From Sphingomonadales bacterium (GTDB lineage Bacteria > Pseudomonadota > Alphaproteobacteria > Sphingomonadales > Sphingomonadaceae): a stretch of DNA of 64,000 nt. The stretch covers positions 62,001-126,000 of the forward strand of contig JAFKLT010000036.1 in NCBI GenBank assembly GCA_017309275.1, in the 5' to 3' direction. Position numbers and translations under genes: made by a program. The notes beneath the pieces are model-generated. The model did not search any database, had not been told where the DNA came from, and was given only the letters and a program-made list of their open reading frames with translations. The number at the start of each line of letters is the position of its first letter. Within the stretch, counting starts at the first letter, position 1. This document shows, piece after piece, positions 1-64,000 of this stretch.

Positions 1-154
1 CGGGCTCGATCCCGTCGATGAAGCGCTCGACGGTGAAACCGAGCGGTATCAGCGCCGCCTCCAGAACGTCGAACACATTGCCGGTCGCCGGCGATATGCT
101 GGGCGCGGCGATCAGGGAATGGGTGAGGGCGACGGGGTCGATGCTATGGCTCAT
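1..154 (-). CDS. dapE: Succinyl-diaminopimelate desuccinylase, N-terminal fragment
   Basis: Only the first 51 or so residues lie in the window; the rest runs off the left edge. The start MSHSIDPVALTHSLIAAPS followed by SPATGNVFDVLEAAL matches the N terminus of DapE, a zinc amidohydrolase of the M20 family that releases succinate from N-succinyl-LL-diaminopimelate in the cytoplasm during lysine and peptidoglycan precursor synthesis. The metal ligands and catalytic residues are outside the window, so the family call rests on the N terminus alone. The gene is divergent from the cupin gene to its right, with a 94-bp gap between the two starts. Confidence 0.75.
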   Translation of the reverse strand, partial: MSHSIDPVALTHSLIAAPSISPATGNVFDVLEAALIPLGFTVERFIDGIEP

Positions 155-248
155 GCTGTTCCCTTACCCCTTCGCGAAGTGCCAAGTCGAGGCTTTGCAT
201 CGTGTGCGCTTTGTGCGAAACAAAGGAGGAACAAAGAAGGGGACTGCC

Positions 249-716
249 ATGCCCAAACTCGACCTCGACACCATTCCCCAGACCAATGTGACCGGGTATC
301 CGGCACCGTATGACGCGCCGGTCCAGGGGCGCTGGTACCGCCGCCTTGCGCCGCTTACCGGGATCAGCGATTTCGCCGCGAGCCACGTCGTGCTGAAGCC
401 CGGCGCCTGGTCGTCGCAGCGACATTGGCACGACGGCGAGGACGAGATGCTGGTCATGATTGCGGGCGAGGCGGTGCTGGTCGAGGATGACGGGCGCTGG
501 CCGATGCGCGCGGGCGATATCGCGGTTTGGCCGAAGGGCAGCACCAACGGCCACCATCTGGTCAATGAATCGGACGCCGACTGCATCTTCGTCGCGCTGG
601 GTGGCGGCAGGAAATATGACACCGGCGGCGGCTATTCGGACATCGACATGCTGTTCGGACCCGACGGCTATTTCCATAAGGACGGCACTCCCTATCCGAC
701 CAAGCGGATTCCCTGA
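249..716 (+). CDS. Cupin-domain protein
   Basis: A 155-residue protein built around one cupin beta-barrel. The first cupin motif is visible near residues 60-75 (QRHWHDGEDEMLVMIAGE, with His, His and Glu as likely metal ligands) and the second near residues 90-105 (AGDIAVWPKG..NGHHL). Family members range from sugar isomerases to dioxygenases and storage or regulatory proteins, so the substrate cannot be named. The start was chosen at the ATG giving MPKLDLDT, which lies after an AAAGGAGGA purine stretch; the longer upstream reading frame has no protein-like sequence. The gene ends 4 bp before the convergent gene at 721. Confidence 0.8.
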   Translation: MPKLDLDTIPQTNVTGYPAPYDAPVQGRWYRRLAPLTGISDFAASHVVLKPGAWSSQRHWHDGEDEMLVMIAGEAVLVEDDGRWPMRAGDIAVWPKGSTNGHHLVNESDADCIFVALGGGRKYDTGGGYSDIDMLFGPDGYFHKDGTPYPTKRIP

Positions 717-720
717 CCCG

Positions 721-1395
721 TCAGGGGCACCGGCCGCGAAAGGCGGTCATCGGCGCGATGTCGTCATCGAAAATCGACCGCCAGGGGACCGTGTTGTAAG
801 CGTGCAGCTTGCCGAAATCATGCGGGTCGGCGCGGGTCGGTCCGGCACCGACCAGCATCTGGTCGTCGGTCGTGCGCCGATCGGCATCGGCGTCGATCAG
901 GACATAGCCGAGCGAGTTTTCGCCCTTCGAGGCCTCGGGACGCGGCCGCGCCATCTTATAGACGCCAGCCCCGGTCTTTGCGCCATCGGCGCTGGTGGGC
1001 ATCAGCGGGTCGACCGCCGCCGGGTCGAGGACCGGCTCGCCGTTCACATAAATCTCGCGCAGCCTTCCCGACGGCGCGTAGTCGGCGCTGATGTTCCAGC
1101 GCCAGACGTAGAGGTCGCAGAGGTTGATGTCGTAGATATATTTCTCGCTGTCGGGCGCGGTCCGGTGGACGATCAGCGTCGCGTGCCCTTCGGTGACGAA
1201 ACGGCGGCGAACCTCGTCCCGGCTGCTGCTGCGGTTCAATTCGCTGCGGATCAGGTCGCGCATGTCGTCCAGCGAGACGACCGCGTCATATCGAAAGGCC
1301 GACGGCTCCTTGGCGCTTGCGGGAATGGCGGCGGCACTGGCCGCCCCCATAAGGGCAAGGCCAGCGAGCCGGGCCAGGCGCGATCGTCCGGTCAC
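721..1395 (-). CDS. Hypothetical exported protein
   Basis: A 224-residue protein that I do not recognise. It begins with a typical Sec signal peptide (basic MTGRSRLAR, a hydrophobic Ala-rich core, then a probable AxA cleavage site near IPASA at residues 24-28). The mature part is rich in charged residues, contains repeated YxYD/WxW-type aromatic patches (KYIYDINLCDLYVWRWN), and has two cysteines, one central and one at the end (FRGRCP), which could form a disulfide in the periplasm. It ends tail-to-tail with the cupin gene and starts 7 bp before the end of the upstream GST gene, so the two minus-strand genes may share a transcript. Confidence 0.65.
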   Translation of the reverse strand: MTGRSRLARLAGLALMGAASAAAIPASAKEPSAFRYDAVVSLDDMRDLIRSELNRSSSRDEVRRRFVTEGHATLIVHRTAPDSEKYIYDINLCDLYVWRWNISADYAPSGRLREIYVNGEPVLDPAAVDPLMPTSADGAKTGAGVYKMARPRPEASKGENSLGYVLIDADADRRTTDDQMLVGAGPTRADPHDFGKLHAYNTVPWRSIFDDDIAPMTAFRGRCP

Positions 1396-1402
1396 CGGCG
1401 GC

Positions 1403-2074
1403 CTATCCCTGCGACGGGCCTTCGAATTTCTCGATCACCCAATCCTCGGCCTGCGCGCCGCCGATCCATTCCTGCATGCACGGGTGGCTGATCACCGCCT
1501 GGCAATAGGGGATGGCGAAGCGCGGCAGCGGGATCGAATAGGTGACGAAGCGCGTGACGACGGGGGCGAACATCATGTCGGCGGCCGACCAGTCGCCGAA
1601 CAGATAGTCGCCTTCGCCGCCGAAGCGTGCGCGGGCCTCCGCCCAGATCTGCATGATGCGAATGACGTCGGCCTGCACGTCGGGGGCGAGCTCTGCCGCG
1701 GGATAGATGCGACGAATGTTCATGCTGTGGTTGCGGCGCAGCGCCGCGAAGCTGGAGTGCATTTCGGCGGCCATCGAGCGCGCCATGGCGCGGGCGGCCA
1801 TGTCCTCAGGCCAATAGCCGCGCGTGCCGCCGGTCTTTTCGTTGAGATAGTCGATGATTGCCAGGCTGTCCCAGACGACGATGTCCTCGCCGTCCCACAG
1901 GATCGGCACCTTGCCGCCCGACGGGGCGAACTCGTCGCCCTCGCGCCGGTTCGACCAATCCTCGTCGTACAGCGGAACGGTGACTTCCTCGAAGGGCAGC
2001 CCGCTATGCTTGGCGGCCAGCCAGCCGCGGAGGCTCCAGCTGGAATAAGCCTTGTTGCCGATGAAAAGTTTCAT
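1403..2074 (-). CDS. Glutathione S-transferase family protein
   Basis: A 223-residue protein of normal GST length. The N-terminal thioredoxin-like domain starts MKLFIGNKAYSSWSLRGWL, with the SSWS patch in the position of the catalytic Ser/Cys of sphingomonad GSTs, then GKVPILWDGEDIVVWDSLAI containing the cis-Pro and the Glu/Asp-Ser glutathione gamma-glutamyl-binding signature. The C-terminal half is all-helical. GSTs of this type conjugate or reduce electrophiles in the cytosol; the natural substrate is unknown. The start ATG is the first that gives a complete beta-1 strand. The upstream gap to engB holds a palindromic repeat. Confidence 0.85.
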   Translation of the reverse strand: MKLFIGNKAYSSWSLRGWLAAKHSGLPFEEVTVPLYDEDWSNRREGDEFAPSGGKVPILWDGEDIVVWDSLAIIDYLNEKTGGTRGYWPEDMAARAMARSMAAEMHSSFAALRRNHSMNIRRIYPAAELAPDVQADVIRIMQIWAEARARFGGEGDYLFGDWSAADMMFAPVVTRFVTYSIPLPRFAIPYCQAVISHPCMQEWIGGAQAEDWVIEKFEGPSQG

Positions 2075-2086
2075 GCGATCTCCAGA

Positions 2087-2179
2087 TCCCCCTCGCTTGC
2101 GGGAAGGGCCAGGGAGGGCCTGTTTCAGCCCAATTCCCGTGACATGCCCTCCCCCGACCCCTCCCGCAAGCGGGAGGGG
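2087..2179. repeat. Paired GC-rich palindromes, REP-like
   Basis: The gap between engB and the GST gene holds a perfect inverted repeat at 2158-2179 (arms CCCCTCCCGC and GCGGGAGGGG, spacer AA) and, about 70 bp to the left, a degenerate copy of the same motif in the flipped orientation (CCCTCGCTTGCGGGAAGGG). Two imperfect palindromes in inverted array after a stop codon is the layout of REP/BIME elements, and the hairpin could also act as a processing or termination signal for engB transcripts. Confidence 0.6.
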
Positions 2180-2184
2180 AGAGA

Positions 2185-2835
2185 TTAGCTCTCGACCGCC
2201 TCCAGCACCGCGGAGCGCAGCTCGGCCAGTCCCATGCCCTTTTCGCTGCTCGTCGCGATGACCTCCGGATGCGCGGCGGGGTGCTTGCGCGCCTCGGCCT
2301 CGGTCGCGGCGTGAACCTCGGCGAGCGCAGTCGCCTTGATCTTGTCGGCCTTGGTCAGGACGAGGCGATAGCTGACCGCCGCGACGTCGAGCATCTCCAG
2401 CACTTCGCGATCGACGTCCTTGATCCCGTGACGGCTGTCGATCAGCACCAGCGTGCGCTTCAGCACCTGCCGCCCGCGAAGATAGTCGTTCACCAGGAAG
2501 CGCCATTTCTTGACGACATCCTTCGGCGCCTTGGCAAAGCCATAGCCGGGCATGTCGACGAGACGGAACACCAGCGGATTGCCGACGTCGAAATAATTGA
2601 GCTCCTGCGTGCGCCCCGGAGTGACCGAGGTGCGCGCAAGACCGTTGCGGTTCGTCAGCGCGTTGAGCAGCGACGACTTGCCGACGTTCGAGCGTCCCGC
2701 GAAAGCGATCTCGGGCACGCTGGGACTTGGCAGATGCTGGAGGGCGGGCGCCGATTTCAGAAAGGCGATCGGGCCCGCAAACAGCTTGCGCGCGCGCTCG
2801 GTCCTGTCTTCGGCGCCCGGATCGATCTCGCTCAC
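2185..2835 (-). CDS. engB: Ribosome biogenesis GTP-binding protein EngB (YihA/YsxC)
   Basis: A 216-residue TrmE-Era-family GTPase needed for assembly of the large ribosomal subunit. G motifs are all present: G1 [10 protein letters not shown]3 DMPGYG, G4 TKAD and a G5-like SS near the C terminus. The best start is the GTG at 2835 ([10 protein letters not shown]...), because its GTGA overlaps the TGA of yidC by four bases, a common coupling arrangement; the longer open frame upstream lies inside yidC in another frame. The gene is the last of the conserved rpmH-rnpA-yidD-yidC-engB run. Confidence 0.95.
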
Positions 2836-4580
2836 TTCGCCGGGGCCGCCTTCAGCTGCGGGAACTTGCGATACATGAACTGCTGCTGCGCGATCGACAG
2901 GCAGTTGTTCGTGATCCAGTAGAGCAGCAGGCCCGCCGCGAAGGGCGCCATGATGAACATGAACATCCACGGCATGATCTTGAACACCTGTTGCTGGACC
3001 GGGTCGGTCGCCTGCGGGTTCAGACGGAACTGCAGCCACATGGTGATGCCCAGGATCAGCGCGAGCGGACCGAGTGCGAGCAGCGACGGCGGCGTGAAGT
3101 TCAGCAGGCCGAACAGATTCAGGAAATGCGCCGGATCGGGCGCCGACAGATCCTTGATCCACAGCGCGAAGGGCTGGTGACGCATTTCGATCGTCAGCAT
3201 CAGCACCTTGTAGAGCGCGTAGAAGATCGGAATCTGGATCACGATCGGCAGACAGCCCGCGAGCGGATTGATCTTTTCATCCTTGTAGAGCTTCATCAGC
3301 TCCTGCTGCTGACGCGGCTTGTCGTCCTTGTAGCGTTCCTGCAGCGCCTTCATCTTGGGCTGGACGAGGCGCATCTGCGCCATCGAGTGGAACTGGCGCT
3401 GCGCGATCGGGAACATCAGCAGGCGGATGATCAGCGTCAGGATCATGATCGCGACGCCGAAGTTGCCGACCTGCTTGAACAGCCAGTCGAGCAGCTTGAA
3501 GATCGGCACTTCGAAAAATTCGAACCAGCCCCAGTCGATCGCGTTCGACAGGCGCGTGATGCCAAGATCCTTTTCATAATGTTCGAGCGTGCCGACTTCC
3601 TTCGCGCCGGCGAAGATGCGGCTGGTCGTCGTGACCTGCTTGCCCGGCGCGACCTGTGCGAAGCTGCGCGCGAAGAGCGTCTGGTAGTTGTTCGCCGACG
3701 GCGCGCTCATCGACGCGGTAACGCGCTCGCCCTTTGCCGGGATGATCGCCGCGAGCCAATATTTGTCGGTGAAGCCCAGCCAGGCGGCCGAGTTGTACTT
3801 GACCTCGCCGTCTTCCTCCAGGTACTCGTAATTGACGTCGAACACCGACTTGCCGCCGAGGAAGCCGGTCGGGCCGACGTGGATCGTCACGCTGTCCTTT
3901 TCATGCGGGTCGGTCGGCTTGCCGAGGCGATCGAGCAGCGCATAGCTGCTGGCGCTGACCGGCGCGGTGCCTGCGTTGACGATCGTCTGCTTCGCGGTGA
4001 TCAGATAATCGTCATCGATGCTGAATTCGATGCGAAAGGTCTGACCGGTCGCGTTCGACCAGCTGAGCGTCACGGGGGTGGTCTGCGTCAGCTTGGTGCC
4101 CGTCGCGGTCCAGACGCTGTTCGAAGCCGGAACCTGGATGCCCTGCGCCGCCCAGCCCACGCTCGCGAAATAGGCGGCCTTGGTGTTGCCGGGGGCGAAA
4201 AGACGCACCGGCGGGGCGTTCTTCTTGATCGTCTGGCGATATTTGGTGAGCGTGATGTCGTCGACGCGTGCACCGACGAGATTGATCGAACCCGAAATCG
4301 CCGGCGTTTCGATCGGCACGCGATTGCCCGACGCGAGCGCGGCCTCGACAGGGACGACCGCCTGGCTGACGGGGGCGGCAGCGCCGGGGGCGGCGGGCAG
4401 TCCGCTCGGCTGGCCCTGCGTTGCCGGGGTCGTCGCCGGGGTGCCGTTCGTCCCTGCGACCGTTTGCGTCACATCGGGCTTTTTCGGTGTCGGGAAGAAT
4501 TTCTGCGAAACGAAGTTCCAACCCAGCAGGATGGCCGCAGACAGCAAGATTGCCGTGATCCAGTTACGCTTGTCGTCCAC
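2832..4580 (-). CDS. yidC: Membrane protein insertase YidC
   Basis: A 582-residue inner-membrane insertase that integrates membrane proteins alone or with SecYEG. The layout is the long Gram-negative type: an N-terminal membrane anchor (residues about 5-25), a Pro/Ala-rich linker, a large periplasmic beta-sandwich domain (about 60-350), then the conserved five-helix 60KD_IMP core ([40 protein letters not shown], and [16 protein letters not shown] near the C terminus). It lies between yidD and engB, overlaps engB by four bases, and is 45 bp downstream of yidD. Confidence 0.97.
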
Positions 4581-4625
4581 GCTCGTCGGTCTCTCTTCGT
4601 CTAAAAATGTCGGGAAATGCCGCGC

Positions 4626-4838
4626 CTAAGGCACGGGGTCGTAGCCATGACCGCCCCAAGGATGGCAGCGCAATAGCCGCTTTGTCGCCAACCAGCCACC
4701 CTTGATCGCACCATGGCGTTTCAGCGCGACGATCGCATATTCGCTGCACGACGGCGCATAGCGGCACGTCGGAGGCAGGATTCGCGAGGGACCGAGCTGC
4801 CAGCCGCGCGCGATCAGGATCAGCAGGCGGGCGATCAT
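4626..4838 (-). CDS. yidD: Membrane protein insertion efficiency factor YidD
   Basis: A 70-residue protein with the complete YidD signature: an amphipathic N terminus (MIARLLILIARGW), the cysteine motif CRYAPSCSEYA, the central KGGWLATKRLLRCHPWGGHG and the GYDPVP end. YidD is membrane associated and assists insertion by YidC; the gene is almost always between rnpA and yidC, as here. A longer frame continues upstream but carries no conserved residues, so the ATG at 4838 was kept. Confidence 0.93.
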   Translation of the reverse strand: MIARLLILIARGWQLGPSRILPPTCRYAPSCSEYAIVALKRHGAIKGGWLATKRLLRCHPWGGHGYDPVP

Positions 4839-4949
4839 CGGGAAAGCCCGGGAAACTGAGCAGTTTCACTCGCAAATTGCTTTTTTGCGGGGGGCGGGCA
4901 GGGAATCATGCCGCAATTCTGCGTTCGCGCGATGATGTAGGGCAGGCCT

Positions 4950-5288
4950 TCATCGCGTCAGCTTCTTCGCCGCGCGCTTCAGCGCCGAATCGAGATGCTC
5001 GCCAAGTTCGGCAAAGGCGATGTCGTTGCCGCCGGGCCGGCCGATCAGCACATGGTCCGCGCCCGCGATACCCGATTCGGGAAGCGCCGCGCGGGCCAGC
5101 GCGCGAAAGCGCCGCTTCATGCGGTTGCGGGTGACGGCGTTGCCGACCTTTTTGCTGACGGTAAAGCCAATGCCCGGAACATCGTCGTCGTCGCCGCGCG
5201 GGCGGACGAGCAGAACGAAGCCGGGCATGGGAAAGCGAAGGCCGCGATTTGCAGCCAGAAATTCGCTACGTTTTGAAAGCGTTCGCAC
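4950..5288 (-). CDS. rnpA: Ribonuclease P protein component
   Basis: A 112-residue basic protein, normal for RnpA, which binds the RNase P RNA and helps it mature the 5' ends of tRNAs. The N-terminal LSKRSEF, the central VSKKVGNAVTRNR and the RNR-motif RNRMKRRFRA are all conserved, and LIGRPGG marks the last strand. The GTG at 5288 is preferred as start: it begins just before LSKRSEF and follows rpmH by 29 bp. Upstream in-frame codons would run back into rpmH in a different frame. Confidence 0.92.
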   Translation of the reverse strand: MRTLSKRSEFLAANRGLRFPMPGFVLLVRPRGDDDDVPGIGFTVSKKVGNAVTRNRMKRRFRALARAALPESGIAGADHVLIGRPGGNDIAFAELGEHLDSALKRAAKKLTR

Positions 5289-5317
5289 CAGACGGGCTGG
5301 CGCAGAAGCGCCGGCGA

Positions 5318-5452
5318 TTAGGCCGACAGCTTCTTGCGACCGCGGGCGCGGCGAGCGGCCAGAACCTTGCGGCCGCCGACGGTTGCCTTGCGGGCGCGGA
5401 AGCCGTGACGGCGCTTGCGCACGAGGCGGCTCGGTTGATAGGTGCGCTTCAT
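5318..5452 (-). CDS. rpmH: 50S ribosomal protein L34
   Basis: A 44-residue, extremely basic protein beginning [20 protein letters not shown] and ending GRKKLSA, the full L34 sequence. L34 is a structural protein of the large ribosomal subunit. It heads the rpmH-rnpA-yidD-yidC-engB operon, so the region from about 5453 to 5550 should contain the operon promoter, although I cannot point to convincing -35 and -10 boxes. Confidence 0.97.
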
Positions 5453-5553
5453 CGCGGTTTTCCCTAGATCTCGTCAAATGCTTTAACAGAAAAGGGCCGC
5501 CAAGCGTGGGCGGCCACTGTTGGAGGCGCGGATAAGCAAGAGTCGGCGGAAAG

Positions 5554-5862
5554 TCAATCGCCATCTAGCGATTCCAGCGCGGCGCGCGCACGCCGCCGCG
5601 CGGCACTGACCCGGCGCATGATCCGATCGGCGCGATCGCCGTAGCGCGGGTGGCTTCGCTTGAAGCGCACATAGCGACGTTTCGCCCAGGCGCTGTTCTG
5701 CAGGCACAGCATCAGCCCGATGGGAAAGAGGATGATGAAGCCCGGGCCAGGCAGCACGCCGACGATCGGTGCGGCGATCATCAGCAGCACGCCGAGGACG
5801 AACAGCGCGAGGCGGACCTGCGCGTTCATTCGCAATCGCTGGTAAAGGCTGCGCTTTCCCAT
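5554..5862 (-). CDS. Small membrane protein, PGPGW-type
   Basis: A 102-residue protein with two adjacent membrane segments (about residues 17-36 and 42-58) separated by the turn VLPGPGF, which resembles the signature of the PGPGW family of putative transmembrane proteins (PF09656, usually LPGPGW). The N terminus and the C-terminal third are strongly basic (RYVRFKRSHPRYG, RRVSAARRRARAAL), suggesting a cytoplasmic tail. Function is unknown in the family. It lies upstream of rpmH in the same direction with a 101-bp gap. Confidence 0.75.
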   Translation of the reverse strand: MGKRSLYQRLRMNAQVRLALFVLGVLLMIAAPIVGVLPGPGFIILFPIGLMLCLQNSAWAKRRYVRFKRSHPRYGDRADRIMRRVSAARRRARAALESLDGD

Positions 5863-5915
5863 GCGCTCCGATCTGGGGACGCGGCAGGCGTGTTACAAGG
5901 CTAGATCAGTTGAGG

Positions 5916-5933
5916 CCGTCGCTTTGGCGACGG
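5916..5933 (-). terminator. Hairpin after the ClpP-like exported protein gene
   Basis: Perfect 7-bp stem CCGTCGC/GCGACGG with loop TTTG, starting 5 bp after the stop codon of the minus-strand gene at 5938-6726. There is no T tract, so it may work with Rho or only protect the 3' end. Confidence 0.4.
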
Positions 5934-5937
5934 ATGC

Positions 5938-6726
5938 TCAGTTCAGCGTGACGAAGCGCGCCATGTCGTCGCGCGTCAGATAGCGTACGTCGTCAAAGGG
6001 CGTGCTGTTGGTCAGCGCATAGAAGGCACGCGCCTTTGTGTCGTCCATCCCCATCTCGCGATAATAGCTGAGATATTCGGCGTGCACCGGGTCGGAGGCG
6101 GGGTAGTCGTTCGCCTGGTGCCCGGTATCGTCGAGCCAGCTATGCACGCCAAACTCGGCATCGGGAGCGGCGCGGCGGGTGATACCGGCGAGCCAGAGCT
6201 CGACCGCACCCGACCGCACCGAGCCGCCGCTCGGGACGACGGTTTCCATACCCGCCCGGCGGATCGCGCGGGCGAGAATCAGGTTGGCTTCCTCGTCGAG
6301 ACTGCCGGGACAGTCGACCATTTCGAGGCGCTTCAAATTCGGAAAGGCCGCAAGCATCGCGGCGAACTGGCGCGGGGTGGCCGAGGTCACGTCGCCCGCC
6401 ATGCGGATCGTCGTGTCGTCGATCACCGCGAAGGGGCCAAAACTGGCCCGGGCGCGGCCGACCGTGGCGAGCGTCGCCGATGGAGCATAGCGCCGGGTCG
6501 CGGCGAGATCGGTATCCTCGGTGGGGGCATCCTCGTCCGGCGCCGTGGCAAAGTCGTCCGCCTGGTCGGCGCCGTTGCCGACATCGGCGTCGACATCCTC
6601 ATAGGTCCAGGTCACCGTCGTCGTGGTGACGGTGACGACCTGTTGCGCCTGCGCCGGCGCGAACGCCAGCACCGCCGCGAGAGCGGCGACGATCAGCGTG
6701 CGGGCGAGGGCGGTCGGCGAAACCAT
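5938..6726 (-). CDS. Exported protein with a ClpP/crotonase-like fold
   Basis: A 262-residue protein with a clear signal peptide (cleavage near AQAQ, about residue 28), a low-complexity acidic Thr/Asp-rich linker (about 35-75), and a C-terminal domain from about residue 90. That domain contains GGSVRSGAVELWLAG and FGVHSW, the arrangement seen in predicted periplasmic proteins related to ClpP-type serine peptidases (COG3904-like), where the Ser after a Gly-rich turn and the His of the VHSW motif would be catalytic. The preceding LARAIRRAGMETVVPSGG fits the same fold. Activity is an inference; no partner gene is evident nearby. Confidence 0.6.
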   Translation of the reverse strand: MVSPTALARTLIVAALAAVLAFAPAQAQQVVTVTTTTVTWTYEDVDADVGNGADQADDFATAPDEDAPTEDTDLAATRRYAPSATLATVGRARASFGPFAVIDDTTIRMAGDVTSATPRQFAAMLAAFPNLKRLEMVDCPGSLDEEANLILARAIRRAGMETVVPSGGSVRSGAVELWLAGITRRAAPDAEFGVHSWLDDTGHQANDYPASDPVHAEYLSYYREMGMDDTKARAFYALTNSTPFDDVRYLTRDDMARFVTLN

Positions 6727-6829
6727 GCCGCCGCTTTCGCGCGGGCGCGATGACCAAATGGCAAAGCATCAGCGTCAGCGCGGCGTTAACCGCATTTCGG
6801 GACGCTTTGCTGCGCCGGGCAAGCGACCC

Positions 6830-7486
6830 TCAATCGCGATCGGGCGCGCCGAGCGGGAAGAAGGGCCGATAGGGGCGGGCATCCTCGACACAGCGTGCGA
6901 TCGAGGGATGGGCGAGCAGCCGGGCGCGATAGGCGCGCAGATTTTCGTAGCGGTCGGGGATCCGATAGACCCAGTCGGCATAGAAGAGCGACGGACCCGC
7001 GGCGCAATCGGCGAGGGTGAAGCCGTAAGGCGTCGCCCAGCCGCCGCCCGCAAGCTCCCGGTCGAGCCAGGCATAGACGGTCTCGAGCGCGGCATTCGCC
7101 TGTTCGATGATAAGCGGGACGTGGTTTTCGGCGCCGCGCAGCGCGTCGGCCACCACCATCTGCATCCTGTTCATCACATGATTGTCGAAGACGCGGTCGA
7201 GCAGCCGGACCTTTAGCGCGGCGTCGAAATCGGCAGGGATCAGGCGCGGTTCGGGGACCAGATGGTCGAGATATTCGATGATGATCGAGGATTCGAAATA
7301 GGGGACGCCGTCATGGACGATCAGCGGGAACTGGCCGACGGGCCAATGCGCCTTCAGCTCGCCATGATGGGTGAAGGGCGGCTCGGTCTCCAGCGCGCGA
7401 TATTCGAAGTCGATGCCCTTTTCGTAAAGCGCGATCAGCGCCTTCCAGGTGTAGGAGGAAAAGGGGTGGCCATAGAAGATCAGCAT
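6830..7486 (-). CDS. Glutathione S-transferase family protein
   Basis: A 218-residue GST. The thioredoxin-like domain begins MLIFYGHPFSSYTWKALIAL (SSYTWK replaces the usual catalytic Ser/Tyr/Cys region), followed by GQFPLIVHDGVPYFESSIII with the cis-Pro and the ESS glutathione-binding signature; the C-terminal helical domain has FTLADCAAGPSLFYADW, a normal N-capping-box region. Its start overlaps the stop of the upstream membrane protein by one base (TGATG), so the two are translationally coupled and lie at the distal end of the TetR-headed run of detoxification genes. Confidence 0.88.
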   Translation of the reverse strand: MLIFYGHPFSSYTWKALIALYEKGIDFEYRALETEPPFTHHGELKAHWPVGQFPLIVHDGVPYFESSIIIEYLDHLVPEPRLIPADFDAALKVRLLDRVFDNHVMNRMQMVVADALRGAENHVPLIIEQANAALETVYAWLDRELAGGGWATPYGFTLADCAAGPSLFYADWVYRIPDRYENLRAYRARLLAHPSIARCVEDARPYRPFFPLGAPDRD

Positions 7487-7938
7487 CAGAGCGCGTCCTT
7501 GCGGGTCAGCCACGCGAGCGGCCAGCCGATGAAGAAGATGTGCGGAAACAGCGCCACCGCGCCCTTGACGAGGTCGGGGGGCGGGAAGGGCGCGCCGAAG
7601 CGGAGTGGCAGCACGACGGCGTTCATCACCAGATAAAGGCCGAAGCCATAGATGGTCCCGGTCAGCCACCACGGCCGGCGCGCGAGCGCGGGCACGGCAC
7701 GGACGAGCGCGAACCAGAAGGCGACCATCGCGCCCATGATCGCATAATGGGTGGCAAGGCCCGCGAGCGCGCCGCCGATGCCCCAGTCGCCGGCCGCGTC
7801 GCCAAAGGGTCCCTTGGCGACGCCGCGCAGCATCCTGGCCGGATCGCTGCCCGCGAGCACGCTCCATACCGCCGCATAGACGATGTCGAGCGTGCCGCAG
7901 AGCGCCCAGGCGAAGAGGAACGGATTACGCCGCGCCAA
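7486..7938 (-). CDS. Hypothetical four-helix membrane protein
   Basis: A 150-residue protein with about four transmembrane segments (near residues 7-28, 60-82, 90-112 and 128-145) and short loops with conserved-looking GPFGDAAGDWGIGGALAGLATHY. I do not recognise a named family with confidence. It overlaps the upstream VOC gene by 14 bp and the downstream GST gene by 1 bp, so it is embedded in the detoxification operon. A role in moving or sensing a small hydrophobic compound is possible but only guessed from context. Confidence 0.75.
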   Translation of the reverse strand: MARRNPFLFAWALCGTLDIVYAAVWSVLAGSDPARMLRGVAKGPFGDAAGDWGIGGALAGLATHYAIMGAMVAFWFALVRAVPALARRPWWLTGTIYGFGLYLVMNAVVLPLRFGAPFPPPDLVKGAVALFPHIFFIGWPLAWLTRKDAL

Positions 7939-8440
7939 CTTCTTCGCCCCGGACCGCCGCCTCGATCGCCGCGATGTCGATCTTTTTCATCGTCATCATC
8001 GCATCGAAGGCGCGCTTCGCGACCGCGGGGTCGCCGCCCATCGTCGCATCGGTCAGGACGCGCGGGGTGATCTGCCAGTTGAGACCCCATTTGTCCTTGC
8101 ACCAGCCGCAGGCGCTTTCCTGTCCGCCGTTGCCGACGATCGCGTTCCAGTACCGGTCGGTCTCCTCCTGCGTGTCGGTGTGGACCTGGAAGGAAAAGGC
8201 TTCGCTGTGCGGAAAGATCGGGCCGCCGTTGAGGCCGATGCACGCGATGCCGAGGACGGTGAAGTCGACGGTCAGCGCGTCGCCCTTCTTGCCGCCCGGG
8301 AAGTCACCCGGCGCCTTGTGGACCGCGCCGACATGGCTGTCGGGGAAGGTCGCGGCATAGAAGTTCGCCGCTTCCTCCGCATCCTTGTCGTACCAGAGGC
8401 AGAGGCTGACCGGCTGGGTCGTCGGTTGCTGCGTCATCAT
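7925..8440 (-). CDS. VOC-fold protein of the PhnB / 3-demethylubiquinone methyltransferase-like group
   Basis: A 171-residue single-chain VOC protein. It has the PhnB-like beginning SLCLWYDKDAEEAANFYAATF, the central GGPIFPHSEAFSFQV and the WCKDKWGLNWQITP block, all typical of proteins often labelled 3-demethylubiquinone-9 3-methyltransferase, a name now considered misleading. The fold supports glyoxalase, dioxygenase or resistance functions; the reaction here is unknown. Its start overlaps the end of the interrupted VOC gene upstream (AAATGATG), and its end overlaps the membrane protein gene. Confidence 0.88.
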   Translation of the reverse strand: MMTQQPTTQPVSLCLWYDKDAEEAANFYAATFPDSHVGAVHKAPGDFPGGKKGDALTVDFTVLGIACIGLNGGPIFPHSEAFSFQVHTDTQEETDRYWNAIVGNGGQESACGWCKDKWGLNWQITPRVLTDATMGGDPAVAKRAFDAMMTMKKIDIAAIEAAVRGEEVGAA

Positions 8441-8859
8441 TTCTCTCCTTTGATGGGCCCGCCGATCGACCAGAGATGGCCGAAGGGATCTTTCACCTGG
8501 GCATAGCGGTCCCCCCAGAAAGCATCGTGCGGTTCGAGCGTCGACGAGGCGCCGGCCTCTATTGCGCGCTGATACTAAGTGTCGGTGTTGTCGACGTGCA
8601 GGTGCATTGTCACCCCGGTCGGCGCGCTCATCGCGTGTCCGGTATATTCGGGGAAATCGTCATGCATCATCAGCGACGCGCCGTTGACGGTCAGATGCGC
8701 GTGCATCAGCCGCACGCCATCCTCGGCCGGCATGCGCATATTCTCGGTCGCGCCGAACGCCTTGACGTAAAACTCGATCGCTTCCGCGCCGCGCTTGTCG
8801 GCGATCGCGATATGCGGGGTCAGGCCACTGGTCGGGCCCTGATTCGGTTGTCCTTCCAT
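8437..8859 (-). pseudogene. VOC-fold (PhnB-like) gene with an in-frame amber codon
   Basis: The frame opens at an ATG (8859) with a good GGGAG ribosome site and reads a PhnB-like VOC protein for 94 codons (ending HLHVDNTDT), then meets TAG at 8577-8575. The same frame continues without any shift for another 45 codons (YQRAIEAGA...DAFWGDRYAQVKDPFGH LWSIGG) to a TGA at 8437. The joined product of about 140 residues is the usual length for the family, and the second part carries the conserved WGDRY and DPFGHLW motifs. A recent nonsense mutation, a sequencing error or programmed readthrough could all explain it. The stop overlaps the start of the next VOC gene. Confidence 0.85.
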
Positions 8860-8889
8860 CTTCGCTCTCCCTTGTGATGTGCGTGATCT

Positions 8890-9684
8890 TTATTTGCGCG
8901 GGCCGACGAGGCCGAAGGAGGCGCCCTGCGGATCGATGCCGTTCATCGCGAACTCGCCGCCGGGGATTTCCATCGGACCGTTGGTGATCGTCCCGCCGTT
9001 AGCGGTCACCGCCGCCTGCGCCCGGTCGATGTCGTCGACGCCGATGTAGAAGCTCCACATCGACGCGGGCATGCCGGGCATCAGGGGCATGACGGCGCCG
9101 AGCCCGACGTCGCCGCGCTGGATGAAGCGATAGGCGCCCATATCGCCCATATCCATCTCGCCCTCCTGGCCCCAGCCGAAATGCTTTTTGTAAAAGGCGA
9201 TCGCGCGGTCGGGGTCGCTCGTCGCCAGCTCGTTCCAGCGGATGCGCTGCGGCTGGTCGACCGAAAAGACGTCGCTTTCCATCCCCTCCATGCCCGGCGG
9301 CGGGGTGGGGTCCATGATATAGAAGGGCGCGCCCTGCGGATCGGTCACCATCGCGATGCGTCCGACGGGGATGTCCATTGCGTCCATCTGAAGGTTGCCG
9401 CCGTCGGCCTTTATCGCCTCGACCGCCGCATCGACGTCGGGGGCGTGGATATAGCCGATCCAGATCGGCCGCGCGCCGCCGGCGATCATGTCGGCGCCGA
9501 GCGCCAGCACGCCGCCGGCATTGCCGCCGTCGCTGCGCCCGATCATGCGGTAGTCGACGCCGCCCGCGGTGGGCTCGCCCTCGGACGCGATCGTCCAGCC
9601 GACGACCGCGCCATAGAAGCGCGCGGCGCCCGCCGGGTCGGGGGTCATCAGTTCGTACCAGATGAAGTTCGATGCCTCGGTCAT
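8890..9684 (-). CDS. Two-domain VOC (glyoxalase/bleomycin-resistance fold) protein
   Basis: A 264-residue protein made of two VOC modules in tandem. Module 1 (residues 1-125) begins FIWYELMTPDPAGAARFYGAVVGW and ends DPQGAPFYIM; module 2 (about 140-264) begins IRWNELATSDPDRAIAFYKKHFGW and ends DPQGASFGLVG. The repeated FYxxxxGW and DPQGAxF motifs show the internal duplication. Proteins of this kind occur in Streptomyces and sphingomonads as predicted hydroxylases or lyases; substrate unknown. AGAGGAG lies 7 bp before the ATG. A palindrome and a strong hairpin in the 119-bp upstream gap suggest it may have its own transcript start. Confidence 0.88.
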   Translation of the reverse strand: MTEASNFIWYELMTPDPAGAARFYGAVVGWTIASEGEPTAGGVDYRMIGRSDGGNAGGVLALGADMIAGGARPIWIGYIHAPDVDAAVEAIKADGGNLQMDAMDIPVGRIAMVTDPQGAPFYIMDPTPPPGMEGMESDVFSVDQPQRIRWNELATSDPDRAIAFYKKHFGWGQEGEMDMGDMGAYRFIQRGDVGLGAVMPLMPGMPASMWSFYIGVDDIDRAQAAVTANGGTITNGPMEIPGGEFAMNGIDPQGASFGLVGPRK

Positions 9685-9742
9685 GAAGATGCTCCTCTTG
9701 CGGAACGCGGATCCGGACGGGGCCGGCGCCGTATGGTGCAGT

Positions 9743-9754
9743 GCAATGCATTGC
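9743..9754. promoter_or_regulatory. 12-bp perfect palindrome upstream of the two-domain VOC gene
   Basis: GCAATGCATTGC is a perfect palindrome 59 bp before the ATG at 9684, between a hairpin and the gene. Its place suggests an operator for a second transcription unit inside the detoxification cluster. No binding protein can be assigned, and it does not match the TetR site at 12565. Confidence 0.35.
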
Positions 9755-9767
9755 CGTGACGTGACTT

Positions 9768-9792
9768 GGCGGCGAGGCCGGGCCTCGCCGCC
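9768..9792 (-). terminator. Strong hairpin after the doubled DUF1428 gene
   Basis: Perfect 11-bp stem (GGCGGCGAGGC and GCCTCGCCGCC) with a 3-base loop, 11 bp past the stop of the DUF1428 gene. No T tract follows on the minus strand, so it is either an attenuator, a Rho-aided terminator or an mRNA stabiliser that separates the proximal from the distal part of the operon. Confidence 0.5.
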
Positions 9793-9803
9793 GCGGGGAC
9801 CTG

Positions 9804-10526
9804 TTATGCCTCGACGATCGGCGCGAAGCCGCCATAGATCATGCGCTTGCCGTCGAAGGTCTGGTCGTTCGGATCATGCGCCATCCGCTCGTCGGCCATG
9901 ACCTTTTCCCAGCCCGCCATGCGCGTTTCCTTGTCGGGCCATTCGACCCAGCTGAACACTACGGTCTCGCCATCCTGTTTGTGCGATGCGCGATTATAGT
10001 CGGTGACCTTGCCGTCAGGCACATCGTCGCCCCACGCCTCGACGACGCGGGTCGCGCCGTGATCGCGAAACACCTCCGACGCCTTTTGCGCCATCGCGCG
10101 ATAGGCCTCCTTGTTGCCGTCGGGGACGGGCACCAGATAGCCGTCGACATAGCCCATCCGGCCCTCCGCACTGTCGTCGAGGAGCGAATCGAAGCCGGCA
10201 AAGATCATGCGCGAGCCGTCGAAGGGCATGTCCGCGCCCATCGCCTCCATGCGCGGGTCGCTCATCATCTTTTGGTTGGCGGCATCGCGTGTCGCGCGGT
10301 CGGGATATTCGAACCAGCTGAAGACGACGGTTTCATCGGGCTTTGCCTGAACCGCGCCCTTGAAATCGTTCACCTTGCCGTCGGGCACGTCGTCGCCCCA
10401 GCATTCGACCATCCGGCTCGCGCCGAATTCCCTGAACAGCGGCGCCGCGTCGGCGGCATGCTTGCGATAGGCTTCCTTGTTGGCGGTCGGCACCGCGACC
10501 ACAAATCCTTCCACATAGGTCATCAT
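9804..10526 (-). CDS. Tandem DUF1428 protein
   Basis: A 240-residue protein consisting of two DUF1428 units of about 118 residues. Each unit has the same series of motifs: YVEGFVVAVPTANKEAYR / YVDGYLVPVPDGNKEAYR, then CWGDDVPDGKV / AWGDDVPDGKV, then ETVVFSWFEYPD / ETVVFSWVEWPD, and FDGSRMIFAGF / FDGKRMIYGGF. Single-unit DUF1428 proteins of about 117 residues are the norm, and form ferredoxin-like dimers of unknown function, so this chain looks like a covalently fused dimer. It lies 28 bp after the GST gene in the TetR-headed run. Confidence 0.92.
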   Translation of the reverse strand: MMTYVEGFVVAVPTANKEAYRKHAADAAPLFREFGASRMVECWGDDVPDGKVNDFKGAVQAKPDETVVFSWFEYPDRATRDAANQKMMSDPRMEAMGADMPFDGSRMIFAGFDSLLDDSAEGRMGYVDGYLVPVPDGNKEAYRAMAQKASEVFRDHGATRVVEAWGDDVPDGKVTDYNRASHKQDGETVVFSWVEWPDKETRMAGWEKVMADERMAHDPNDQTFDGKRMIYGGFAPIVEA

Positions 10527-10554
10527 GTCTCTCCTCGGGGGTTGGAGCGGATCG

Positions 10555-11229
10555 TCAGGCGGCGGGTGGACCCGCTTCTTCGCTGAAGGCTTCGAGTTGC
10601 GCGGCGAGCGCGCGCTGAAAAGCGGGGCGCGCCAGGCAGCGGTCGAGATAGCGCTGCAGCCGCGGCTGTTCGGCGATCAGGCCGGCCTCGACCGCCTCGC
10701 GCAGCACGGTCGCCATCGCGATGTCGGCAACGGTGAACGCGCCCGCCAGATATTCCTTGTCGCCAATGGCGTCGGACAGCCGGCCGAGCCGACCCTGGAT
10801 GAATTCGATCAGGCTGGGCCGGCGAAGCTGCGCCCATTGTTCGTCTTTCGCGAACAGGTCGACATTGCCGAGTTCGAACAGCATCGGTTCGACGCTGTTG
10901 TACGCGGCGAACAGCCAGGCGAGCGTATTGGCCCGCGCCTGCGGGTCGCGCGGCATCAACCGCGCGTCCTTTTCGGCGAGGTGAAGCAGGATCGCGCCGC
11001 TTTCGAACAGGCGGATGCCGCCGTCGTTGAGCACCGGAACCTGTCCCCACGGCTGGAACAGGAAATGGTCGGCGGGGCGATTGATCGCGCTGATCAGATG
11101 CTCCGCATAATCGAGGCCGATCTCCTCGCACGCCCAGCGCGGGCGAAGATCGCGGACATAGCCGCGCGCGAAGTCGGGCACCCAGTCGAAGGCGGTGACC
11201 TCGACATTGCTTTGGGGGTTCACGGGCAT
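10555..11229 (-). CDS. Glutathione S-transferase family protein
   Basis: A 224-residue GST with an unusual N-terminal extension (about 10 residues) before the first strand VEVTAFDWVPDFARGYVRDL. GQVPVLNDGGIRLFESGAIL holds the cis-Pro and the ESG glutathione-binding signature, and FTVADIAMATVL marks the helical domain. The thiol-activating residue is not obvious in the first loop (DWVPDFARG). The start ATG follows the DUF4287 stop by only two bases (TGATCATG), which argues for coupled translation inside the operon. Confidence 0.88.
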   Translation of the reverse strand: MPVNPQSNVEVTAFDWVPDFARGYVRDLRPRWACEEIGLDYAEHLISAINRPADHFLFQPWGQVPVLNDGGIRLFESGAILLHLAEKDARLMPRDPQARANTLAWLFAAYNSVEPMLFELGNVDLFAKDEQWAQLRRPSLIEFIQGRLGRLSDAIGDKEYLAGAFTVADIAMATVLREAVEAGLIAEQPRLQRYLDRCLARPAFQRALAAQLEAFSEEAGPPAA

Positions 11230-11231
11230 GA

Positions 11232-11450
11232 TCAGTCCCTCTTCCCTTTGATATAGGCGACGATCGACATCGCGTGGCCATGGCCGAGCTGGAAATCGGT
11301 CTTCAGCCAGTCGACGATCGCGCCGGCCTTGACGCCGGGGGCGATGCCTCCCGCGTCGGCCAGACCCTTTTCGGTGGCGAGGACTTTCAGGTCCGCCGCC
11401 GACTTGCCCGTCTTGGCCTCGACATTGTCGAGATAGGCCTGGAAACTCAC
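11232..11450 (-). CDS. DUF4287 protein
   Basis: A 72-residue protein with the pattern of DUF4287: SFQAYLDNVEAKTGKSAADL, then IAPGVKAGAIVDWLKTDFQLGHGHAMSIVAYIK. Such proteins often accompany DUF5655, VOC or YdhG-type genes in stress clusters and have no known biochemical role. The start is a GTG whose GTGA overlaps the TGA of the VOC gene upstream; the GGAGGT ribosome site lies inside that gene's last codons. The GTG start decides against a longer frame that only shadows the VOC gene. Confidence 0.85.
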   Translation of the reverse strand: MSFQAYLDNVEAKTGKSAADLKVLATEKGLADAGGIAPGVKAGAIVDWLKTDFQLGHGHAMSIVAYIKGKRD

Positions 11451-11887
11451 AGCGAGACCTCCGGCACCGGCTCGGCGCCGTTCGCGACCGCGGGGTCCAT
11501 CCACAGCGGTCCCCACACATGGCCGTCGGGATCGCAAAGGTCGCGGCCGTACATGAAGCCATGATCCTGGGCCGGGTTGATGTCGGCGGTGCCGCCATTC
11601 TGCGCCGCGGCGTCGACCATCGCGTCGACCGCTTCCCGGCTGCCGAGGGTAAGCGCGAGCGACACCTCGCTCGACGTCGTCGGTGGGATGGGACGGTCGG
11701 TAAACACCTTCCACTTGTCGTGCGTCAGGATCATCACGAAAATCGCGTCCGACCAGACCATGCAGGCGGCGGTTTCGTCGGTGAAACGCGGTTCGTTGGT
11801 AAAGCCGAGCGCCTGGTAGAAGGCCATCGACCTGGCGAGGTCCGCGACAGGAAGATTCACGAAGATCATCTTTGGGGTATCGGACAT
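11447..11887 (-). CDS. VOC-fold glyoxalase/extradiol dioxygenase-like protein
   Basis: A 146-residue VOC protein. It shows MIFVNLPVADLARSMAFYQALGF at the start and the closing CDPDGHVWGPLWMDP, a typical glyoxalase/bleomycin-resistance arrangement. These proteins often protect against toxic aldehydes or antibiotics; here the reaction is unknown. The gene follows the TetR regulator by 32 bp in the same direction and overlaps DUF4287 by four bases, so it is the first structural gene of the presumed TetR-controlled operon. Confidence 0.9.
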   Translation of the reverse strand: MSDTPKMIFVNLPVADLARSMAFYQALGFTNEPRFTDETAACMVWSDAIFVMILTHDKWKVFTDRPIPPTTSSEVSLALTLGSREAVDAMVDAAAQNGGTADINPAQDHGFMYGRDLCDPDGHVWGPLWMDPAVANGAEPVPEVSL

Positions 11888-11919
11888 CGGGGGGCTCTCC
11901 TGGGTTTGAGGTTTCGTTT

Positions 11920-12555
11920 TCAATTCCGTCCGAACAGCATCCGGACATAACGCTTCAGATGGGTGACGGTCCCGCGCGCAATCGCCGGATCGTTGGTCGT
12001 TTTCGCCAGAACGAAGGCGCCCTGCAGAACCGACTGGACATGCTGGGCCAGACCGATCGCGGTGACGCCTTCGGGGACGCCGTAAACGTCCATCGCCGCC
12101 TGGATGTCGGGGGCCAGTGCCTCGCAATAGGCGTTGATGCTCGCCTCGCACGCCGCGCGGATGCGGTCGCTCGTCGCATAGGCCTCCTGCACCATCGTGC
12201 CGACGAAGCAGGTGTAGTCCTCGGTCGGGCCGTCGAGCATCGACAGGCGGAAATCGATATGGCCGAGCAATCGGTCGAGCGGATCGTCCAGCCGGTTGTG
12301 CGGCGCGAGTTCGAACATCGGCCGCGCGCGTTCGGTCCAGCCCTCCGCCGCGGCGACCGCCAGCGCTTCCTTCGATTCGAAATGATGGAAGAAGGCGCCC
12401 TTGGTCACGCCCGCGGTCGTGCAGATTTCATCGACGCTGGTCGCGGCATAGCCCTGTTTGCGCACGGTCGCATGCGCCGCCGCGATCAGCGCGGCGCGCG
12501 CGCTGCCCCGCGGGGCACGGGCGGGAGTGGCGGAAGGGGTTCGAGTCGCGTTCAT
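11920..12555 (-). CDS. TetR/AcrR-family transcriptional regulator
   Basis: A 211-residue regulator. The N-terminal helix-turn-helix is clear near residues 20-65 (LIAAAHATVRKQGYAATSVD, then GVTKGAFFHHFESKEAL), and the C-terminal helical ligand domain contains FVGTMVQEAYATSD, resembling the TetR_C group seen with NemR-like regulators. The start at ATG 12555 (MNATRTP) was chosen because the promoter -10 hexamer ends only seven bases before it, leaving a leaderless or nearly leaderless mRNA; the alternative ATG at 12567 lies inside the -10 and operator. As the first gene of the run it probably represses itself and the following VOC, DUF4287 and GST genes until an electrophile binds. Confidence 0.9.
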   Translation of the reverse strand: MNATRTPSATPARAPRGSARAALIAAAHATVRKQGYAATSVDEICTTAGVTKGAFFHHFESKEALAVAAAEGWTERARPMFELAPHNRLDDPLDRLLGHIDFRLSMLDGPTEDYTCFVGTMVQEAYATSDRIRAACEASINAYCEALAPDIQAAMDVYGVPEGVTAIGLAQHVQSVLQGAFVLAKTTNDPAIARGTVTHLKRYVRMLFGRN

Positions 12556-12562
12556 GAGCGCT

Positions 12563-12591
12563 TGCATACCGACCAGTTGGTATGTTGTCAA
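12563..12591 (-). promoter_or_regulatory. Promoter with TetR-type operator for the detoxification operon
   Basis: On the minus strand, TTGACA (12591-12586) and TATGCA (12568-12563) are separated by 17 bp. Between and overlapping them is a 20-bp near-palindrome at 12565-12584 with perfect 6-bp arms CATACC and GGTATG; 8 of 10 base pairs are symmetrical. A repressor bound here would block RNA polymerase directly, which fits autoregulation by the TetR protein just downstream. Confidence 0.7.
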
Positions 12592-12686
12592 ACCGCGATC
12601 GGCAATAGGCGCCAAGACGGCGGTAAAAGGACTCGACCTTCGCTACGCCCGCCCTAAGAGGAAGTGGGGGAGAACAAAGAGGGATC

Positions 12687-14195
12687 ATGGTCGCGATCGT
12701 TTCAACCGTTGCCTATCTGGGCATCGACGCGCGGGGGGTGGAAGTACAATGTCAGATCACGCCGGGATTGCCCCGGTTCGTGGTCGTCGGCCTGCCCGAC
12801 AAGGCCGTGGGCGAGAGCCGCGAGCGCGTGCGCGCCGCGATCGCCGCGATCGGCCTGTCGTTGCCGCCGAAGGTGATCACGATCAACCTGTCACCCGCGG
12901 ACTTGCCCAAGGAGGGATCGCATTACGACCTGCCGATCGCGCTCGCATTGCTCGGCGCGATGGGCGTGATCGATGCCGAGACGCTGAGCGCCTATGTCGT
13001 CGTCGGCGAGCTCGGGCTCGACGGGCGCGTCGCGGCGTCGCCAGGGGTGCTGCTCGCCGCTATCCATGCGGGCAGCGTCGAGCGCGGGCTGATCTGTCCC
13101 GCGGCGCAGGGACCCGAGGCGGCGTGGGCGGGCAATGTCGAGGTGCTGGGCGCGCCCGACCTGCTGGCGCTCCTCAATCATTTCAAGGGAAGCGCGCTGC
13201 TGGCGCCGCCGGTGCCGGGCGAGGTGGAAACGCCGGTGCGCACCGCCGACCTGTCGCAGGTCAAGGGACAGGAAACCGCGAAGCGCGCGCTCGAGATAGC
13301 GGCGGCCGGCGCACATAATCTGATGATGAGCGGCCCGCCCGGCGCGGGCAAATCGCTGATGGCGGCGTGCATGCCGGGCATCCTGCCCGACCTGACGCCC
13401 GCCGAAGCGCTGGAGGTGTCGATGATCGCCTCGGTCGCCGGAGGGCTGGAGGGCGGGCGGCTCATCCGCGCGCGGCCGTTTCGCGCGCCGCACCATTCGG
13501 CGTCGATGCCCGCGCTGGTCGGCGGCGGCCTGCGCGTGCGGCCGGGCGAGGTCAGCCTGGCGCATCTGGGCGTGCTTTTCCTGGACGAACTGCCCGAATT
13601 TCAGCGCGGCGTGCTCGACAGCCTGCGCCAGCCGCTCGAAACGGGCGAGGTCAGCGTCGCGCGCGCCAATGCGCATGTCACCTTTCCGGCGCGCGTCCAG
13701 CTTGTCGCCGCAATGAACCCGTGCCGCTGCGGGCATTTGGGCGATCCGGCGCTGGCGTGCAGCCGCGCGCCGCGCTGCGCCGCCGATTATCAGGCCAAGC
13801 TGTCGGGGCCGCTGCTCGACCGTATCGACCTGCATGTCGAGGTCGAGGCGGTCAGCGCCGCCGACCTGGTGCTGCCGCCGCCCGCCGAGGGCAGTGTGCA
13901 CGTCGCGGCGCGGGTCGCGACGGCGCGGGATATCCAGACGGCGCGCTATGCCAGCCACAGGGCGCGGACCAATGCCGAGATCGACGGTCCGTTGCTGGAG
14001 GCGGTCGCGACCCCCGACGAGCCCGGGCGGAAATTGCTCGCGCAGGCGGCCGAGGCGATGCGATTGTCGGCGCGCGGCTACACACGCATCCTGCGCGTCG
14101 CGCGAACGATCGCAGACCTGGCGGGGGCCGAGGCGATCGGCCGAATCCATGTCGCCGAAGCACTGAGCTATCGCCGGCAGGCACCGAGGAACTGA
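12687..14195 (+). CDS. comM: YifB/ComM family Mg-chelatase-like AAA ATPase
   Basis: A 502-residue protein of standard ComM length. The N-terminal domain (residues 1-170) has GVEVQCQITPGLPRFVVVGLP and KVITINLSPADLPKEGSHYDLPIAL; the AAA core has Walker A GPPGAGKS at residues 216-223 and Walker B LGVLFLDELPEF, with the four-cysteine cluster AAMNPCRCGHLGDP...C...C typical of the family. ComM is a hexameric helicase that promotes branch migration during natural transformation. The gene is divergent from the tetR gene and overlaps the next gene by one base. Confidence 0.95.
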   Translation: MVAIVSTVAYLGIDARGVEVQCQITPGLPRFVVVGLPDKAVGESRERVRAAIAAIGLSLPPKVITINLSPADLPKEGSHYDLPIALALLGAMGVIDAETLSAYVVVGELGLDGRVAASPGVLLAAIHAGSVERGLICPAAQGPEAAWAGNVEVLGAPDLLALLNHFKGSALLAPPVPGEVETPVRTADLSQVKGQETAKRALEIAAAGAHNLMMSGPPGAGKSLMAACMPGILPDLTPAEALEVSMIASVAGGLEGGRLIRARPFRAPHHSASMPALVGGGLRVRPGEVSLAHLGVLFLDELPEFQRGVLDSLRQPLETGEVSVARANAHVTFPARVQLVAAMNPCRCGHLGDPALACSRAPRCAADYQAKLSGPLLDRIDLHVEVEAVSAADLVLPPPAEGSVHVAARVATARDIQTARYASHRARTNAEIDGPLLEAVATPDEPGRKLLAQAAEAMRLSARGYTRILRVARTIADLAGAEAIGRIHVAEALSYRRQAPRN

Positions 14196-14524
14196 TGATG
14201 GAAGAAATCGCATTCGACGCCGGGATCATCGAATGGCGCGGGCCGCCGCCCTATCTGTTCGCGGCCATTCCCGAAGCGCATGTCGCGGACATCCGCTATG
14301 CGGCGCTGAGCGAAAGCTATGGCTGGGGGGTCGTGCCGGTCGTCGCCCGCATCGGCGCGAGCGAATTCGCGACATCGCTGTTCCCCCGCGACGGCGGCTA
14401 TCTGTTGCCGGTGAAGGTGGCGGTGCAACGCGCCGAGGGCGTCGGCCTGGGCGACCGGGTCGCGGTCCGGCTGCGCGTCGGCCGCCCCGACCGCTGCCGA
14501 TCTGGTTCCTTCTCGGCAGGATAG
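14195..14524 (+). CDS. DUF1905-domain protein
   Basis: A 109-residue protein with the DUF1905 pattern: a first strand IEWRGPPPYLFAAIPEAHVA, a central GWGVVPVVARIGASEFATSLFPRDGGYLLPVKV and the closing GVGLGDRVAVRLRVG. DUF1905 units form small beta-barrels of unknown function, often fused or linked to YdeI/OmdA-like domains. Its ATG overlaps the ComM stop (TGATG). The last ten or so residues (RPDRCRSGSFSAG) are not family-like, so the extreme C terminus may be variable. Confidence 0.82.
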   Translation: MMEEIAFDAGIIEWRGPPPYLFAAIPEAHVADIRYAALSESYGWGVVPVVARIGASEFATSLFPRDGGYLLPVKVAVQRAEGVGLGDRVAVRLRVGRPDRCRSGSFSAG

Positions 14525-14561
14525 TAAAGATTTTCAAAGATATTGGTGCAATAGGGGGCGG

Positions 14562-16322
14562 ATGATAGCGGGGGCTAATCCATTGAAGGGCCTGTTCGGC
14601 CGGCTTGCACTTGGCTTTGCCTGGTGCCTGCTGATGCTGTCGGCCGCCCCGGCGAAAGCCGAGACGCTGCATGTCGATCGCGAGCTATGTTATGCACAAA
14701 GCGGCATCGACGTTGCCGACGATGCGCTGACCTCGCTGCGATTTTCCTGCAACGGCGCGCCCGCCGGCTATCACCGCGCCAGCCTGTGGCTGCGCACCGA
14801 TCCCGAACATTTGCCGATTTCGCGCAGCGACCTGGCGCTGATGGTCCATCAGTCGCGTTTCGACCGTCTGGCGGTGGCCTTTGCCTATGCCGACGGAACG
14901 GTGCGCTGGCAGGAGGTGCGGCAAGGCGATTATGGGTCGCACTGGCGCGCGGGCGGGCAAATCCTGTTCGAGGCGCCGGAACGGAGCGTGCCGCTGGTCG
15001 GCGTGACGATGCGTTTCGACCGGCTCGCCAGCCTGGGCCTGCTGCGGGCGCGGCTGATCCCGAAGACCGAGGCGGTCGTCCAGTCGACCGGCATGGCGGT
15101 GGCGATCGGTGCCGCGCTGACCCTGCTGCTGGTCAGCGGTATCTATAGCCTGTCGCTTTCGGTTGCGGTGCGCCGCCAATATCTGGCGTGGCAGGCCGCG
15201 TGGTCCGCCGTGATGCTGCTATGGGGCGGCGTATGGTCGCAGGCACATCTGGGCCTGTTTCCCGGACTCGCGGGGACGATATCGGCGCAGGTCGCGACCT
15301 TCCTGTCCTGTCTGGCGATCTCCATCGCGACCGCCAGCGCGATCCTTGCCGTCGAGCCGAGCCTGGTCTCGCGGCGGCTGCGCGTCGCGGCGCTCGTCCT
15401 CGGCGCATCGCTGGGTATATTGGGCGTTCCGCTGGCGCTGATCCGAAGCGAAAGCCTGGCCCAATGGGGCGACGTGCTGGGGCTGATCGTCATTGCCGAT
15501 CTGATCGCGGTCGCGGCCTATCTGAGCCTTGCCTGGCGGCGCGGGTCGGTCGAGGCGCGCGATTTTCTGGCCGCCTGGTGCCTGCCGATGGCGGTGCTGG
15601 GCTTCATTCATATCGTCGATGTCGACGACGGCATGTGGGGCGGCGGCTCGAAGATACTCGTGCTGCTCGCCGCGACCTGGCAGGCGCTGTGGCTGTCGGC
15701 ATCGGCAACGCGGCGGCTTGCGCAGCTCCGCATCGAGCGCGACCGCGCGCGCGCGTCGGAGGCCTTTGCGCAGCAGCTGGCGCGGCGCGATCCGCTGACC
15801 GGTCTGCTCAACCGGCGCGGCTTCGTCGAAAGCGTAACGCCGCTGCTCGACCGCGCGCATGCCGACGAGCTGTCGGCGGCGCTGCTGCTGGTCGATATCG
15901 ATCGCTTTAAGTCGATCAACGACGTCCACGGCCATGACGCGGGCGATGCGGTGCTATGCGAAGTGGCGCGGCGGATCGAGCGATGGGAAGGGCCGATGTG
16001 CTCGGTCGCGCGGCTGGGCGGCGAGGAGTTCGGCCTGCTGACGGTCGGGATGGAGGGGCTGGTCCTCTCCAGCTTCGCCGAAAGCGTGCGGCGCGGGATC
16101 GCAGCCTGCGATCACAGCGTGGTGATCGGCGAGGGGACGGTCACCGCCAGCGTTGGCGTGGCCGAAGTCCGGCCGGCGAGCGATTTCCAGCAATTGTACC
16201 GATTGGCCGACGAAGCGCTTTATGATGCCAAGCGCGGCGGGCGCGACTGCGTCGTCGTGCAACGCTGCCTGAACGGCCCGCAGGGCGACGCCCCGGACCG
16301 CGAGGCGGCGTTGTCGAACTGA
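14562..16322 (+). CDS. Membrane-bound diguanylate cyclase with 7TM sensor
   Basis: A 586-residue protein with a signal peptide or first helix (about residues 10-33), a periplasmic region to about residue 165 resembling the 7TMR-DISM extracellular sensor, seven membrane helices (about 172-385), a short coiled coil (LRIERDRARASEAFAQQLAR) and a C-terminal GGDEF domain. The active-site loop RLGGEEF (GGEEF, residues 486-490) and LLVDIDRFKSINDVHGHDAGD show that two-metal catalysis of c-di-GMP synthesis from two GTP is possible. The RxxD inhibitory site normally five residues before the GG(D/E)EF is absent, so product inhibition at that site is not expected. Confidence 0.88.
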   Translation: MIAGANPLKGLFGRLALGFAWCLLMLSAAPAKAETLHVDRELCYAQSGIDVADDALTSLRFSCNGAPAGYHRASLWLRTDPEHLPISRSDLALMVHQSRFDRLAVAFAYADGTVRWQEVRQGDYGSHWRAGGQILFEAPERSVPLVGVTMRFDRLASLGLLRARLIPKTEAVVQSTGMAVAIGAALTLLLVSGIYSLSLSVAVRRQYLAWQAAWSAVMLLWGGVWSQAHLGLFPGLAGTISAQVATFLSCLAISIATASAILAVEPSLVSRRLRVAALVLGASLGILGVPLALIRSESLAQWGDVLGLIVIADLIAVAAYLSLAWRRGSVEARDFLAAWCLPMAVLGFIHIVDVDDGMWGGGSKILVLLAATWQALWLSASATRRLAQLRIERDRARASEAFAQQLARRDPLTGLLNRRGFVESVTPLLDRAHADELSAALLLVDIDRFKSINDVHGHDAGDAVLCEVARRIERWEGPMCSVARLGGEEFGLLTVGMEGLVLSSFAESVRRGIAACDHSVVIGEGTVTASVGVAEVRPASDFQQLYRLADEALYDAKRGGRDCVVVQRCLNGPQGDAPDREAALSN

Positions 16323-16353
16323 CGCCGCCGCCGACGGGGAGCGTGGGCGCAGA

Positions 16354-16824
16354 TCAGGCGCCCATCGACTTGTTCTCGACCACCTCGAGCGGCGGCGGCG
16401 ACTTTATCGCACCTGCGCGGCGGTGCGACAGCTTGCCTTCGACCTTGCCGCCATTCTCGATCGTGATGTTTTCATAGATCACGTCGCCGGTGATGCGCGC
16501 GGTCGCATGGACGATCAGCGTCTTCGCTTCGATCGACCCGTCGAGCAGGCCCGCGATCTTTGCGGTGTCGGCGACGACCGCGCCCTTGATCTCGCTCGCC
16601 TCGCCCTGGACCAGGTTTGCGCATTTCAGGTCGCCGTCGATCTTGCCATCGACATGCAGGTCGACGCTGGCGGCGACGTTACCGGTGATGACCACATCCG
16701 ATCCGAGGACCGAGAAGGTCGTATGACGCGCGCCGGTCGCCATCTTAGCGGGCAGCGTCGGCGTTGCGTGGGGAAGCGACAGCCCCGACTCGCTGTCGGG
16801 CGTCGTTTTTGACTTCGAGAACAT
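16354..16824 (-). CDS. Bactofilin family protein
   Basis: A 156-residue protein with a disordered N terminus (about 1-35), a central bactofilin beta-helix of short repeats (SVLGSDVVITGNVAASVDLH, DGKIDGDLKCANLVQG, GAVVADTAKIAGLLDG, ARITGDVIYENITIENGG) and a Pro-rich tail. Bactofilins polymerise into cytoskeletal filaments, often membrane bound, and place cell-wall enzymes. Its upstream neighbour is an M23 peptidase, a known partner class, and the two genes overlap by 80 bp. If the overlap is not real, the internal ATG at 16743 (MATGARHTT) would still leave the whole beta-helix. Confidence 0.92.
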   Translation of the reverse strand: MFSKSKTTPDSESGLSLPHATPTLPAKMATGARHTTFSVLGSDVVITGNVAASVDLHVDGKIDGDLKCANLVQGEASEIKGAVVADTAKIAGLLDGSIEAKTLIVHATARITGDVIYENITIENGGKVEGKLSHRRAGAIKSPPPLEVVENKSMGA

Positions 16825-17953
16825 CGGCTTTGGCCTCCAGGAAACGGCGCGGGTTGACCGCGACCCCGTTCAAACGAACTTCGAAATGCAGATGGCTGCC
16901 GGTCGAACGGCCGGTCGATCCCATCTTGGCGATCTGCTGGCCGGCGGCGACCTGGCTGCCGACCGTGGTGGTGAAACCGGACAAGTGGGCATAGCGGGTC
17001 ATGATGCCCTGGCCATGGTCGACCTCGACGACATTGCCATAGCCCGACTTCTGTCCGACGAAGCTGACGCGGCCCGGTGCGGCGGCAACGATCGGCGTGC
17101 CGATCGGGCCGCGGAAGTCGAGACCCGCGTGCATCGCGCCGGCGCCGGTGAAGGGGTCGCTGCGATAGCCGAAGCTCGACGTCATCATCAGCACGTCGGC
17201 GGGCTTGCCCGACGGGACGGCGACGAGAGTACGTTCCAGCACTTCCATGCGGAACAGCGCGCCTTCGAGCGCGGCGAACGACGGGCCAAAGGCCTGTGCC
17301 TTGCCCATCTTGCCGCGATAGGGAATGAAGGGCCCACCGCGTCCGGCCGCCGCGTTGCGGACGAGCGACGCCGGGTCCATTCCGAGCTGGGCGACCGCAA
17401 CCTCGGCCTTCGACGCGCGGTCGTTGACCGCGGCGAGCAGGCGCGCGGCAAATTGTTCCTGCCGCCGTTCGATGCGAGCGAGCGCCTGCGCTTCGGGGGG
17501 AAGGTTCGGATCGATCGCGCTCGTTTCCAGCGCGGCGGGCTCGGCCTTCGTCTCGGTCCCGATTTCGGGCGTGACGGCGGCGGGCTCGACACCGAAATGA
17601 TCCTTCGACCATTGTTCGAGTTGTCCCTGCCGCTCTTCGAGGTCGGCGGCGGTTTCGGCGACGCGGTCACGGTATTTCGCGATGCGCGCCTCGGCCGCGG
17701 CGGCGGCGGCCTGCTTTTCGGCGACTTCGGCGCGCTCGCCCGAGCTAAGCAGCTGGTTCGCGAGAATGGCGAGGGTAATCCCCGCCCAGACAAGCACGAC
17801 GGTGCCGGCGATCAACGCGACGCGCTTTTGCCAGACAGCCGAAATACGAAGGAAACGCACATGACCGTGCGTGCGAATGAAGATTTCATGGTCCTGAAAC
17901 AGCGCAGAGACGCGCTGGCGCAAATCGCGCAGGCCCGTTGATTTCGATGACAA
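16745..17953 (-). CDS. M23 (LytM-type) peptidoglycan endopeptidase, membrane anchored
   Basis: About 402 residues from the likely TTG start. A basic cytoplasmic segment is followed by one membrane helix (VALIAGTVVLVWAGITLAIL, about residues 38-57), a long coiled coil (about 65-115), an Ala/Pro-rich linker and a C-terminal M23 domain. The zinc ligands HAGLD (HxxxD) and HLHFE (HxH) are intact, so cleavage of peptide cross-links in the periplasm is likely. The start is uncertain: TTG at 17953 has GGGGT seven bases upstream, whereas the longer open frame to 18100 begins with sequence lacking conservation. It precedes bactofilin and probably provides its wall-remodelling partner. Confidence 0.9.
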   Translation of the reverse strand: MSSKSTGLRDLRQRVSALFQDHEIFIRTHGHVRFLRISAVWQKRVALIAGTVVLVWAGITLAILANQLLSSGERAEVAEKQAAAAAAEARIAKYRDRVAETAADLEERQGQLEQWSKDHFGVEPAAVTPEIGTETKAEPAALETSAIDPNLPPEAQALARIERRQEQFAARLLAAVNDRASKAEVAVAQLGMDPASLVRNAAAGRGGPFIPYRGKMGKAQAFGPSFAALEGALFRMEVLERTLVAVPSGKPADVLMMTSSFGYRSDPFTGAGAMHAGLDFRGPIGTPIVAAAPGRVSFVGQKSGYGNVVEVDHGQGIMTRYAHLSGFTTTVGSQVAAGQQIAKMGSTGRSTGSHLHFEVRLNGVAVNPRRFLEAKADVLEVKNDARQRVGAVASPRNADAAR

Positions 17954-18185
17954 GTGGCGACCCCATCTTGTTTTTATGTGGAGCCCTCCGCCCCGACTTG
18001 ATGGGGCCCTTAACAGGCCCGCCGACCCCTTGCGAATCTTTGGCGGGCGACTCGCGCCGAGTCGAAAAGGACTCGCGGTGAACGGTGTCAGAAGGCGCAA
18101 CCAGTGCCATTATGGCCGTATTTCGCGCCGCGAATCGCCCGTTAACATTGACGGCTTGCTTACCATTTCCGGGTAGGAGAAAGGG

Positions 18186-19592
18186 GTGACGCATATGCCC
18201 CATCTTTCGATATCCGAAGGCGCGAGCGCCGCTGAGGAACCGGCGCCTGCGAGTGTGCGGCGGCCGCGATCGGCGGTCAGCGCAGGGGTGGGGATCGTCG
18301 GCCTGCTCGGGCTGATGAGCTATCTGTTGATCGCGCGCTATGCGCCCGAGATCGCGGCCTGGCTGGGAATCGACTGGGGCGATCGCGGGCCGATGAACGG
18401 ACCCAATTCGGCGATTCTCAGCGTGTTCGCGTGCGGCGTGCCGATGGTGCTGTGGTCGGTATTCGTCGACAAGGTGCATCGCAATCTATCGACCGGGATC
18501 GACTGGGCGCAGCGCCGCCCGTGGCGCGAAACGCTGGACATCAGCCTGACCAAGCTTGCGGGCCTGTGGGCGACCTGGGCGCTGATCGCGGGCTTCTATG
18601 CGACGATGCGCTATTATTGGGAGGGAAATTACGCCTTCTCGATGGACCTGCTCGAACGGGTGGCGCCGTGGCTGTTGCTCGTCTCGGTGCCTTATATGTT
18701 CTGGCTCGACCGCCGCATGATCGAGCCGCGCGACGGCTGTTATCAGTTCGGCCGCTGGATGATCGCGCCGGGCCAGCCGGTCGACGGCCGCGCGATCGCG
18801 CATCATTTTCGCGCCTGGGCGGTGAAGGCATTCTTCACCGCCTTCATGCTGTCGATCGTGCCGGGCAATTTCTCGTCGCTCGTCAGCGTGCAGATGAGCG
18901 AGGTGCTCGCCAACCCCTATATGATGGGGATCTGGGCGATCAACGTCCTGTACCTCGTCGACGTCCATATCGCGACGGTCGGCTATATCCTGACGATGAA
19001 GCCGCTCGATTCGCATATCCGGACGGCGAACCCCTATTTCATGGGATGGATCGCGGCGCTCGCCTGCTATCCGCCCTTCATCCTGATGAACGGCGGGCCG
19101 CTGGATTATCAGGTCAATGGCGCCGACTGGGGCTATTGGCTGGAGGGGCATGATACGCTGATGGCCGTATGGGCGGGCGTCCTGTTCCTGCTGGTCGCGG
19201 TCTATGCGTGGGCGACGATGGCGTTCGGCATCCGCTTTTCGAACCTGACGCACCGCGGCGTCATCACCCACGGCCCCTATGCCTTCACGCGGCACCCGGC
19301 CTATGTCTCCAAGAATCTGAGCTGGTGGATCGGCTCGCTGCCCTTCCTCGTCACCGCAGGCGGTGCGGTCGAAGCGGTGCGCAACACGCTGCTCCTCGCG
19401 GCGGTCAGCGGCATCTATTATTGGCGCGCGAAGACCGAGGAGAAGCATCTTCTCGCCGATCCCGCCTATCAGGCCTATTGGAGCTGGGCGCAGCAGAATG
19501 CGCTGATACCGCGGCTATTCGGCCGCCTTTCGGGGCGCCCGCGCCCGCTGATCCGCCTCGAGCCCGATCCGCGCGTCGGTCCGGTCGCTTAG
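18186..19592 (+). CDS. Polytopic membrane protein with ICMT/PEMT-like methyltransferase end
   Basis: A 468-residue protein with about ten membrane segments. The C-terminal portion carries GVITHGPYAFTRHPAYVSKNLSWW and KTEEKHLLADPAYQAYW, which match the S-adenosylmethionine-binding signature (RHPxY...E...YxxY) of isoprenylcysteine carboxyl methyltransferase and phospholipid methyltransferase families. The long N-terminal membrane part (residues 30-330) is not recognised. A lipid or isoprenoid methyl acceptor is likely but unknown. The GTG at 18186 is preferred over the ATG at 18195 because AGGAG lies at proper distance only from the GTG. Confidence 0.7.
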   Translation: MTHMPHLSISEGASAAEEPAPASVRRPRSAVSAGVGIVGLLGLMSYLLIARYAPEIAAWLGIDWGDRGPMNGPNSAILSVFACGVPMVLWSVFVDKVHRNLSTGIDWAQRRPWRETLDISLTKLAGLWATWALIAGFYATMRYYWEGNYAFSMDLLERVAPWLLLVSVPYMFWLDRRMIEPRDGCYQFGRWMIAPGQPVDGRAIAHHFRAWAVKAFFTAFMLSIVPGNFSSLVSVQMSEVLANPYMMGIWAINVLYLVDVHIATVGYILTMKPLDSHIRTANPYFMGWIAALACYPPFILMNGGPLDYQVNGADWGYWLEGHDTLMAVWAGVLFLLVAVYAWATMAFGIRFSNLTHRGVITHGPYAFTRHPAYVSKNLSWWIGSLPFLVTAGGAVEAVRNTLLLAAVSGIYYWRAKTEEKHLLADPAYQAYWSWAQQNALIPRLFGRLSGRPRPLIRLEPDPRVGPVA

Positions 19593-19601
19593 GTAGAGGA
19601 C

Positions 19602-19629
19602 CCTCCCCATGCCCTTCGGCACGGGGAGG
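19602..19629. terminator. Bidirectional hairpin between convergent genes
   Basis: CCTCCCC and GGGGAGG form a 7-bp outer stem, extended inside by GCC/GGC around loop CTTC after one mismatch. It fills the 45-bp gap between the methyltransferase-like gene and the convergent TonB receptor gene. T tracts are lacking on both sides. Confidence 0.55.
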
Positions 19630-19637
19630 ATCGATCA

Positions 19638-21899
19638 TCAGAACTTGAAGCCCGCCTCGACGCCCCAGATGCGGGGTTCGTTGACGTAGCTGGTCAGGTT
19701 GTTGAAATCGATGCCGCCCGTCGGCGATGCGTCGTTCGTGATGTTGCGCACGAAGCCCGCGATGTCGAAGCGGTCGGTGCGATAACCGACGCGCAGCCCG
19801 CCTTCGAGCAGCTTGTCGTCCGAAAATTCGACCGAGCGATAGAGGAAGAACTGGATCTTCGAACGATAATACCAGTCGGTGAAGGCATAGATCGCGCCGT
19901 TGCCGACCGGGATTTCATAGCCCGCGGTCCAGTTCACCGTGAATTTCGGCGATTGCGGAAGCTGGTTGCCGTCGATCGAATAGATGCCGGGGCTGCCCGG
20001 GCGGACCGGGTCGAGGATCGTGCACGGCGTTGCCGAGCCGCAGCCCGCGACGAAGGCGTTGGCATCGTCGATCTTCGCGACGTTCCAGGCGCCGCCGACG
20101 GTGAAGGTCAGCCCGCGCGCGGGCGCGGCCTGCAGCTCGGCCTCGATCCCATGACCCTTGGCGTCGACGTTGAGCAGGCTGGCGACGTTCGACGTGCCGC
20201 CGACCGCCGTCAGCTGAAGATCCTTGGTGTCGAAATAATAGCCGGTCAGGTTGAAGCGGACGCGATTGTCGAGGAAGGAGGTCTTGATCCCCGCCTCATA
20301 CGACATGGTTTCTTCCTGGTCGGCGGTCGAGATCACGCGCGAGAAGGTCAGGCGGCCCTGCACCGAGGGCGCCCGGTAACCGCGTGCGACGCGCGCATAG
20401 ACGGTGACATCGTCCGATGCCGCATAGGTCGCGCTGGCGTCCCAGGTCAGCAGCTTGCCCTTTACGTTGGCGGCCTGCGGCGGAACCGGAGTATTCGGGC
20501 TGACGACGAAGATCGGCCGCGTCTCGACCGGGCGCGAGGCGACGAAATCGCGGGTGTCGTGATTGTAGCGCGCGCCCGCCTGAAGCTTCAGGCCGTTGTC
20601 GAACGCATAGTTGACCGAGCCGAAGATGCCATAGGCCTCGCTCTCCTGACGCTGGATCGCGATCGCCGACGGGGTGACGTCGGTCGGCCCGCCGAACTCG
20701 AAGCTGGAGATGTCGAGGTCTTCGTTGAAATAGAAGGCGCCGAACTGGTAGCCGAGCCCGCCGCTGTTGTTCGACGCGACGCGCACCTCCTGCGTGAACT
20801 GGTCGAGGCTGGGCACATTGTCCTGGCTCTGCGCCTGGAAGGGGATGAGGCCAGGGCCTGACACGGGCAGGAAGACGGCGCCGAAGCCGCCGTCGATGTC
20901 GCCGCGGCTGCGGAGATTGCCGTTCCAGTAGGAGGTGACCGAATAGAGCGTCACCGGCCCGAAATCATATTCGAGGTTGAGTCCGACATTATAGGTGTTG
21001 AGCTTCTGGAAATTCAGCCCGTCCTGATAGACCTTGTCGCGCTCGAATTCGGTGCCTGCGCCGCCGAGACCGACGAGATGATTGCTGCCCGGTACCTGCG
21101 TATTGGCGCGGAAGATGATCGCCGATCCGTCATAGACGCGGACCTGGCCGGTCACGCGGCCGGTGAAGGGGCCGCTTTCATATTGCAGCTGAAGCCGCGC
21201 GGCGATGTCGTCATAGCCGCCCAGATCCTTTTTCTGCGTCGTGGCTACATTGTCTACCCAGTTGTCGCGATGCTGAAACAGCGTCGAGAGACGGACCGAA
21301 AAGCCATTGTCGTCGGCGGCGCCCGCCGCGACCTCGACCTGGCTGGTGCCATAGCGTCCATAGCTCGCCCGGGCGTAGCCGCCGGTCTTGCCGGGGCGGA
21401 CGGTGTCGAACTTGACGATGCCCGCGGGCGTGTTGCGGCCGAACAGCGTGCCCTGCGGCCCGCGCAACACTTCGACGCGGTCGAGGTCGAAGATCGGGAA
21501 GCCCTTCAGGATCGGGTTTTCGAGAACGACGTCGTCATAGACGACACTTACCGGCTGCGAGGCGTTGAGGTCGAAGTCGGTGTTGCCGAGCCCGCGGATA
21601 TAAAAGCGCGGGAAGGTGCGGCCGAATGAGCTTTCGATGTTGAGGCTGGGAACGCGGCCCGCGAGGACGCGGACGTCGGCACCCGTCGAGGTGATCGCGC
21701 CCAGCGTGTCGCCGGCCAGGACGCTGACCGACACTGGCACGTCCTTCAGGCTTTCCTCGCGGCGCTGCGCGGTGACGACGATATCGCCAAGCCCGCTGTT
21801 TTCGGCGGCGGGGGCGCTATCCTGGGCGGCGGCGGGTACGGCCCAGCCGCTGGCGGCGAGGGCGAAAGCTATAGCGGTAGCGGAAGGAAAGTGGCGCAT
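19638..21899 (-). CDS. TonB-dependent outer-membrane receptor
   Basis: A 753-residue receptor with signal peptide (cleavage near AAAQD, residue 25), a TonB-box region DIVVTAQRREESLKDVPVSV, an N-terminal plug domain (about 45-155, containing FYIRGLGN and RVEVLRGPQGTLFGRNTPAG) and a 22-strand-type beta-barrel ending in an aromatic residue (GVEAGFKF). This is the sphingomonad type often annotated for siderophores, vitamin B12 or plant-derived carbohydrates and terpenes; the ligand cannot be read from the sequence. No FecR or sigma gene is adjacent. The 171-bp region before it shows no riboswitch that I can recognise. Confidence 0.95.
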   Translation of the reverse strand: MRHFPSATAIAFALAASGWAVPAAAQDSAPAAENSGLGDIVVTAQRREESLKDVPVSVSVLAGDTLGAITSTGADVRVLAGRVPSLNIESSFGRTFPRFYIRGLGNTDFDLNASQPVSVVYDDVVLENPILKGFPIFDLDRVEVLRGPQGTLFGRNTPAGIVKFDTVRPGKTGGYARASYGRYGTSQVEVAAGAADDNGFSVRLSTLFQHRDNWVDNVATTQKKDLGGYDDIAARLQLQYESGPFTGRVTGQVRVYDGSAIIFRANTQVPGSNHLVGLGGAGTEFERDKVYQDGLNFQKLNTYNVGLNLEYDFGPVTLYSVTSYWNGNLRSRGDIDGGFGAVFLPVSGPGLIPFQAQSQDNVPSLDQFTQEVRVASNNSGGLGYQFGAFYFNEDLDISSFEFGGPTDVTPSAIAIQRQESEAYGIFGSVNYAFDNGLKLQAGARYNHDTRDFVASRPVETRPIFVVSPNTPVPPQAANVKGKLLTWDASATYAASDDVTVYARVARGYRAPSVQGRLTFSRVISTADQEETMSYEAGIKTSFLDNRVRFNLTGYYFDTKDLQLTAVGGTSNVASLLNVDAKGHGIEAELQAAPARGLTFTVGGAWNVAKIDDANAFVAGCGSATPCTILDPVRPGSPGIYSIDGNQLPQSPKFTVNWTAGYEIPVGNGAIYAFTDWYYRSKIQFFLYRSVEFSDDKLLEGGLRVGYRTDRFDIAGFVRNITNDASPTGGIDFNNLTSYVNEPRIWGVEAGFKF

Positions 21900-22070
21900 G
21901 GCAAGCTTCCTGAAATGGACAGAATGGGAGAGGCGGCGGAAAATCCGACCCTGTGGTTGGCGTCGGTCGGGTGCGTGGTCAATCGCCCGCGAACGCGCCG
22001 CTGACGTTCGTGTCCGCAGTGTTGCGCAATTGCTGCAGTTTGTGACAGTCGGGCCGAAAGGCGCGCGGCC

Positions 22071-22397
22071 TTACGGGTTCGCGACCCCGGCCGCCGTCGC
22101 GGCTTCGGCCGCGCGGCGCGCCTGCAATTTGGCGTGGGCGTCGTCGATGATCCGCCATGCGCGGGCGCAGCGGCGCTGGTCGGCGCTGCGCTTGCTGTTG
22201 CAGACCTCGTCGAGTCGCCTGAGGATGGTCTGCACCTGTGCCTCGCGATCGGGCACGAGCACTCCGGCGCTCGCATAATAGTTGGAGTTGAAATTGGAAC
22301 CGATATCGGCGGCCGAATTGACGGTCTGCGCCGATGCGGGCGTGGCCGCCGACAGCAGGGCGAAAGCAACCAGACTCATCTTGACAGCGCGCATCAC
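22071..22397 (-). CDS. Small exported hypothetical protein
   Basis: A 108-residue protein with a signal peptide (MMRAVKMSLVAFALLSAATPASAQ, cleaved near residue 24). The mature part is about 84 residues, has two cysteines (VCNSKRSADQRRCARAW) that may pair in the periplasm, and ends with an Ala-rich helix. I do not recognise a family. It lies between gshA and the TonB receptor on the same strand but with 77 and 171-bp gaps, so it is probably transcribed alone. Confidence 0.65.
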   Translation of the reverse strand: MMRAVKMSLVAFALLSAATPASAQTVNSAADIGSNFNSNYYASAGVLVPDREAQVQTILRRLDEVCNSKRSADQRRCARAWRIIDDAHAKLQARRAAEAATAAGVANP

Positions 22398-22474
22398 CGG
22401 CTCCCCTGAAAATGGGCTAGGTCACGATGATATCACGGAAATCCTCTGTCGCAAAATCCGTGCGGCGGCCGCCT

Positions 22475-23848
22475 CTAGAAGCTGAGCTCGTCGTAGATTT
22501 TCGAGAGATCGCCGGCCCAGGGGCCTTCGTAGCGGTCGAGCAGGTCGTGCGCGGGAGATTTGCCGCTCTTCGCGATCTGCCGCAGCGGTTCGAGGAAGCC
22601 GACCTCGTTATCGCCCATCGAGTTGACCTCTCCGCGTGCGGCGAGGCCGGCGGCGGCGATGTCGAGAACCTGATGTGCGAGCTGGCCGACGGTGCCGCCG
22701 CCGGGCGCCGGGGCGTCGAGACCCTCGCTCGGTACGGCATCGCGCAGCGCCTGCTGTTCCTCGATGCTCCAGCCCTTGACCAGATCCCAGGCGGCGTCGA
22801 GTGCGCCCTGGTCATAGAGAAGGCCCACCCACAGCGCGGGGAGCGCGCAGATGCGGTTCCACGGGCCGCCATCGGCGCCGCGCATTTCGAGGAAGCTCTT
22901 GAGTCGCACTTCGGGAAAGGCGGTCGACAAATGGTCGTTCCAGTCGGAGAGGCGTGGCAGTTCGCCCGGCAGCACCGACAGCTCGCCCTTCATGAAATCG
23001 CGGAAGCTGAGGCCCGCCGCGTCGATATATTTGCCGTCGCGGAAGACGAAGTACATCGGCACGTCGAGCATATAGTCGACATAGCGTTCGTATCCGAAGC
23101 CGTCCTCGAACACGAAGGGCAGCATGCCCGTGCGCGCCGGATCGGTATCGGTCCAGATATGGCTGCGGTACGACATGAAGCCGTTCGGTTTCCCTTCGGT
23201 GAAGGGAGAGGAAGCGAAGAGCGCGGTCGCGAGCGGCTGAAGCGCCAGGCTCACGCGGAATTTCTGCACCATGTCGGCCTCGCTGGAATAGTCGAGGTTG
23301 GTCTGGATGGTGCAGGTGCGCAGCATCATGTCGAGCCCCATCGTGCCGACGCGCGGCATATGGTCGAGCATGATCTTGTAGCGACCCTTGGGCATGATCG
23401 GCAGGTCGGCGCGGGTCTTGTCGGGCCACATGCCCAGCCCCAGGAAGCCGAGCCCGAGTTCGGCGCCGACTTCCTTGACCTGTTTCAGATGGCGGCCGGT
23501 TTCGGCGCAGGTCTGGTGGAGATTCTCGAGCGGCGCGCCCGACAGTTCGAGCTGGCCGGCGGGTTCGAGGCTGACGGTGCCGTCGCTGCCCGCCAGCGCG
23601 ATGACATTGCCGCCCTCGATCACCGGTTCCCAACCGAAACGGGTGAGCGCCATCAGCAGGTCGTGGATGCCGCCGGGCTCGTCGTACGACGGCGCGCGAT
23701 GATCCGCGGTACGGTAGACGAATTTTTCGTGCTCGGTGCCGATCCGCCATCGATCCTTGGGCTTTTCACCCTTGGCCATGGGGGCCGCGAGCTGATCGCG
23801 GCTTTCAATGATAGGATCGTTCTGATCGGAAGCCGTGCGCGTGCTCAT
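22475..23848 (-). CDS. gshA: Glutamate-cysteine ligase
   Basis: A 457-residue ATP-dependent ligase that forms gamma-glutamylcysteine, the first step of glutathione synthesis. It belongs to the alphaproteobacterial/plant GCS2-like group: RIGTEHEKFVYR near the N terminus, then GGNVIALAGSDGTVSLEPAG, GRYKIMLDHMPRVGTMGLDM, TCTIQTNLDYSSEADM and FLEMRGADGGPWNRICALPA are all characteristic. Length and motif order are normal. Glutathione made here would serve the three GSTs in the first 12 kb. The gene stands alone; a 273-bp gap separates it from rsmE. Confidence 0.95.
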   Translation of the reverse strand: MSTRTASDQNDPIIESRDQLAAPMAKGEKPKDRWRIGTEHEKFVYRTADHRAPSYDEPGGIHDLLMALTRFGWEPVIEGGNVIALAGSDGTVSLEPAGQLELSGAPLENLHQTCAETGRHLKQVKEVGAELGLGFLGLGMWPDKTRADLPIMPKGRYKIMLDHMPRVGTMGLDMMLRTCTIQTNLDYSSEADMVQKFRVSLALQPLATALFASSPFTEGKPNGFMSYRSHIWTDTDPARTGMLPFVFEDGFGYERYVDYMLDVPMYFVFRDGKYIDAAGLSFRDFMKGELSVLPGELPRLSDWNDHLSTAFPEVRLKSFLEMRGADGGPWNRICALPALWVGLLYDQGALDAAWDLVKGWSIEEQQALRDAVPSEGLDAPAPGGGTVGQLAHQVLDIAAAGLAARGEVNSMGDNEVGFLEPLRQIAKSGKSPAHDLLDRYEGPWAGDLSKIYDELSF

Positions 23849-24121
23849 TTCCGCGCCATTAGGACGCTGTGCAAAAAAAGCAATCCGATCAGTTCACCGT
23901 GACATCGAAGGTGGTCTTTTCCGGGCTCGCGTGGCTGCAACGGCGAGCGCCAGCGAACATGGTCAGTGTTCGGGCCGACAGCGATCGCTGGCCCCCACGC
24001 CAGCGATCTCGGCTCTGGTCTCGCCGTTGCATCGCCGACCCTTGCGGTCAATATGACTAATATGGAGTTAAAAGCTGCCAGATTGGCAGCAATATTGTCC
24101 GAGAATGGGACAGAATAGCAG

Positions 24122-24868
24122 CTACTTGGCTGCCCAGTCGCCGTTCAGCGCCATCCACAGGCCGGTAGCGGCGATGGCGGCCGTCTCGGCGCGCAAAATC
24201 CGCGGGCCGAGCGTCACGCGGCGGACGGCGGGCGTCGCGACCAGCATTTCGCGCTCGCGCACCGTGAAGCCGCCTTCGGGCCCGGTGAGGATCGCGGCGG
24301 GCGCCGGCGCGGCGACCGATGCCATCGGGGCGCCGCCCTCTTCGTCGGCGAACAACAGCGCGCGCTCCGCCGGCCATTCCTTCAGCAACTGCGGCAGCTT
24401 CAACGGCTCGGCCAGTTCGGGGAGTGCGGTACGGCCGCATTGCTCGCACGCCTCGACGATCTGTGCCTCGATCCGTTCCTGCTTCACCCGCTCGACGATC
24501 GTCCGTTCGGTGATGACGGGTTGAAGCCGTGCGACGCCCAGTTCGGTCGCCTTTTCGATGATCCAGTCGAGTCTGGCCTTCTTTACCGGCGCGAAGCAGA
24601 GCCACAGGTCGGGCACGCGCTCGATCTCGCGCATCTGGCGCTCGATGCGGATCGTTGCCGCACGCTTGCCGGCGTCGGCGATCGTTCCGAGCCATTCGCC
24701 GCTGCGATTGTCGAACAGAAGCAGCGGGTCGCCGGCCTTCATCCGCATGACGTGAAGCAGATAATGCGCCGCCGGACCGTCGATGACCGGCGCGGCATCG
24801 AGTCCCAGTGGCTGGTCGACGAAAAGGCGGGGTGTACTGGCGGGCGGCCAGGCTGGTGTCGCGGGCAT
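24122..24868 (-). CDS. rsmE: 16S rRNA (uracil1498-N3)-methyltransferase
   Basis: A 248-residue SPOUT-class methyltransferase. The N-terminal PUA-like domain contains RLFVDQPL and HYLLHVMRMKAGDPLLLFDNRSGEW; the trefoil-knot domain contains KATELGVARLQPVITERT, LTGPEGGFTVRE and LGPRILRAETAAIAATG, the AdoMet-binding region. It uses AdoMet to methylate U1498 in the decoding centre of the 30S subunit. The ATG at 24868 gives the family N terminus; no strong ribosome site is visible, and ATGs further upstream are possible but unconserved. Confidence 0.95.
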   Translation of the reverse strand: MPATPAWPPASTPRLFVDQPLGLDAAPVIDGPAAHYLLHVMRMKAGDPLLLFDNRSGEWLGTIADAGKRAATIRIERQMREIERVPDLWLCFAPVKKARLDWIIEKATELGVARLQPVITERTIVERVKQERIEAQIVEACEQCGRTALPELAEPLKLPQLLKEWPAERALLFADEEGGAPMASVAAPAPAAILTGPEGGFTVREREMLVATPAVRRVTLGPRILRAETAAIAATGLWMALNGDWAAK

Positions 24869-25074
24869 AAGATGCCGAATAGCAGAGTGAGATTTCTTGT
24901 GCATCTGTTGCGGCGAACGGCCGCATTCTGTCCCGATACGGGGCAAAAGTGGCAGAAAAGCGCGCATGTCACGGTCGGCGATTAGCAATTTGGTAAGCAC
25001 TCCTCCCCTAGGTGCAAGGATACCGGAAGCGCATCTGGGTGGGTGGCGCCTCTGGTCCAAGAGGGGTTTAGACC

Positions 25075-27012
25075 ATGCGAGGGATCTCTTTCAGCCGCCT
25101 GCGGGCTGGCACCTCGAAGCTAATTCGCGACCAGCGCGGCAACGCCATGATGTTGACCGCGGCCGCAATCGTGCCTGTGCTGGGCATGGTCGGTTCGGGC
25201 GTCGATATCGGCCGCGCCTATATGGCGCAGCTTCGCTTGCAGCAGGCGTGCGACGCCGGCGTTCTCGCCGGCCGCCGTTCCATGGCGGCGGGAACCTATA
25301 CCGCGACCGCAAAGGCAGAAGCGAACAAGATGTTCGGCTTCAACTTCCCCGACGGCACCTATGACAGCAGCCGGACCCAGTTCACGTCGCAGGGCCAGGG
25401 CACCGCGAACGTCGTGGGCACCGCGAGGACGCACCTTCCCACGACGGTGATGCGCATCTTCGGCAAGACCGGATTCGAGCTGTCGGTGAACTGCACCGCG
25501 AAGCTGGAAATCTCGAACGCCGACATCATGCTGGTCCTCGACGTCACGGGCTCGATGGACACGATCAACTCGGGCGATTCGGTGTCGCGCATCGAGGCGC
25601 TGCGGAATGCGTCGATCTCTTTCTTCGATACGCTGACCAACGCCGACCTTGGCGACGGTCGCCTGCGCTTTGGCGTCGTACCCTACAGCGGCACCGTCAA
25701 TGTCGGCGCGATCCTGAACACCGCCAACCCCGCGTGGATTTCCGACACCGCGACGATTCCCTCGCGCACGCCTTATTGGAAGACGGTGTGGGGCACGGGA
25801 ACGACCAGCAACGGTACCGCGACGAACGGCACCAACAGCTATGGCACGTGGGGCAGCTGGGCCGACTTCAGCTCGACCCAGGCGAACTGCAAGACGCCCA
25901 ACCAGGCCGCGGCGACCACGCCCGCCAAGTCGGGCAGCACCTATTCGACGCAGACCGCGCAATATGTCGACGGCAGCGGCAACCAGATCACCAAGACCGA
26001 CGTCAAGCAGGACTACACCTACAAGGAAAACCAGTATCAGTGGATCACGACGAGCGGCGGCAAATGCCAGCGCCGCCAGCGTACGGTCACCTATACTGAG
26101 ACGACGCCGCAGACGCTGACGCAGCCGCCGGTGAAGCAGTTCGATTATTTCCAATATGAGAACCGCAGCCTCAACGTCGCCGCGGGCAAGGGTGGCGGCT
26201 CGCTGACCTTCGATACCGGTACCAAGGGCGTCAACGAAACCTGGAACTGGGCCGGCTGCATTATCGAGCGCCAGACGAAGCCGTTCAACTCGACGACGAC
26301 GGCGCCGTCCGACGCCTATGACATGAACATCGACATGGTCCCGACGTCCGATCCCGCGACGCAGTGGCAGATGTTCCTGTCGGACTTTGCGTACAGCCGC
26401 AGCGGTATCGCCGCGACGACGTCGACGAGCACGTCGAACGTCAACAGCTTTGCCGACAATGCCGCGGGTGGTTCGGATATCGCCGCATGCCCGCCGGCCG
26501 CGATGAAGCTGACGACGATGACCAAGAATGATCGCAGCACCTTCGTCAACTATATCGGCTTGCTGCGTGCACAGGGCTATACCTATCACGACGCCGGCAT
26601 GGTCTGGGGTGCGCGGCTGCTGTCGCCGACGGGCCTGTTCAAGAGCGAGAATGAAACCGCGCCGAACAACCGGCCGATCAGCCGTCACATCATCTTCATG
26701 ACCGACGGTGAACCGACGGCGCCGCGCTCGAACTTCTCGTTCCAGAGCCAGGAGCAGTCGACCGGGCGCATCGGCGCGACCAGCGACACCGACGCGGTCA
26801 ACCGCCACGTCAATCGCTTCCTGCAACTGTGCGAACAGGTGAAGGGCAAGAATATCACCATCTGGGTGGTCGGATTCGGCGTGAACCTCACGACCCCGCT
26901 CAAGACCTGCGCGACCGCGGACAAGGCCTATCAGGCCGCCAACGCCGCGCAGCTCAACGCCAACTTCCAGGCGATCGCGCAGCAGATCTCGAAGCTGAGG
27001 CTGTCGCAATGA
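25075..27012 (+). CDS. TadG-like pilus/secretion protein with von Willebrand factor A domain
   Basis: A 645-residue protein with a basic N terminus and one membrane helix containing the TadE/G-like pattern RDQRGNAMMLTAAAIVPVLG MVGSGVDIGRAYMAQLRLQQACDAGVLAGRRS (about residues 18-70). A vWA domain follows: the MIDAS motif DVTGSMD begins at residue 156, and a second vWA half near residue 540 has HIIFMTDGEPT. A long Thr/Ser/Asn-rich insertion (about 235-400) lies between them. Such proteins are envelope components of Tad/Flp systems. It begins a three-gene operon with two TadE-like genes, joined by ATGA overlaps. Confidence 0.88.
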   Translation: MRGISFSRLRAGTSKLIRDQRGNAMMLTAAAIVPVLGMVGSGVDIGRAYMAQLRLQQACDAGVLAGRRSMAAGTYTATAKAEANKMFGFNFPDGTYDSSRTQFTSQGQGTANVVGTARTHLPTTVMRIFGKTGFELSVNCTAKLEISNADIMLVLDVTGSMDTINSGDSVSRIEALRNASISFFDTLTNADLGDGRLRFGVVPYSGTVNVGAILNTANPAWISDTATIPSRTPYWKTVWGTGTTSNGTATNGTNSYGTWGSWADFSSTQANCKTPNQAAATTPAKSGSTYSTQTAQYVDGSGNQITKTDVKQDYTYKENQYQWITTSGGKCQRRQRTVTYTETTPQTLTQPPVKQFDYFQYENRSLNVAAGKGGGSLTFDTGTKGVNETWNWAGCIIERQTKPFNSTTTAPSDAYDMNIDMVPTSDPATQWQMFLSDFAYSRSGIAATTSTSTSNVNSFADNAAGGSDIAACPPAAMKLTTMTKNDRSTFVNYIGLLRAQGYTYHDAGMVWGARLLSPTGLFKSENETAPNNRPISRHIIFMTDGEPTAPRSNFSFQSQEQSTGRIGATSDTDAVNRHVNRFLQLCEQVKGKNITIWVVGFGVNLTTPLKTCATADKAYQAANAAQLNANFQAIAQQISKLRLSQ

Positions 27013-27605
27013 TCCGGCGTCTGGCCTCGCTTCGGAAGCTTCGTCGCGACAATCGCGCGACCGCGATCCTGGAATTCGCATTGACGGCGCCGGTCTTCCT
27101 GCTGCTGATCATGGGGATCTTCGACTATTGCTGGCAGATGTATGCCCAGCAGGTGCTGCAGGGCGCGGTCAGCCAGTCGGCGCGTTCGTCGACGCTGGAA
27201 GGTTATGTGAGCGATCCGTCGGGGCTGGATGCCAAGGTCCGCTCGCAGGTGCTGAAGGTATTCAAGAACGCCGACGTCCATTTCTCGCGCAAGGCTTATG
27301 AAAGCTTCAGCGAGGTGAGCAATCCGGAAACCTTCGACGACCGCAACGGCAATGGCGTCCGCGATCCGGGCGAATGTTTCGAGGACGTCAACAACAACGG
27401 GACGCTCGACAACGACCGCGGGTCGACGGGTAACGGCAGCGCGGACGACGTCGTCCTCTATACCGCGTCGATGAAGTTCAAGCGCGTCCTGCCGGTCTGG
27501 CGCGTTCTCGGCATGCCGCAGGAAACGACATTGTCGTCGAGCACGATCCTGCGCAACCAGCCGTACAGCGCCAACACATCGACCAAACGGGTGATTTGCA
27601 CATGA
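27009..27605 (+). CDS. TadE-like pilus assembly protein with calcium-loop-like motifs
   Basis: A 198-residue protein: basic N terminus, then the TadE signature helix DNRATAILEFALTAPVFLLL IMGIFDYCWQMYAQQVLQGAV (about residues 14-55) and a periplasmic domain. Residues 110-138 hold two adjacent loops of the form DxNxNGxxD (D111-D119 and D126-D134), the pattern of EF-hand-like or dockerin-like calcium sites. TadE-like proteins are pseudopilins needed for Flp pilus biogenesis. The start ATG at 27009 overlaps the TadG stop by four bases, and its own stop overlaps the next start in the same way. Confidence 0.88.
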   Translation: MIRRLASLRKLRRDNRATAILEFALTAPVFLLLIMGIFDYCWQMYAQQVLQGAVSQSARSSTLEGYVSDPSGLDAKVRSQVLKVFKNADVHFSRKAYESFSEVSNPETFDDRNGNGVRDPGECFEDVNNNGTLDNDRGSTGNGSADDVVLYTASMKFKRVLPVWRVLGMPQETTLSSSTILRNQPYSANTSTKRVICT

Positions 27606-28288
27606 CCCAGATATTCCGCCCCCGGCTTCCGCGCCCGATGAGCGGCGCCGCGCGCCGTGTCGCCCGCCGCCTGCGCCTCGACAAGCGCGCGACGGTCATG
27701 ATCGAAATGGCCTTTTGCATCCCGCTGATCGTGCTGATCGGCTTCGGTGGCCTCGAAATGGCCAACCTGACGCTGGTTACGACGCGGATCAGCCAGATCG
27801 GCCTGGGCGCCGCCGACAATGCGTCGCGTATCGCGGTCGGCAGCAACCTGTCGCTGCCGCGCGTGCGCGAACTCGACATCAACGATGTCTTTGCCGGCGT
27901 TGAAAAGCAGGCGAAAGGCCTCGATTTCAAGAAGCACGGCCGCATCATCCTTTCGAGCCTCGAACGGAATACCGACGGCGGGCAGACCATCAAATGGCAG
28001 CGCTGCTATGGCGATCTCAACGTCAAGTCGGCCTATGGCCAGGAAGGCAAGGGTGCGACCGGCACCGGCTTTGCCGGCATGGGCAAGGCGGGCGCGGAGA
28101 TGAAGGCGACCGACGGCACGGCGATCATGTTCGTCGAAATTACGTATAAATATCAGCCGCTCGCCTATGGCAACTGGCTCGGTCCGCGGACGCTCCGTTC
28201 GGAGGCCGCGTTCAATATTCGCGAAGGACGCGACCTGTCGCAGGTCTATAATCCCTCGCCGGCCGTGACCAAGGCCGCCTGTACCTGA
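27602..28288 (+). CDS. TadE-like pilus assembly protein
   Basis: A 228-residue protein with an unusually long basic N terminus (about 30 residues) and the TadE-type helix KRATVMIEMAFCIPLIVLIG FGGLEMANLTLVTTRISQIG (about residues 29-68), where Glu at the fifth position after the cleavage-like site is conserved in pseudopilins. The periplasmic part has a single cysteine-containing region (KWQRCYGDL) and a C-terminal cysteine (KAACT). It is the third gene of the TadG-TadE-TadE operon. None of the other tad genes (tadA, tadB, tadC, rcpA, cpaB) are nearby, so the rest of the machine must be encoded elsewhere. Confidence 0.85.
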   Translation: MTQIFRPRLPRPMSGAARRVARRLRLDKRATVMIEMAFCIPLIVLIGFGGLEMANLTLVTTRISQIGLGAADNASRIAVGSNLSLPRVRELDINDVFAGVEKQAKGLDFKKHGRIILSSLERNTDGGQTIKWQRCYGDLNVKSAYGQEGKGATGTGFAGMGKAGAEMKATDGTAIMFVEITYKYQPLAYGNWLGPRTLRSEAAFNIREGRDLSQVYNPSPAVTKAACT

Positions 28289-28369
28289 CGGCCGGGGAGG
28301 CCGCATAGCGGCTGCCGCTTCCACAAGGGCATTTATCGCGGGCGCGCGGGCTGCTATCGCCCGCGACCG

Positions 28370-29278
28370 ATGACCGCAACGCATCCTCCCGACAGCCAGC
28401 TCCAGGGCTTCCTGGCCTTCCTGCCCGCGGGCGCGCGGCCCTATGCGCTGCTGGCGCGTTTCGATCGCCCGATCGGCTGGTGGCTGCTCTATTGGCCGTG
28501 CGCGTTCGGGCTTGCGCTTGGCGGCGGGGCTGCGAGTCATTGGCCGCTTTTCCTGTGGCTGCTCGTCGGCGCGATCGCGATGCGCGGCGCCGGCTGCGTC
28601 TATAACGACATCGTCGATCGCGACCTTGACGTTCAGGTGGCGCGTACCGCCTCGCGCCCCGTCGCGAGCGGCGCGGTTTCGGTGCGGAACGCGCTGCTGT
28701 GGACCGTGCTGCTGTCGCTGATCGGACTGCTCGTGCTGATCCAGCTGCCATGGCGGGCCCAGATCGTCGCGCTCGCCAGCCTGTTTCTGGTCGCTGCCTA
28801 TCCCTTCATGAAACGGATCACCTGGTGGCCGCAGGCGTGGCTTGGCCTGGTGTTCAGCTGGGGTGCGCTGGTCGCGTGGGTCGCGGTCGGCGGCATCGAC
28901 GGCTGGGCGCTGCCGCTGCTTTATGCCGGATGCATCGCGTGGGTCATCGGGTACGACACCATCTATGCGCTGCAGGATATCGAGGATGACGCGCTGGTCG
29001 GCGTGAAGTCGAGCGCGCGCGCGATGGGTGCGCATGTGAAGAGTGGTGTCGGTTTCTGCTATGCGACTGCGCTTGGTTGTTGGGGGGGCGCGCTGTGGCT
29101 TGTGCGGCCCGACCCGCTGGTGTTCGTCGCGCTGCTGCCCGCGCTGCTGCACCTGACCGGGCAGGTAGTGACGCTCGACCCGGCGAATGGTGCCGACGCG
29201 CTCGCCAAGTTTCGCAGCAACCGCTTTGCCGGGCTGCTGATCTTCGCGGCGATGCTGGTCGTGGGCAGCGCCCCCTGA
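28370..29278 (+). CDS. ubiA: 4-hydroxybenzoate polyprenyltransferase
   Basis: A 302-residue integral membrane prenyltransferase of ubiquinone synthesis that joins a polyprenyl chain to 4-hydroxybenzoate. Both Asp-rich motifs are present: NDIVDRDLD near residue 80 and YALQDIEDD near residue 200, which bind the diphosphate through magnesium, with GWWLLYWPCAFGLAL and RTASRPVASGAVS also typical. About eight or nine membrane helices. It ends directly at the last base of the convergent smc gene, with no gap. Confidence 0.94.
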   Translation: MTATHPPDSQLQGFLAFLPAGARPYALLARFDRPIGWWLLYWPCAFGLALGGGAASHWPLFLWLLVGAIAMRGAGCVYNDIVDRDLDVQVARTASRPVASGAVSVRNALLWTVLLSLIGLLVLIQLPWRAQIVALASLFLVAAYPFMKRITWWPQAWLGLVFSWGALVAWVAVGGIDGWALPLLYAGCIAWVIGYDTIYALQDIEDDALVGVKSSARAMGAHVKSGVGFCYATALGCWGGALWLVRPDPLVFVALLPALLHLTGQVVTLDPANGADALAKFRSNRFAGLLIFAAMLVVGSAP

Positions 29279-32200
29279 CTATTCGGCGGCGAGCAACTCT
29301 TCGGCGCCGCCCAGGTCGACGGAGACGAGCCGGCTGATCCCCTTTTCGATCATTGTCACGCCGAACAAGCGGTGCATGCGCGCCATCGTCACCGCATTGT
29401 GGGTGACGATCAGATAGCGTGTATTGGTCTCGCGCGTCATGCGGTCGAGCAGGTCACAGAACCGCTCGATATTCGCATCGTCGAGCGGGGCGTCAACTTC
29501 GTCGAGAACGCAGATGGGTGCGGGGTTGGTCAGAAACAGGCCAAAGATCAGCGCGACCGCCGTCAGCGCCTGCTCGCCGCCCGAAAGCAGGGTAAGCGTA
29601 CCGAGGCGCTTGCCGGGCGGCTGGGCCATGATCTCCAGCCCGGCCTCGAGCGGGTCGTCCGAATCGACGAGTTCGAGATGCGCCTGGCCGCCGTTGAACA
29701 GGGTGGTGAACAGGCGCTGGAAATGCTCGTTCACCGTCTCGAATGCCGCGAGCAGGCGGACGCGGCCCTCGCGATTCAGATTGCCGATCGAGCCGCGAAG
29801 GCGGTGCACCGCCTGCGTCAGTTCCTCGATCTCGGCGGCGTTGCGCTCGCGTTCGGTGTCGAGTTCGGCGAGTTCGTCGGCGGCGACAAGGTTGACCGGG
29901 CCAAGCCGCTCGCGGTCGGCGATCAGCCGATCGTGCTGGGCCGACTCCTGCGCTGCGTCGCCGACGCTGTCTTCTTCGAAGCCGGCCTTTTTGGGGAGCA
30001 GCGGTGGCGGGCATTCGAAGCGCTCGCCCGACAGGCGGCCCATCTCGATGCGGCGCAGCTCGGCATTTTCGGACCGCGCGACCGCGCCGGCGCGGTTTTC
30101 GCGTGCGGCGGCCACGCGCTCGCGGATCGCGGTGAGTGCGGTCTCGGCTTCTCGTAGCGCGGCTTCGGCTTCGCGTTCGCGTGCCTCGGCGGCGCTGACC
30201 TGTTCGCGCAGGCTGGCCTGCTGGGCCTCTGCGGCGCCGCGTTCGGCGGCGAGCTTTTCGGGCAAGTCGGCCAATTTGGCGGCTTCGGCCGCCAGGCTTT
30301 CGGCGCGCTTGTCCATTTCCGTGACACGCCGCGCGGCTTCGCCTGCACGGGCCTTCCAGCTTTTGATCTCCGAACTCACGACCGCTTGCCGCTCGTTCAG
30401 CGTGGCCAGCACGCGGTCGTGTGCGGCGAGGGCGTCGCGCGCTTCACTGGCATCGGTGCGCGCGCGATTGGTGGCGGCTTCCTCCGCGTCGAGCGCCGCC
30501 CGAGCGATGCTGTCGTCGGGCAAGGCCGCAAGCGCGGCTTCCTGCGCGGCCAGTGCATCGGCCGCTTCCTTTGCGGCGTCGGCGATCTCGGCAAGGCGGC
30601 GGTTGAAGAGTGCGGCGGCGTCGCGATGACGGTCGAGCGCCGCCTGCGCCTGGTCGGCGGCGCGCAGCGCGGTGCGGCGGGCTTCGTCCGCCTGCGCGAG
30701 GCCCTTCCGTGCGGCCGCTGCCGCCTCGGTCACTTCGGCCGCCCTTGTGGCTCCGGCATCGCGTCGGTCGCGAAGTTCCTGCACCCCCAGTTCGACCTGG
30801 GGACGCTGGCTGGCGAGCGCATCGAGGCGGTTCTGCCGTTGCAGCCGTTCGGTCGCCGTGGCTCCGTCGCCGCGCGTGACGAAACCGTCCCAGCGCCGCA
30901 TCACGCCATCGGTGGTGACAAGCCGCTGACCGACGGTGAGGGGCTGGCCGGCGTCGGTGTCGGCGACCGCGATCTGCGCGAGACGGCGTGCGAGCGCCGG
31001 CGGGGCATCGACGAAATCGGCGAGCGCTTGCGTGCCGGGGGGAAGGGCGGGGTCGTCCTTGCCCTTGTCGGCGCCGCCCCAGCTACGCGCGGCGCCCCTG
31101 TCGGTGCCGGCATCCAGATCGTCGCCGAGTGCAGCCGCCAGCGCCGCCTCATATCCCGGCGTCACTCGAAGCTTGTCGAGAACCCGGTCTTCATCACTTC
31201 GTGCGGCGGCCAGTGCGCGTTCGAGTGTTGACGCTTCGCCATCGAGCGCGGCCAGCGCGGCGCGGGCCTCGGCGAGCCCGGCCTCGATTGTCGCCAGGTC
31301 GGCGGCGGTCGCTTCGCGGTCGGCCTCGGCATCCTGCAGCGCGCTTTCTGCTCGAGTGATGGCCGCTTCGGCGTTCTCGGCTGCCTTTATGCTGTCAGCA
31401 TGAGCGGCCGCGAGTGCGGCGCTGTCGCCGAGCGCGGCGATTTCGGCGTCGACGCGCGCCTTGTCGTTGGCCACGCGGCGGACCGCGGCTTCGGCGGTAT
31501 CGCGCGCCGATACCGCGATGCGGCGATCGGCGGCTTCGCTTGCGGCCCTGGCGCGCGCCTGCGCGAGTGCGACTTCGGCATCGCGTAGGCGCGTCTGCGC
31601 TGCCTGGTTGGCATCGACCAGCGCCGCCTTGTTCGTATCCTGCGCGGCGATGTCGTGGACCAGGCCCTTGGCCTCGGTGTCGAGCGCGGTGAGCGCGGTG
31701 TGCGCTTCGCGCGCAAATTCGCCTTCACGCGTGCGGTCATCGGCAAGCCGCGCCTGTTGGATGGTCAGATCCTCGAGCCGTTGGCGCGCGGCCCGTTCCT
31801 CGCCCTGCAGGCGGACGAGAGTCGCGGTCGCTTCGGCAAGGGCGTCGCGCCGCGCCTGGGCGTCCGCGCGTGCAGCGCCGACGCGGGTCGCGACCTCGAC
31901 CTGCGCGGCCGAGACGGTTTCGAGTTCGGTTTGCGCGGTTTTCACCGCCGCCTCGGCGGCATCGGCGTCGCGTCGCGCCTGATCGGCCGCGGCCGCTGCG
32001 TCGCGCCAGCGCGCGAAGATCAACCGCCCTTCGGCGATGCGAATGTCTTCGGACAATTTCTTGTACCGCTCGGCCGCGCGCGCCTGACGGCGGAGCGCGT
32101 TGGCGCGAACCTCCATGTCCGCGACGATCTCGGACAGGCGATTGAGGTTCGTCTCGGTCGCGCGCAGCTTTTGCTCGGCGTCCTTGCGACGGACGTGCAG

Positions 32201-32722
32201 GCCGGCGATGCCCGCCGCTTCTTCGAGCATGGCGCGGCGATCGGTCGGCTTGGCGGCGATGACGTTGGCGATCTTGCCTTGGCTCACGAGCGCGGGGCTG
32301 TGCGCGCCGGTCGCCGCATCGGCAAAGATCAGCGCGACGTCCTTTGCGCGCACGTCGCGGCCATTGGCGCGATAGGCCGATCCGGCGCCGCGCTCGATCC
32401 GGCGGATGATTTCCAGCTCATGGCCTTCGCTGGCGTCCGACAGGCCGGCGACGATGCCGCCTTCCGTGTCGCAATGGATCGCGACCTCGGCAAAATCGCG
32501 CGGGGGACGCGACGTCGTTCCCGCGAAGATGACGTCTTCCATCCCGCCGCCGCGCATCGACTTGGGGCTGGATTCGCCCATGACCCAGCGAATCGCTTCC
32601 AGCAAGTTGGACTTGCCGCAGCCATTGGGCCCGACGACGCCTGTAAGCCCGGGTTCAATGCGCAGTTCGGTAGGTTCGACGAAGGATTTGAAACCGGTGA
32701 GGCGCAGCCGTTTTATCTGCAC
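29279..32722 (-). CDS. smc: Chromosome segregation protein SMC
   Basis: A 1147-residue SMC protein. Head N half: FKSFVEPTELRI and Walker A GPNGCGKSN near residue 32; long coiled coils on either side of a hinge (about residues 490-640, including LAAALGDDLDAGTDRGAARSW and DGVMRRWDGFVTRGDG); head C half: signature LSGGEQALTAVALIFGLF and Walker B PICVLDEVDAPLDDAN near residue 1080. SMC with ScpA and ScpB condenses and aligns the chromosome after replication. Start ATG gives the canonical MQIKRLRLTGFKSF. It is followed, on the same strand upstream, by two DsbA-like genes; smc is probably transcribed from the 146-bp region at 32723-32868 or from upstream. Confidence 0.97.
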   Translation of the reverse strand: MQIKRLRLTGFKSFVEPTELRIEPGLTGVVGPNGCGKSNLLEAIRWVMGESSPKSMRGGGMEDVIFAGTTSRPPRDFAEVAIHCDTEGGIVAGLSDASEGHELEIIRRIERGAGSAYRANGRDVRAKDVALIFADAATGAHSPALVSQGKIANVIAAKPTDRRAMLEEAAGIAGLHVRRKDAEQKLRATETNLNRLSEIVADMEVRANALRRQARAAERYKKLSEDIRIAEGRLIFARWRDAAAAADQARRDADAAEAAVKTAQTELETVSAAQVEVATRVGAARADAQARRDALAEATATLVRLQGEERAARQRLEDLTIQQARLADDRTREGEFAREAHTALTALDTEAKGLVHDIAAQDTNKAALVDANQAAQTRLRDAEVALAQARARAASEAADRRIAVSARDTAEAAVRRVANDKARVDAEIAALGDSAALAAAHADSIKAAENAEAAITRAESALQDAEADREATAADLATIEAGLAEARAALAALDGEASTLERALAAARSDEDRVLDKLRVTPGYEAALAAALGDDLDAGTDRGAARSWGGADKGKDDPALPPGTQALADFVDAPPALARRLAQIAVADTDAGQPLTVGQRLVTTDGVMRRWDGFVTRGDGATATERLQRQNRLDALASQRPQVELGVQELRDRRDAGATRAAEVTEAAAAARKGLAQADEARRTALRAADQAQAALDRHRDAAALFNRRLAEIADAAKEAADALAAQEAALAALPDDSIARAALDAEEAATNRARTDASEARDALAAHDRVLATLNERQAVVSSEIKSWKARAGEAARRVTEMDKRAESLAAEAAKLADLPEKLAAERGAAEAQQASLREQVSAAEAREREAEAALREAETALTAIRERVAAARENRAGAVARSENAELRRIEMGRLSGERFECPPPLLPKKAGFEEDSVGDAAQESAQHDRLIADRERLGPVNLVAADELAELDTERERNAAEIEELTQAVHRLRGSIGNLNREGRVRLLAAFETVNEHFQRLFTTLFNGGQAHLELVDSDDPLEAGLEIMAQPPGKRLGTLTLLSGGEQALTAVALIFGLFLTNPAPICVLDEVDAPLDDANIERFCDLLDRMTRETNTRYLIVTHNAVTMARMHRLFGVTMIEKGISRLVSVDLGGAEELLAAE

Positions 32723-32831
32723 GAAACCACCTCGCGCAGTCTAACGAATCGGAGCTGTTGCAACCGTGGTGTCACATATCCCCCTCGCGCCGTCATGCCG
32801 CGCCCCAGGGGGAGTCGCAAGGGGAGTCGTG

Positions 32832-32855
32832 GGGGGGTAGGCTGCCCCACCCCCC
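32832..32855 (-). terminator. GC hairpin between dsbA-like and smc genes
   Basis: Perfect 7-bp stem GGGGGGT/ACCCCCC with a 10-base loop, 13 bp after the stop of the lipoprotein DsbA-like gene. It lacks a T tract; it may reduce read-through into smc. Confidence 0.35.
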
Positions 32856-32868
32856 TGGACGAAAGTGA

Positions 32869-33612
32869 TCAGCGCGCGCCCATCGTACGCAGGCGGTCGC
32901 GCAGCGGACCCCATGCCGCGATGCCTTCGGCAACCTGGCCGTTGATGATGAAGGTCGGCGTGCCCTGGATCGTGTATTTCTCGGCAGCGGCGTTGGTGCC
33001 CTGCTCAAGCTTCGAGATATTGTCGATATTGCCGAGGCAGGTGTTGATCTGGTCGGCGGTGACGCCGCGCGACTGGAAGAAGGTGTCGAGCTTCAGCGCC
33101 TTCGACAGCGCGACGAAGCGCTGTGCGGGGGGCTGTTCCATCGCGACCTTGATCGCCTGCTGGTCACCCGCGTTCGCGAACAATTCTTCCTGCGACGCAA
33201 AGACATTTTCCTGCAGCGGGAAATAGCGATCGACGGGCGCGCAGTGGATGATGGCTGCGGCCGATGCGTCGAGCGGGTCGCGGATGAAATTGCGGACCTC
33301 CAGGCTGACGCGGCCGGTGTCGATGAAGTCGCGCTTGATCTCTTCGTGGCTTTCCTTCGAGAAATCGGCGCAGTGCGAGCAGGTGAGCGACGCGAACTCG
33401 AGGACTTTGATCGGCGCGTCGGGGTTGCCCATGAGATAGCCGCCGTCCGCGGTCTTGCTGACCGTCTGCGACCAGCTCTTGCCCGCCGGCGCCGCGACCT
33501 TGGCGATGGCGTCCTGTTCCTTGCTCTGGTCGGTCTTGCTTTCGCCGCAGCTGGCAAGCGCGAGTGCGCCGAGCGAGGCGAGGAGGAGGGTACGCAGCTT
33601 GGGCTGGGTCAT
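32869..33612 (-). CDS. DsbA-family thiol-disulfide oxidoreductase, predicted lipoprotein
   Basis: A 247-residue protein with a lipoprotein signal (LGALALASC, lipobox cysteine near residue 22) and a thioredoxin-fold DsbA domain: active site LTCSHCADFS (CxxC = CSHC) near residue 80 and the cis-Pro loop GTPTFIINGQ near residue 220. Between them lies the helical insertion. It would be anchored to the periplasmic face of a membrane and oxidise or isomerise exported thiols (BdbD/DsbA-type). A second, non-lipidated paralogue is 39 bp upstream, so the two are probably co-transcribed and may share substrates. Confidence 0.9.
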   Translation of the reverse strand: MTQPKLRTLLLASLGALALASCGESKTDQSKEQDAIAKVAAPAGKSWSQTVSKTADGGYLMGNPDAPIKVLEFASLTCSHCADFSKESHEEIKRDFIDTGRVSLEVRNFIRDPLDASAAAIIHCAPVDRYFPLQENVFASQEELFANAGDQQAIKVAMEQPPAQRFVALSKALKLDTFFQSRGVTADQINTCLGNIDNISKLEQGTNAAAEKYTIQGTPTFIINGQVAEGIAAWGPLRDRLRTMGAR

Positions 33613-33651
33613 GGTCAGGCTTTCTCCGGATGAAATTTCGTTGGCGGGCTT

Positions 33652-34368
33652 TTACGAGGCCTTCAACGCGGCGTCGAGTTTCGTTTTGAGCGCGGGCCAT
33701 GCCGCGACATCGGCGTTGCGGCCGTTGATGAAGAAGGTGGGGGTGCCCTCGACACGATCTGCCTTCAGCGCGATGTTGGTCATGCCGGTGATTTCGGCCT
33801 GCGCGACCTCGCTGTCGAGGCAGGCATTGAGCGTCGCCGCCGTATAGCCGCGCTTCTGCATCAGCGCGAACAGCCCGGTGTCGGCCGCGATCTTGCGCGC
33901 GCGCTGGCTGGCGCTGCCCTGATACCAGCTCGTCTTTTGCGCGTCGCTGGCCTTTACGACCTTGTTCAGCCACTCCGGCTGGGCTGCGAAGATCGCCTGA
34001 TGATTGCCGGCAAAACTATTGATGGTGCCGCAGCGCGCGAGAAGCGCGGCGGTCATGTCGACGGGATCGCGAACCAGGTTGCGATATTCGAAGAGCACCA
34101 GGCCCTTGTCGATATAGAGCGTCTTGAGCGGCACGTTACCGAGCTTGGCGAAGTCGGCGCAGTGGCTGCAGGTATAGCTGAAATATTCGACCAGCTTTAC
34201 CTTCGCATTCGGATTGCCGACGATATGGGCGCCGATCGCGCTGGTGGTGATCGTCGCCGACCAGGGCTTCGCGGGCGTCGCGGCGGCGGTCAGCATGGCC
34301 AGTGCAGAAATCGACAGCGCGGCGACGGCAGTGCGGCGGGACAGGAGTGCGGCACGAATTGCGGACAT
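33652..34368 (-). CDS. DsbA-family thiol-disulfide oxidoreductase, exported
   Basis: A 238-residue paralogue of the neighbouring lipoprotein. The N terminus MSAIRAALLSRRTAVAALSI has paired arginines before a hydrophobic stretch; cleavage near TAAATPA is likely. Active site YTCSHCADFA (CSHC) is near residue 70 and GTPTFFINGRN holds the cis-Pro. Both proteins share VGNPxA, EYRNxxRDP and the CxxC context, indicating a tandem duplication. The start is the ATG at 34368, 14 bp after the DUF721 gene stop; the longer frame upstream is a shadow of that gene. Confidence 0.9.
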   Translation of the reverse strand: MSAIRAALLSRRTAVAALSISALAMLTAAATPAKPWSATITTSAIGAHIVGNPNAKVKLVEYFSYTCSHCADFAKLGNVPLKTLYIDKGLVLFEYRNLVRDPVDMTAALLARCGTINSFAGNHQAIFAAQPEWLNKVVKASDAQKTSWYQGSASQRARKIAADTGLFALMQKRGYTAATLNACLDSEVAQAEITGMTNIALKADRVEGTPTFFINGRNADVAAWPALKTKLDAALKAS

Positions 34369-34382
34369 GGGTAAGCGTCTTC

Positions 34383-34952
34383 CTAGCTTATCTTGGGGAT
34401 TTTGGACGCCGAACCCAGCCCTGCCGCCATGCGTTCGAGCACGGTGCGAAGTTCCGGGTCGCCGATATCGCGCAGGCTGTCCCCCAGTTCGGCGGGTATG
34501 GGCTTCAGCATTGCCGGCTGCTGAACGGGAGCCGCGGGCGTGACCTGGCCGTGCGTCATGCGAACGGTGGCGATCGCGGCATAACCGAAGAAGCGATTGA
34601 CCGCGCCGATGATGTCGGGCGCGACATGTTGCAGCATCGGCGCATGCGCGCCGCTGATCGTCAGATGGAGCGTGCCGCCTGCCTTTTGTCCGGCCGGGAA
34701 GCGGATCATCGCAGGCTGGGTGACGTCGGCCAGCCGGTCGCCGACGATCTCGCGCCAACGGCTGACGATCGACGACTGGATAAAGCCGAATTTGCGGAAA
34801 GCGGTGCGGCCGATCTCGGGGACCAGGTCGGCGATCGCGCGCGCATCGCCGCCGCGCGGCCTTTCGTAGCTGCGCGTTTCGGGCTTTTTCTTCGCCGCCT
34901 TCTTGGCGCCTTCGCCTCCGGGAGTAGCTGCTTTCGCCATCATCGCCGCCAT
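34383..34952 (-). CDS. DUF721 (DciA-like) protein
   Basis: A 189-residue protein with a Lys/Ala-rich N terminus and the DUF721 core: RKFGFIQSSIVSRWREIVGD RLADVTQPAMIRFP, then GGTLHLTISGAHAPMLQHVAPDII GAVNRFFGYAAI. DUF721 includes DciA, which helps load the replicative helicase DnaB in bacteria without DnaC. Whether this alphaproteobacterial form does so is inferred from the family. It is divergent from mutY (14-bp gap between starts), so promoters must lie within the coding ends, and it precedes the dsbA-like pair. Confidence 0.88.
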   Translation of the reverse strand: MAAMMAKAATPGGEGAKKAAKKKPETRSYERPRGGDARAIADLVPEIGRTAFRKFGFIQSSIVSRWREIVGDRLADVTQPAMIRFPAGQKAGGTLHLTISGAHAPMLQHVAPDIIGAVNRFFGYAAIATVRMTHGQVTPAAPVQQPAMLKPIPAELGDSLRDIGDPELRTVLERMAAGLGSASKIPKIS

Positions 34953-34966
34953 GCCATAGGCAGGGG

Positions 34967-35998
34967 GTGAGCGTCCAGTTGTCCGACTCCCCGGAAGATA
35001 GTTTCTCCGCGCGCCTGCTTGGCTGGTATGACCGGTCGGCGCGCGTATTGCCGTGGCGATATCCGCCGGGCAGCGACGCCGTTCCCGACCCCTATCGCGT
35101 CTGGATGGCCGAGATCATGCTGCAACAGACCACCGTTGCGGCGGTCGCGGGTTATTTTCGGCGCTTCATCGAACGATGGCCGACGGTGGCCGACCTTGCC
35201 GCCGCTGACGATGCCGACGTCATGGCGGCATGGGCGGGGCTTGGATATTATGCCCGCGCGCGTAACCTGCTCGCCTGCGCTCGCGCGGTAGTGGCCGACC
35301 ATGGTGGGCGCTTTCCCGACACCGAAGACGGGCTGCGGGCGCTGCCCGGCGTCGGCGATTATACCGCCGCCGCGGTCGCCGCGATCGCCTTTGGCCGGCC
35401 ATCGGTGGTGATCGACGCCAATATCGAGCGCGTGATCGCCCGGCACAGGTTGATCACCACGCCGCTCCCCGCCGCGAAGCGGCAGATACGCGCCGACCTG
35501 GCGCCGCTCGTGCCGTCCGATCGCCCCGGTGATTTCGCGCAGGCGCTGATGGATTTGGGCGCGACCATCTGTACGCCGCGCGGACCCGCTTGCGGCATCT
35601 GTCCGGTGATGGCCGACTGCCGTGCGCGTGGGCGAAGCGATGTCGAGGGGCTACCGGTCAAGCCGCCCAAGAAGGCGAAGCCGCGGCGCCATGGCGTTGC
35701 CTATTGGATCGAGGATGCCGGACGCATCTGGCTCGTCCGCCGTCCCGACAAGGGGATGCTCGGTGGGATGCGCGCGCTGCCGGGCGGCGAGTGGGGCGAT
35801 GCCCCGTCTTCCGAGTCCGCGATCGTTCATGTCGACCATGGTTTCACCCATTTCGACCTGCGGCTCGGTCTGGTCCTCCGCGAAATCGAGCTTGCCGCAG
35901 GGGAAGGCGAATGGTGGCCGCTTTCGGCGCTTGACGCGGCGGGATTGCCGACGCTCTATCGAAAGCTGACCGACAAGATGCGGGAGAGAGACGCATGA
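34967..35998 (+). CDS. mutY: A/G-specific adenine DNA glycosylase
   Basis: A 343-residue base-excision enzyme that removes adenine mispaired with 8-oxoguanine. The HhH-GPD domain shows VWMAEIMLQQTTVAAVAGYF (catalytic Glu in EIMLQQT), LPGVGDYTAAAVAAIAFG and VIDANIERV (catalytic Asp). The iron-sulfur loop CTPRGPACGICPVMADC has the C-x6-C-x2-C-x5-C spacing. A C-terminal NUDIX-like domain (about 225-340) recognises 8-oxoG. The GTG at 34967 is used as start. Its end overlaps the serine hydrolase start (ATGA). Confidence 0.95.
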   Translation: MSVQLSDSPEDSFSARLLGWYDRSARVLPWRYPPGSDAVPDPYRVWMAEIMLQQTTVAAVAGYFRRFIERWPTVADLAAADDADVMAAWAGLGYYARARNLLACARAVVADHGGRFPDTEDGLRALPGVGDYTAAAVAAIAFGRPSVVIDANIERVIARHRLITTPLPAAKRQIRADLAPLVPSDRPGDFAQALMDLGATICTPRGPACGICPVMADCRARGRSDVEGLPVKPPKKAKPRRHGVAYWIEDAGRIWLVRRPDKGMLGGMRALPGGEWGDAPSSESAIVHVDHGFTHFDLRLGLVLREIELAAGEGEWWPLSALDAAGLPTLYRKLTDKMRERDA

Positions 35999-37284
35999 AT
36001 ATGATGGTTTCGCGCCGGACGCTGCTCGGCGGAATCGCGCTGGGAGGCGCGGGCGTGTTGCTGCCGAACGGCGCGCTGGCGTGGAAGGCCGATGGCGCGG
36101 CGCTCTATCCCTCGACCTATGGCTTCATCAAAGGCTTCGTCGATCGGCGTGAGCTGGCGGGCACGCTCGCCGCAATCGGCAAGGGGCAGGACGTCCCCGA
36201 TGTGTTCGGCGCGGGCACGCAGGCGATGGATTCGGCCAAGGCGGTCGATGGCGACACGCTGTGGCGGCTCTATTCGATGACCAAGCCGGTGACGGGCATG
36301 GCAGCTATGCTGTTGATCGAAGAGGGCAAGATGAAGCTCGATCAGCCGATCGCTGATTTCCTACCGGCCTTTGCCAAGATGAATGTGCAGAATAGCCCCG
36401 ACGGGTCGCTGACCGACGTGCGCCCGGCCAAGGGGCCGATCACGGTGCGCCAGCTTCTGACCCATACGGCGGGGCTGGGTTACAATATCGTCCAGAAGGG
36501 GCCGCTCCGCGACGCTTACAACAAGGAGGGCATTCTTGGGGGTCAGGTAAGTCGCTTGCCGATCCCCGGCTTTCCGCCGATGAACCCGGCGCCCAGCCTC
36601 GCGGCATTCGCCGACCGGCTGGCGACGCTGCCGCTGGTATATGAACCCGGCACGCGCTGGAGCTATTCGGTCGGGCTCGACCTGATGGGCCGCGTGATCG
36701 AGGTTGCGTCGGGCCAGCCGTTCGATGCCTTCCTGAAGGCGCGCATCTTCGATCCGCTCGGCATGAAGAGCACGGGCTTTCAGGTCGCGGCCGCCGATGT
36801 AGGCCGGCTTACGACCAACTACGCCCCTTTCGGCGGGGCGCTGCTGCCGATCGACCCGGCGACCAGCTCGATCTATCTCGACAAGCCGCCGATCCCCTAT
36901 GGCGGCGGCGGCCTGGTATCGAGCGCGCGCGATTATGACCGTTTTCTCGCGATGCTGCTGGGCGAAGGCGAGACGGGTGGTGTGCGCATCATGAAGCAGG
37001 AGACCGCCCGGCTCGCGATGTCGAACCTGTTGTCCGACGCGGTCGACCGCAAGGGCACTTTCGTCGAGGGCGAAGGCTTTGGTGCGGGTGGTCGCGTGTC
37101 GCTGCCGACGTCGCCCACCGGCGAGGGCATATTCGGCTGGGGCGGCGCAGCGGGAACGATCGCGTTCGTCGATCGCAAGCGCGGGTACCGCGTCGGCGGC
37201 TATGCTCAATATATGCCGTCGGAGGCGCTGCCGTTCCAGCGCGACTTCGGCAAGGCGTTCTTCGCCGATGCGTTGACGCGCTGA
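35995..37284 (+). CDS. Serine hydrolase of the beta-lactamase class C/esterase family
   Basis: A 429-residue exported protein. The N terminus MNMMVSRRTLLGGIALGGAG has an SRRTLLGG Tat-type twin-arginine motif and a hydrophobic core. The catalytic SxxK motif is in RLYSMTKPVTG (near residue 100) and the tyrosine motif in WSYSVGLD (near residue 225); GWGGAAGT near residue 385 occupies the place of the KTG/HTG strand. These are features of class C-like esterases and D-aminopeptidases; the substrate is unknown. The gene is coupled by four-base and one-base overlaps to mutY and nudC. Confidence 0.9.
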   Translation: MNMMVSRRTLLGGIALGGAGVLLPNGALAWKADGAALYPSTYGFIKGFVDRRELAGTLAAIGKGQDVPDVFGAGTQAMDSAKAVDGDTLWRLYSMTKPVTGMAAMLLIEEGKMKLDQPIADFLPAFAKMNVQNSPDGSLTDVRPAKGPITVRQLLTHTAGLGYNIVQKGPLRDAYNKEGILGGQVSRLPIPGFPPMNPAPSLAAFADRLATLPLVYEPGTRWSYSVGLDLMGRVIEVASGQPFDAFLKARIFDPLGMKSTGFQVAAADVGRLTTNYAPFGGALLPIDPATSSIYLDKPPIPYGGGGLVSSARDYDRFLAMLLGEGETGGVRIMKQETARLAMSNLLSDAVDRKGTFVEGEGFGAGGRVSLPTSPTGEGIFGWGGAAGTIAFVDRKRGYRVGGYAQYMPSEALPFQRDFGKAFFADALTR

Positions 37285-38153
37285 TGCCCTTGCCGCTTGG
37301 TTTCACCGGCGCGCGGCTAGACCGCGCCGACCAGCTCCGCACCGACCCCGATGCCTTTGCCGCCGCGACGGTCGATCCGCGCGCGACCTGCCTCGCGATG
37401 GACGGGATCGACCCGGTACCGGGCGAGCGCGGCGGGTTGGTGTGGGAGCTGCTCGATCCCCGCGACGAGCGGCCGTTGATGCTGCTCGGTCTCGACGATT
37501 CGGGGGCGCCGCGTTTCGTTCGCGCCCCTGCGCCGGGCGCGCGAATCGATGCAAGATCGCGAACGGTGATGCGGCTTCTGCCCTTGCTGTCGCCCGAAGA
37601 GACGGCGCTTTACGGTGGTGCGCGTAGCCTGGTCGACTGGCACGCGCGGCATGGTTTTTGCGCCGTATGCGGCGTGCCGACGGAGATTTTTCGCGGTGGC
37701 TGGGGGCGCCGCTGTGGCGCGTGCGGGGCCGAGCATTTTCCGCGCGTCGACCCGGTCGTGATCATGCTCGCAGAACATGACGGGCGGGTTCTTTTGGCGC
37801 GCCAGCCCGGCTTTCCGCCCGGTTTCTTCTCCGCGCTCGCAGGCTTTGTCGAGCCGGGCGAATCGCTGGAGGAGGCGGTTGCGCGCGAACTGTTCGAGGA
37901 AGCGGGAATCCAGGTGTCCGACGTGACCTATGTCGCCAGTCAGCCGTGGCCTTTCCCCTCGTCGCTGATGATCGGTTGCCGCGCGGTCGCCCACGATGCT
38001 GCGCTGACGCTCGATACCACCGAGCTGGAGGCGGCGATGTGGGTCGACCGCGCCGAGGTGCGTGCGGCGCTTGCAGGCGAGATGGGCGCCAGCTTCATGG
38101 CGCCGCCGCCGCTGGCGATTGCGCGCTATCTGCTGGAAGATTGGGCGCGTTAA
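37284..38153 (+). CDS. nudC: NAD(+) diphosphatase / RNA NAD-decapping Nudix enzyme
   Basis: A 289-residue Nudix protein of the NudC type. It has the zinc ribbon CAVCGVPTE...CGACGAEHFPR (about residues 125-150), the Nudix box GFVEPGESLEEAVARELFEEAGI (about 185-207) and the NudC-specific SQPWPFPSSLM shortly after it, which separates NudC from other Nudix hydrolases. It cleaves NAD(H) to NMN and AMP and can remove NAD caps from RNA. Its ATG overlaps the previous stop (TGATG), making mutY-hydrolase-nudC one unit. Confidence 0.95.
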   Translation: MPLPLGFTGARLDRADQLRTDPDAFAAATVDPRATCLAMDGIDPVPGERGGLVWELLDPRDERPLMLLGLDDSGAPRFVRAPAPGARIDARSRTVMRLLPLLSPEETALYGGARSLVDWHARHGFCAVCGVPTEIFRGGWGRRCGACGAEHFPRVDPVVIMLAEHDGRVLLARQPGFPPGFFSALAGFVEPGESLEEAVARELFEEAGIQVSDVTYVASQPWPFPSSLMIGCRAVAHDAALTLDTTELEAAMWVDRAEVRAALAGEMGASFMAPPPLAIARYLLEDWAR

Positions 38154-38244
38154 AGCGGCCTTGCCGACGATCGCTTGACGCCTTCTTCGCCGGCGTCGTG
38201 CGCTACCGCTTCCTCATGCCCGCGGCATCGGAAGGATCATCAGC

Positions 38245-38670
38245 TTAGAATTTTTTCCCCGTGATCCGGCTGATTTCCTTGGCCACCATCGCCTCGACCA
38301 TGCCGGGCAGATTGGTGTCGAGCCAGTCCTTCAGCATCGGGCGGAGCGCTTCGAGGACGACTTCCTCCATCGTGCGGCCGCCGGTCGGTGCGGTCGCGGC
38401 TGCTGCGACGGCGGGCGTAACCGCCGCGGTCAGCGCCTCGAGCGACTGGCGCGCGGCGTCGGCGCTCGCGGCCGAAACCAGCTCTTCCTCGGTCGGCATC
38501 ACGGGAGCGGGCGCGCTTGTCGATTCGTCCTCGTCGTTGAGGTCGAGAACATCTTCGCTCTCGCGGGATATGGGCTGTCCACGGACGCCGGGCGCCTCGT
38601 CACGAGCAATAACACGCCGAATCGACGACAATATGTCTTCCATAGATGGTTCCCGCGACATGTCGCCCAT
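38245..38670 (-). CDS. PopZ-like (DUF2497) polar organising protein
   Basis: A 141-residue acidic protein. The N-terminal motif SREPSMEDILSSIRRVIARDE and the C-terminal helices TMEEVVLEALRPMLKDWLDT NLPGMVEAMVAKEISRIT match DUF2497/PopZ, with an acidic Pro-rich, disordered middle. In Caulobacter PopZ forms a polar matrix that anchors ParB-bound origins. The ATG at 38670 is chosen because GGGGG lies just upstream; a GTG at 38688 is possible. It is downstream of tolC and pcm, the gene order common in alphaproteobacteria. Confidence 0.85.
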   Translation of the reverse strand: MGDMSREPSMEDILSSIRRVIARDEAPGVRGQPISRESEDVLDLNDEDESTSAPAPVMPTEEELVSAASADAARQSLEALTAAVTPAVAAAATAPTGGRTMEEVVLEALRPMLKDWLDTNLPGMVEAMVAKEISRITGKKF

Positions 38671-38757
38671 ATTGCCCCCACTGCCCACGAAACTCAGGGT
38701 CGCCCCTAAGGGCGATTAACCATCTTCTTACCGGTCGGGGGCGGCTCTTGCCAAGCC

Positions 38758-40245
38758 TTATTGTCGCGGACCCGTTTCGACATAGACGGGAACGTTGGCG
38801 GTGGCGGGGGGAACGGCCTTGGTATCGGTCGCCACCTGCTGCGGCTTCGGATCGTCGGCCCAATCCCAGATCTGGCCCTTCACGCGGCGATAATTGACCT
38901 CCGGATCATAGAGGGCGCCGCCCTCTATCCCCAGGTCGCGCGCTTCGGCCTTGCCCATCGCGGCCAGAACCGAGAAGGCGGCGACATAGGAATTGCGGCG
39001 GGCCGAGACGAGTTGGACCTGCGTGTTCAAATATTCCTGCTCGGCATTCAGAATGTCGAGGATCGATCGCGTGCCGACGCTGTTTTCGGCGCGCACGCCC
39101 TCCAGCGACAGGCCGTTCGCACTGACTGCCTGCTCGGTCGCGGCGATGATTCGCTCGTTCGCCTGCCACGCGGCATAGGCGCCGCGCGTCTGTGCGATCA
39201 CGTCGCGTTCGATGGCGACATAATTTTCGATCGCCTGGCTCGTCTGCGCCTGCGCCTGGCGCACGCGGGCCGAGGGGCGCCCACCCTGGAAGATCGGCAG
39301 CGTCATCGAGACGCCGGCGATCGTGCTCGTCGTCGTATTTTCCGACGTCGTGTTCCCGGAGGGGATCGAGTTCAGATTATTGTTGTATCCGCCGGTGACC
39401 GTTGCCGACACCTTGGGCGCACGGCTCGCCTGGGCGGTGCCGATGTCGGCGCGCGATGCGTTGAGGCGCTGGTTGGCGGCGTCGATGTCCGGGTTGTTCG
39501 TCAGCGCGATCGCCACCGCGTCCTCGGCCGTCGCCGGCAGGTTCGGCAATACCGGCGGGGCTTCAAGGTCGACCGGTGCATCGCCGACGAGCTTGATGTA
39601 ATTTTCGCGGCTGCGGATCAGATTGGCCTCAGCCGTGCGCAGGTCGCCCTCGGCCAACGCGAGGCGCGCCTGCGACTGCGCGACGTCGGTGCGCGTCAGG
39701 TCGCCGATTTCGAAACGATCGCTCGTCGCCTGAAGGTTCGTCTTGAGGACCGAGACATTCTTCTGATTGAGCTGGACGATTGCGATGTCGCGGATCACGT
39801 CCATATAAGCGCCGACGGTCTGCGAAAAGACGCTGGCTTCGGTCGCGCGGAGGTCGGCCTGTCCGGCTTCGACCCTGAACTTGGCGGCCTTTACCGCGTT
39901 GCGCACGGCGCCGCCCTGATAGATGGGCACCGAAACCTGGGCCCCGGTCGACAGCGAACGCCCCGGCGTGAAAAAGCTGTTGCCGGGAACGAGCAGATTT
40001 TCCTGATAATCGACGCTGACGCCAGCCGACGGCAATCCCGAAGCCTTCTGGATCGGCACATTCTCGTCATTCGCGCGCTGTCCGGCACGTGCGCCGGTCA
40101 GCGTAGGATTATTCTCATAGGCCTTGGCAAGGGCGCCCTGCAGCGTTTCGGCGTGCGCCGGCGATGCGGCGACCAGCGCACAGAGCGCCATGCCGGCAAG
40201 CCAGCGGGTGCGACGGCCGGTTTCTCTGTTCTTCTTGTCGTACAT
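38758..40245 (-). CDS. tolC: TolC-family outer-membrane efflux channel
   Basis: A 495-residue protein with a signal peptide (cleavage near SPAHAE, residue 33) and two OEP repeats: ETLQGALAKAYENNPTLTGA and GAQVSVPIYQGGAVRNAVKA in the first half, AVAIALTNNPDIDAANQRLNA and GVSMTLPIFQGGRPSARVRQ in the second. The paired PI(Y/F)QGG motifs and the long helices show a trimeric TolC tunnel used by type I secretion and RND or MFS pumps. It follows pcm by 37 bp on the same strand; a Pro-rich 60-residue tail ends the protein. Confidence 0.94.
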   Translation of the reverse strand: MYDKKNRETGRRTRWLAGMALCALVAASPAHAETLQGALAKAYENNPTLTGARAGQRANDENVPIQKASGLPSAGVSVDYQENLLVPGNSFFTPGRSLSTGAQVSVPIYQGGAVRNAVKAAKFRVEAGQADLRATEASVFSQTVGAYMDVIRDIAIVQLNQKNVSVLKTNLQATSDRFEIGDLTRTDVAQSQARLALAEGDLRTAEANLIRSRENYIKLVGDAPVDLEAPPVLPNLPATAEDAVAIALTNNPDIDAANQRLNASRADIGTAQASRAPKVSATVTGGYNNNLNSIPSGNTTSENTTTSTIAGVSMTLPIFQGGRPSARVRQAQAQTSQAIENYVAIERDVIAQTRGAYAAWQANERIIAATEQAVSANGLSLEGVRAENSVGTRSILDILNAEQEYLNTQVQLVSARRNSYVAAFSVLAAMGKAEARDLGIEGGALYDPEVNYRRVKGQIWDWADDPKPQQVATDTKAVPPATANVPVYVETGPRQ

Positions 40246-40282
40246 CTCGATGTTCAGCCTGAAACGGGGAAGGGAGGGGCCG

Positions 40283-40945
40283 TCAGAATTGAAATTGCTT
40301 GGGCGCGGCAAAGCCGGGCAGGGGAGCGACGTCCATGTCGGCGAAGGGGCGCAGCGCAATCGTACCGCCGGTCTTGACCCCCTGGACGAGGCGGGTGACG
40401 CTGCCTTCGCGGCGCGCGGCGACGATGCGGCCGCCCTCGGCAAGCTGCTTTGCGAGCGTGTCGGGCAGCGCCTCGATCGCGCCTTCGACGATGATGCGGT
40501 CGAACGGTGCGGCCTTCGGTGCTCCTGCTGCGAGCGGACCTTCGACCCACTGGATCGCGGTGCCGGCAGTGGCTGCGCGCGCGGCCGCCAGCAGGTCGGT
40601 CGATTCCTCGACGGCATGAACCTCGGTACCCAAACGGGCGAGCAGCGCGGCGGTATAGCCCGTCGCGGCGCCGATCAGCAGCACGCGCAGCCCGGCGTGA
40701 AGGTCCGCGGCGACGAGCAGACGGCCGGTGACGAGCGGCGCGTTCAGCGCACGACCCTCGCCGAGCGCGATCGCACGATCCATATAGGCAACGCCCGACA
40801 GCGCTGCGGGGACGTGCGCCTCGCGCGCGACCGCGCCTATCGCGGCGATCACCGCGGGGTCGACCACGTCGTTCGTCCGGAGCTGGCTGTCGATCATCGC
40901 AGCGCGCATTTCGGCCGCACCAATCTCGCTCAATTTCGTTGCCAT
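40283..40945 (-). CDS. Protein-L-isoaspartate O-methyltransferase-like protein
   Basis: A 220-residue Rossmann-fold methyltransferase of the PCMT family: RAAMIDSQLRTNDVVDPAVI, then VAYMDRAIALGEGRALNAPL and VLLIGAATGYTAALLARLG (AdoMet loop), FDRIIVEGAIEALPDTLAKQL near the end. The loop reads GAATGY rather than the usual GTGSGY, and the family Ser of the target-binding motif is altered, so this tolC-linked subgroup may not be a classical repair enzyme. It is the first gene of the pcm-tolC-popZ run. An inverted repeat lies 61 bp upstream. Confidence 0.85.
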   Translation of the reverse strand: MATKLSEIGAAEMRAAMIDSQLRTNDVVDPAVIAAIGAVAREAHVPAALSGVAYMDRAIALGEGRALNAPLVTGRLLVAADLHAGLRVLLIGAATGYTAALLARLGTEVHAVEESTDLLAAARAATAGTAIQWVEGPLAAGAPKAAPFDRIIVEGAIEALPDTLAKQLAEGGRIVAARREGSVTRLVQGVKTGGTIALRPFADMDVAPLPGFAAPKQFQF

Positions 40946-41005
40946 CGTCGCGTTTCCGATTCCCTGAGGGCTAGAGCCATGCGTGCACCTCTAGCCGAAG
41001 CCAAA

Positions 41006-41027
41006 CTGTATTGCAATGCTAATACAG
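41006..41027. promoter_or_regulatory. Inverted repeat upstream of the pcm-tolC run
   Basis: CTGTATT and AATACAG are perfect 7-bp arms with an 8-bp spacer GCAATGCT, 61 bp before the pcm start, in an AT-richer patch. It resembles an operator. No matching regulator gene is adjacent. Confidence 0.35.
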
Positions 41028-41189
41028 CAATGTCGCCGCACGCCCGCGCATAGCTGGCAAAGCAGGGGCCGCCAACCCTGCATCGTCACCTGTCAAAACC
41101 GGATGCGAACGCGAAATTGCGAAACAATCGGATTGCAGTCGAGAAACTTAATCGCTAGTGGCGCTGTCTCCACGCAAATCTGCGCCTGA

Positions 41190-41263
41190 GGCCCGATGGC
41201 GGAGTGGTGACGCAGCGGACTGCAAATCCGTATACGCCGGTTCGATTCCGGCTCGGGCCTCCA
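41190..41263 (+). tRNA. tRNA-Cys (GCA)
   Basis: A 74-base cloverleaf ends in encoded CCA. The acceptor stem pairs GGCCCGA (41190-41196) with TCGGGCC (41253-41259); the anticodon stem GCGGA/TCCGT closes the loop CTGCAAA, giving anticodon GCA; GCCGG-TTCGATT-CCGGC forms the T arm. The integrase gene begins 167 bp downstream, so the tRNA 3' half is probably the attachment site of the element. Confidence 0.95.
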
Positions 41264-41301
41264 TAAACCTGTCAGCCGAGGTGTGCTGATGGTTGAAAAA
41301 A

Positions 41302-41427
41302 CCCCTGATTTCCGATAGTTTAAGGCCATTCGCTGATTGCCAGTGATGGCCTCTGTTTGCCCGTAGTTGCAGATGTTGGGGGCCTAATCAGGGGGCTTCG
41401 CCAAGCCTCCATGAAAGCGAGGCCCCC
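41302..41427. repeat. Two inverted repeats between tRNA-Cys and the integrase
   Basis: CCCCTGATT (41302-41310) pairs with AATCAGGGG (41386-41394), and GGGGGCCT (41378-41385) pairs with AGGCCCCC (41420-41427). Both are perfect. They fill the attachment-side leader of the integrase and are suited to be arm-type recombinase sites or regulators of integrase expression; the second ends 3 bp before the GTG start. Confidence 0.45.
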
Positions 41428-41430
41428 ACC

Positions 41431-42624
41431 GTGCTAACCGACACCGCAATTCGAAAGGCGAAACCCAAGGACAAGCCCTACAAGGTCTCAGATTCGCAGG
41501 GCCTGTATCTACTGGTTAATCCAAGGGGCAGCAAGCTGTGGCGCGTCAAATACCGCATAAACGGCGTGGAGCGAAAACTGGCGATTGGCTCCTACCCCGA
41601 AATCACCTTGGCGGAGGCGCGTAGCGCTCGCGATGCTGCGCGCAGACAATTGGCCCATTCGATCGATCCCAATTTTGTTAAGCGGCAAGCTCGCATCGAG
41701 GCGGGCATCCGAGCCAGCAATAGTTTTTCGAATGTGGCGCAGGAATTGATCGAGAAGAAGACGCGGGAGGGCTTGGCGGAGCCGACGCTGGCAAAGATGC
41801 GCTGGTTCGTGAAACTGCTCGGAACCGATTTTGGAAAGCGTCCCGTGGCGGAGATCACGCCGCAGGAATTGTTGCACGAATTGCGGAAGCATGAGCGGCG
41901 CGGTCGACTGGAAACGGCGAATCTCTTACGGGCCTTCGCCAGTCGCGTGTTTCGCTATTCGGTTGCCACCGCCCGCGCGGAACGCGATCCGGCGCAATTA
42001 TTGATCGGCGCGCTGACCACGCCGAGGGTCAAACATTTTCCCGCTATCACCGATCCGGTCACATTTGGGGCGTTGCTTCGCGCGATTGAAGATTATCAGG
42101 GCGACCCCGCCGTGATGCACGCGCTGAAGCTGACGCCCCATGTTTTTCAGCGTCCCGGCGAAGTCCGTCATATGGAATGGACGGAGGTAGATTTCGGCAA
42201 GGCGGTCTGGATCATTCCAGAAGGGAAGATGAAGATGCGCCAACCTCATTCGGTCCCCTTGTCGCGGCAGTCTCTCGCGATCCTCACCAATATGCGATCC
42301 CTGTCCGGTTCTGGCCGCTATGTGTTCCCGTCAATCAGATCGCGGGCGCGGCCGATCAGTGAGAATACGATCAATGCAGCGCTCCGCCGGATGGGTTATC
42401 CCAAGGACCAAATGACTGCGCACGGCTTTCGCACATCGGCATCCTCGCTCTTGAACGAATCTGGCAAATGGAACCCCGACGCGATCGAGCGGGCGCTGGC
42501 GCACATGGTCGCGGGTAGCGTTCGGCGCATATACAATCAGTCAGCCTATTGGGCTGAGCGCGTTGAAATGGCGCAATGGTGGAGCGACTATCTGGATGAA
42601 TTGCGCGAAGGAGGGAACAGATGA
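41431..42624 (+). CDS. Tyrosine-type site-specific integrase (P4-like)
   Basis: A 397-residue recombinase. The N-terminal DUF4102 arm-binding domain is clear (LTDTAIRKAKPKDKPYKVSD, GLYLLVNPRGSKLWRVKYR, LAIGSYPEITLAEAR), a core-binding domain follows (about 95-195), and the catalytic domain has the Arg of FQRPGEVRHMEW, the HGFR box in MTAHGFRTSASSLL and the nucleophile region VRRIYNQSAYWAER. Such integrases insert elements at tRNA 3' ends, consistent with the adjacent tRNA-Cys. The start is a GTG; no ATG fits the DUF4102 beginning. Its stop overlaps the start of the next gene (ATGA). Confidence 0.95.
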   Translation: MLTDTAIRKAKPKDKPYKVSDSQGLYLLVNPRGSKLWRVKYRINGVERKLAIGSYPEITLAEARSARDAARRQLAHSIDPNFVKRQARIEAGIRASNSFSNVAQELIEKKTREGLAEPTLAKMRWFVKLLGTDFGKRPVAEITPQELLHELRKHERRGRLETANLLRAFASRVFRYSVATARAERDPAQLLIGALTTPRVKHFPAITDPVTFGALLRAIEDYQGDPAVMHALKLTPHVFQRPGEVRHMEWTEVDFGKAVWIIPEGKMKMRQPHSVPLSRQSLAILTNMRSLSGSGRYVFPSIRSRARPISENTINAALRRMGYPKDQMTAHGFRTSASSLLNESGKWNPDAIERALAHMVAGSVRRIYNQSAYWAERVEMAQWWSDYLDELREGGNR

Positions 42625-43520
42625 CAGACCGCCCCGGACAAGGTTGGAAAATCTTTGCAAACGGGGAAGAAGCCGACAACGTGCCGCTCTGGAAGGCTCT
42701 GGCTCAATTCAGGTCGGACGATCTGGACGAGGGCTTGAGCCTGAACGCGGCGATCATCAATGAGGCCAAGCCGTCGCCGGTTCGATATTATAATCTCGCC
42801 TTCGTCATCAGCTTTGCTTTCGGGTTCCTGTCCGTCCTCCTCTTGATCGGCCTTCTTGTGTCAGGCCATTCGACAGCGACGGACCTTTTCTTCTACCTCA
42901 CATTGGTCACACTGGCGGCCACGATAGCGCCGCACCTATGGCGTCAGGGCTATCAATACGGCCTGAAAATTCCCGACACGCCGTTGGAATTGCCCCATGC
43001 GCGGGACAGGCTCTTTGATGAAGTGCTGGGCTATTTGCAGAAGGTGGACGGTCCGCAAGTCTATTATATTTCTCGCTTTCGCAAGAAGCGGGTTCCTCTC
43101 AAACGCAGGCAGTTCTTCGGCAGGCTGCGCTATTTCCTGTTCTCCGAACACAGCAAGGATCGGGGAATGGTCATGCGTTACCCGACCGCAATGTCACTAC
43201 CCGCCGACCTTTATCTTCATCGCGATGACGTCGATTACATGCTCACGATGATCGCGCCGAAGCGCAAAGGCGGATCGGGCCGCAATCCCAAATATGCCTA
43301 TACCGAGGCCGTTTTCGACTTGCGCAGCGACCCGAGATTGGATGGCTTGGACCTGAACGATGAAGCGACGGCGATTTATTCGATCACGGGTTGGCTTGTT
43401 GAATGGTTCGACAGCGCAGCCAATGTGTCCGGCGAGATACCCACTCGTAAGCAATTGACCCCTTACGGCAGAAAAATTCTTGATCATTTGAAAAGGCCCC
43501 CGCCTCCGGAAGACGAATGA
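42621..43520 (+). CDS. Unknown two-helix membrane protein coupled to the integrase
   Basis: A 299-residue protein that I cannot assign. A soluble N terminus (about 1-50) is followed by two membrane helices (about 56-81 and 88-107, the second ending LAATIAPHLW) and a cytoplasmic domain of about 190 residues with basic patches (RFRKKRVPLKRRQFF) and a conserved-looking TAMSLPADLYLHRDDVDYML. The C terminus ends in Pro and Glu (RPPPPEDE). Coupling to the integrase by a four-base overlap means it is made with it. A role in element maintenance, exclusion or defence is possible but unproven. Confidence 0.7.
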   Translation: MTDRPGQGWKIFANGEEADNVPLWKALAQFRSDDLDEGLSLNAAIINEAKPSPVRYYNLAFVISFAFGFLSVLLLIGLLVSGHSTATDLFFYLTLVTLAATIAPHLWRQGYQYGLKIPDTPLELPHARDRLFDEVLGYLQKVDGPQVYYISRFRKKRVPLKRRQFFGRLRYFLFSEHSKDRGMVMRYPTAMSLPADLYLHRDDVDYMLTMIAPKRKGGSGRNPKYAYTEAVFDLRSDPRLDGLDLNDEATAIYSITGWLVEWFDSAANVSGEIPTRKQLTPYGRKILDHLKRPPPPEDE

Positions 43521-43695
43521 CCGCCGGTTTCCTTTTTTGCGACTCGGTTGTGGCTTTTTTGCGCGCATCGATTCTTTTCCGACTTTGAAGCCATTGGCAG
43601 ATTTCTGCGGCTCTCCCATTCCTTGCCGACACATCGTCAACCATGTGCAACTTGGCATGTCTCTCGCCGCGAATCGGCAGCATGGAGACACGCAC

Positions 43696-43869
43696 ATGGA
43701 ACCTATTGCCATATCGATTAATGACACCGCGAAGGCGCTCGGCGTCGGACGGTCGTCGGTTTACGCCCTCATCAAATCCGGTGGCCTCGACGCCATTAAG
43801 ATCGGCAGGCGAACTCTGCTGACGACCGAGTCCATTCGGCGCTTAGCGCAATCCGGCACCGCCGTTTGA
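43696..43869 (+). CDS. AlpA-like excisionase / small helix-turn-helix protein
   Basis: A 57-residue protein with a winged HTH of the MerR/excisionase type: ISINDTAKALGVGRSSVYAL IKSGGLDAIKIGRRTLLTTE, then SIRRLAQSG. The GVGRSSVYALIKSG helix pair and the IGRRTLL wing are typical of HTH_17 excisionases encoded in integrative elements, which bend DNA at attachment sites or activate integrase genes. It has no close upstream gene (175-bp gap), so it is likely transcribed from its own promoter. Confidence 0.85.
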   Translation: MEPIAISINDTAKALGVGRSSVYALIKSGGLDAIKIGRRTLLTTESIRRLAQSGTAV

Positions 43870-43976
43870 CCCGAAGGCGCTCCGCGGTCCGGGCCTTTTG
43901 AATGGGCGGACTGCTCCGTGCCTTCTCCACGAAGCACCCGAAAGCTCTGCATCGTGAATTCACGAAAGGATTTCTC

Positions 43977-44591
43977 ATGTCCATTTTCCGCCGCGCCATA
44001 GATCGGCTCGCCAATCGTTTATGGGCGGGCCGCAAGGTCACACTCCGATTCACCGCCGACTATCGCATCGCCGGTTTTACATTGCCGCTCATCGAACGGC
44101 TGCTCTTGGACAACGACGATGGAGAAACCTATCGCTGTTCCATCGCGCAATGGACGCTCAACGAACGGCCCTCCCTCCACATCTACCGGGGCGAGCTTTC
44201 AAGTTTGCGGATCGATGGTCCGTTGCAGAAGGCGGGCATGAGCTATCTTCCGCTGGGCGGATTGATCGAGACTCCAAGCGTGACTGCGCACCTCAATCCG
44301 GTCGAAGCTCAACAGCTCGATGGGCGAGTGCAGGAGGCCATCGAGAAAACGATACTCCACTGGGTTGTCGAGCATCGTCTCTACGATCAGCCGCGTCAGC
44401 GCCGCGAGATCAACCGTCGAAGAGCCGACCGCGACTCCCGCGCGATCATCGCCGCATGGGTAGCGGAGCATTTCGCCAAGCCGGTGACGGACTTTCCATC
44501 GAACGAGAGCGACCAACCTGCCGAGTGCTGTTGCGGCGACCCCGATGGCTCCGTGTGCGATGCTTGCCGGAAAGGTTCGGACCATGCCTGA
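43977..44591 (+). CDS. Hypothetical protein with cysteine-rich tail
   Basis: A 204-residue protein of unknown function. The first 150 residues look like a mixed alpha/beta domain (TLRFTADYRIAGFTLPLIER, YRCSIAQWTLNERPSLHIYRG). The C terminus is cysteine-rich (AECCCGDPDGSVCDACRKG), with five cysteines in 15 residues that could bind zinc. The start at ATG 43977 follows AAAGGA at a good distance, whereas the frame opens 25 codons earlier without a ribosome site. Similar hypothetical genes are often found between the excisionase and transfer genes of sphingomonad elements, which fits here. Confidence 0.7.
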   Translation: MSIFRRAIDRLANRLWAGRKVTLRFTADYRIAGFTLPLIERLLLDNDDGETYRCSIAQWTLNERPSLHIYRGELSSLRIDGPLQKAGMSYLPLGGLIETPSVTAHLNPVEAQQLDGRVQEAIEKTILHWVVEHRLYDQPRQRREINRRRADRDSRAIIAAWVAEHFAKPVTDFPSNESDQPAECCCGDPDGSVCDACRKGSDHA

Positions 44592-44681
44592 TCCGGTCGC
44601 CCTTTTGGCAAAGTCGCAGGGCCGCGATGCTACGCATCGGACCCGTAATTTGGATACACACCTCACGCACGCGTGCATCCA

Positions 44682-44784
44682 GCTTTTCCGCCACTTTTCG
44701 AGGGTGCGATCAGAGTGCGCTCCGCCATTGCTTCGCCGAAGTGACGCTTTTCCGCCAAAATTCGAGGGTGCGATCCGCACCCTC
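44682..44784. repeat. Direct repeats and perfect inverted repeat; candidate oriT or RHH operator
   Basis: Two 30-bp direct repeats (44682-44711 and 44746-44775) differ at only three central bases and sit 64 bp apart: GCTTTTCCGCCA-NNN-TTCGAGGGTGCGATC. The second runs into a perfect inverted repeat GAGGGTGCG-ATC-CGCACCCTC (44764-44784), 14 bp before the ribbon-helix-helix gene and just upstream of the coupling ATPase and relaxase genes. This is where a transfer origin with accessory-protein sites, or an autoregulatory operator, is expected. Confidence 0.5.
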
Positions 44785-44798
44785 AGGGAGGCGGCGCG

Positions 44799-45167
44799 AT
44801 GAAGACCGTCCAACATTCCATCCGCCTGCCCGCGGCGCTCGACACCGCGCTTCGCGCGCTGGCCGACCGGCAGGGCAAGACGGTTTATGCAATGCTCCGC
44901 CGCTGCGTGAAGACAGGGATCGACGGTCATGTAAATCCCACCGACGGCAGCTCAGACGATCGCGAACTTGTCGCCGAGGTGGCGTCGATGAGCACCCGCC
45001 TCGCCGATGTCGAACGCCTGCTCGACCGAACCTTGCACACGGCCTGCGCTGCCTATTGCTATGCCCGCAGTGCCGCGAAGGGCGGCGGCAAGACCGACGA
45101 GGTCATCACCGCCGAGACGAACCGGGCCTATGATCGGCAACGGGCGGCAGCGGGGGAACGGTCATGA
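44799..45167 (+). CDS. Ribbon-helix-helix mobilization accessory protein
   Basis: A 122-residue protein. The N terminus MKTVQHSIRLPAALDTALRA LADRQGKTVYAMLRRCVKTG has the strand-helix-helix pattern of an RHH/MetJ-Arc DNA-binding domain; the rest is helical with a coiled-coil stretch (ELVAEVASMSTRLADVERLL). Accessory proteins of this kind bind near oriT and help the relaxase, and repress their own operon. AGGGAGG lies upstream, and the inverted repeat at 44764-44784 is immediately before it. Its stop overlaps the coupling protein start (ATGA), so it heads the transfer operon. Confidence 0.75.
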   Translation: MKTVQHSIRLPAALDTALRALADRQGKTVYAMLRRCVKTGIDGHVNPTDGSSDDRELVAEVASMSTRLADVERLLDRTLHTACAAYCYARSAAKGGGKTDEVITAETNRAYDRQRAAAGERS

Positions 45168-47062
45168 GCGGGCCTCATGATCTCCGGCTTCATGCCGAGA
45201 CGCTGCGGCGTCATCTTCGCTACAGCCAGACGCGGCGGTTCAAACGGCAGTTCGCGATCATGGTCTCGTCGATCGCGCTCGGCGGTTTGGCCGCGCCCTA
45301 TATGATGCTCGATTCGAGCATCCTTCGGGACACCGGCACCCATTATCATGCGAAGATGCTGTCATGGTTTGCAGGCGACGGCGGCGATCCAGGGATAGTG
45401 ATCCGTTATGAGGGGAGAGACTATCTGACGCCCGCTCGCACGGTCGCGACCGATCCCTATTTCGTCCGCCGGGCGAGCGTCGCCAAGTCGTTTGTCATGC
45501 GCGGCGCCATGCTGGGGTTTGTCGCGTGGCTTTCGGGCCTGTTCCTGCTCCGCGATGTCGCGGCGCGCCGACGCGAACGGGCGCTGCGCGACCGCGTGAT
45601 CGACGGCACCAGGGTGACGAGTGAGAAGGAGCTTGTGAAGCTGGCGCGGACCGAAGCCGGCGCGCATCCGCTGGCGATCGGCCCGGTTCCCTTTCCCCGC
45701 CGCCTCGAAACCCGGCACATGGCGATGGTCGGCACGACCGGCAGCGGCAAGACGACAGTGCTGCGCCAGATGCTCGACGGAATTGCGGCGCGCGGCGAAG
45801 CCGCGCTGGTCTATGACACCAGCGGAGAGTTCATCGCCCATTACTTCCGGCCCGAGTGCGGCGACATCATCCTCAATCCGTTCGACGCCCGCTGCGTCTA
45901 TTGGTCGCCCTTCGCCGAGATCGCCCACCCCGCCGACGCCGATCGCATCGCGCAGCAGCTCGTTACCGAGACCGGGAAGCAGGACGACGACGTCTGGCTG
46001 GAAACCAGCCGCATTCTCGTTGCCAACATGATCCGGGAACTGTGGAAGGAGAAGAAATGCACGCTGCCCGACTTGCTCGAAGCGCTGCAGAAGATGGACA
46101 AGGATAAGCTCAAGACCTGGCTCAAGGACACGTCGTCGGCGCGCACCTTCTCCGACGACGCCGACCGCGCCACCGGCAGCGTGCTTTTCATGCTCGCGAA
46201 GGCCGCGAACCTGATCCAGTTCCTTCGGATGCCCGAGGAAGGCGAGAAGGTCTTTTCGTTCCGCGACTTCATCGCCAGCCTCGATGAGACGAAGGGCGCC
46301 AAGCCCTGGATCTTCGTGCCGCGAAAGGAAGAGCAATTTGTGGCGTTGAAGCCGCTGCTAGCCTGCTGGCTCGAATGCGCCGCGAGCGCCATGTTGGGCC
46401 TTGCTCCGTCAGCCGACCGGCGCGTCTGGTTCCTGCTCGACGAACTTGCCGACCTGCCCCGCGTCGACAATCTGACGCGCTTGCTGCCCGAGGGCCGCAA
46501 GTTCGGGGCAGCGGTCGTGCTGACCTTTCAGGGCGTGGGCCAGATGCGGCATCGCTATGGCGACGATCTTGCCGAATCCATGCTTGGCTGCTGCAACACC
46601 AAGCTCTTCCTCCAGATGGGCGACGGCGAGTCCCGGCGCTGGGCGAGCGACACGATCGGCACCTGCGAGGTCGAGGTCCAGACCATGACCGGCGCGCTCG
46701 GCGATGGCGACGACAAGCCACGGATGACGCTCGGCCGTCAGCGCAAGACCCGTCCCGCCGTGTTCGAAAGCGAACTCCGCCTCGCCCGCTATGAGGGCTA
46801 TTTGCTGTTCCCCGATGGGTTGCCGGTCGCGCGCATCGCGCTCACCGCCGACCATATTGAGAAACGCGGTGAGCCGCGCCAGCCCGCGTTTGTCGCCGCG
46901 AACCCGGAGACAACGCTCTGGCACCGGCCGTTGGAGTCGGCGCCCAACGAAGAGTCCGACAGCGCAGTGCCGACACCGGCCGAGGAGCCGGTCGTCGAAA
47001 AGCCGAAGATAAGGAAGAAGCCGCCGACACCCCCGCCTGCAGACGATGGTGGGCCGATCTGA
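45164..47062 (+). CDS. traD: TraD-like type IV coupling ATPase
   Basis: A 632-residue coupling protein (T4CP). Two N-terminal membrane helices (about residues 27-50 and 105-130) anchor it; the ATPase domain has Walker A GTTGSGKTT (residues 190-198) and Walker B VWFLLDELADLPR, with TFQGVGQMRHRYG after it, all typical of the TraD/TrwB family. It links the relaxase-DNA complex to a secretion channel. A Pro/Lys-rich tail (KKPPTPPPADD) ends the protein. It overlaps both neighbours (ATGA and TGATG), so RHH-traD-traA form one operon. The channel genes are missing in this window. Confidence 0.92.
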   Translation: MSGPHDLRLHAETLRRHLRYSQTRRFKRQFAIMVSSIALGGLAAPYMMLDSSILRDTGTHYHAKMLSWFAGDGGDPGIVIRYEGRDYLTPARTVATDPYFVRRASVAKSFVMRGAMLGFVAWLSGLFLLRDVAARRRERALRDRVIDGTRVTSEKELVKLARTEAGAHPLAIGPVPFPRRLETRHMAMVGTTGSGKTTVLRQMLDGIAARGEAALVYDTSGEFIAHYFRPECGDIILNPFDARCVYWSPFAEIAHPADADRIAQQLVTETGKQDDDVWLETSRILVANMIRELWKEKKCTLPDLLEALQKMDKDKLKTWLKDTSSARTFSDDADRATGSVLFMLAKAANLIQFLRMPEEGEKVFSFRDFIASLDETKGAKPWIFVPRKEEQFVALKPLLACWLECAASAMLGLAPSADRRVWFLLDELADLPRVDNLTRLLPEGRKFGAAVVLTFQGVGQMRHRYGDDLAESMLGCCNTKLFLQMGDGESRRWASDTIGTCEVEVQTMTGALGDGDDKPRMTLGRQRKTRPAVFESELRLARYEGYLLFPDGLPVARIALTADHIEKRGEPRQPAFVAANPETTLWHRPLESAPNEESDSAVPTPAEEPVVEKPKIRKKPPTPPPADDGGPI

Positions 47063-49833
47063 TGGTCGCGTCGGTATCGGCGCTGACCAGTTCGGCGCAG
47101 GCAAGCAGCTATTATGAGGCCGACGATTATTACGCCGAGGGCGGGCTGTCGCCGTCCGAATGGCACGGCAAGGGCGCCGAGGAGCTTGGGCTGTCGGGTG
47201 ATGTCGATCGCGACATCTTTCGCGAACTGCTCGACGGCAAGGTCGCGGACCAGCAGCTCGGCACGGTTCGTGACGGCCAGCTTGAGCATCGGCCCGGCTG
47301 GGATGTGACGCTGAGTGCGCCCAAGTCGGTGTCGATCATGGCCGAGGTTGCGGGCGACCGGCGACTAATCACCGCACATGGGGACGCGGTGAAGACGGCA
47401 CTCGCACATGTCGAGGCACATATGGCTGCGACCCGCGTCCGGCATGGCGGCAGCGTGACGCGCGAGGGCACCGGCAATCTCGTCGTCGCCAGCTTTCAGC
47501 ATGGGACGAGCCGCGCCCAAGACCCGCAATTGCACACCCATAATGTCATTATGAACGCGACGCAGGGCGGAGATGGAAGCTGGCGCAGCCTGGAGCCTCG
47601 CGCGATATATCAGCTCCAGAAGCAGATCGGCGCCATCTACCGGCAGGAGTTGGCCTTGAAGGTCCGCGAGCTTGGCTATGAAATTGCACCGGGCAAGGAG
47701 TCGATGTTCGAGATCAAAGGCGTCTCGGAGGACGCGATGGCGGCGTTCAGCACGCGCAGCGCCGAGATCGAGGCGGCACTGGGCGAACGCGGGACTTCGC
47801 GCGAAGATGCCAGCGCCGCTGAGAAGCAGGTCGCTGCGCTCGATACGCGGCAGGCGAAGGTGGCCACCGATCATGGCGCGCTCGTCGCCGACTGGCGCGA
47901 AGCCGCCGACCGGGCGGGATTCGATGCCGATGCCCGGCTGGCGTTGGTGCGCGAGGCCAAGGCCAGGGCAGCGAACGGCCTTCACCTTCCCGATCCATCC
48001 GTCGCCGATCGCGCCGTTGCCCATGCCGCCGACAAGCTTGGCGAGCGGCAGTCGGTGTTCTCGGTCGCGGCGCTTCATGAGGAAGCGGGGCGGGTTGGAT
48101 TGGGGAAGGTCGGCTATGCGGAGATTGGCGACGCGATCGGGCGGGCGACAAAGGATGGTGAACTGGTCGATCGCACCTTCGTCGATCGGCGCGGCGCCGC
48201 GTTCACGGGGTTCACGACGCGGCAGAATATCGCGGCCGAGAAGACATTGCTTCGTATCGAAGCGCACGGGCGCGGTGCGTTCGCGCCGACCGCCTCGCAG
48301 CTTACCGCCGCCAAGGCGGTCGCGGGTGCGGCGGCGCAGGCGGAGCGGTCCGGCTTTCGCTGGAACCCTGACCAGAAGGCCGCGACCGAGCAGCTTCTTG
48401 CCAGTCGCAATCGGATCACCGCGGTGCAGGGCTATGCCGGGACCGCCAAGACCACGACGGTGCTCGCCACCTTCGCGCGCGAGGCCGAAGCGCGCGGCGT
48501 ATCGGTGGTCGCATTGGCACCGACGGCTTCGGCAGCGATGACACTCGGCGAGGCGCTCGGCACGCGCGGCGATACGGTCGCGCGCCATTTGCTCGTGTCG
48601 GAAGGTTCGGCGCCCGGTCAGCCGGTGGCATGGATCGTCGATGAGGCTTCGCTGCTGTCGGCGCGCGATACCGCGCGGCTGTTCAAGTTGGCCGAGCAGC
48701 ATGGTGCTCGGATCATTCTCGTCGGCGATGTGAAGCAACTCGGATCGGTCGAAGCCGGCGCGGCGTTCGCGCAGCTCCAGAGTGCTGGCATGGAAACCTC
48801 CGCGCTTGGCGAAATCGTCCGGCAGAGCAATGCGTCCACGAGGGAGGCAGTGCTCGCCTCGATCGAGGGCGATGCAAAGAAAGCGCTCGCAGCGCTTGAT
48901 CGTGGCGGTGGCCAGATCGTCGAACACGCCGATCGCGCTGGCCGCTTCGCTGCAATCGCCGAACGCTATGCCGGACTCCACAAGGCGGCACGGGCGCGAA
49001 CGCTTGTCATCGAGCCCTCGCGCGAAGGCCGCGATGCGCTGACAGCAGACATAAGGGAGGCTCTAGTCAAGTCGGGCGCGCTTTCCGGTCCCGCCGTCGC
49101 CGTCGAAAGCCTCGTCAACAAGGGGCTGACCCGCGCGGAGGCGCGCGACCCGCTAAGCTACGACCGGGGCGATGTAGTACGCTTCACGCGCGACTATCCC
49201 GACAAGGGCGTCGCACTCGGCGAGGCCTATCGCGTCGAGGCGGTCAATCCGGCGAAAGCCGCCATCGCGCTGAGGTCCGAGGATGGACGCGAGGTCGATT
49301 GGCGGCTTCGCCAATGGGGCGCCGGCAAGGCGCAGGCGTTCGCGCCCCAGAATATCGACCTCAGGACCGGCGACTGCATCCGCTTTACCCGCAACGATCG
49401 CGACGCCGGGCGGGTCAATGGCGCGCGCGGCGAAGTGACGGCGATCGATGAGCAGGCGCGGACCGCGACTTTGGTTGGTGCTCGCGGGCAGATGCAGACG
49501 CTCGACCTCGACGCAGCGCGCGACCGGCATATCGCCCACGCTTATGTCGATACCGCCTTTGCCGCACAGGGGCGAACCGCCGATCATGTCATCATCCACG
49601 CCGACAGCCGCGCTACCAACCTGGTCGACCAGAAAAGCTTCTACGTCGGTATCTCGCGAGCGAAGGAGTCAGCGACGATAGTCACCAATAATCGCGCGAA
49701 GCTGGTTTCGGCGATCAATGAACGTGCTGGCGTCGTGCAGACGGCCATCGCACAGGCTGCGATGCCGGCGTCCGTCGCTCACAACGCAGCGGGCTCGGCA
49801 TTGTCTAAAAACCTTGCGGCATTCGGACTTTGA
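47062..49833 (+). CDS. traA: MobF-family relaxase-helicase (TraA/TrwC type)
   Basis: A 923-residue relaxase. The N-terminal domain (about 1-300) has the nicking tyrosines in SSYYEADDYY (Tyr17/Tyr18) and metal ligands in PQLHTHNVIMN (His158, His160), with GWDVTLSAPKSVSIM between. The second part (about 430-900) is a RecD2-type helicase with Walker A GYAGTAKTTT (Lys463) and motif WIVDEASLLS. It nicks the transferred strand at oriT and unwinds it. Normal TrwC-like proteins are 950-1000 residues, so this one is nearly full length. It ends 52 bp before the convergent HEPN-like gene. Confidence 0.95.
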   Translation: MVASVSALTSSAQASSYYEADDYYAEGGLSPSEWHGKGAEELGLSGDVDRDIFRELLDGKVADQQLGTVRDGQLEHRPGWDVTLSAPKSVSIMAEVAGDRRLITAHGDAVKTALAHVEAHMAATRVRHGGSVTREGTGNLVVASFQHGTSRAQDPQLHTHNVIMNATQGGDGSWRSLEPRAIYQLQKQIGAIYRQELALKVRELGYEIAPGKESMFEIKGVSEDAMAAFSTRSAEIEAALGERGTSREDASAAEKQVAALDTRQAKVATDHGALVADWREAADRAGFDADARLALVREAKARAANGLHLPDPSVADRAVAHAADKLGERQSVFSVAALHEEAGRVGLGKVGYAEIGDAIGRATKDGELVDRTFVDRRGAAFTGFTTRQNIAAEKTLLRIEAHGRGAFAPTASQLTAAKAVAGAAAQAERSGFRWNPDQKAATEQLLASRNRITAVQGYAGTAKTTTVLATFAREAEARGVSVVALAPTASAAMTLGEALGTRGDTVARHLLVSEGSAPGQPVAWIVDEASLLSARDTARLFKLAEQHGARIILVGDVKQLGSVEAGAAFAQLQSAGMETSALGEIVRQSNASTREAVLASIEGDAKKALAALDRGGGQIVEHADRAGRFAAIAERYAGLHKAARARTLVIEPSREGRDALTADIREALVKSGALSGPAVAVESLVNKGLTRAEARDPLSYDRGDVVRFTRDYPDKGVALGEAYRVEAVNPAKAAIALRSEDGREVDWRLRQWGAGKAQAFAPQNIDLRTGDCIRFTRNDRDAGRVNGARGEVTAIDEQARTATLVGARGQMQTLDLDAARDRHIAHAYVDTAFAAQGRTADHVIIHADSRATNLVDQKSFYVGISRAKESATIVTNNRAKLVSAINERAGVVQTAIAQAAMPASVAHNAAGSALSKNLAAFGL

Positions 49834-49885
49834 CCTCTTCAACCGAGATTGTGCTGACATCGAGCATATCCACCTGTGGTCGAAG

Positions 49886-50398
49886 TTAGGGCAGGAGCAG
49901 ACCCCACTCGGCCCGCCACCATTCTCGGTTCTCGACCGTGTCGACCACCCTGCAGTCGAGGCGGTCCAATGCCGGGTCCGAGATCATCGAGAAGGCAAAA
50001 GGAATCTTGGAAAGCCACCCAAGTGACGATTGTAACTCTTCCCAGGAGATCGAGTGCTTCAGGCCGTTCAACTCCCAGCTCAAAACGGCAGGGGCGTCGC
50101 CGACCGACCCCATAATTCCGATCAGGCCGTGACAAATCCCGTTGCGAATATCCAGCTGCCCCTGAAGCTGCAATCTGAGAGTAGCCGCTAGCAGGGAGCA
50201 CAGCGTTTCGGGTGGCTGGGCCTCGACGACCGCGCCCTCCCAAATTCCTATAACGGCTTTGATGCCGTGTGCCTTGGCCGGGAGGAATCCCAAAAGACGG
50301 ACGACGTCATCACGAGCAGATCGTTCAATCCTGGACCAGAGCAGAATCAGCGATCCTATGGCGCCGCTCATCTGATTGAATGTCACATCCAATGGCAT
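49886..50398 (-). CDS. HEPN-like protein with RNxxxH motif, possible toxin
   Basis: A 170-residue protein. The first helix IGSLILLWSRIERSARDDVV (Glu25) and the later motif LDIRNGICHG (Arg85-Asn86...His90, an Rx4H) match the layout of HEPN-superfamily RNases, in which the Arg-x4-6-His pair is catalytic. The remainder (SWEELQSSLGWLSKIPFAFS) is alpha-helical. HEPN proteins act as ribonucleases in toxin-antitoxin, abortive-infection and CRISPR systems. It runs against the transfer operon and is preceded at 19 bp by a 75-residue acidic protein that could be its antitoxin. Family assignment rests on these motifs only. Confidence 0.65.
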   Translation of the reverse strand: MPLDVTFNQMSGAIGSLILLWSRIERSARDDVVRLLGFLPAKAHGIKAVIGIWEGAVVEAQPPETLCSLLAATLRLQLQGQLDIRNGICHGLIGIMGSVGDAPAVLSWELNGLKHSISWEELQSSLGWLSKIPFAFSMISDPALDRLDCRVVDTVENREWWRAEWGLLLP

Positions 50399-50417
50399 TT
50401 CACCCCACTTGGAGACT

Positions 50418-50645
50418 TCATGGCAGGTCAGGCCAAGACCACAGAGGCTCAGCGTCCATCCCTTCTACCTGCGCGCTTGTTTCTGGAGCGATCGAAGGCG
50501 GAGCGGGCGGGTCAAATAGTTCGTCGAACACATCGCCGAACCAGCGTTCGAACACGGCAATCTCCACCTCTGTGACGGGAACCGGATCGGGCCAATCGTC
50601 GACCACATTCCACTTTGAGAGGTCATGTTTCGGCGGTCTGCCCAT
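50418..50645 (-). CDS. Small acidic protein, possible antitoxin of the HEPN-like gene
   Basis: A 75-residue acidic, Trp- and Pro-rich protein, with GAGGA eight bases before the ATG. The N terminus MGRPPKHDLSKW has a GRPPK patch reminiscent of an AT-hook; the middle VPVTEVEIAVFERWFGDVFD ELF looks like an amphipathic helix. I do not recognise a named family. Small size, acidity, upstream position and 19-bp spacing to a HEPN-like gene are typical for type II antitoxins, but a partner or regulatory role is inferred only from the context. Confidence 0.6.
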   Translation of the reverse strand: MGRPPKHDLSKWNVVDDWPDPVPVTEVEIAVFERWFGDVFDELFDPPAPPSIAPETSAQVEGMDAEPLWSWPDLP

Positions 50646-50799
50646 GTATTTTCCTCACCCATGCTTAGAGGCCAGGTTGCTGAGCTCGCCCAGACTTCAT
50701 GGTTTTGCCAATTTCCTCTCCGAAAAATGGTCTTCGGCAGAGCTGTACACCGGCTACCCGATTGTCCTTGCCAAACCACTACAGTTTCTCGAAGATTCT

Positions 50800-51726
50800 A
50801 TGAGCATGCGAACAGACGTCGATCACCTACCTGCCGCCAAGCAGCGCGAACTTGAACGCGTCGTCGAGACGATCTTCGCCGAGTTTCGGGGCGCGACCGA
50901 AAATGCGACTGGCCCGCGCAAGGGTGCGCGTATTCTCAAGATCATCCTGTTTGGCAGCCACGCGCGGGGCGACTGGGTCGATGCGCCGTTGTCGGCGAAC
51001 CAGTATAAATCCGACTATGACATCCTCGTCATCGTCAGCCAAAAAGAGATGACCGACCGCGCCGCCTATTGGGCGACTGCCGAGGACCGTCTCATTCGCG
51101 CTTACACGATCGAGAAAACGCTGCACACACCGGTCAATTTTATCGTCCACAGCCTGCACGAGGTGAACGATGGGCTCTCACATGGCCGTGTCTTCTTCAT
51201 GGAGGTCGTGAAAGACGGGATCGCGCTCTACGAAGCCGATGACCGAGAATTGGCTACGCCGAAGCCGAAAACACCGGAACAGGCGTTGGAAGCCGCCAAG
51301 GAATATTTCGACGAGTGGCTGACCAGCGCCATGGATTTTTACGATCAGGCAAAACATGCGATGGAGCGCGGGCGTGGCAAGATCGCAGCCTTTGAACTTC
51401 ATCAGGCGACCGAGCGCCTGTATTCCTGCGTCCTACTAACGCTGACGCTCTACACACCCTACAACCATAACATCGCGTTCTTGCGTTCGTTGGCTGAGGG
51501 GCTGGACCGCCGTCTTTACGGTCTCTGGCCGGAAGACACCCATCGCGAGCGATCGATGTTCCAGAAACTGAAGGAAGCCTACACCAAGGCTCGCTATTCC
51601 AAGCATTACAAGATCAGCGAGGAAGAGCTGACTTGGCTCGGGGAGCGCGTCGAGGAACTCGGGCGCGTGGTCCATCAGGTCTGTTCGGACAAGATCGCCG
51701 AGCTTGAGGCGGCGGCGCGCCAATAG
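50800..51726 (+). CDS. Fused nucleotidyltransferase (MNT) and HEPN protein
   Basis: A 308-residue chain with an N-terminal DNA-polymerase-beta-like nucleotidyltransferase and a C-terminal HEPN domain. In the first, ILFGSHARGDW has Gly52-Ser53 and the metal motif YKSDYDILVIV has Asp72 and Asp74; the spacing (18 residues) is longer than the usual GSx10DxD because of an insertion. The HEPN part (about 165-300) includes AAFELHQATERLYSCVLL and ARYSKHYKISEEELTWL (Arg265...His269). Separate MNT and HEPN proteins form toxin-antitoxin pairs in which MNT adds AMP to HEPN; a fusion implies control within one chain. The start lies in the 154-bp gap divergent from the small acidic gene. Confidence 0.85.
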   Translation: MSMRTDVDHLPAAKQRELERVVETIFAEFRGATENATGPRKGARILKIILFGSHARGDWVDAPLSANQYKSDYDILVIVSQKEMTDRAAYWATAEDRLIRAYTIEKTLHTPVNFIVHSLHEVNDGLSHGRVFFMEVVKDGIALYEADDRELATPKPKTPEQALEAAKEYFDEWLTSAMDFYDQAKHAMERGRGKIAAFELHQATERLYSCVLLTLTLYTPYNHNIAFLRSLAEGLDRRLYGLWPEDTHRERSMFQKLKEAYTKARYSKHYKISEEELTWLGERVEELGRVVHQVCSDKIAELEAAARQ

Positions 51727-51946
51727 GCGGTAGCCCCGGGCCCGCTTGCCGGGACTCCCGGATTCTGGCATAATCGTCGGCACGGAATGGAACGACTGGC
51801 GGCCATTCCGGGGATTATCCTGCCAGGCATCATGTAGGTCCGGCTGCGTGTCGGACGGTTGCTGATCGCCGCACCAGCGGCACCACAGCGAACACCGCTT
51901 GCCCATCCGCGCGCGATCGCGCGGACCGCCGCGATGCGAGCTGCAA

Positions 51947-52438
51947 ATGACACCCCCAACAACCGACGTTTACGCGCGCGAAGTCGTGATGGCGCGCGTC
52001 GGCCATCTCATCCGGCGCAAGCAGCGCGAAATCGAGCGCATCACCCGCATATTACGCGGCCTATTCGACCCCTTGCAGGTTCAGGCGCCCGAACCGGGAC
52101 GGATCAAGCGGATCATCCTCATCGGTCCCTATGCGCGGCGATCCTGGTACGAAGACAGCCGGACGATCGAATTTTCCGATTATGAATTCTGGGTCGTCGT
52201 CAATCATCCGCTGTTCACCGACGAACGCTGTTGGCAGCGGGCGCGGGCGACTATCGACCGCGAGCTTGGCAATCGCTGCGCGGTCGATGTCGAGATTTAT
52301 TCGAAGTCCGACATACGCGCCGCGAAGGCCGAGCGCGACACGTTCATTCTCGATCGGATCGAGGGCGGGATCAACCTCTATCGTGCGTCGCGCGATGCAC
52401 CGCTGCGTACAAACGGTCATGGGGAGGAACGGTCATGA
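51947..52438 (+). CDS. Degenerate nucleotidyltransferase-like protein, paralogue of the preceding MNT domain
   Basis: A 163-residue protein that lines up with the first half of the fused MNT-HEPN protein: REIERITRILRGLF with RELERVVETIFAEF, IKRIILIGPYARRSW with LKIILFGSHARGDW, FSDYEFWVVV with KSDYDILVIV, and the last 40 residues with the linker before HEPN (ILDRIEGGINLYRASRD with FMEVVKDGIALYEADD). The key Ser becomes Pro61 and the second metal Asp becomes Glu80, so catalysis is doubtful. There is no HEPN part. Its stop overlaps the start of the sigma gene (ATGA), which suggests joint regulation. The start is uncertain: ATG 51947 or 51989. Confidence 0.75.
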   Translation: MTPPTTDVYAREVVMARVGHLIRRKQREIERITRILRGLFDPLQVQAPEPGRIKRIILIGPYARRSWYEDSRTIEFSDYEFWVVVNHPLFTDERCWQRARATIDRELGNRCAVDVEIYSKSDIRAAKAERDTFILDRIEGGINLYRASRDAPLRTNGHGEERS

Positions 52439-52947
52439 GCCCTCCCTCATCGGTCGCCTCGTTCGACGAATTCTACCGCCGCGAGAATAGACAACTGTTC
52501 CATTTTTTCAGGCGCCGCGTCGGGCGCGAAGAAGCTTCCGACCTCGCGCAAGAGGCGTTCACACGAATGTTGCGTACCGGAGCATTTGAAAGGGTCGAGA
52601 ACCCCCGCGCATACCTCTTCCGGGCTGCCCGCAATCTCGTGATCGAGCGCGCACGCCAAGGGAAACGCAAGGGAGCGGGACTGTTCTCTTTCGATGACGA
52701 GCGTGATGCGCCCGCCGGCCCAGAACAGACGTTGGCAATGGAGGCATCGGATATGCGGCGGGGCTTACGGCGCGCGTTTCTTGCTATGCCCCGCCGCACG
52801 CGGCGTATTTTCCTGATGCACAGGTTGCGGCATCAAACTTACCGGGAAATCGCGGAAGAGATTGGCATCCGGGAACAGGGCGTTGAATATCATATGATGC
52901 GTGCGCTCTCGCGATGTCGGAAGGCGGTCGCGTTTCAGTGCTGGTGA
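52435..52947 (+). CDS. Orphan ECF sigma factor (FecI-like)
   Basis: A 170-residue RNA polymerase sigma factor with region 2 (FDEFYRRENRQLFHFFRRRV GREEASDLAQEAFTRMLRTG) and region 4 (LRRAFLAMPRRTRRIFLMHR LRHQTYREIAEEIGIREQGV EYHMMRALSRC). The pattern of region 4 is like FecI-type ECF sigma factors that answer to a FecR anti-sigma factor and a TonB receptor. Neither is adjacent: the next gene is 358 bp away and catabolic. The gene is coupled by ATGA to the degenerate nucleotidyltransferase gene, which may take the place of an anti-sigma factor. GGGGAGG provides its ribosome site. Confidence 0.88.
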   Translation: MSPPSSVASFDEFYRRENRQLFHFFRRRVGREEASDLAQEAFTRMLRTGAFERVENPRAYLFRAARNLVIERARQGKRKGAGLFSFDDERDAPAGPEQTLAMEASDMRRGLRRAFLAMPRRTRRIFLMHRLRHQTYREIAEEIGIREQGVEYHMMRALSRCRKAVAFQCW

Positions 52948-53304
52948 ACGGCGGTTAACCGCGCTGGGCCTTCCGCTTTGCGCCTCATCTGCGACATTCG
53001 GATGCTCGAAGCCTCTTCTTGAAAGCTGTCATTGATGCTTTTTCCAAGCCTCTTCTCATGTTGCCGATCGATCGTCGCCGATTTCGCTCCACAATGCCTT
53101 GGGAAGCGACGGATAATATCAGCCGGACATGTGAGCCAATCCGCGATTCCGTCTTCCACCACCGGATCAAGGCTTCGATTGATGCCGGTCTTGACCGACT
53201 TCGGGCAGCCGAGACATTGTTGTGCGTGTAATGATTGCACTATGCCCTGCTATTAGGCGCCGTCTTAAGGGACGATCCGGCGTCGATAAAAGATATAAGA
53301 TAGA
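52948..53304. other. Intergenic stretch, probable end region of the element
   Basis: 357 bp without a supported gene. A perfect 12-bp palindrome GCGGTTAACCGC (52951-52962) follows the sigma gene stop. Small open frames on both strands have no protein-like features. No copy of the tRNA-Cys 3' end is present. The last 40 bp before 53305 are AT-rich (GATAAAAGATATAAGATAG) and may hold the promoter of the catabolic operon. Confidence 0.5.
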
Positions 53305-53742
53305 ATGAGGGCCGCAGTGACAACCGAATCCGTCTCACTCGCCCGGCCGTTGCCGGCCATCAACGAAATGAACGGCTATTTCTGGCGTGGCGGCGCCGAT
53401 GGGCGCCTGCACATCATGCATTGCGGCGACTGCGACCTGTATTTTCATCCCTATCAGTCGTTCTGCAGCGCATGCCATTCGGCCAATGTCGCCCCGGCGC
53501 CGGTGTCGGGCCGTGCCACGGTGCTGTCCTCGACGATCAACCATCAGCCCTGGTTTCCGCATGTCCCGGTGCCTTATGTCGTTGCGCTGGTAGAGTTGGA
53601 GGAAAGGGGCCCCGTGCGGCTGTTGACCAATATGTTCGGTGAGCCAGTTGACGCAATTGTGCCCGGCATGCTCGTCACGGTCCATTTCGAGCAGCATGGC
53701 GATATCTTCGTTCCGCTGTTCCGGCCGGCCGGGGCAGCATGA
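53305..53742 (+). CDS. DUF35 OB-fold/zinc-ribbon acyl-CoA-associated protein
   Basis: A 145-residue protein with the two DUF35 parts: a rubredoxin-like zinc ribbon (CGDCDLYFHPYQSFCSAC, four cysteines) and an OB-fold (ATVLSSTINHQPWFPHVPVPYVVALVELEERG). DUF35 proteins bind thiolase-fold partners; with Ltp2-type lipid-transfer proteins they form the aldolase that removes side chains from steroid acyl-CoA esters. Its stop overlaps the thiolase-like start (ATGA), as expected for such a pair. The start could also be the GTG at 53317. Confidence 0.9.
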   Translation: MRAAVTTESVSLARPLPAINEMNGYFWRGGADGRLHIMHCGDCDLYFHPYQSFCSACHSANVAPAPVSGRATVLSSTINHQPWFPHVPVPYVVALVELEERGPVRLLTNMFGEPVDAIVPGMLVTVHFEQHGDIFVPLFRPAGAA

Positions 53743-54917
53743 CAACCTATTTCGAGAAATCCTGCGTCATCTCAGGCGCCGGCATGTCGACGATGTACCG
53801 CAAGCCCCAGGTCTATCCGTTCAACCTTGCGGTGGATGCCTGCCGCAATGCCATCGCAGACGCCGGCCTCGAAATCGGGGATATCGACGGCATTGCCTGC
53901 TGGCCGCACGCTGCGGTCCATGTCGGGCATGGATCGTCGGCGGCCAGCCCCGTCGATATCAAGAACTCGCTCGGGCTGAAGCTCAATTGGTTCGAGGCGG
54001 GAATGGGCCCCGGGCAGTTCGCCAGCATCGCCAATGCGATCGGCGCGATTGCGGCAGGCTATTGCAACCATGTGCTGTGTTACCGCGCCGAGGGCGAACG
54101 CTGGGTGCCGATGTACGGCAGCGCTTTCGCGGATGGTAATTTGCCCACGCCTGAGGGCTTCAATCAGTGGACCACGCCTTATTTCGCGCCCTCCGCCGCC
54201 ACCTGGATCGCGCTGCACGCCGATCTGCACATGCGGCAGACCGGCCTGACGCGCGAACAGATGGCGATGATCCCGATCAACCAGCGCAAGAACGCTGCCC
54301 TCAATCCGAACGCCGTCTATCGCGAGCCGATCACGCTCGACGACTATCTGGCCGCGCGCATGATCACGACGCCCTTCTGCATCTTCGACTGCGACGTCCC
54401 GATCGACGGTGCCGCGGCCGTCGTCATTTCGCGTGCCGATGCGGTTCCCGCTTCGTCGCGTCCGACGGTGCGTTTCGAAGCGGTGGGCACCGCTCTCCAC
54501 GAACATTTTTCTTGGTTCCAGCGTCGCGATTTTCCCAACATGGCGATGAACGACGCGGCCAAGATGCTCTGGTCGCGCACCGACCTGACCCCGGACGATC
54601 TGACGAGCGCGCATCTCTATGACGGCTTCAGCTGGCTGACGGTCCTGTGGCTCGAGGCTCTCGGCATCACCAGACCGGGCGAGACCGGCGCCTTCCTCGA
54701 AGGCGGGCAACGTATCGCGCTCGACGGCCTCCTCCCGCTCAACACCAATGGCGGGCAATTGTCCGAAGGGCGGCTTCACGCCTTCAACCATCTGGTCGAA
54801 GCCGTGCGCCAGCTGCGCGGCGAGGCGGGCGATCGCCAGGTTGCCGACGCGAAAGTCGCGGTGTGCAGCGCCGGCGGCGGTGTCTTCGGTTCGGCGCTGC
54901 TGATCGTGCGCGATTGA
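53739..54917 (+). CDS. Thiolase-fold protein (lipid-transfer/Ltp2-like)
   Basis: A 392-residue thiolase-superfamily protein: N half CVISGAGMSTMYRKP, DACRNAIADAGLEIGDIDGI; C half LPLNTNGGQLSEGRLHAFNHLVEAVRQLRGEAGDRQV and CSAGGGVFGSALLI. The nucleophilic cysteine of true thiolases is missing: the corresponding loop reads FEAGMGPGQFASIANA. This matches the SCP2-thiolase/Ltp2-like group, which catalyses retro-aldol cleavage of hydroxy-acyl-CoA rather than thiolysis when paired with a DUF35 protein. Since both genes are coupled here, an aldolase complex is the best guess; the substrate is unknown. Confidence 0.85.
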   Translation: MTTYFEKSCVISGAGMSTMYRKPQVYPFNLAVDACRNAIADAGLEIGDIDGIACWPHAAVHVGHGSSAASPVDIKNSLGLKLNWFEAGMGPGQFASIANAIGAIAAGYCNHVLCYRAEGERWVPMYGSAFADGNLPTPEGFNQWTTPYFAPSAATWIALHADLHMRQTGLTREQMAMIPINQRKNAALNPNAVYREPITLDDYLAARMITTPFCIFDCDVPIDGAAAVVISRADAVPASSRPTVRFEAVGTALHEHFSWFQRRDFPNMAMNDAAKMLWSRTDLTPDDLTSAHLYDGFSWLTVLWLEALGITRPGETGAFLEGGQRIALDGLLPLNTNGGQLSEGRLHAFNHLVEAVRQLRGEAGDRQVADAKVAVCSAGGGVFGSALLIVRD

Positions 54918-54937
54918 TGATAAAGGATGGGAGCAAT

Positions 54938-56266
54938 ATGCAAACCGGCGACGAGTTGACCCCCAGCCGCTATGCACGGAGTCCCGCATACCGCTGGTAC
55001 GCGGTCGGCGTCCTCATGCTGATCTACATGTCCCATGCGGTCGATCGGTCGATGCCGTCGATCCTGACCGAGCCCATCCGCGCGGAATTCGGCCTGTCCG
55101 ACGCCCAACTCGGATTGTTCACCGGCGTTGCCTACGGTCTCGCGCTTGCGGCCTTCGTGCTGCCGATGGGCTATTTCAGCGACAGGGTGCACCGCCGCAA
55201 CTTCCTGGCGGTCATCGTTTTCATCTGGAGTATCTGCACCGCGCTCGGCGGATTCGCGCGCGATTTCTGGCATCTCTTGATCACGCGCACCGGCGTTGGC
55301 GCGGCCGAGGCCGGCGCGGCGCCCGCCGCGTTGCCGATGCTGATGGACATGTTCCCCGCGCGCGGCCGCGGACTAGCGTTCGGTATGTTCTATGTCAGCG
55401 CCAATCTCGGCGCCGTCGTCGCGTCGGCGGCGGGCGGCTATATGGCCGACCATCATGGCTGGCGGACCGCGCTGTTCGTCGCCGGCGCGCCCGGTATTTT
55501 CGCTGCGCTGCTGCTCTTTTTCACGGTCGAGGAACCGCGCCGCGGCGAGATGGAAGAGCCTGGCGCCGACGGCACTATCGCGCCGGTAGCAAAGGCGCGC
55601 TTCGTCGATGTGCTGCGGTTCATCTGGCACAAGCCCGCGCTGATCTTTCTGATCTCCGGTTGTTCGCTGCTCGGGCTGATCAGCATCTCGCTGGGGGCGT
55701 GGGCCGCTTCCTTCTTCGTGCGCGTCCATGGCCTCTCGCTATCGGAGGTCGGGCTGCTGATCGGGATTTTCGGGGGGCTTGGCGGCGTCGTCGCACCCGC
55801 GGTCTATGGCAAGCTCGGCGACACGCTGCTCATGCGCAATCCGGCCTGGCCTTTGCGGCTCGTGTGGATCTCGGCGATCGTGGCGCTGTTCTCGGGCTAT
55901 ATGATGCTCTTCTCACCCGTGCTCGCGATCGCGGTGGTCGGTTATGGCCTCGGCGAGTTTCTGCGCAGCGGCTATCCGCCCCCCGCTTACTCGACCCTCC
56001 TCAACGAAACGCCCCCGCATATGCGCGGAACGATGACCTCGATCGTGCAGTTTACCAGCGTGCTGATCGGTTTCGGTCTCGGGCCGGTGATGGTCGGCAT
56101 GCTGTCCGACTTCTACGGCGGCGGCGTCATGATCCGCTACGCACTGGCAACCGGGTTGCTGGTGTTCATTCCGGTCGTTCTGTTCCTCGCGATCGCCTCG
56201 CGAATGCTTTACGGGCGGCGGCGCGATGCGGAATTACCGGGCGTGGAGGCTCAGCCGATCGCTTGA
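54938..56266 (+). CDS. MFS transporter
   Basis: A 442-residue transporter with twelve membrane helices. Motif A of the major facilitator superfamily is at GYFSDRVHRRNFLAV (after helix 2), and AAEAGAAPAALPMLMDMFPA RGRGLAFGMFY is the helix 4-5 region seen in organic-anion and hexuronate-type members (ACS/spinster-like). It probably takes up the acid that is degraded by the surrounding enzymes. ATG 54938 is chosen for GGGAG at -8; the ATG at 54917 overlapping the thiolase stop is an alternative. A strong terminator follows. Confidence 0.9.
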   Translation: MQTGDELTPSRYARSPAYRWYAVGVLMLIYMSHAVDRSMPSILTEPIRAEFGLSDAQLGLFTGVAYGLALAAFVLPMGYFSDRVHRRNFLAVIVFIWSICTALGGFARDFWHLLITRTGVGAAEAGAAPAALPMLMDMFPARGRGLAFGMFYVSANLGAVVASAAGGYMADHHGWRTALFVAGAPGIFAALLLFFTVEEPRRGEMEEPGADGTIAPVAKARFVDVLRFIWHKPALIFLISGCSLLGLISISLGAWAASFFVRVHGLSLSEVGLLIGIFGGLGGVVAPAVYGKLGDTLLMRNPAWPLRLVWISAIVALFSGYMMLFSPVLAIAVVGYGLGEFLRSGYPPPAYSTLLNETPPHMRGTMTSIVQFTSVLIGFGLGPVMVGMLSDFYGGGVMIRYALATGLLVFIPVVLFLAIASRMLYGRRRDAELPGVEAQPIA

Positions 56267-56304
56267 AAAAAAAAGGCCGCGCCGTAGATGGCGCGGCCTT
56301 TTTT
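56266..56304. terminator. Bidirectional Rho-independent terminator
   Basis: A run of nine A (56266-56274), a perfect 9-bp stem GGCCGCGCC/GGCGCGGCC with loop GTAGAT, and six T. It ends transcription both of the MFS gene (+) and of the convergent acyl-CoA dehydrogenase genes (-). Confidence 0.93.
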
Positions 56305-56323
56305 ATCCGGGGCTGTTCAGATG

Positions 56324-57532
56324 TCAGCCGGGAATTTCGTTGAAGGGCACGCCTTTGTCGGGCCGGTGATCCTGCGGCAACCCGAGGATACGCTCGGCGA
56401 TCGTGTTGAGCAGCATTTCGTCGGCGCCGCCAGCAATGCGGCCGGTTGGCGCCGTGAGCCACGAGGTCGCCCAGTCGTCCTTCCGGGTCGCCTGTTCGTT
56501 CCACTGCACCCCTGAAACGCCCTGGATATCGATCATGAATTCTGATAGCCGCTGCCGGTTGCGAACCGATACCAGCTTGTGAATTGCGCCTTCGGAACCG
56601 GGCTGCGTACCGGCCTCCAGCGAGAGAAGGGCGCGGCGGTGAATCGCCGCGAGCGCGGCCTGGGTGGCGAAATTGCGCGCGATGCGTTCGCGAACCCGGC
56701 CATCTTCGATCAACGCACGGCCGCTCCGCTTCATGCGGGTCGCATCGGCGATGGCCCGCGCGATCGACGGGCCGTTCGCGGCCGGATCGGTCGCCGAATA
56801 GCGTTCGATGATGAGGGTTTCCATCGCGACGCCGAACCCCCCACCAACGGGGCCAAGGCGCTGGGCGTCGGGTATCCGGACGTCATCGAAATAGACCTCG
56901 TTCACATGGGCGTCGCCGGCGGCAAGCGTCACCGGCCGGATAGTGACGCCAGGTGCCTTCATATCGACCCAGAAATAGGTGAGGCCGCGATGCTTTGCGA
57001 CGCCCGGATCGGAGCGTGCGACGATCACGCCATAATCGGCAAGGTGCGCCCAGCTCGTCCAGAGTTTTTGGCCATTGAGCACCCAGTCGCCCGTATCGGG
57101 GTCCTGGATCGCGCGCGTGCGAAGCGCGGCAAGGTCGGATCCCGCGGCAGGCTCGGAAAAGAGCTGGCACCAGATTTCGTCGCCACGCAGCGCCGCGATC
57201 GCGCGCTCCTGTTTCCAGCCGTCGGGAAGATAACGCAGCATGATCGGAACGGGCATGCCAAGGCTGATGCTGAAATATTCGGTCGGAAAACCGTGAAGAA
57301 TCTCTTCGCGGTCGAACGTCAGCTTTTCGGTGGGGCTGAGCCCTTGGCCGCCATTCTCCTTCGGCCACGAGATGCCGCTGTAGCCGGCTTCATATTTGGC
57401 TCTGAGGTAGCGCCGGCCGAGCGCGAGATCTTCGGCGGGCGACAAGCCTCGCCGCGCATCGCGGCCGAACTCGGCAATACGACTCTCGATCCACGCCCGC
57501 GCGGCGTTCCTGTAGGCAGTGAGGTCGGTCAT
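56324..57532 (-). CDS. Acyl-CoA dehydrogenase, larger subunit type
   Basis: A 402-residue flavoprotein: GISWPKENGGQGLSPTEKLT in the N-terminal helical domain, WCQLFSEPAAGSDLAALRTR and DWVLNGQKLWTSWAHLADYG in the FAD-binding beta domain, and GGADEMLLNTIAERILGLP in the C-terminal domain. It oxidises an acyl-CoA to the 2-enoyl-CoA. Together with the adjacent 366-residue paralogue it resembles the heteromeric (alpha2-beta2) dehydrogenases of steroid side-chain breakdown. Its ATG overlaps the upstream subunit stop (ATGA), and the terminator at 56266 follows its end. Confidence 0.92.
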   Translation of the reverse strand: MTDLTAYRNAARAWIESRIAEFGRDARRGLSPAEDLALGRRYLRAKYEAGYSGISWPKENGGQGLSPTEKLTFDREEILHGFPTEYFSISLGMPVPIMLRYLPDGWKQERAIAALRGDEIWCQLFSEPAAGSDLAALRTRAIQDPDTGDWVLNGQKLWTSWAHLADYGVIVARSDPGVAKHRGLTYFWVDMKAPGVTIRPVTLAAGDAHVNEVYFDDVRIPDAQRLGPVGGGFGVAMETLIIERYSATDPAANGPSIARAIADATRMKRSGRALIEDGRVRERIARNFATQAALAAIHRRALLSLEAGTQPGSEGAIHKLVSVRNRQRLSEFMIDIQGVSGVQWNEQATRKDDWATSWLTAPTGRIAGGADEMLLNTIAERILGLPQDHRPDKGVPFNEIPG

Positions 57533-58629
57533 TGCGCGGCTCCTTGCAGTTGGCTGATCACTTCGTCTTCCCAGAAGATGAGTGGACCGGCTTCGACGGA
57601 AAGGGTGCGCGCGCGCCGTTGGTGAAGATGGAGGTCCGCTTCCCACGTGACGCCGATGCCGCCATGGACCTGCACCGCGTCGCGCGACACGCCGTCATAG
57701 GCCTCGGTCGCCGAGATCCGTGCGGCGGCCGCATAGAGGCCGAAATCGGGTTGCCCGGCGCACGACGCCGCGTGAATCGCATTGGCGCGCGCCAGTTCGA
57801 CGAGGACATAATCTTCGGCGATGCGATGCTTCACCGACTGGAACGCGCCGATGGGCTGGCCAAAGGCGCGGCGGGTCAAGGCATAATCGCGCGCGGCCGT
57901 GAGCATTTTCTGAGCCCCGCCGACCTGTTCGAAGCTGACAATGACCGCCAGCAGGCGCAATATCTCGCGGGCGCCGGCCGGCGCATCGGTCGCGCCGGGA
58001 AGTTCCCGCGCTTCAACGTCGACGAAGGTCAGGTCGGCGGTGCAGCGGCTGTTGTCGAAGGTGTCGAGCAGCGAGCGGGTAATTCCGGGCTGCGCCAGAT
58101 CGACCAAGGCGAGGACAGGCCCGTTTTCGCCTTGAGCGAGGACGATCGCGGCGTCGGCGATCCCGCCGGCGGTGACAGCCGGTTTCATCCCCGACAGCCG
58201 GCCGCCCTCGAGGCGCAGCGCCGGCGCGTCCGGAAGCATGTCCTGTCCCTCGCCGAAGGCGATGGCGCCGATGGCGCTGCCCGCGGCCAGCTGCGGTAGC
58301 CAGTGGTTCTGCTGCTCGTCGGCACCGAAGCGCAGCAAGGCCTGGCCCAGCGCGAAGGAGGACGTGAGCGCCGCAACACCCGTCACCGCCGCGCCGCACG
58401 CCTCGGCAACGAGCCCCAGTTCGAGAAGCCCGAGATCGAGGCCGCCGAAAGCCTCGGGATAGCAGATCGCCGTCCAGCCCTGCGCACCGAAAAGCGCCCA
58501 GAGCTCGCGGTCGAATGTGCCGCGCCCGAGCAGATAGGTCTTGAGCCGCTCGCCAGAATAATGCGCCGTCAGCAGCCGTTGTGCCTCATCGGCGATTTGA
58601 AGCTGCGCTTCGTCAAATAGAACCGACAC
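57529..58629 (-). CDS. Acyl-CoA dehydrogenase, smaller subunit type
   Basis: A 366-residue acyl-CoA dehydrogenase-fold protein with GWTAICYPEAFGGLDLGLLE, a short degenerate FAD-binding middle part (GAIAFGEGQDMLPDAPALRLEGG) and RRAFGQPIGAFQSVKHRIAEDYVLVELARANAI plus QVHGGIGVTWEADLHLHQRR in the C-terminal domain. Shortness and loss of the usual ...(T/S)EP.AGSD block suggest the partner subunit of a heterodimer rather than an independent enzyme. The GTG at 58629 is taken as start because AGGGAG is well placed and it yields the family N terminus VLFDEAQLQIADEAQRLL; the frame continues upstream without conservation. Confidence 0.88.
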   Translation of the reverse strand: MSVLFDEAQLQIADEAQRLLTAHYSGERLKTYLLGRGTFDRELWALFGAQGWTAICYPEAFGGLDLGLLELGLVAEACGAAVTGVAALTSSFALGQALLRFGADEQQNHWLPQLAAGSAIGAIAFGEGQDMLPDAPALRLEGGRLSGMKPAVTAGGIADAAIVLAQGENGPVLALVDLAQPGITRSLLDTFDNSRCTADLTFVDVEARELPGATDAPAGAREILRLLAVIVSFEQVGGAQKMLTAARDYALTRRAFGQPIGAFQSVKHRIAEDYVLVELARANAIHAASCAGQPDFGLYAAAARISATEAYDGVSRDAVQVHGGIGVTWEADLHLHQRRARTLSVEAGPLIFWEDEVISQLQGAAQ

Positions 58630-58758
58630 AATCGCTCCCTGAATAAATTCGGTCGCTGTCCTTTCCGCCGGGAATCCGGCGCAGGCAGCGGAGCAATTGA
58701 GCACAGAGCGGGAGCGGAATTCATAGGGGAACATCGCCGGATTGGAGGGCGACCTCAC

Positions 58759-59613
58759 ATGGCTAATGAGCGAGGGTCTGGGCTATGGCGATGGCGAAAC
58801 CCGGAGATGGATGAGCAGATGACCCTGTCCCAGACGATCGAAGCGCCCGTGACGGTGCGAACGGTGAACGGCGTCTGCCGGATCACCCTCAACCGGCCCG
58901 ACCGGCTGAACGCGGTCACGCCCGATCTCTACGAGGCGCTGGGACCGATCGTCGAGCGCGCGGCGGCAGACTGCGAGGTTCGCTGCGTCGTTCTGACCGG
59001 CGCGGGGAAGGCCTTTTGCGCGGGCCGCGACCTCAAGGCCGGATCGCCCGATCCCGCCGCGGCTTCGGCGGGGGCGTGGATCGAGCGTCGGATCGACTAT
59101 CTGCGCCGCCATGCGCGGATCGCGCATGGTCTTCACACGATGGGCAAGCCGGTAATCGCGATGATCAACGGGGCATGCGCCGGCGCCGGGCTGAGCCTTG
59201 CGGGTGCCTGCGACATTCGCATCGCGGCGCGGTCTGCGGTGCTGACCTCGGCGTTCGTCAAGGTCGGGTTGCCGGGCGACATGGGCGGAATCTGGTTCTG
59301 GTCGCGCATCCTCGGGGCTGGCAAGGCGCGGCGGCTCTATCTGATGAGCGAGCGTTTCGACGCGGACGCGGCGGCGGAATTCGGGATCGTCGATCAGGTC
59401 GTCGACGACGATGCGCTGGCGGAAACGGTCGAGACGCTGGCGAGGTCCTTCGCCGATGGATCGGCGCGTGCCTATCGTTATGCAAAGGAGGCCCTCAACG
59501 CCGCCGAAAGCGCGAACCTCGACGCGATACTCGATCTCGAAGCCTCGCATATGGCGATGGCGGGCATCGACGCCGCTTTCGCCGCCGGGGAGTATGAAAC
59601 ACATCACAGCTGA
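58759..59613 (+). CDS. Enoyl-CoA hydratase/isomerase family protein
   Basis: A crotonase of up to 284 residues. Oxyanion-hole motifs are AGRDLKAG (after the first strand set) and GACAGAGLSLAGACDI; VGLPGDMGGIWFW follows. By eye, the positions of the two catalytic glutamates of hydratases are not Glu (Ser and Phe), so isomerase or lyase activity is as likely as hydration. GGAGGG nine bases before the ATG at 58759 favours the long form; starts at 58807 or 58819 (MTLSQTIEAP) would give a more typical N terminus. It lies next to the dehydrogenase genes, divergently, with a 129-bp gap holding both promoters. Confidence 0.88.
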   Translation: MANERGSGLWRWRNPEMDEQMTLSQTIEAPVTVRTVNGVCRITLNRPDRLNAVTPDLYEALGPIVERAAADCEVRCVVLTGAGKAFCAGRDLKAGSPDPAAASAGAWIERRIDYLRRHARIAHGLHTMGKPVIAMINGACAGAGLSLAGACDIRIAARSAVLTSAFVKVGLPGDMGGIWFWSRILGAGKARRLYLMSERFDADAAAEFGIVDQVVDDDALAETVETLARSFADGSARAYRYAKEALNAAESANLDAILDLEASHMAMAGIDAAFAAGEYETHHS

Positions 59614-59644
59614 CCTGCCCGTCGGGCAGGCGAAGGAGACTATC

Positions 59645-60442
59645 ATGTCGATCATCAAGACCGAAAGGCATGGCGCGATCGCCGTGCTGATCCTCGACCG
59701 CCCCGAAACGATGAACGCGCTGGGTGCGCCGGGTGACGGCGACGCGATCGCGGCGGCTTGCGCTGAAATCAACGCCGACCCCTCGGTGCGCTGCGCCATC
59801 CTGACCGGCAGCGGAAAATGCTTTTCGGCGGGAGGCGATGTGAAGGCGATGCGCGACGGGACCGGCAATTTTTCGGGCGGCGGCGTCCAGATCCGCGAGG
59901 GATATCGCAGCAACATCCATCGCGCGGCGCGCGCACTCTTCGGGCTCGACATGCCGTTGATCGCCGCGGTCAACGGACCCGCGATCGGGCTTGGTTGCGA
60001 CGTTGCCTGCATGGCCGATATCCGCCTTTCATCCGACAGGGCCAAATATGGCGTGACCTTCCTCAAGCTTGGCCTTGTCCCCGGCGACGGCGGAACCTGG
60101 CTCTTGCCGCGAACGATCGGCATGAGCCGCGCCGCCGAGCTTTTCTTCACGGGCGACACGATCGATGCCGACGCGGCGTGCCAGTGGGGCCTGGTCAGCC
60201 GGGTCGTTCCGCATGACGCGTTGATGGATGAAGCCATGGCCCTGGCCGAAAAGATTGCCGCAATGCCGCCGCATGCGCTGCGCATGACGAAGTCGATGCT
60301 GCGTCAGGGGCAGACGGTCACCTATGACACCGCGCTTGAACTGGCCGCGGTGATGCAGTCGGTCAGCCACCTCACGAATGATCACAAGGAGGGCGTGTCG
60401 GCGCTTCTCGAGAAGCGATCACCGAATTTCAACGGGAGCTGA
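59645..60442 (+). CDS. Enoyl-CoA hydratase/isomerase family protein
   Basis: A 265-residue crotonase: ILDRPETMNALGAPGDGDAI, oxyanion-hole motif FSAGGDVKAM, GPAIGLGCDVACMADIRLSS, and GLVPGDGGTWLLPRTIGMSR. The C-terminal HALRMTKSMLRQGQ is typical of the family. At the positions of the two hydratase glutamates I read Asp (CDVA) and Phe, so its reaction could be isomerisation or hydration with altered catalysis. AAGGAG is eight bases before the ATG. It follows the first crotonase by 31 bp and is probably co-transcribed. Confidence 0.9.
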   Translation: MSIIKTERHGAIAVLILDRPETMNALGAPGDGDAIAAACAEINADPSVRCAILTGSGKCFSAGGDVKAMRDGTGNFSGGGVQIREGYRSNIHRAARALFGLDMPLIAAVNGPAIGLGCDVACMADIRLSSDRAKYGVTFLKLGLVPGDGGTWLLPRTIGMSRAAELFFTGDTIDADAACQWGLVSRVVPHDALMDEAMALAEKIAAMPPHALRMTKSMLRQGQTVTYDTALELAAVMQSVSHLTNDHKEGVSALLEKRSPNFNGS

Positions 60443-60463
60443 TGGCGCGCGTGGACCGGCGGG

Positions 60464-61261
60464 TCAGCGCAGCCACCATTTCGCCTTCGGCGCCGTTTTG
60501 CGGTCGACGCTCGCCGTCGAAATGGGGTTGCCGATCTGGGTGTATTTCAGCGCATTTTCCATCGCTTCGCGGTGCGGAAGGCTCAGTGCTTCCCACATCG
60601 CGCGTACCGATCCCTCGATCGCGACCGGATGTTTTTCGGCGATCAGCGAAGCAAGATAGCGCGCTCGTTCCCAGAGCTGGTCGGCCGGGAGCACTTCGGT
60701 CACGAGGCTGATGCGAAGCGCGGTCTGGGCGCTGATGCGCTCATGATTGCCGAGAAGCACCATGCGCTGCACCTCCGAGAAGGGCATACGCGCCATGGCT
60801 CCGACCGGTTCGCACGCCGAGACCATGCCGAAATTGACGTGCGGATCGAAAAAGGTCGATTCCTCGCTGCAGATGATGATGTCGGCTTCGTTGAGAAAAT
60901 AAAAGGCGCCGCCGGCGCACATTCCGGACACCGCGACGATCAGCGGCTTCCATACCTTGTTGCTCTTGGCACCCAGCGATTCGGCGGGGTCGTCGAGCGA
61001 CCAGGGCTTGAGCCGCGACTCGGGCGTGCGATAGGGGGTGACGTCGGGGCCACCCTTGGTGTCTGCGCCTGTACAGAAAGCGGGGCTGGGCGCAGCGCGG
61101 AGCACGATGACGCGCACGTCTTCATCCTCGCGCAGACGCTTCCAGACCTCAACGAATTCGTTCGTCATGTCGCGTGTGAAGCTGTTGTATGCCTCGGGAC
61201 GATTGAGAGTAATCGTCGCAATATGATCGGCGATATCCAGCAATATAGTTTTATAGGCCAT
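60464..61261 (-). CDS. Enoyl-CoA hydratase/isomerase family protein
   Basis: A 265-residue crotonase transcribed toward the preceding one, with 21 bp between the two stops. Motifs: ITLNRPEAYNSFTRDM, FCTGADTKGG, SGMCAGGAFYFLNEADIIIC and FFDPHVNFGMVSACEPVGAM. The GAFYFL loop and the DPHVNFG stretch differ from normal hydratases and resemble those of members found in terpene and isoprenoid catabolic clusters. The gene is divergent from the LysR regulator, separated by 190 bp that contain a TGTG-N9-CACA site, and is therefore the most likely direct target of that regulator. Confidence 0.9.
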   Translation of the reverse strand: MAYKTILLDIADHIATITLNRPEAYNSFTRDMTNEFVEVWKRLREDEDVRVIVLRAAPSPAFCTGADTKGGPDVTPYRTPESRLKPWSLDDPAESLGAKSNKVWKPLIVAVSGMCAGGAFYFLNEADIIICSEESTFFDPHVNFGMVSACEPVGAMARMPFSEVQRMVLLGNHERISAQTALRISLVTEVLPADQLWERARYLASLIAEKHPVAIEGSVRAMWEALSLPHREAMENALKYTQIGNPISTASVDRKTAPKAKWWLR

Positions 61262-61388
61262 TCGTCTCTCACTCCCGGTTTTGCCGCGATCTTGCCGCAT
61301 ATCCTGACAACTTCACAAAGACGAATATAACATCGCCGCGCCCCAATCTCGCATAGGACACGCATCTGCGATTGAAGGGAGGTTGAGT

Positions 61389-61409
61389 TTTGTGTAAGGT
61401 CGTCACAAA
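61389..61409. promoter_or_regulatory. LysR-type palindromic site in the divergent promoter region
   Basis: TTTGTG (61389-61394) and CACAAA (61404-61409) are perfect 6-bp arms with a 9-bp spacer. Inside lies a T-N11-A core, the usual LysR recognition form. It is 42 bp before the LysR start and 127 bp before the divergent crotonase start, fitting autorepression and activation of the target. Confidence 0.6.
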
Positions 61410-61451
61410 TAGAGGGCCCGATAACAGGGAATCATGTGGAGAGGTGAACGG

Positions 61452-62420
61452 ATGTCCAATCTCGATCGTTTGATCCGCTTCTCGGTCGTTGCCGAGGAAA
61501 TGTCATTCAGCAAGGCCGCGCGGCGTCTCAACGTCGACCAGCCCTGGCTGTCGCGGCAGATTCAGCAGCTCGAAGCCCAGATGGGCTTTCCCCTTTTCGT
61601 GCGAAGCACGCGGCGGGTCAGCCTGACGGACGAGGGCGAGGCGCTTTTCGCCTCCGCGCACGAGCTTGCGGAAGCCGCCGAGCAATGCCGTCAGTCATCG
61701 CGCGACCTGATGCGCATGCACAGTCAGACGCTCGTGCTTGGCGTCAATCCCTACACCTTCTGGGTTCCCGCGCGGAAGCTCGCGATCGAGACCTTCCAGG
61801 CCCGGCACCCGCGCGTGACGATCGATATCGTCAGCAATTACAGCGCGCGGCTGATATCGAAATTGCAGAAGCGGCTGATCGACGTCGCGCTTGTCGGGCA
61901 GCCCTGCGAATTTCCCGGGCTGGAGACGCTGATCCTCTATTCGAGCCCCGTGAGCCTGCTGGTTCCGCCTGGCGATCCGCTCGCCGGTCTCGGCAAGGTA
62001 CCGGTGAGCGCGCTCGCGGGCCGCGAGATTCCGGTCACCAACCCCAAGCTCAATCCCGAGCGGTGGGACATGCTCTACAAACCCTTTTTCGACGCCGGCG
62101 CACACCCGATGATCGTCAGTGAGGGGGAAACCGCGGTTCCCTTCTACGCACGCGACCGGGGTTTGCCGGTGCTGACCGTCGGCTGGCCGCACAGCGAACA
62201 GGGCGCGCTCGCGGATTTCATCCATCTCGATATCGAGGACGACGTACCGGTCGCGAAATATGCATTGGTGCGCCGCGAGGAACCCGCGCGTGGTCTGCTC
62301 GATCATTTCTGGCAGACGGCCGAGCGCGTCGCGGCAGAATTCGAGGTGCCGCAGCCCTCGCTTCCGAAGCCTGTCGACAGATCGGTAGACCTCGCTCTGC
62401 AACATGCCCTGGTTGCATGA
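61452..62420 (+). CDS. LysR-family transcriptional regulator
   Basis: A 322-residue regulator: N-terminal winged HTH (LDRLIRFSVVAEEMSFSKAA RRLNVDQPWLSRQIQQLEAQ MGFPLFVRSTRRVSLTDEG, residues 3-60) and a periplasmic-binding-protein-like effector domain (about 90-300; VLGVNPYTFWVPARKLAIE). It likely senses an acid or CoA ester of the degraded compound. The ATG at 61452 is used (GAGAGG upstream); a longer form starting 18 bp earlier adds MWRGER. It is divergent from a crotonase and is followed at 15 bp by the hydrolase gene, which it may drive in the same transcript. Confidence 0.92.
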   Translation: MSNLDRLIRFSVVAEEMSFSKAARRLNVDQPWLSRQIQQLEAQMGFPLFVRSTRRVSLTDEGEALFASAHELAEAAEQCRQSSRDLMRMHSQTLVLGVNPYTFWVPARKLAIETFQARHPRVTIDIVSNYSARLISKLQKRLIDVALVGQPCEFPGLETLILYSSPVSLLVPPGDPLAGLGKVPVSALAGREIPVTNPKLNPERWDMLYKPFFDAGAHPMIVSEGETAVPFYARDRGLPVLTVGWPHSEQGALADFIHLDIEDDVPVAKYALVRREEPARGLLDHFWQTAERVAAEFEVPQPSLPKPVDRSVDLALQHALVA

Positions 62421-62435
62421 AGATCGGCTGAGGAA

Positions 62436-63341
62436 TTGCTGGCATATCCCGATAGTCCCGTTTTCGATATCGAAGGTCCCGACTGGTTTGCATCCGCGCT
62501 CGCGAAGGAGCCCGAACGCGGGACGTGCGAAGTGCTCGGGGCGGCGATCGAAACGCTCGCCTGGGGCGACCGGGGCAAGCCCGGCCTTCTCTTCCTGCAC
62601 GGCAACGGCGGTCATGCCGACTGGTGGCGTTTCATTGCACCCTTTTTCGCCGCGGACTTGCGGGTTGGCGCCATTTCCTGGTCGGGCATGGGGAGATCGG
62701 AATGGCGGACGAGCTATCCGCCCGAGGTGCATCTGGCAGAACTGCTTGCCGGGGCCGAGGCGACGGGACTGTTCGAGGGGCCGGGGCGGCCGTCGATCGT
62801 GGCCCACTCCTTCGGAAGCGCGATCGCACTGAAAGTGGCTGCGAGTCCCGATGGCGCACGCTTCGAGCGGCTGATCGTCGCCGACAATGGCGCACGGCCG
62901 CCGCGCGAGGATGCGTTCGAAAATCGAAAGCCGTGGACGAATCAGGGCTATGCCAGCCTCGATGAGGGCGCGGCGCGGTTCCGTTTGAGGCCCGAGCAAC
63001 GGTGCGACAACGACTATCTCCTGGCCTTCATCGCCCGGCGTTCGCTCGCGCAGCGCGACGGCCGCTGGCACTGGTGTTTCGACCCCGACGCCGACCGCAG
63101 CCGGGGCGTCCCTTTCACGGCCCATTCGGGCGAGGTGATTGCCGCGGCCCAATGTCCGCTCGATTTTCTGTGGGGCGACCGTTCCTCGTTGGTTCCGGGC
63201 GAGGTGATGGCGGCGACGCGCGCGGTTGCGCCGCGCGGAACGCGCTTTGTGACGCTTCCCGATGCCGGACACCATCTGATGCTCGACCAACCGCTCGGCT
63301 TTGTCGCCGCGGTCCGGGCGCTCCTCGAGCCTAGGGTTTGA
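62436..63341 (+). CDS. Alpha/beta-hydrolase-fold protein
   Basis: A 301-residue hydrolase with LLFLHGNGGHADWWRFIAPF (oxyanion HG motif), the nucleophile elbow VAHSFGSAIALKVA (Ser in HSFGS), a likely acid in DFLWGDRSSLVPGE and the catalytic His in LPDAGHHLMLDQP. The set of Ser, Asp and His is complete. It may hydrolyse an ester or a C-C bond in the pathway. The start is a TTG at 62436, because no ATG or GTG gives the N terminus; GAGGA is nearly adjacent to it, so the exact start is uncertain. Its end overlaps the convergent SDR gene by 11 bp. Confidence 0.85.
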   Translation: MLAYPDSPVFDIEGPDWFASALAKEPERGTCEVLGAAIETLAWGDRGKPGLLFLHGNGGHADWWRFIAPFFAADLRVGAISWSGMGRSEWRTSYPPEVHLAELLAGAEATGLFEGPGRPSIVAHSFGSAIALKVAASPDGARFERLIVADNGARPPREDAFENRKPWTNQGYASLDEGAARFRLRPEQRCDNDYLLAFIARRSLAQRDGRWHWCFDPDADRSRGVPFTAHSGEVIAAAQCPLDFLWGDRSSLVPGEVMAATRAVAPRGTRFVTLPDAGHHLMLDQPLGFVAAVRALLEPRV

Positions 63342-64000
63342 TCATGCGCGTTCGCGGCGCCGTGAACGGTGGCCCGCCGAGCGAATGGCGCAGATTCTCC
63401 CCGCCGTCGATCGTCACCGTCGTCCCGGAAAAATAGACGCCATAGGCCGAGCAGAGGTAGAGCGCCGCCGCCACGACATCGTCGACCGTCCCGATCCGCC
63501 CGAGCGGGACCGTGTCGCCGGGATGAATGCCGCGCTGTTCAGCCAGTTCAAAGGCGGGGTCGTCCCGCCCTTCGATCATGCCGGTCGCAATGACGTTGCA
63601 CCGTATCGCATCCTCCGCCCATTCGACCGCAAGGCTGCGCGCGAGATTCTGGAGCGCCGCCGATGCAGCAGCCGTCACCGACGAGCCCGGCAGGCCAAGC
63701 TCGACGGCCTCGGTCAGCATCAGGATCGATCCGCCACCCCGCGCCAGTTGCCGGCGCCGCGCGAACTCGGTCGAATAGTCGAATGCCGTGTCGAAGAGGC
63801 GGCTCATCACACTTCGCGCCTGCGCCAGCGGAATATTTTCGGCCGGTACAAGCGTCTTTTGCCAGATGCAGTTCACCAATATGTCGACGGGGCGTCCGAC
63901 GCTTTCGAAGCCCGCGGCCGCGCGCTCGCCATCGGCGGCAATGAAGACATCACCGCCGAGTTCGGCAAACGCCGCCGCGAGGCCGCGCGAAACCGGATCG
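63331..64000 (-). CDS. SDR-fold protein lacking the catalytic YxxxK (5' end outside the window)
   Basis: The C-terminal 222 residues of a short-chain dehydrogenase/reductase family protein; the cofactor-binding start is beyond the right edge. VDILVNCIWQKTLVPAENI replaces the usual NNAG strand, IRCNVIATGMIEGRDDP and SAYGVYFSGTTVTIDGGENL are typical SDR parts. The catalytic region, expected as YxxxK before ALxxLxRSLAVEWA, reads SSVTAAASAALQNL: the Tyr and Lys are replaced by Thr and Ser. The open frame is otherwise intact, so this may be an inactive SDR homologue with a structural or regulatory job, or use a different mechanism. Confidence 0.85.
   Translation of the reverse strand, partial: DPVSRGLAAAFAELGGDVFIAADGERAAAGFESVGRPVDILVNCIWQKTLVPAENIPLAQARSVMSRLFDTAFDYSTEFARRRQLARGGGSILMLTEAVELGLPGSSVTAAASAALQNLARSLAVEWAEDAIRCNVIATGMIEGRDDPAFELAEQRGIHPGDTVPLGRIGTVDDVVAAALYLCSAYGVYFSGTTVTIDGGENLRHSLGGPPFTAPRTRMIKP

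Follow-up and report, generated by a model that had tools for sequence, protein, structure and literature searches.

The window analysed here, a stretch of 64,000 nucleotides of contig JAFKLT010000036.1 from a Sphingomonadales bacterium, carries a mobile element whose left side is marked by a tyrosine integrase gene (41431-42624, + strand) beside a tRNA-Cys gene (41190-41263), followed by the genes of a TraD-type coupling protein (45164-47062, +) and a MobF relaxase/helicase TraI (47062-49833, +). Because a search downstream for a repeat of the tRNA-Cys 3′ end, as the end of the element, found none, its right border is undefined. Downstream of all four features lie three genes on the + strand: one for an MNT-HEPN protein homologous to the VirD2-binding protein VBP (50806-51726), one for a stand-alone nucleotidyltransferase-like protein of 163 residues, here termed sNT (51947-52438, ATG start), and one for a FecI-like ECF sigma factor of 170 residues (52435-52947, ATG start). 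Between TraI and MNT-HEPN, on the minus strand, there is also an open reading frame of 170 residues (49886-50398), which has a relative in L031 and L038 (numbers with an L denote related loci in other contigs) and no Pfam match at E ≤ 0.001.

The sNT stop codon and the sigma start codon overlap in the sequence ATGA, exactly where a preliminary description of this DNA had placed them, and the two genes would thus be translationally coupled and their products made together. The sigma factor bears Sigma70_r2 and Sigma70_r4_2 domains, both above the Pfam gathering score, as an ECF factor does. That it stands without FecR or TonB beside it, as had also been noted, was upheld by a tblastn search of the window, in which FecR, lasso-type TonB receptor and isopeptidase had no match; a TonB receptor gene (19638-21899) does lie 30 kb away. 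Co-occurrence in other genomes had been proposed as a check on this arrangement, and it was found. Scanning of genome contigs turned up 54 related loci (L030-L083), free of FecR matches and with one weak TonB match (L057), and 46 of them display the same 4-nt overlap, the sigma start codon, chosen by script near the expected place, being ATG in 42 and GTG in four. These 46 include L078, with a broken sNT frame, and L046, with sigma cut by the contig end. The MNT-HEPN gene is present upstream in 44 of the 44 loci that could be assessed (partial in L057; L071 and L073 have too little upstream DNA). The other eight loci comprise five with an upstream ECF sigma gene and a LuxR-type gene (L074-L077 and L079; MNT-HEPN upstream in 0 of 5), two that end inside sNT (L081, L082), and L083, where a protein with two sigma region 4 domains (520-1464) takes the place of sigma. 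Near-duplicates remain among the loci, for example L054/L056, L061/L063, L065/L066 and L009/L030; the sNT/sigma arrangement is more than chance. Neighbouring genes vary, with MobF TraI and TraD in some loci and ParB, Ros/MucR and a MobA/MobL relaxase-helicase in others, and since sNT, sigma and MNT-HEPN are conserved while their surroundings change, the unit constitutes a module that recurs on conjugative elements. A match at E ≤ 1e-15 was present in 16 of 298 family genomes, and in three of the 16 (L021-L023) it was an MNT-HEPN protein.

The preliminary description had aligned sNT by eye with the MNT half of its neighbour along the whole length; the homology stands, and the extent proved only nearly right, since residues 18-147 align. 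BLASTP of sNT against MNT-HEPN (50800-51726) gave 31% over 142 columns (E 7e-12), and the profile-profile comparison that had been suggested returned a probability score of 97.1 (E 6e-11), again in favour of nucleotidyltransferase homology. The protein had no match in Pfam, NCBIfam or PADLOC at E ≤ 1, nor in PHROGs at E ≤ 0.01, and it is devoid of a HEPN half, its 163 residues ending after the nucleotidyltransferase domain with no Pfam HEPN match. The genome of the window holds this one sNT and seven MNT-HEPN-type matches including the neighbour, one of the seven with an internal stop. AlphaFold models were poor when built from sNT rows only (pLDDT 51) and moderate when MNT rows were mixed in (pLDDT 68), a mixture that leans towards the MNT fold. 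A fold search with the model found no solved structure at E ≤ 0.001; its top matches were MntA antitoxins (7bxo at E 0.03-0.04, the best value, with 7ae9 and 5yep lower), which is suggestive only. A search of the PDB with the mixed sNT/MNT profile found no match, and one with the single sNT sequence found one chance-like match (E 0.56).

Active minimal nucleotidyltransferases of the pol-β type carry an hG[GS] motif, then [DE]h[DE] and a third carboxylate. Both the sequence and the alignment bear out the reported replacement of the motif serine, with Gly-Pro instead of Gly-Ser in sNT. The reported change at a metal aspartate is likewise present, as Asp-Tyr-Glu for Asp-x-Asp, but by itself it is no proof of lost activity, because the nucleotidyltransferase superfamily tolerates [DE]h[DE]. 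In 42 sNT sequences (the frameshifted L078 was excluded from protein alignments), G60, D78, Y79 and E80 are invariant, as is an N-terminal stretch YxREVVMARVxHL except at its x positions, and purifying selection is indicated by a ratio of mean pN to mean pS of about 0.28 (42 loci, uncorrected). The invariance of G60, D78 and E80 would be in keeping with an enzyme that still nucleotidylates the sigma factor or RNA polymerase. That reading is nonetheless very unlikely, as the Gly is followed by Pro in more than 90% of the 42 sequences and by Thr in L044, the position of the third carboxylate varies, and the first Asp is also lost in the distant relatives L019, L020 and L026. Gly-Pro being a family-wide feature, sNT is probably a selected pseudo-enzyme; a conserved pseudo-enzyme is the simplest reading of its sequence, and the protein is likely to be non-catalytic.

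Residues 158-308 of the MNT-HEPN companion match PDB 4nqf, the HEPN domain of Agrobacterium VBP (E 2.4e-41), and are thus homologous to the HEPN dimerisation domain of that protein. The two proteins share the same layout of nucleotidyltransferase and HEPN domains, and the gene in the window lies beside those of a relaxase and a coupling protein. VBP is described as recruiting the VirD2 relaxase-DNA complex to the coupling protein VirD4 (PMC3953389), as binding an ATP analogue as a dimer (PMC3953389; PMC4667095), and as needing HEPN-mediated dimerisation to bind its partners (PMC3953389). Homology to VBP suggests a role in the T4SS for MNT-HEPN. It retains the GS and DYD motifs, but the view that it is presumably active is not established, since an invariant Asn occupies the presumed third carboxylate position (20 of 20 sequences). 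A conserved promoter of its own (TTGCCA-N17-GAAGAT, 43 sequences) precedes the ATG of the gene by a few bases, with 50806 directly after it as the likely start, and so short a distance means that the mRNA may be leaderless.

The kinship with VBP, together with TraD and TraI just upstream in the window, makes it conceivable that sNT belongs to the transfer machinery, where at the relaxase or the coupling protein it would compete with the VBP-like MNT-HEPN or join it, sigma being merely co-expressed. The separate promoter of MNT-HEPN, the presence of region-4 genes after sNT in fetched DNA from which MNT-HEPN is missing (L020, L025, L027), and the lack in sNT of the HEPN domain through which VBP dimerises all weigh against this role, which is judged unlikely. 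While sNT is homologous to the nucleotidyltransferase half of VBP, it differs from VBP in its missing HEPN domain, its Gly-Pro motif and its coupling to a sigma gene. Far less probable still is a toxin-antitoxin or defence function, with MNT-HEPN as toxin and sNT as antitoxin. It draws on the match of MNT-HEPN to the PADLOC candidate family PDC-S09 (E 3e-7) and to the MntA antitoxin model (24.9 bits, below the cut-off of 60). Nucleotidyltransferase homology is shared with the HEPN/MNT (HepT/MntA) type VII systems, whose MntA antitoxins headed the fold matches of the sNT model. In those terms, however, MNT-HEPN is one fused chain and no separate HEPN toxin is present, and sNT has lost the motif serine, is coupled to sigma, has no match to the models of such systems or elsewhere in PADLOC, and has a separate promoter and leader in front of it. 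In addition, RNase residues are reported to be typically missing from HEPN domains that are fused to MNT (PMC3710099), and the resemblance of MNT-HEPN to the T4SS recruiter VBP makes the toxin-antitoxin reading less likely.

The preferred partner of sNT is instead the sigma factor. Region 4 of sigma is kept where the full protein is replaced: region-4-only proteins of 89 residues are encoded in L025 and L027 (2002-2271), the replacement in L083 is a double region 4, and region-4 proteins also occur close to L019 and L020, two distant relatives. In L026 the search revealed no region-4 gene after the sNT relative, and six loci (L018, L074-L077 and L079) have sNT with neither a window-type leader nor a downstream region-4 gene, their ECF sigma and LuxR genes lying upstream. 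As region 4 stays when the rest of sigma is lost, sNT perhaps acts through region 4. Distances between sNT proteins track those between sigma factors (r 0.58; partial 0.49 given MNT-HEPN), and physical linkage alone would also produce such a correlation. The rate of evolution of sigma is about double that of sNT (mean amino acid distance 0.452 versus 0.229), which is not as expected for a tight anti-sigma pair. That sNT is the partner of sigma stands at about an even chance, and that it is an anti-sigma factor proper, a role drawn from linkage and overlap, is doubtful. Small proteins with one or two region 4 domains also replace or follow sigma in L064-L066, L094, L144 and L147; a region-4 protein follows sigma in L040, L041, L042, L044, L045 and L073, and in L047, L058 and L078 a second full sigma gene occupies that position.

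MNT-HEPN and sNT are separated by 207-223 nt in 29 of 44 loci and by 560-4338 nt in the other 15, where other DNA intervenes. In the window this interval contains a sigma-70-like promoter (51746-51774, +), composed of TTGCCG at 51746-51751, a 17-nt spacer and CATAAT at 51769-51774, and then a structured leader RNA of approximately 165 nt (51781-51946, +). Both are conserved in an alignment of 48 sequences, from which L008, L018-L020, L026, L028, L029, L071, L073-L079, loci with too short an upstream region and exact duplicates were left out, and over which the leader aligns with 81% mean column identity. The fold comprises helices P1 (51784-51790/51803-51809), P2 (51811-51813/51819-51821), P3 (51838-51842/51852-51856) and P5 (51897-51902/51936-51941), and a pseudoknot (51796-51800/51822-51826). 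In total 37 pairs are predicted, or 42 with the pseudoknot, and 99.5% of alignment cells are paired. Both sides have changed in nine pairs against a shuffled mean of 3.1, sliding controls reach 38-44%, and the pseudoknot pairs are invariant within this set. Pairs of G with U are frequent, which fits an RNA of the + strand. Synonymous change within sNT is lowest in codons 1-20, a further point in favour of the regulatory reading. Taken alone, the window sequence has an ordinary folding energy (z -1.24; 24 of 200 shuffles fold as well). Rfam 15 gave no match in window positions 51600-53300 at E ≤ 5, nor did Rfam in ten leader loci at E ≤ 1. A small coding gene within the leader is disfavoured by compensatory changes and by indels of one or two bases. 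The operon and the leader RNA are well supported. The 3′ strand of P5, the last helix, pairs the bases 6 to 11 upstream of the sNT start codon and includes a weak Shine-Dalgarno-like GAG triplet 6 nt before the ATG; because the weak ribosome-binding region is thereby covered, gating of translation is the most likely function of the leader and is considered quite probable.

A covariance model of the leader (R1) applied to the 298 family genomes gave 13 strong matches before sNT and one elsewhere (L094, 86 bits). The latter (L094:1501-1680, minus strand) precedes not sNT but a different gene of 219 codons and a region-4-only protein. Ten of the weak R1 matches, in the 298 genomes and the window's own genome, lie before genes of FecI-like ECF sigma factors, which are 32-44% identical to that of the window, and four (L101-L103, L111) do not. 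An alignment of 24 leaders (the 13 of sNT type, L094 and the ten divergent ones) has 96.6% of its cells paired and changes on both sides in 13 of 20 pairs, a count attained in 0 of 500 shuffles, although its rows were fitted to the model and the pairing percentages lean towards it. In several divergent leaders the arms of P1 are quite different and still pair. With a second model (R2), the same genomes yielded 38 places scoring above 40 bits, namely the 14 R1 places and 24 others. Of these 24, 23 were examined, and in a raw count each of them precedes an ECF sigma gene on the same strand; 13 of the 23 had no part in building R2, although L118-L121 and L124 are closely related among themselves. 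Three of five matches below 26 bits were examined and none is followed by sigma, and among three matches below 18 bits in the own genome there is one weak sigma-like open reading frame (L114). A search of 385 genomes of the class with R2, under strict filters and in a sample poor in family members, matched only the own genome, while laxer filters applied to 21 relatives revealed leader matches in another six genomes of the genus. Eight of the 18 places outside the own genome were fetched: four precede sNT-sigma (L171-L173, L177), two precede FecI-FecR (L175, L176), L174 is cut by the contig end, and L178 (54 bits, G685:C241) has no ECF sigma in the 1.2 kb of downstream sequence available. With L178 as the exception, the leader thus combines covariation with a fixed place before one gene class, as a cis-regulatory structured RNA would. 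In L176 the order is MNT-HEPN, leader, FecI and FecR, as in the window except that sNT is missing and FecR is present. Contig G685:C241 carries both L178 and L174: an MNT-HEPN gene is followed there by two copies of the leader, separated by about 1 kb that contains no sigma gene, and L174 is the second of the two.

These distributions bear on two further readings of the leader. Inverted repeats near relaxase genes are typical of oriT, and this, along with the ordinary folding energy of the window copy, would suit a DNA site, whether operator or origin of transfer, in place of an RNA. The G-U pairs at many positions, the covariation and the copies before FecI genes of lasso-peptide clusters render such a site most improbable. 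Binding of sNT to the leader, and hence regulation of its own operon, is somewhat less remote but still decidedly unlikely. It accords with the position before sNT of 13 of the 14 strong leader matches in the family genomes and with slow synonymous change in the first 20 sNT codons (lowest there, at 0.15-0.26 versus 0.27-0.48), and it is at odds with the occurrence of the same leader class before FecI genes without sNT and with the absence of the leader from six sNT loci searched.

Leaders of this class also stand before sigma genes of lasso-peptide import clusters. The neighbourhoods of 19 FecI leaders contain a TonB receptor gene in all 19, an isopeptidase-like S9 gene in all 19 (truncated in L146), a cyclase gene in 17, FecR by BLAST in 14 and a LuxR gene in ten. 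In L147 the S9 protein belongs to the Atxe2 family of lasso-peptide isopeptidases (E 1e-244), and that of L133 matches this family below its cut-off. An isopeptidase match at E ≤ 1e-40 is present in 19 of the 20 genomes with a FecI-type leader place (in the remaining one that place is on a 4.3-kb contig), while 29 of 48 isopeptidase genomes are without a FecI-type leader match. A review of lasso-peptide clusters names sigma/anti-sigma pairs and TonB transporters as constant parts, and the word riboswitch does not occur in the available portion of its text (PMC9266682). From isopeptidase clusters without an R2 match, 20 were chosen (L151-L170; none above 17 bits), and all 20 have an upstream ECF sigma gene by HMM, weak in L157 and L166. 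In 16 of the 20, another conserved leader was seen by eye before the FecI genes (for example L154:6373-6527, minus strand). Aligned over 15 sequences, with L155 set aside as a near copy of L154, this second leader forms 31 pairs, 18 of them with changes on both sides, with 97.6% of cells paired; the pairs include a hairpin-loop pseudoknot UGAGAA/UUCUCA with paired changes in L152 and L165, and Rfam had no match in the loci searched.

Taken as a whole, the unit may be read, with chances evenly balanced, as a leader-RNA-gated regulatory operon of sphingomonad integrative/conjugative elements in which sNT is the partner of sigma. A vegetative-type promoter would produce an mRNA that starts with the pseudoknotted leader, and this would gate translation of sNT as a switch sensing a ligand, a protein or a condition. 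The sNT protein, a VBP-type nucleotidyltransferase domain that lacks a HEPN half and is altered in its catalytic motif, would act on region 4 as adaptor, sensor or anti-sigma, in the operon position where related lasso-peptide clusters carry FecR, and sigma would then switch genes of the element. The leader RNA and the ECF sigma are related to those of the AtxE2-type lasso-peptide FecI/FecR/TonB operons; in the window, however, sNT lies between leader and sigma, and FecR, lasso-type TonB receptor, isopeptidase and cyclase have no match. Like other structured 5′ leaders and riboswitches, the leader is a conserved pseudoknotted RNA right after the promoter with a helix over the start region; unlike them it matches no Rfam family, and a riboswitch function is putative. 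sNT falls outside both the VBP and the HEPN/MNT definitions, the operon outside that of FecI/FecR and the RNA outside Rfam, which points to an undescribed gene control system. This agrees with the initial impression that the arrangement was not known as a described system: no matching description was found in the open-licence literature, and an earlier one may exist in print. A wider proposal, offered tentatively and at less than even probability, is that a new class of pseudoknotted leaders with at least two sequence types gates the sphingomonad ECF sigma factors of lasso-peptide import and of conjugative elements, and that on the elements a dead VBP-type nucleotidyltransferase replaces FecR as sensor or anti-sigma. 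If true, transfer would be coupled to a signal read by both RNA and protein. The leader is a testable candidate RNA switch for how sphingomonad mobile elements decide to act and for what turns on lasso-peptide import clusters, and a pseudo-nucleotidyltransferase that is conserved and, in divergent relatives too, linked to sigma region 4 represents a possible new form of sigma control.

A plasmid collection contained 264 matching records, all below 60% identity, and in the 60 of them that were listed the features were mostly HEPN or nucleotidyltransferase-HEPN genes, or none was annotated. The sNT loci with LuxR-type neighbours (L018, L074-L077 and L079) form a group found also in contigs labelled Nitrobacter, Kaistia and Pseudochelatococcus; a LysR gene lies downstream of sNT in L074, L075 and L018, and trb-like genes were seen by eye in some of these loci. 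The window's own genome has two more leader-FecI operons with FecR and TonB (G000:C74:18814-18957 and G000:C32:84356-84486), accompanied by isopeptidase-like genes below the family cut-off and, upstream, by LuxR, LuxI, PhyH-like and GntR genes.
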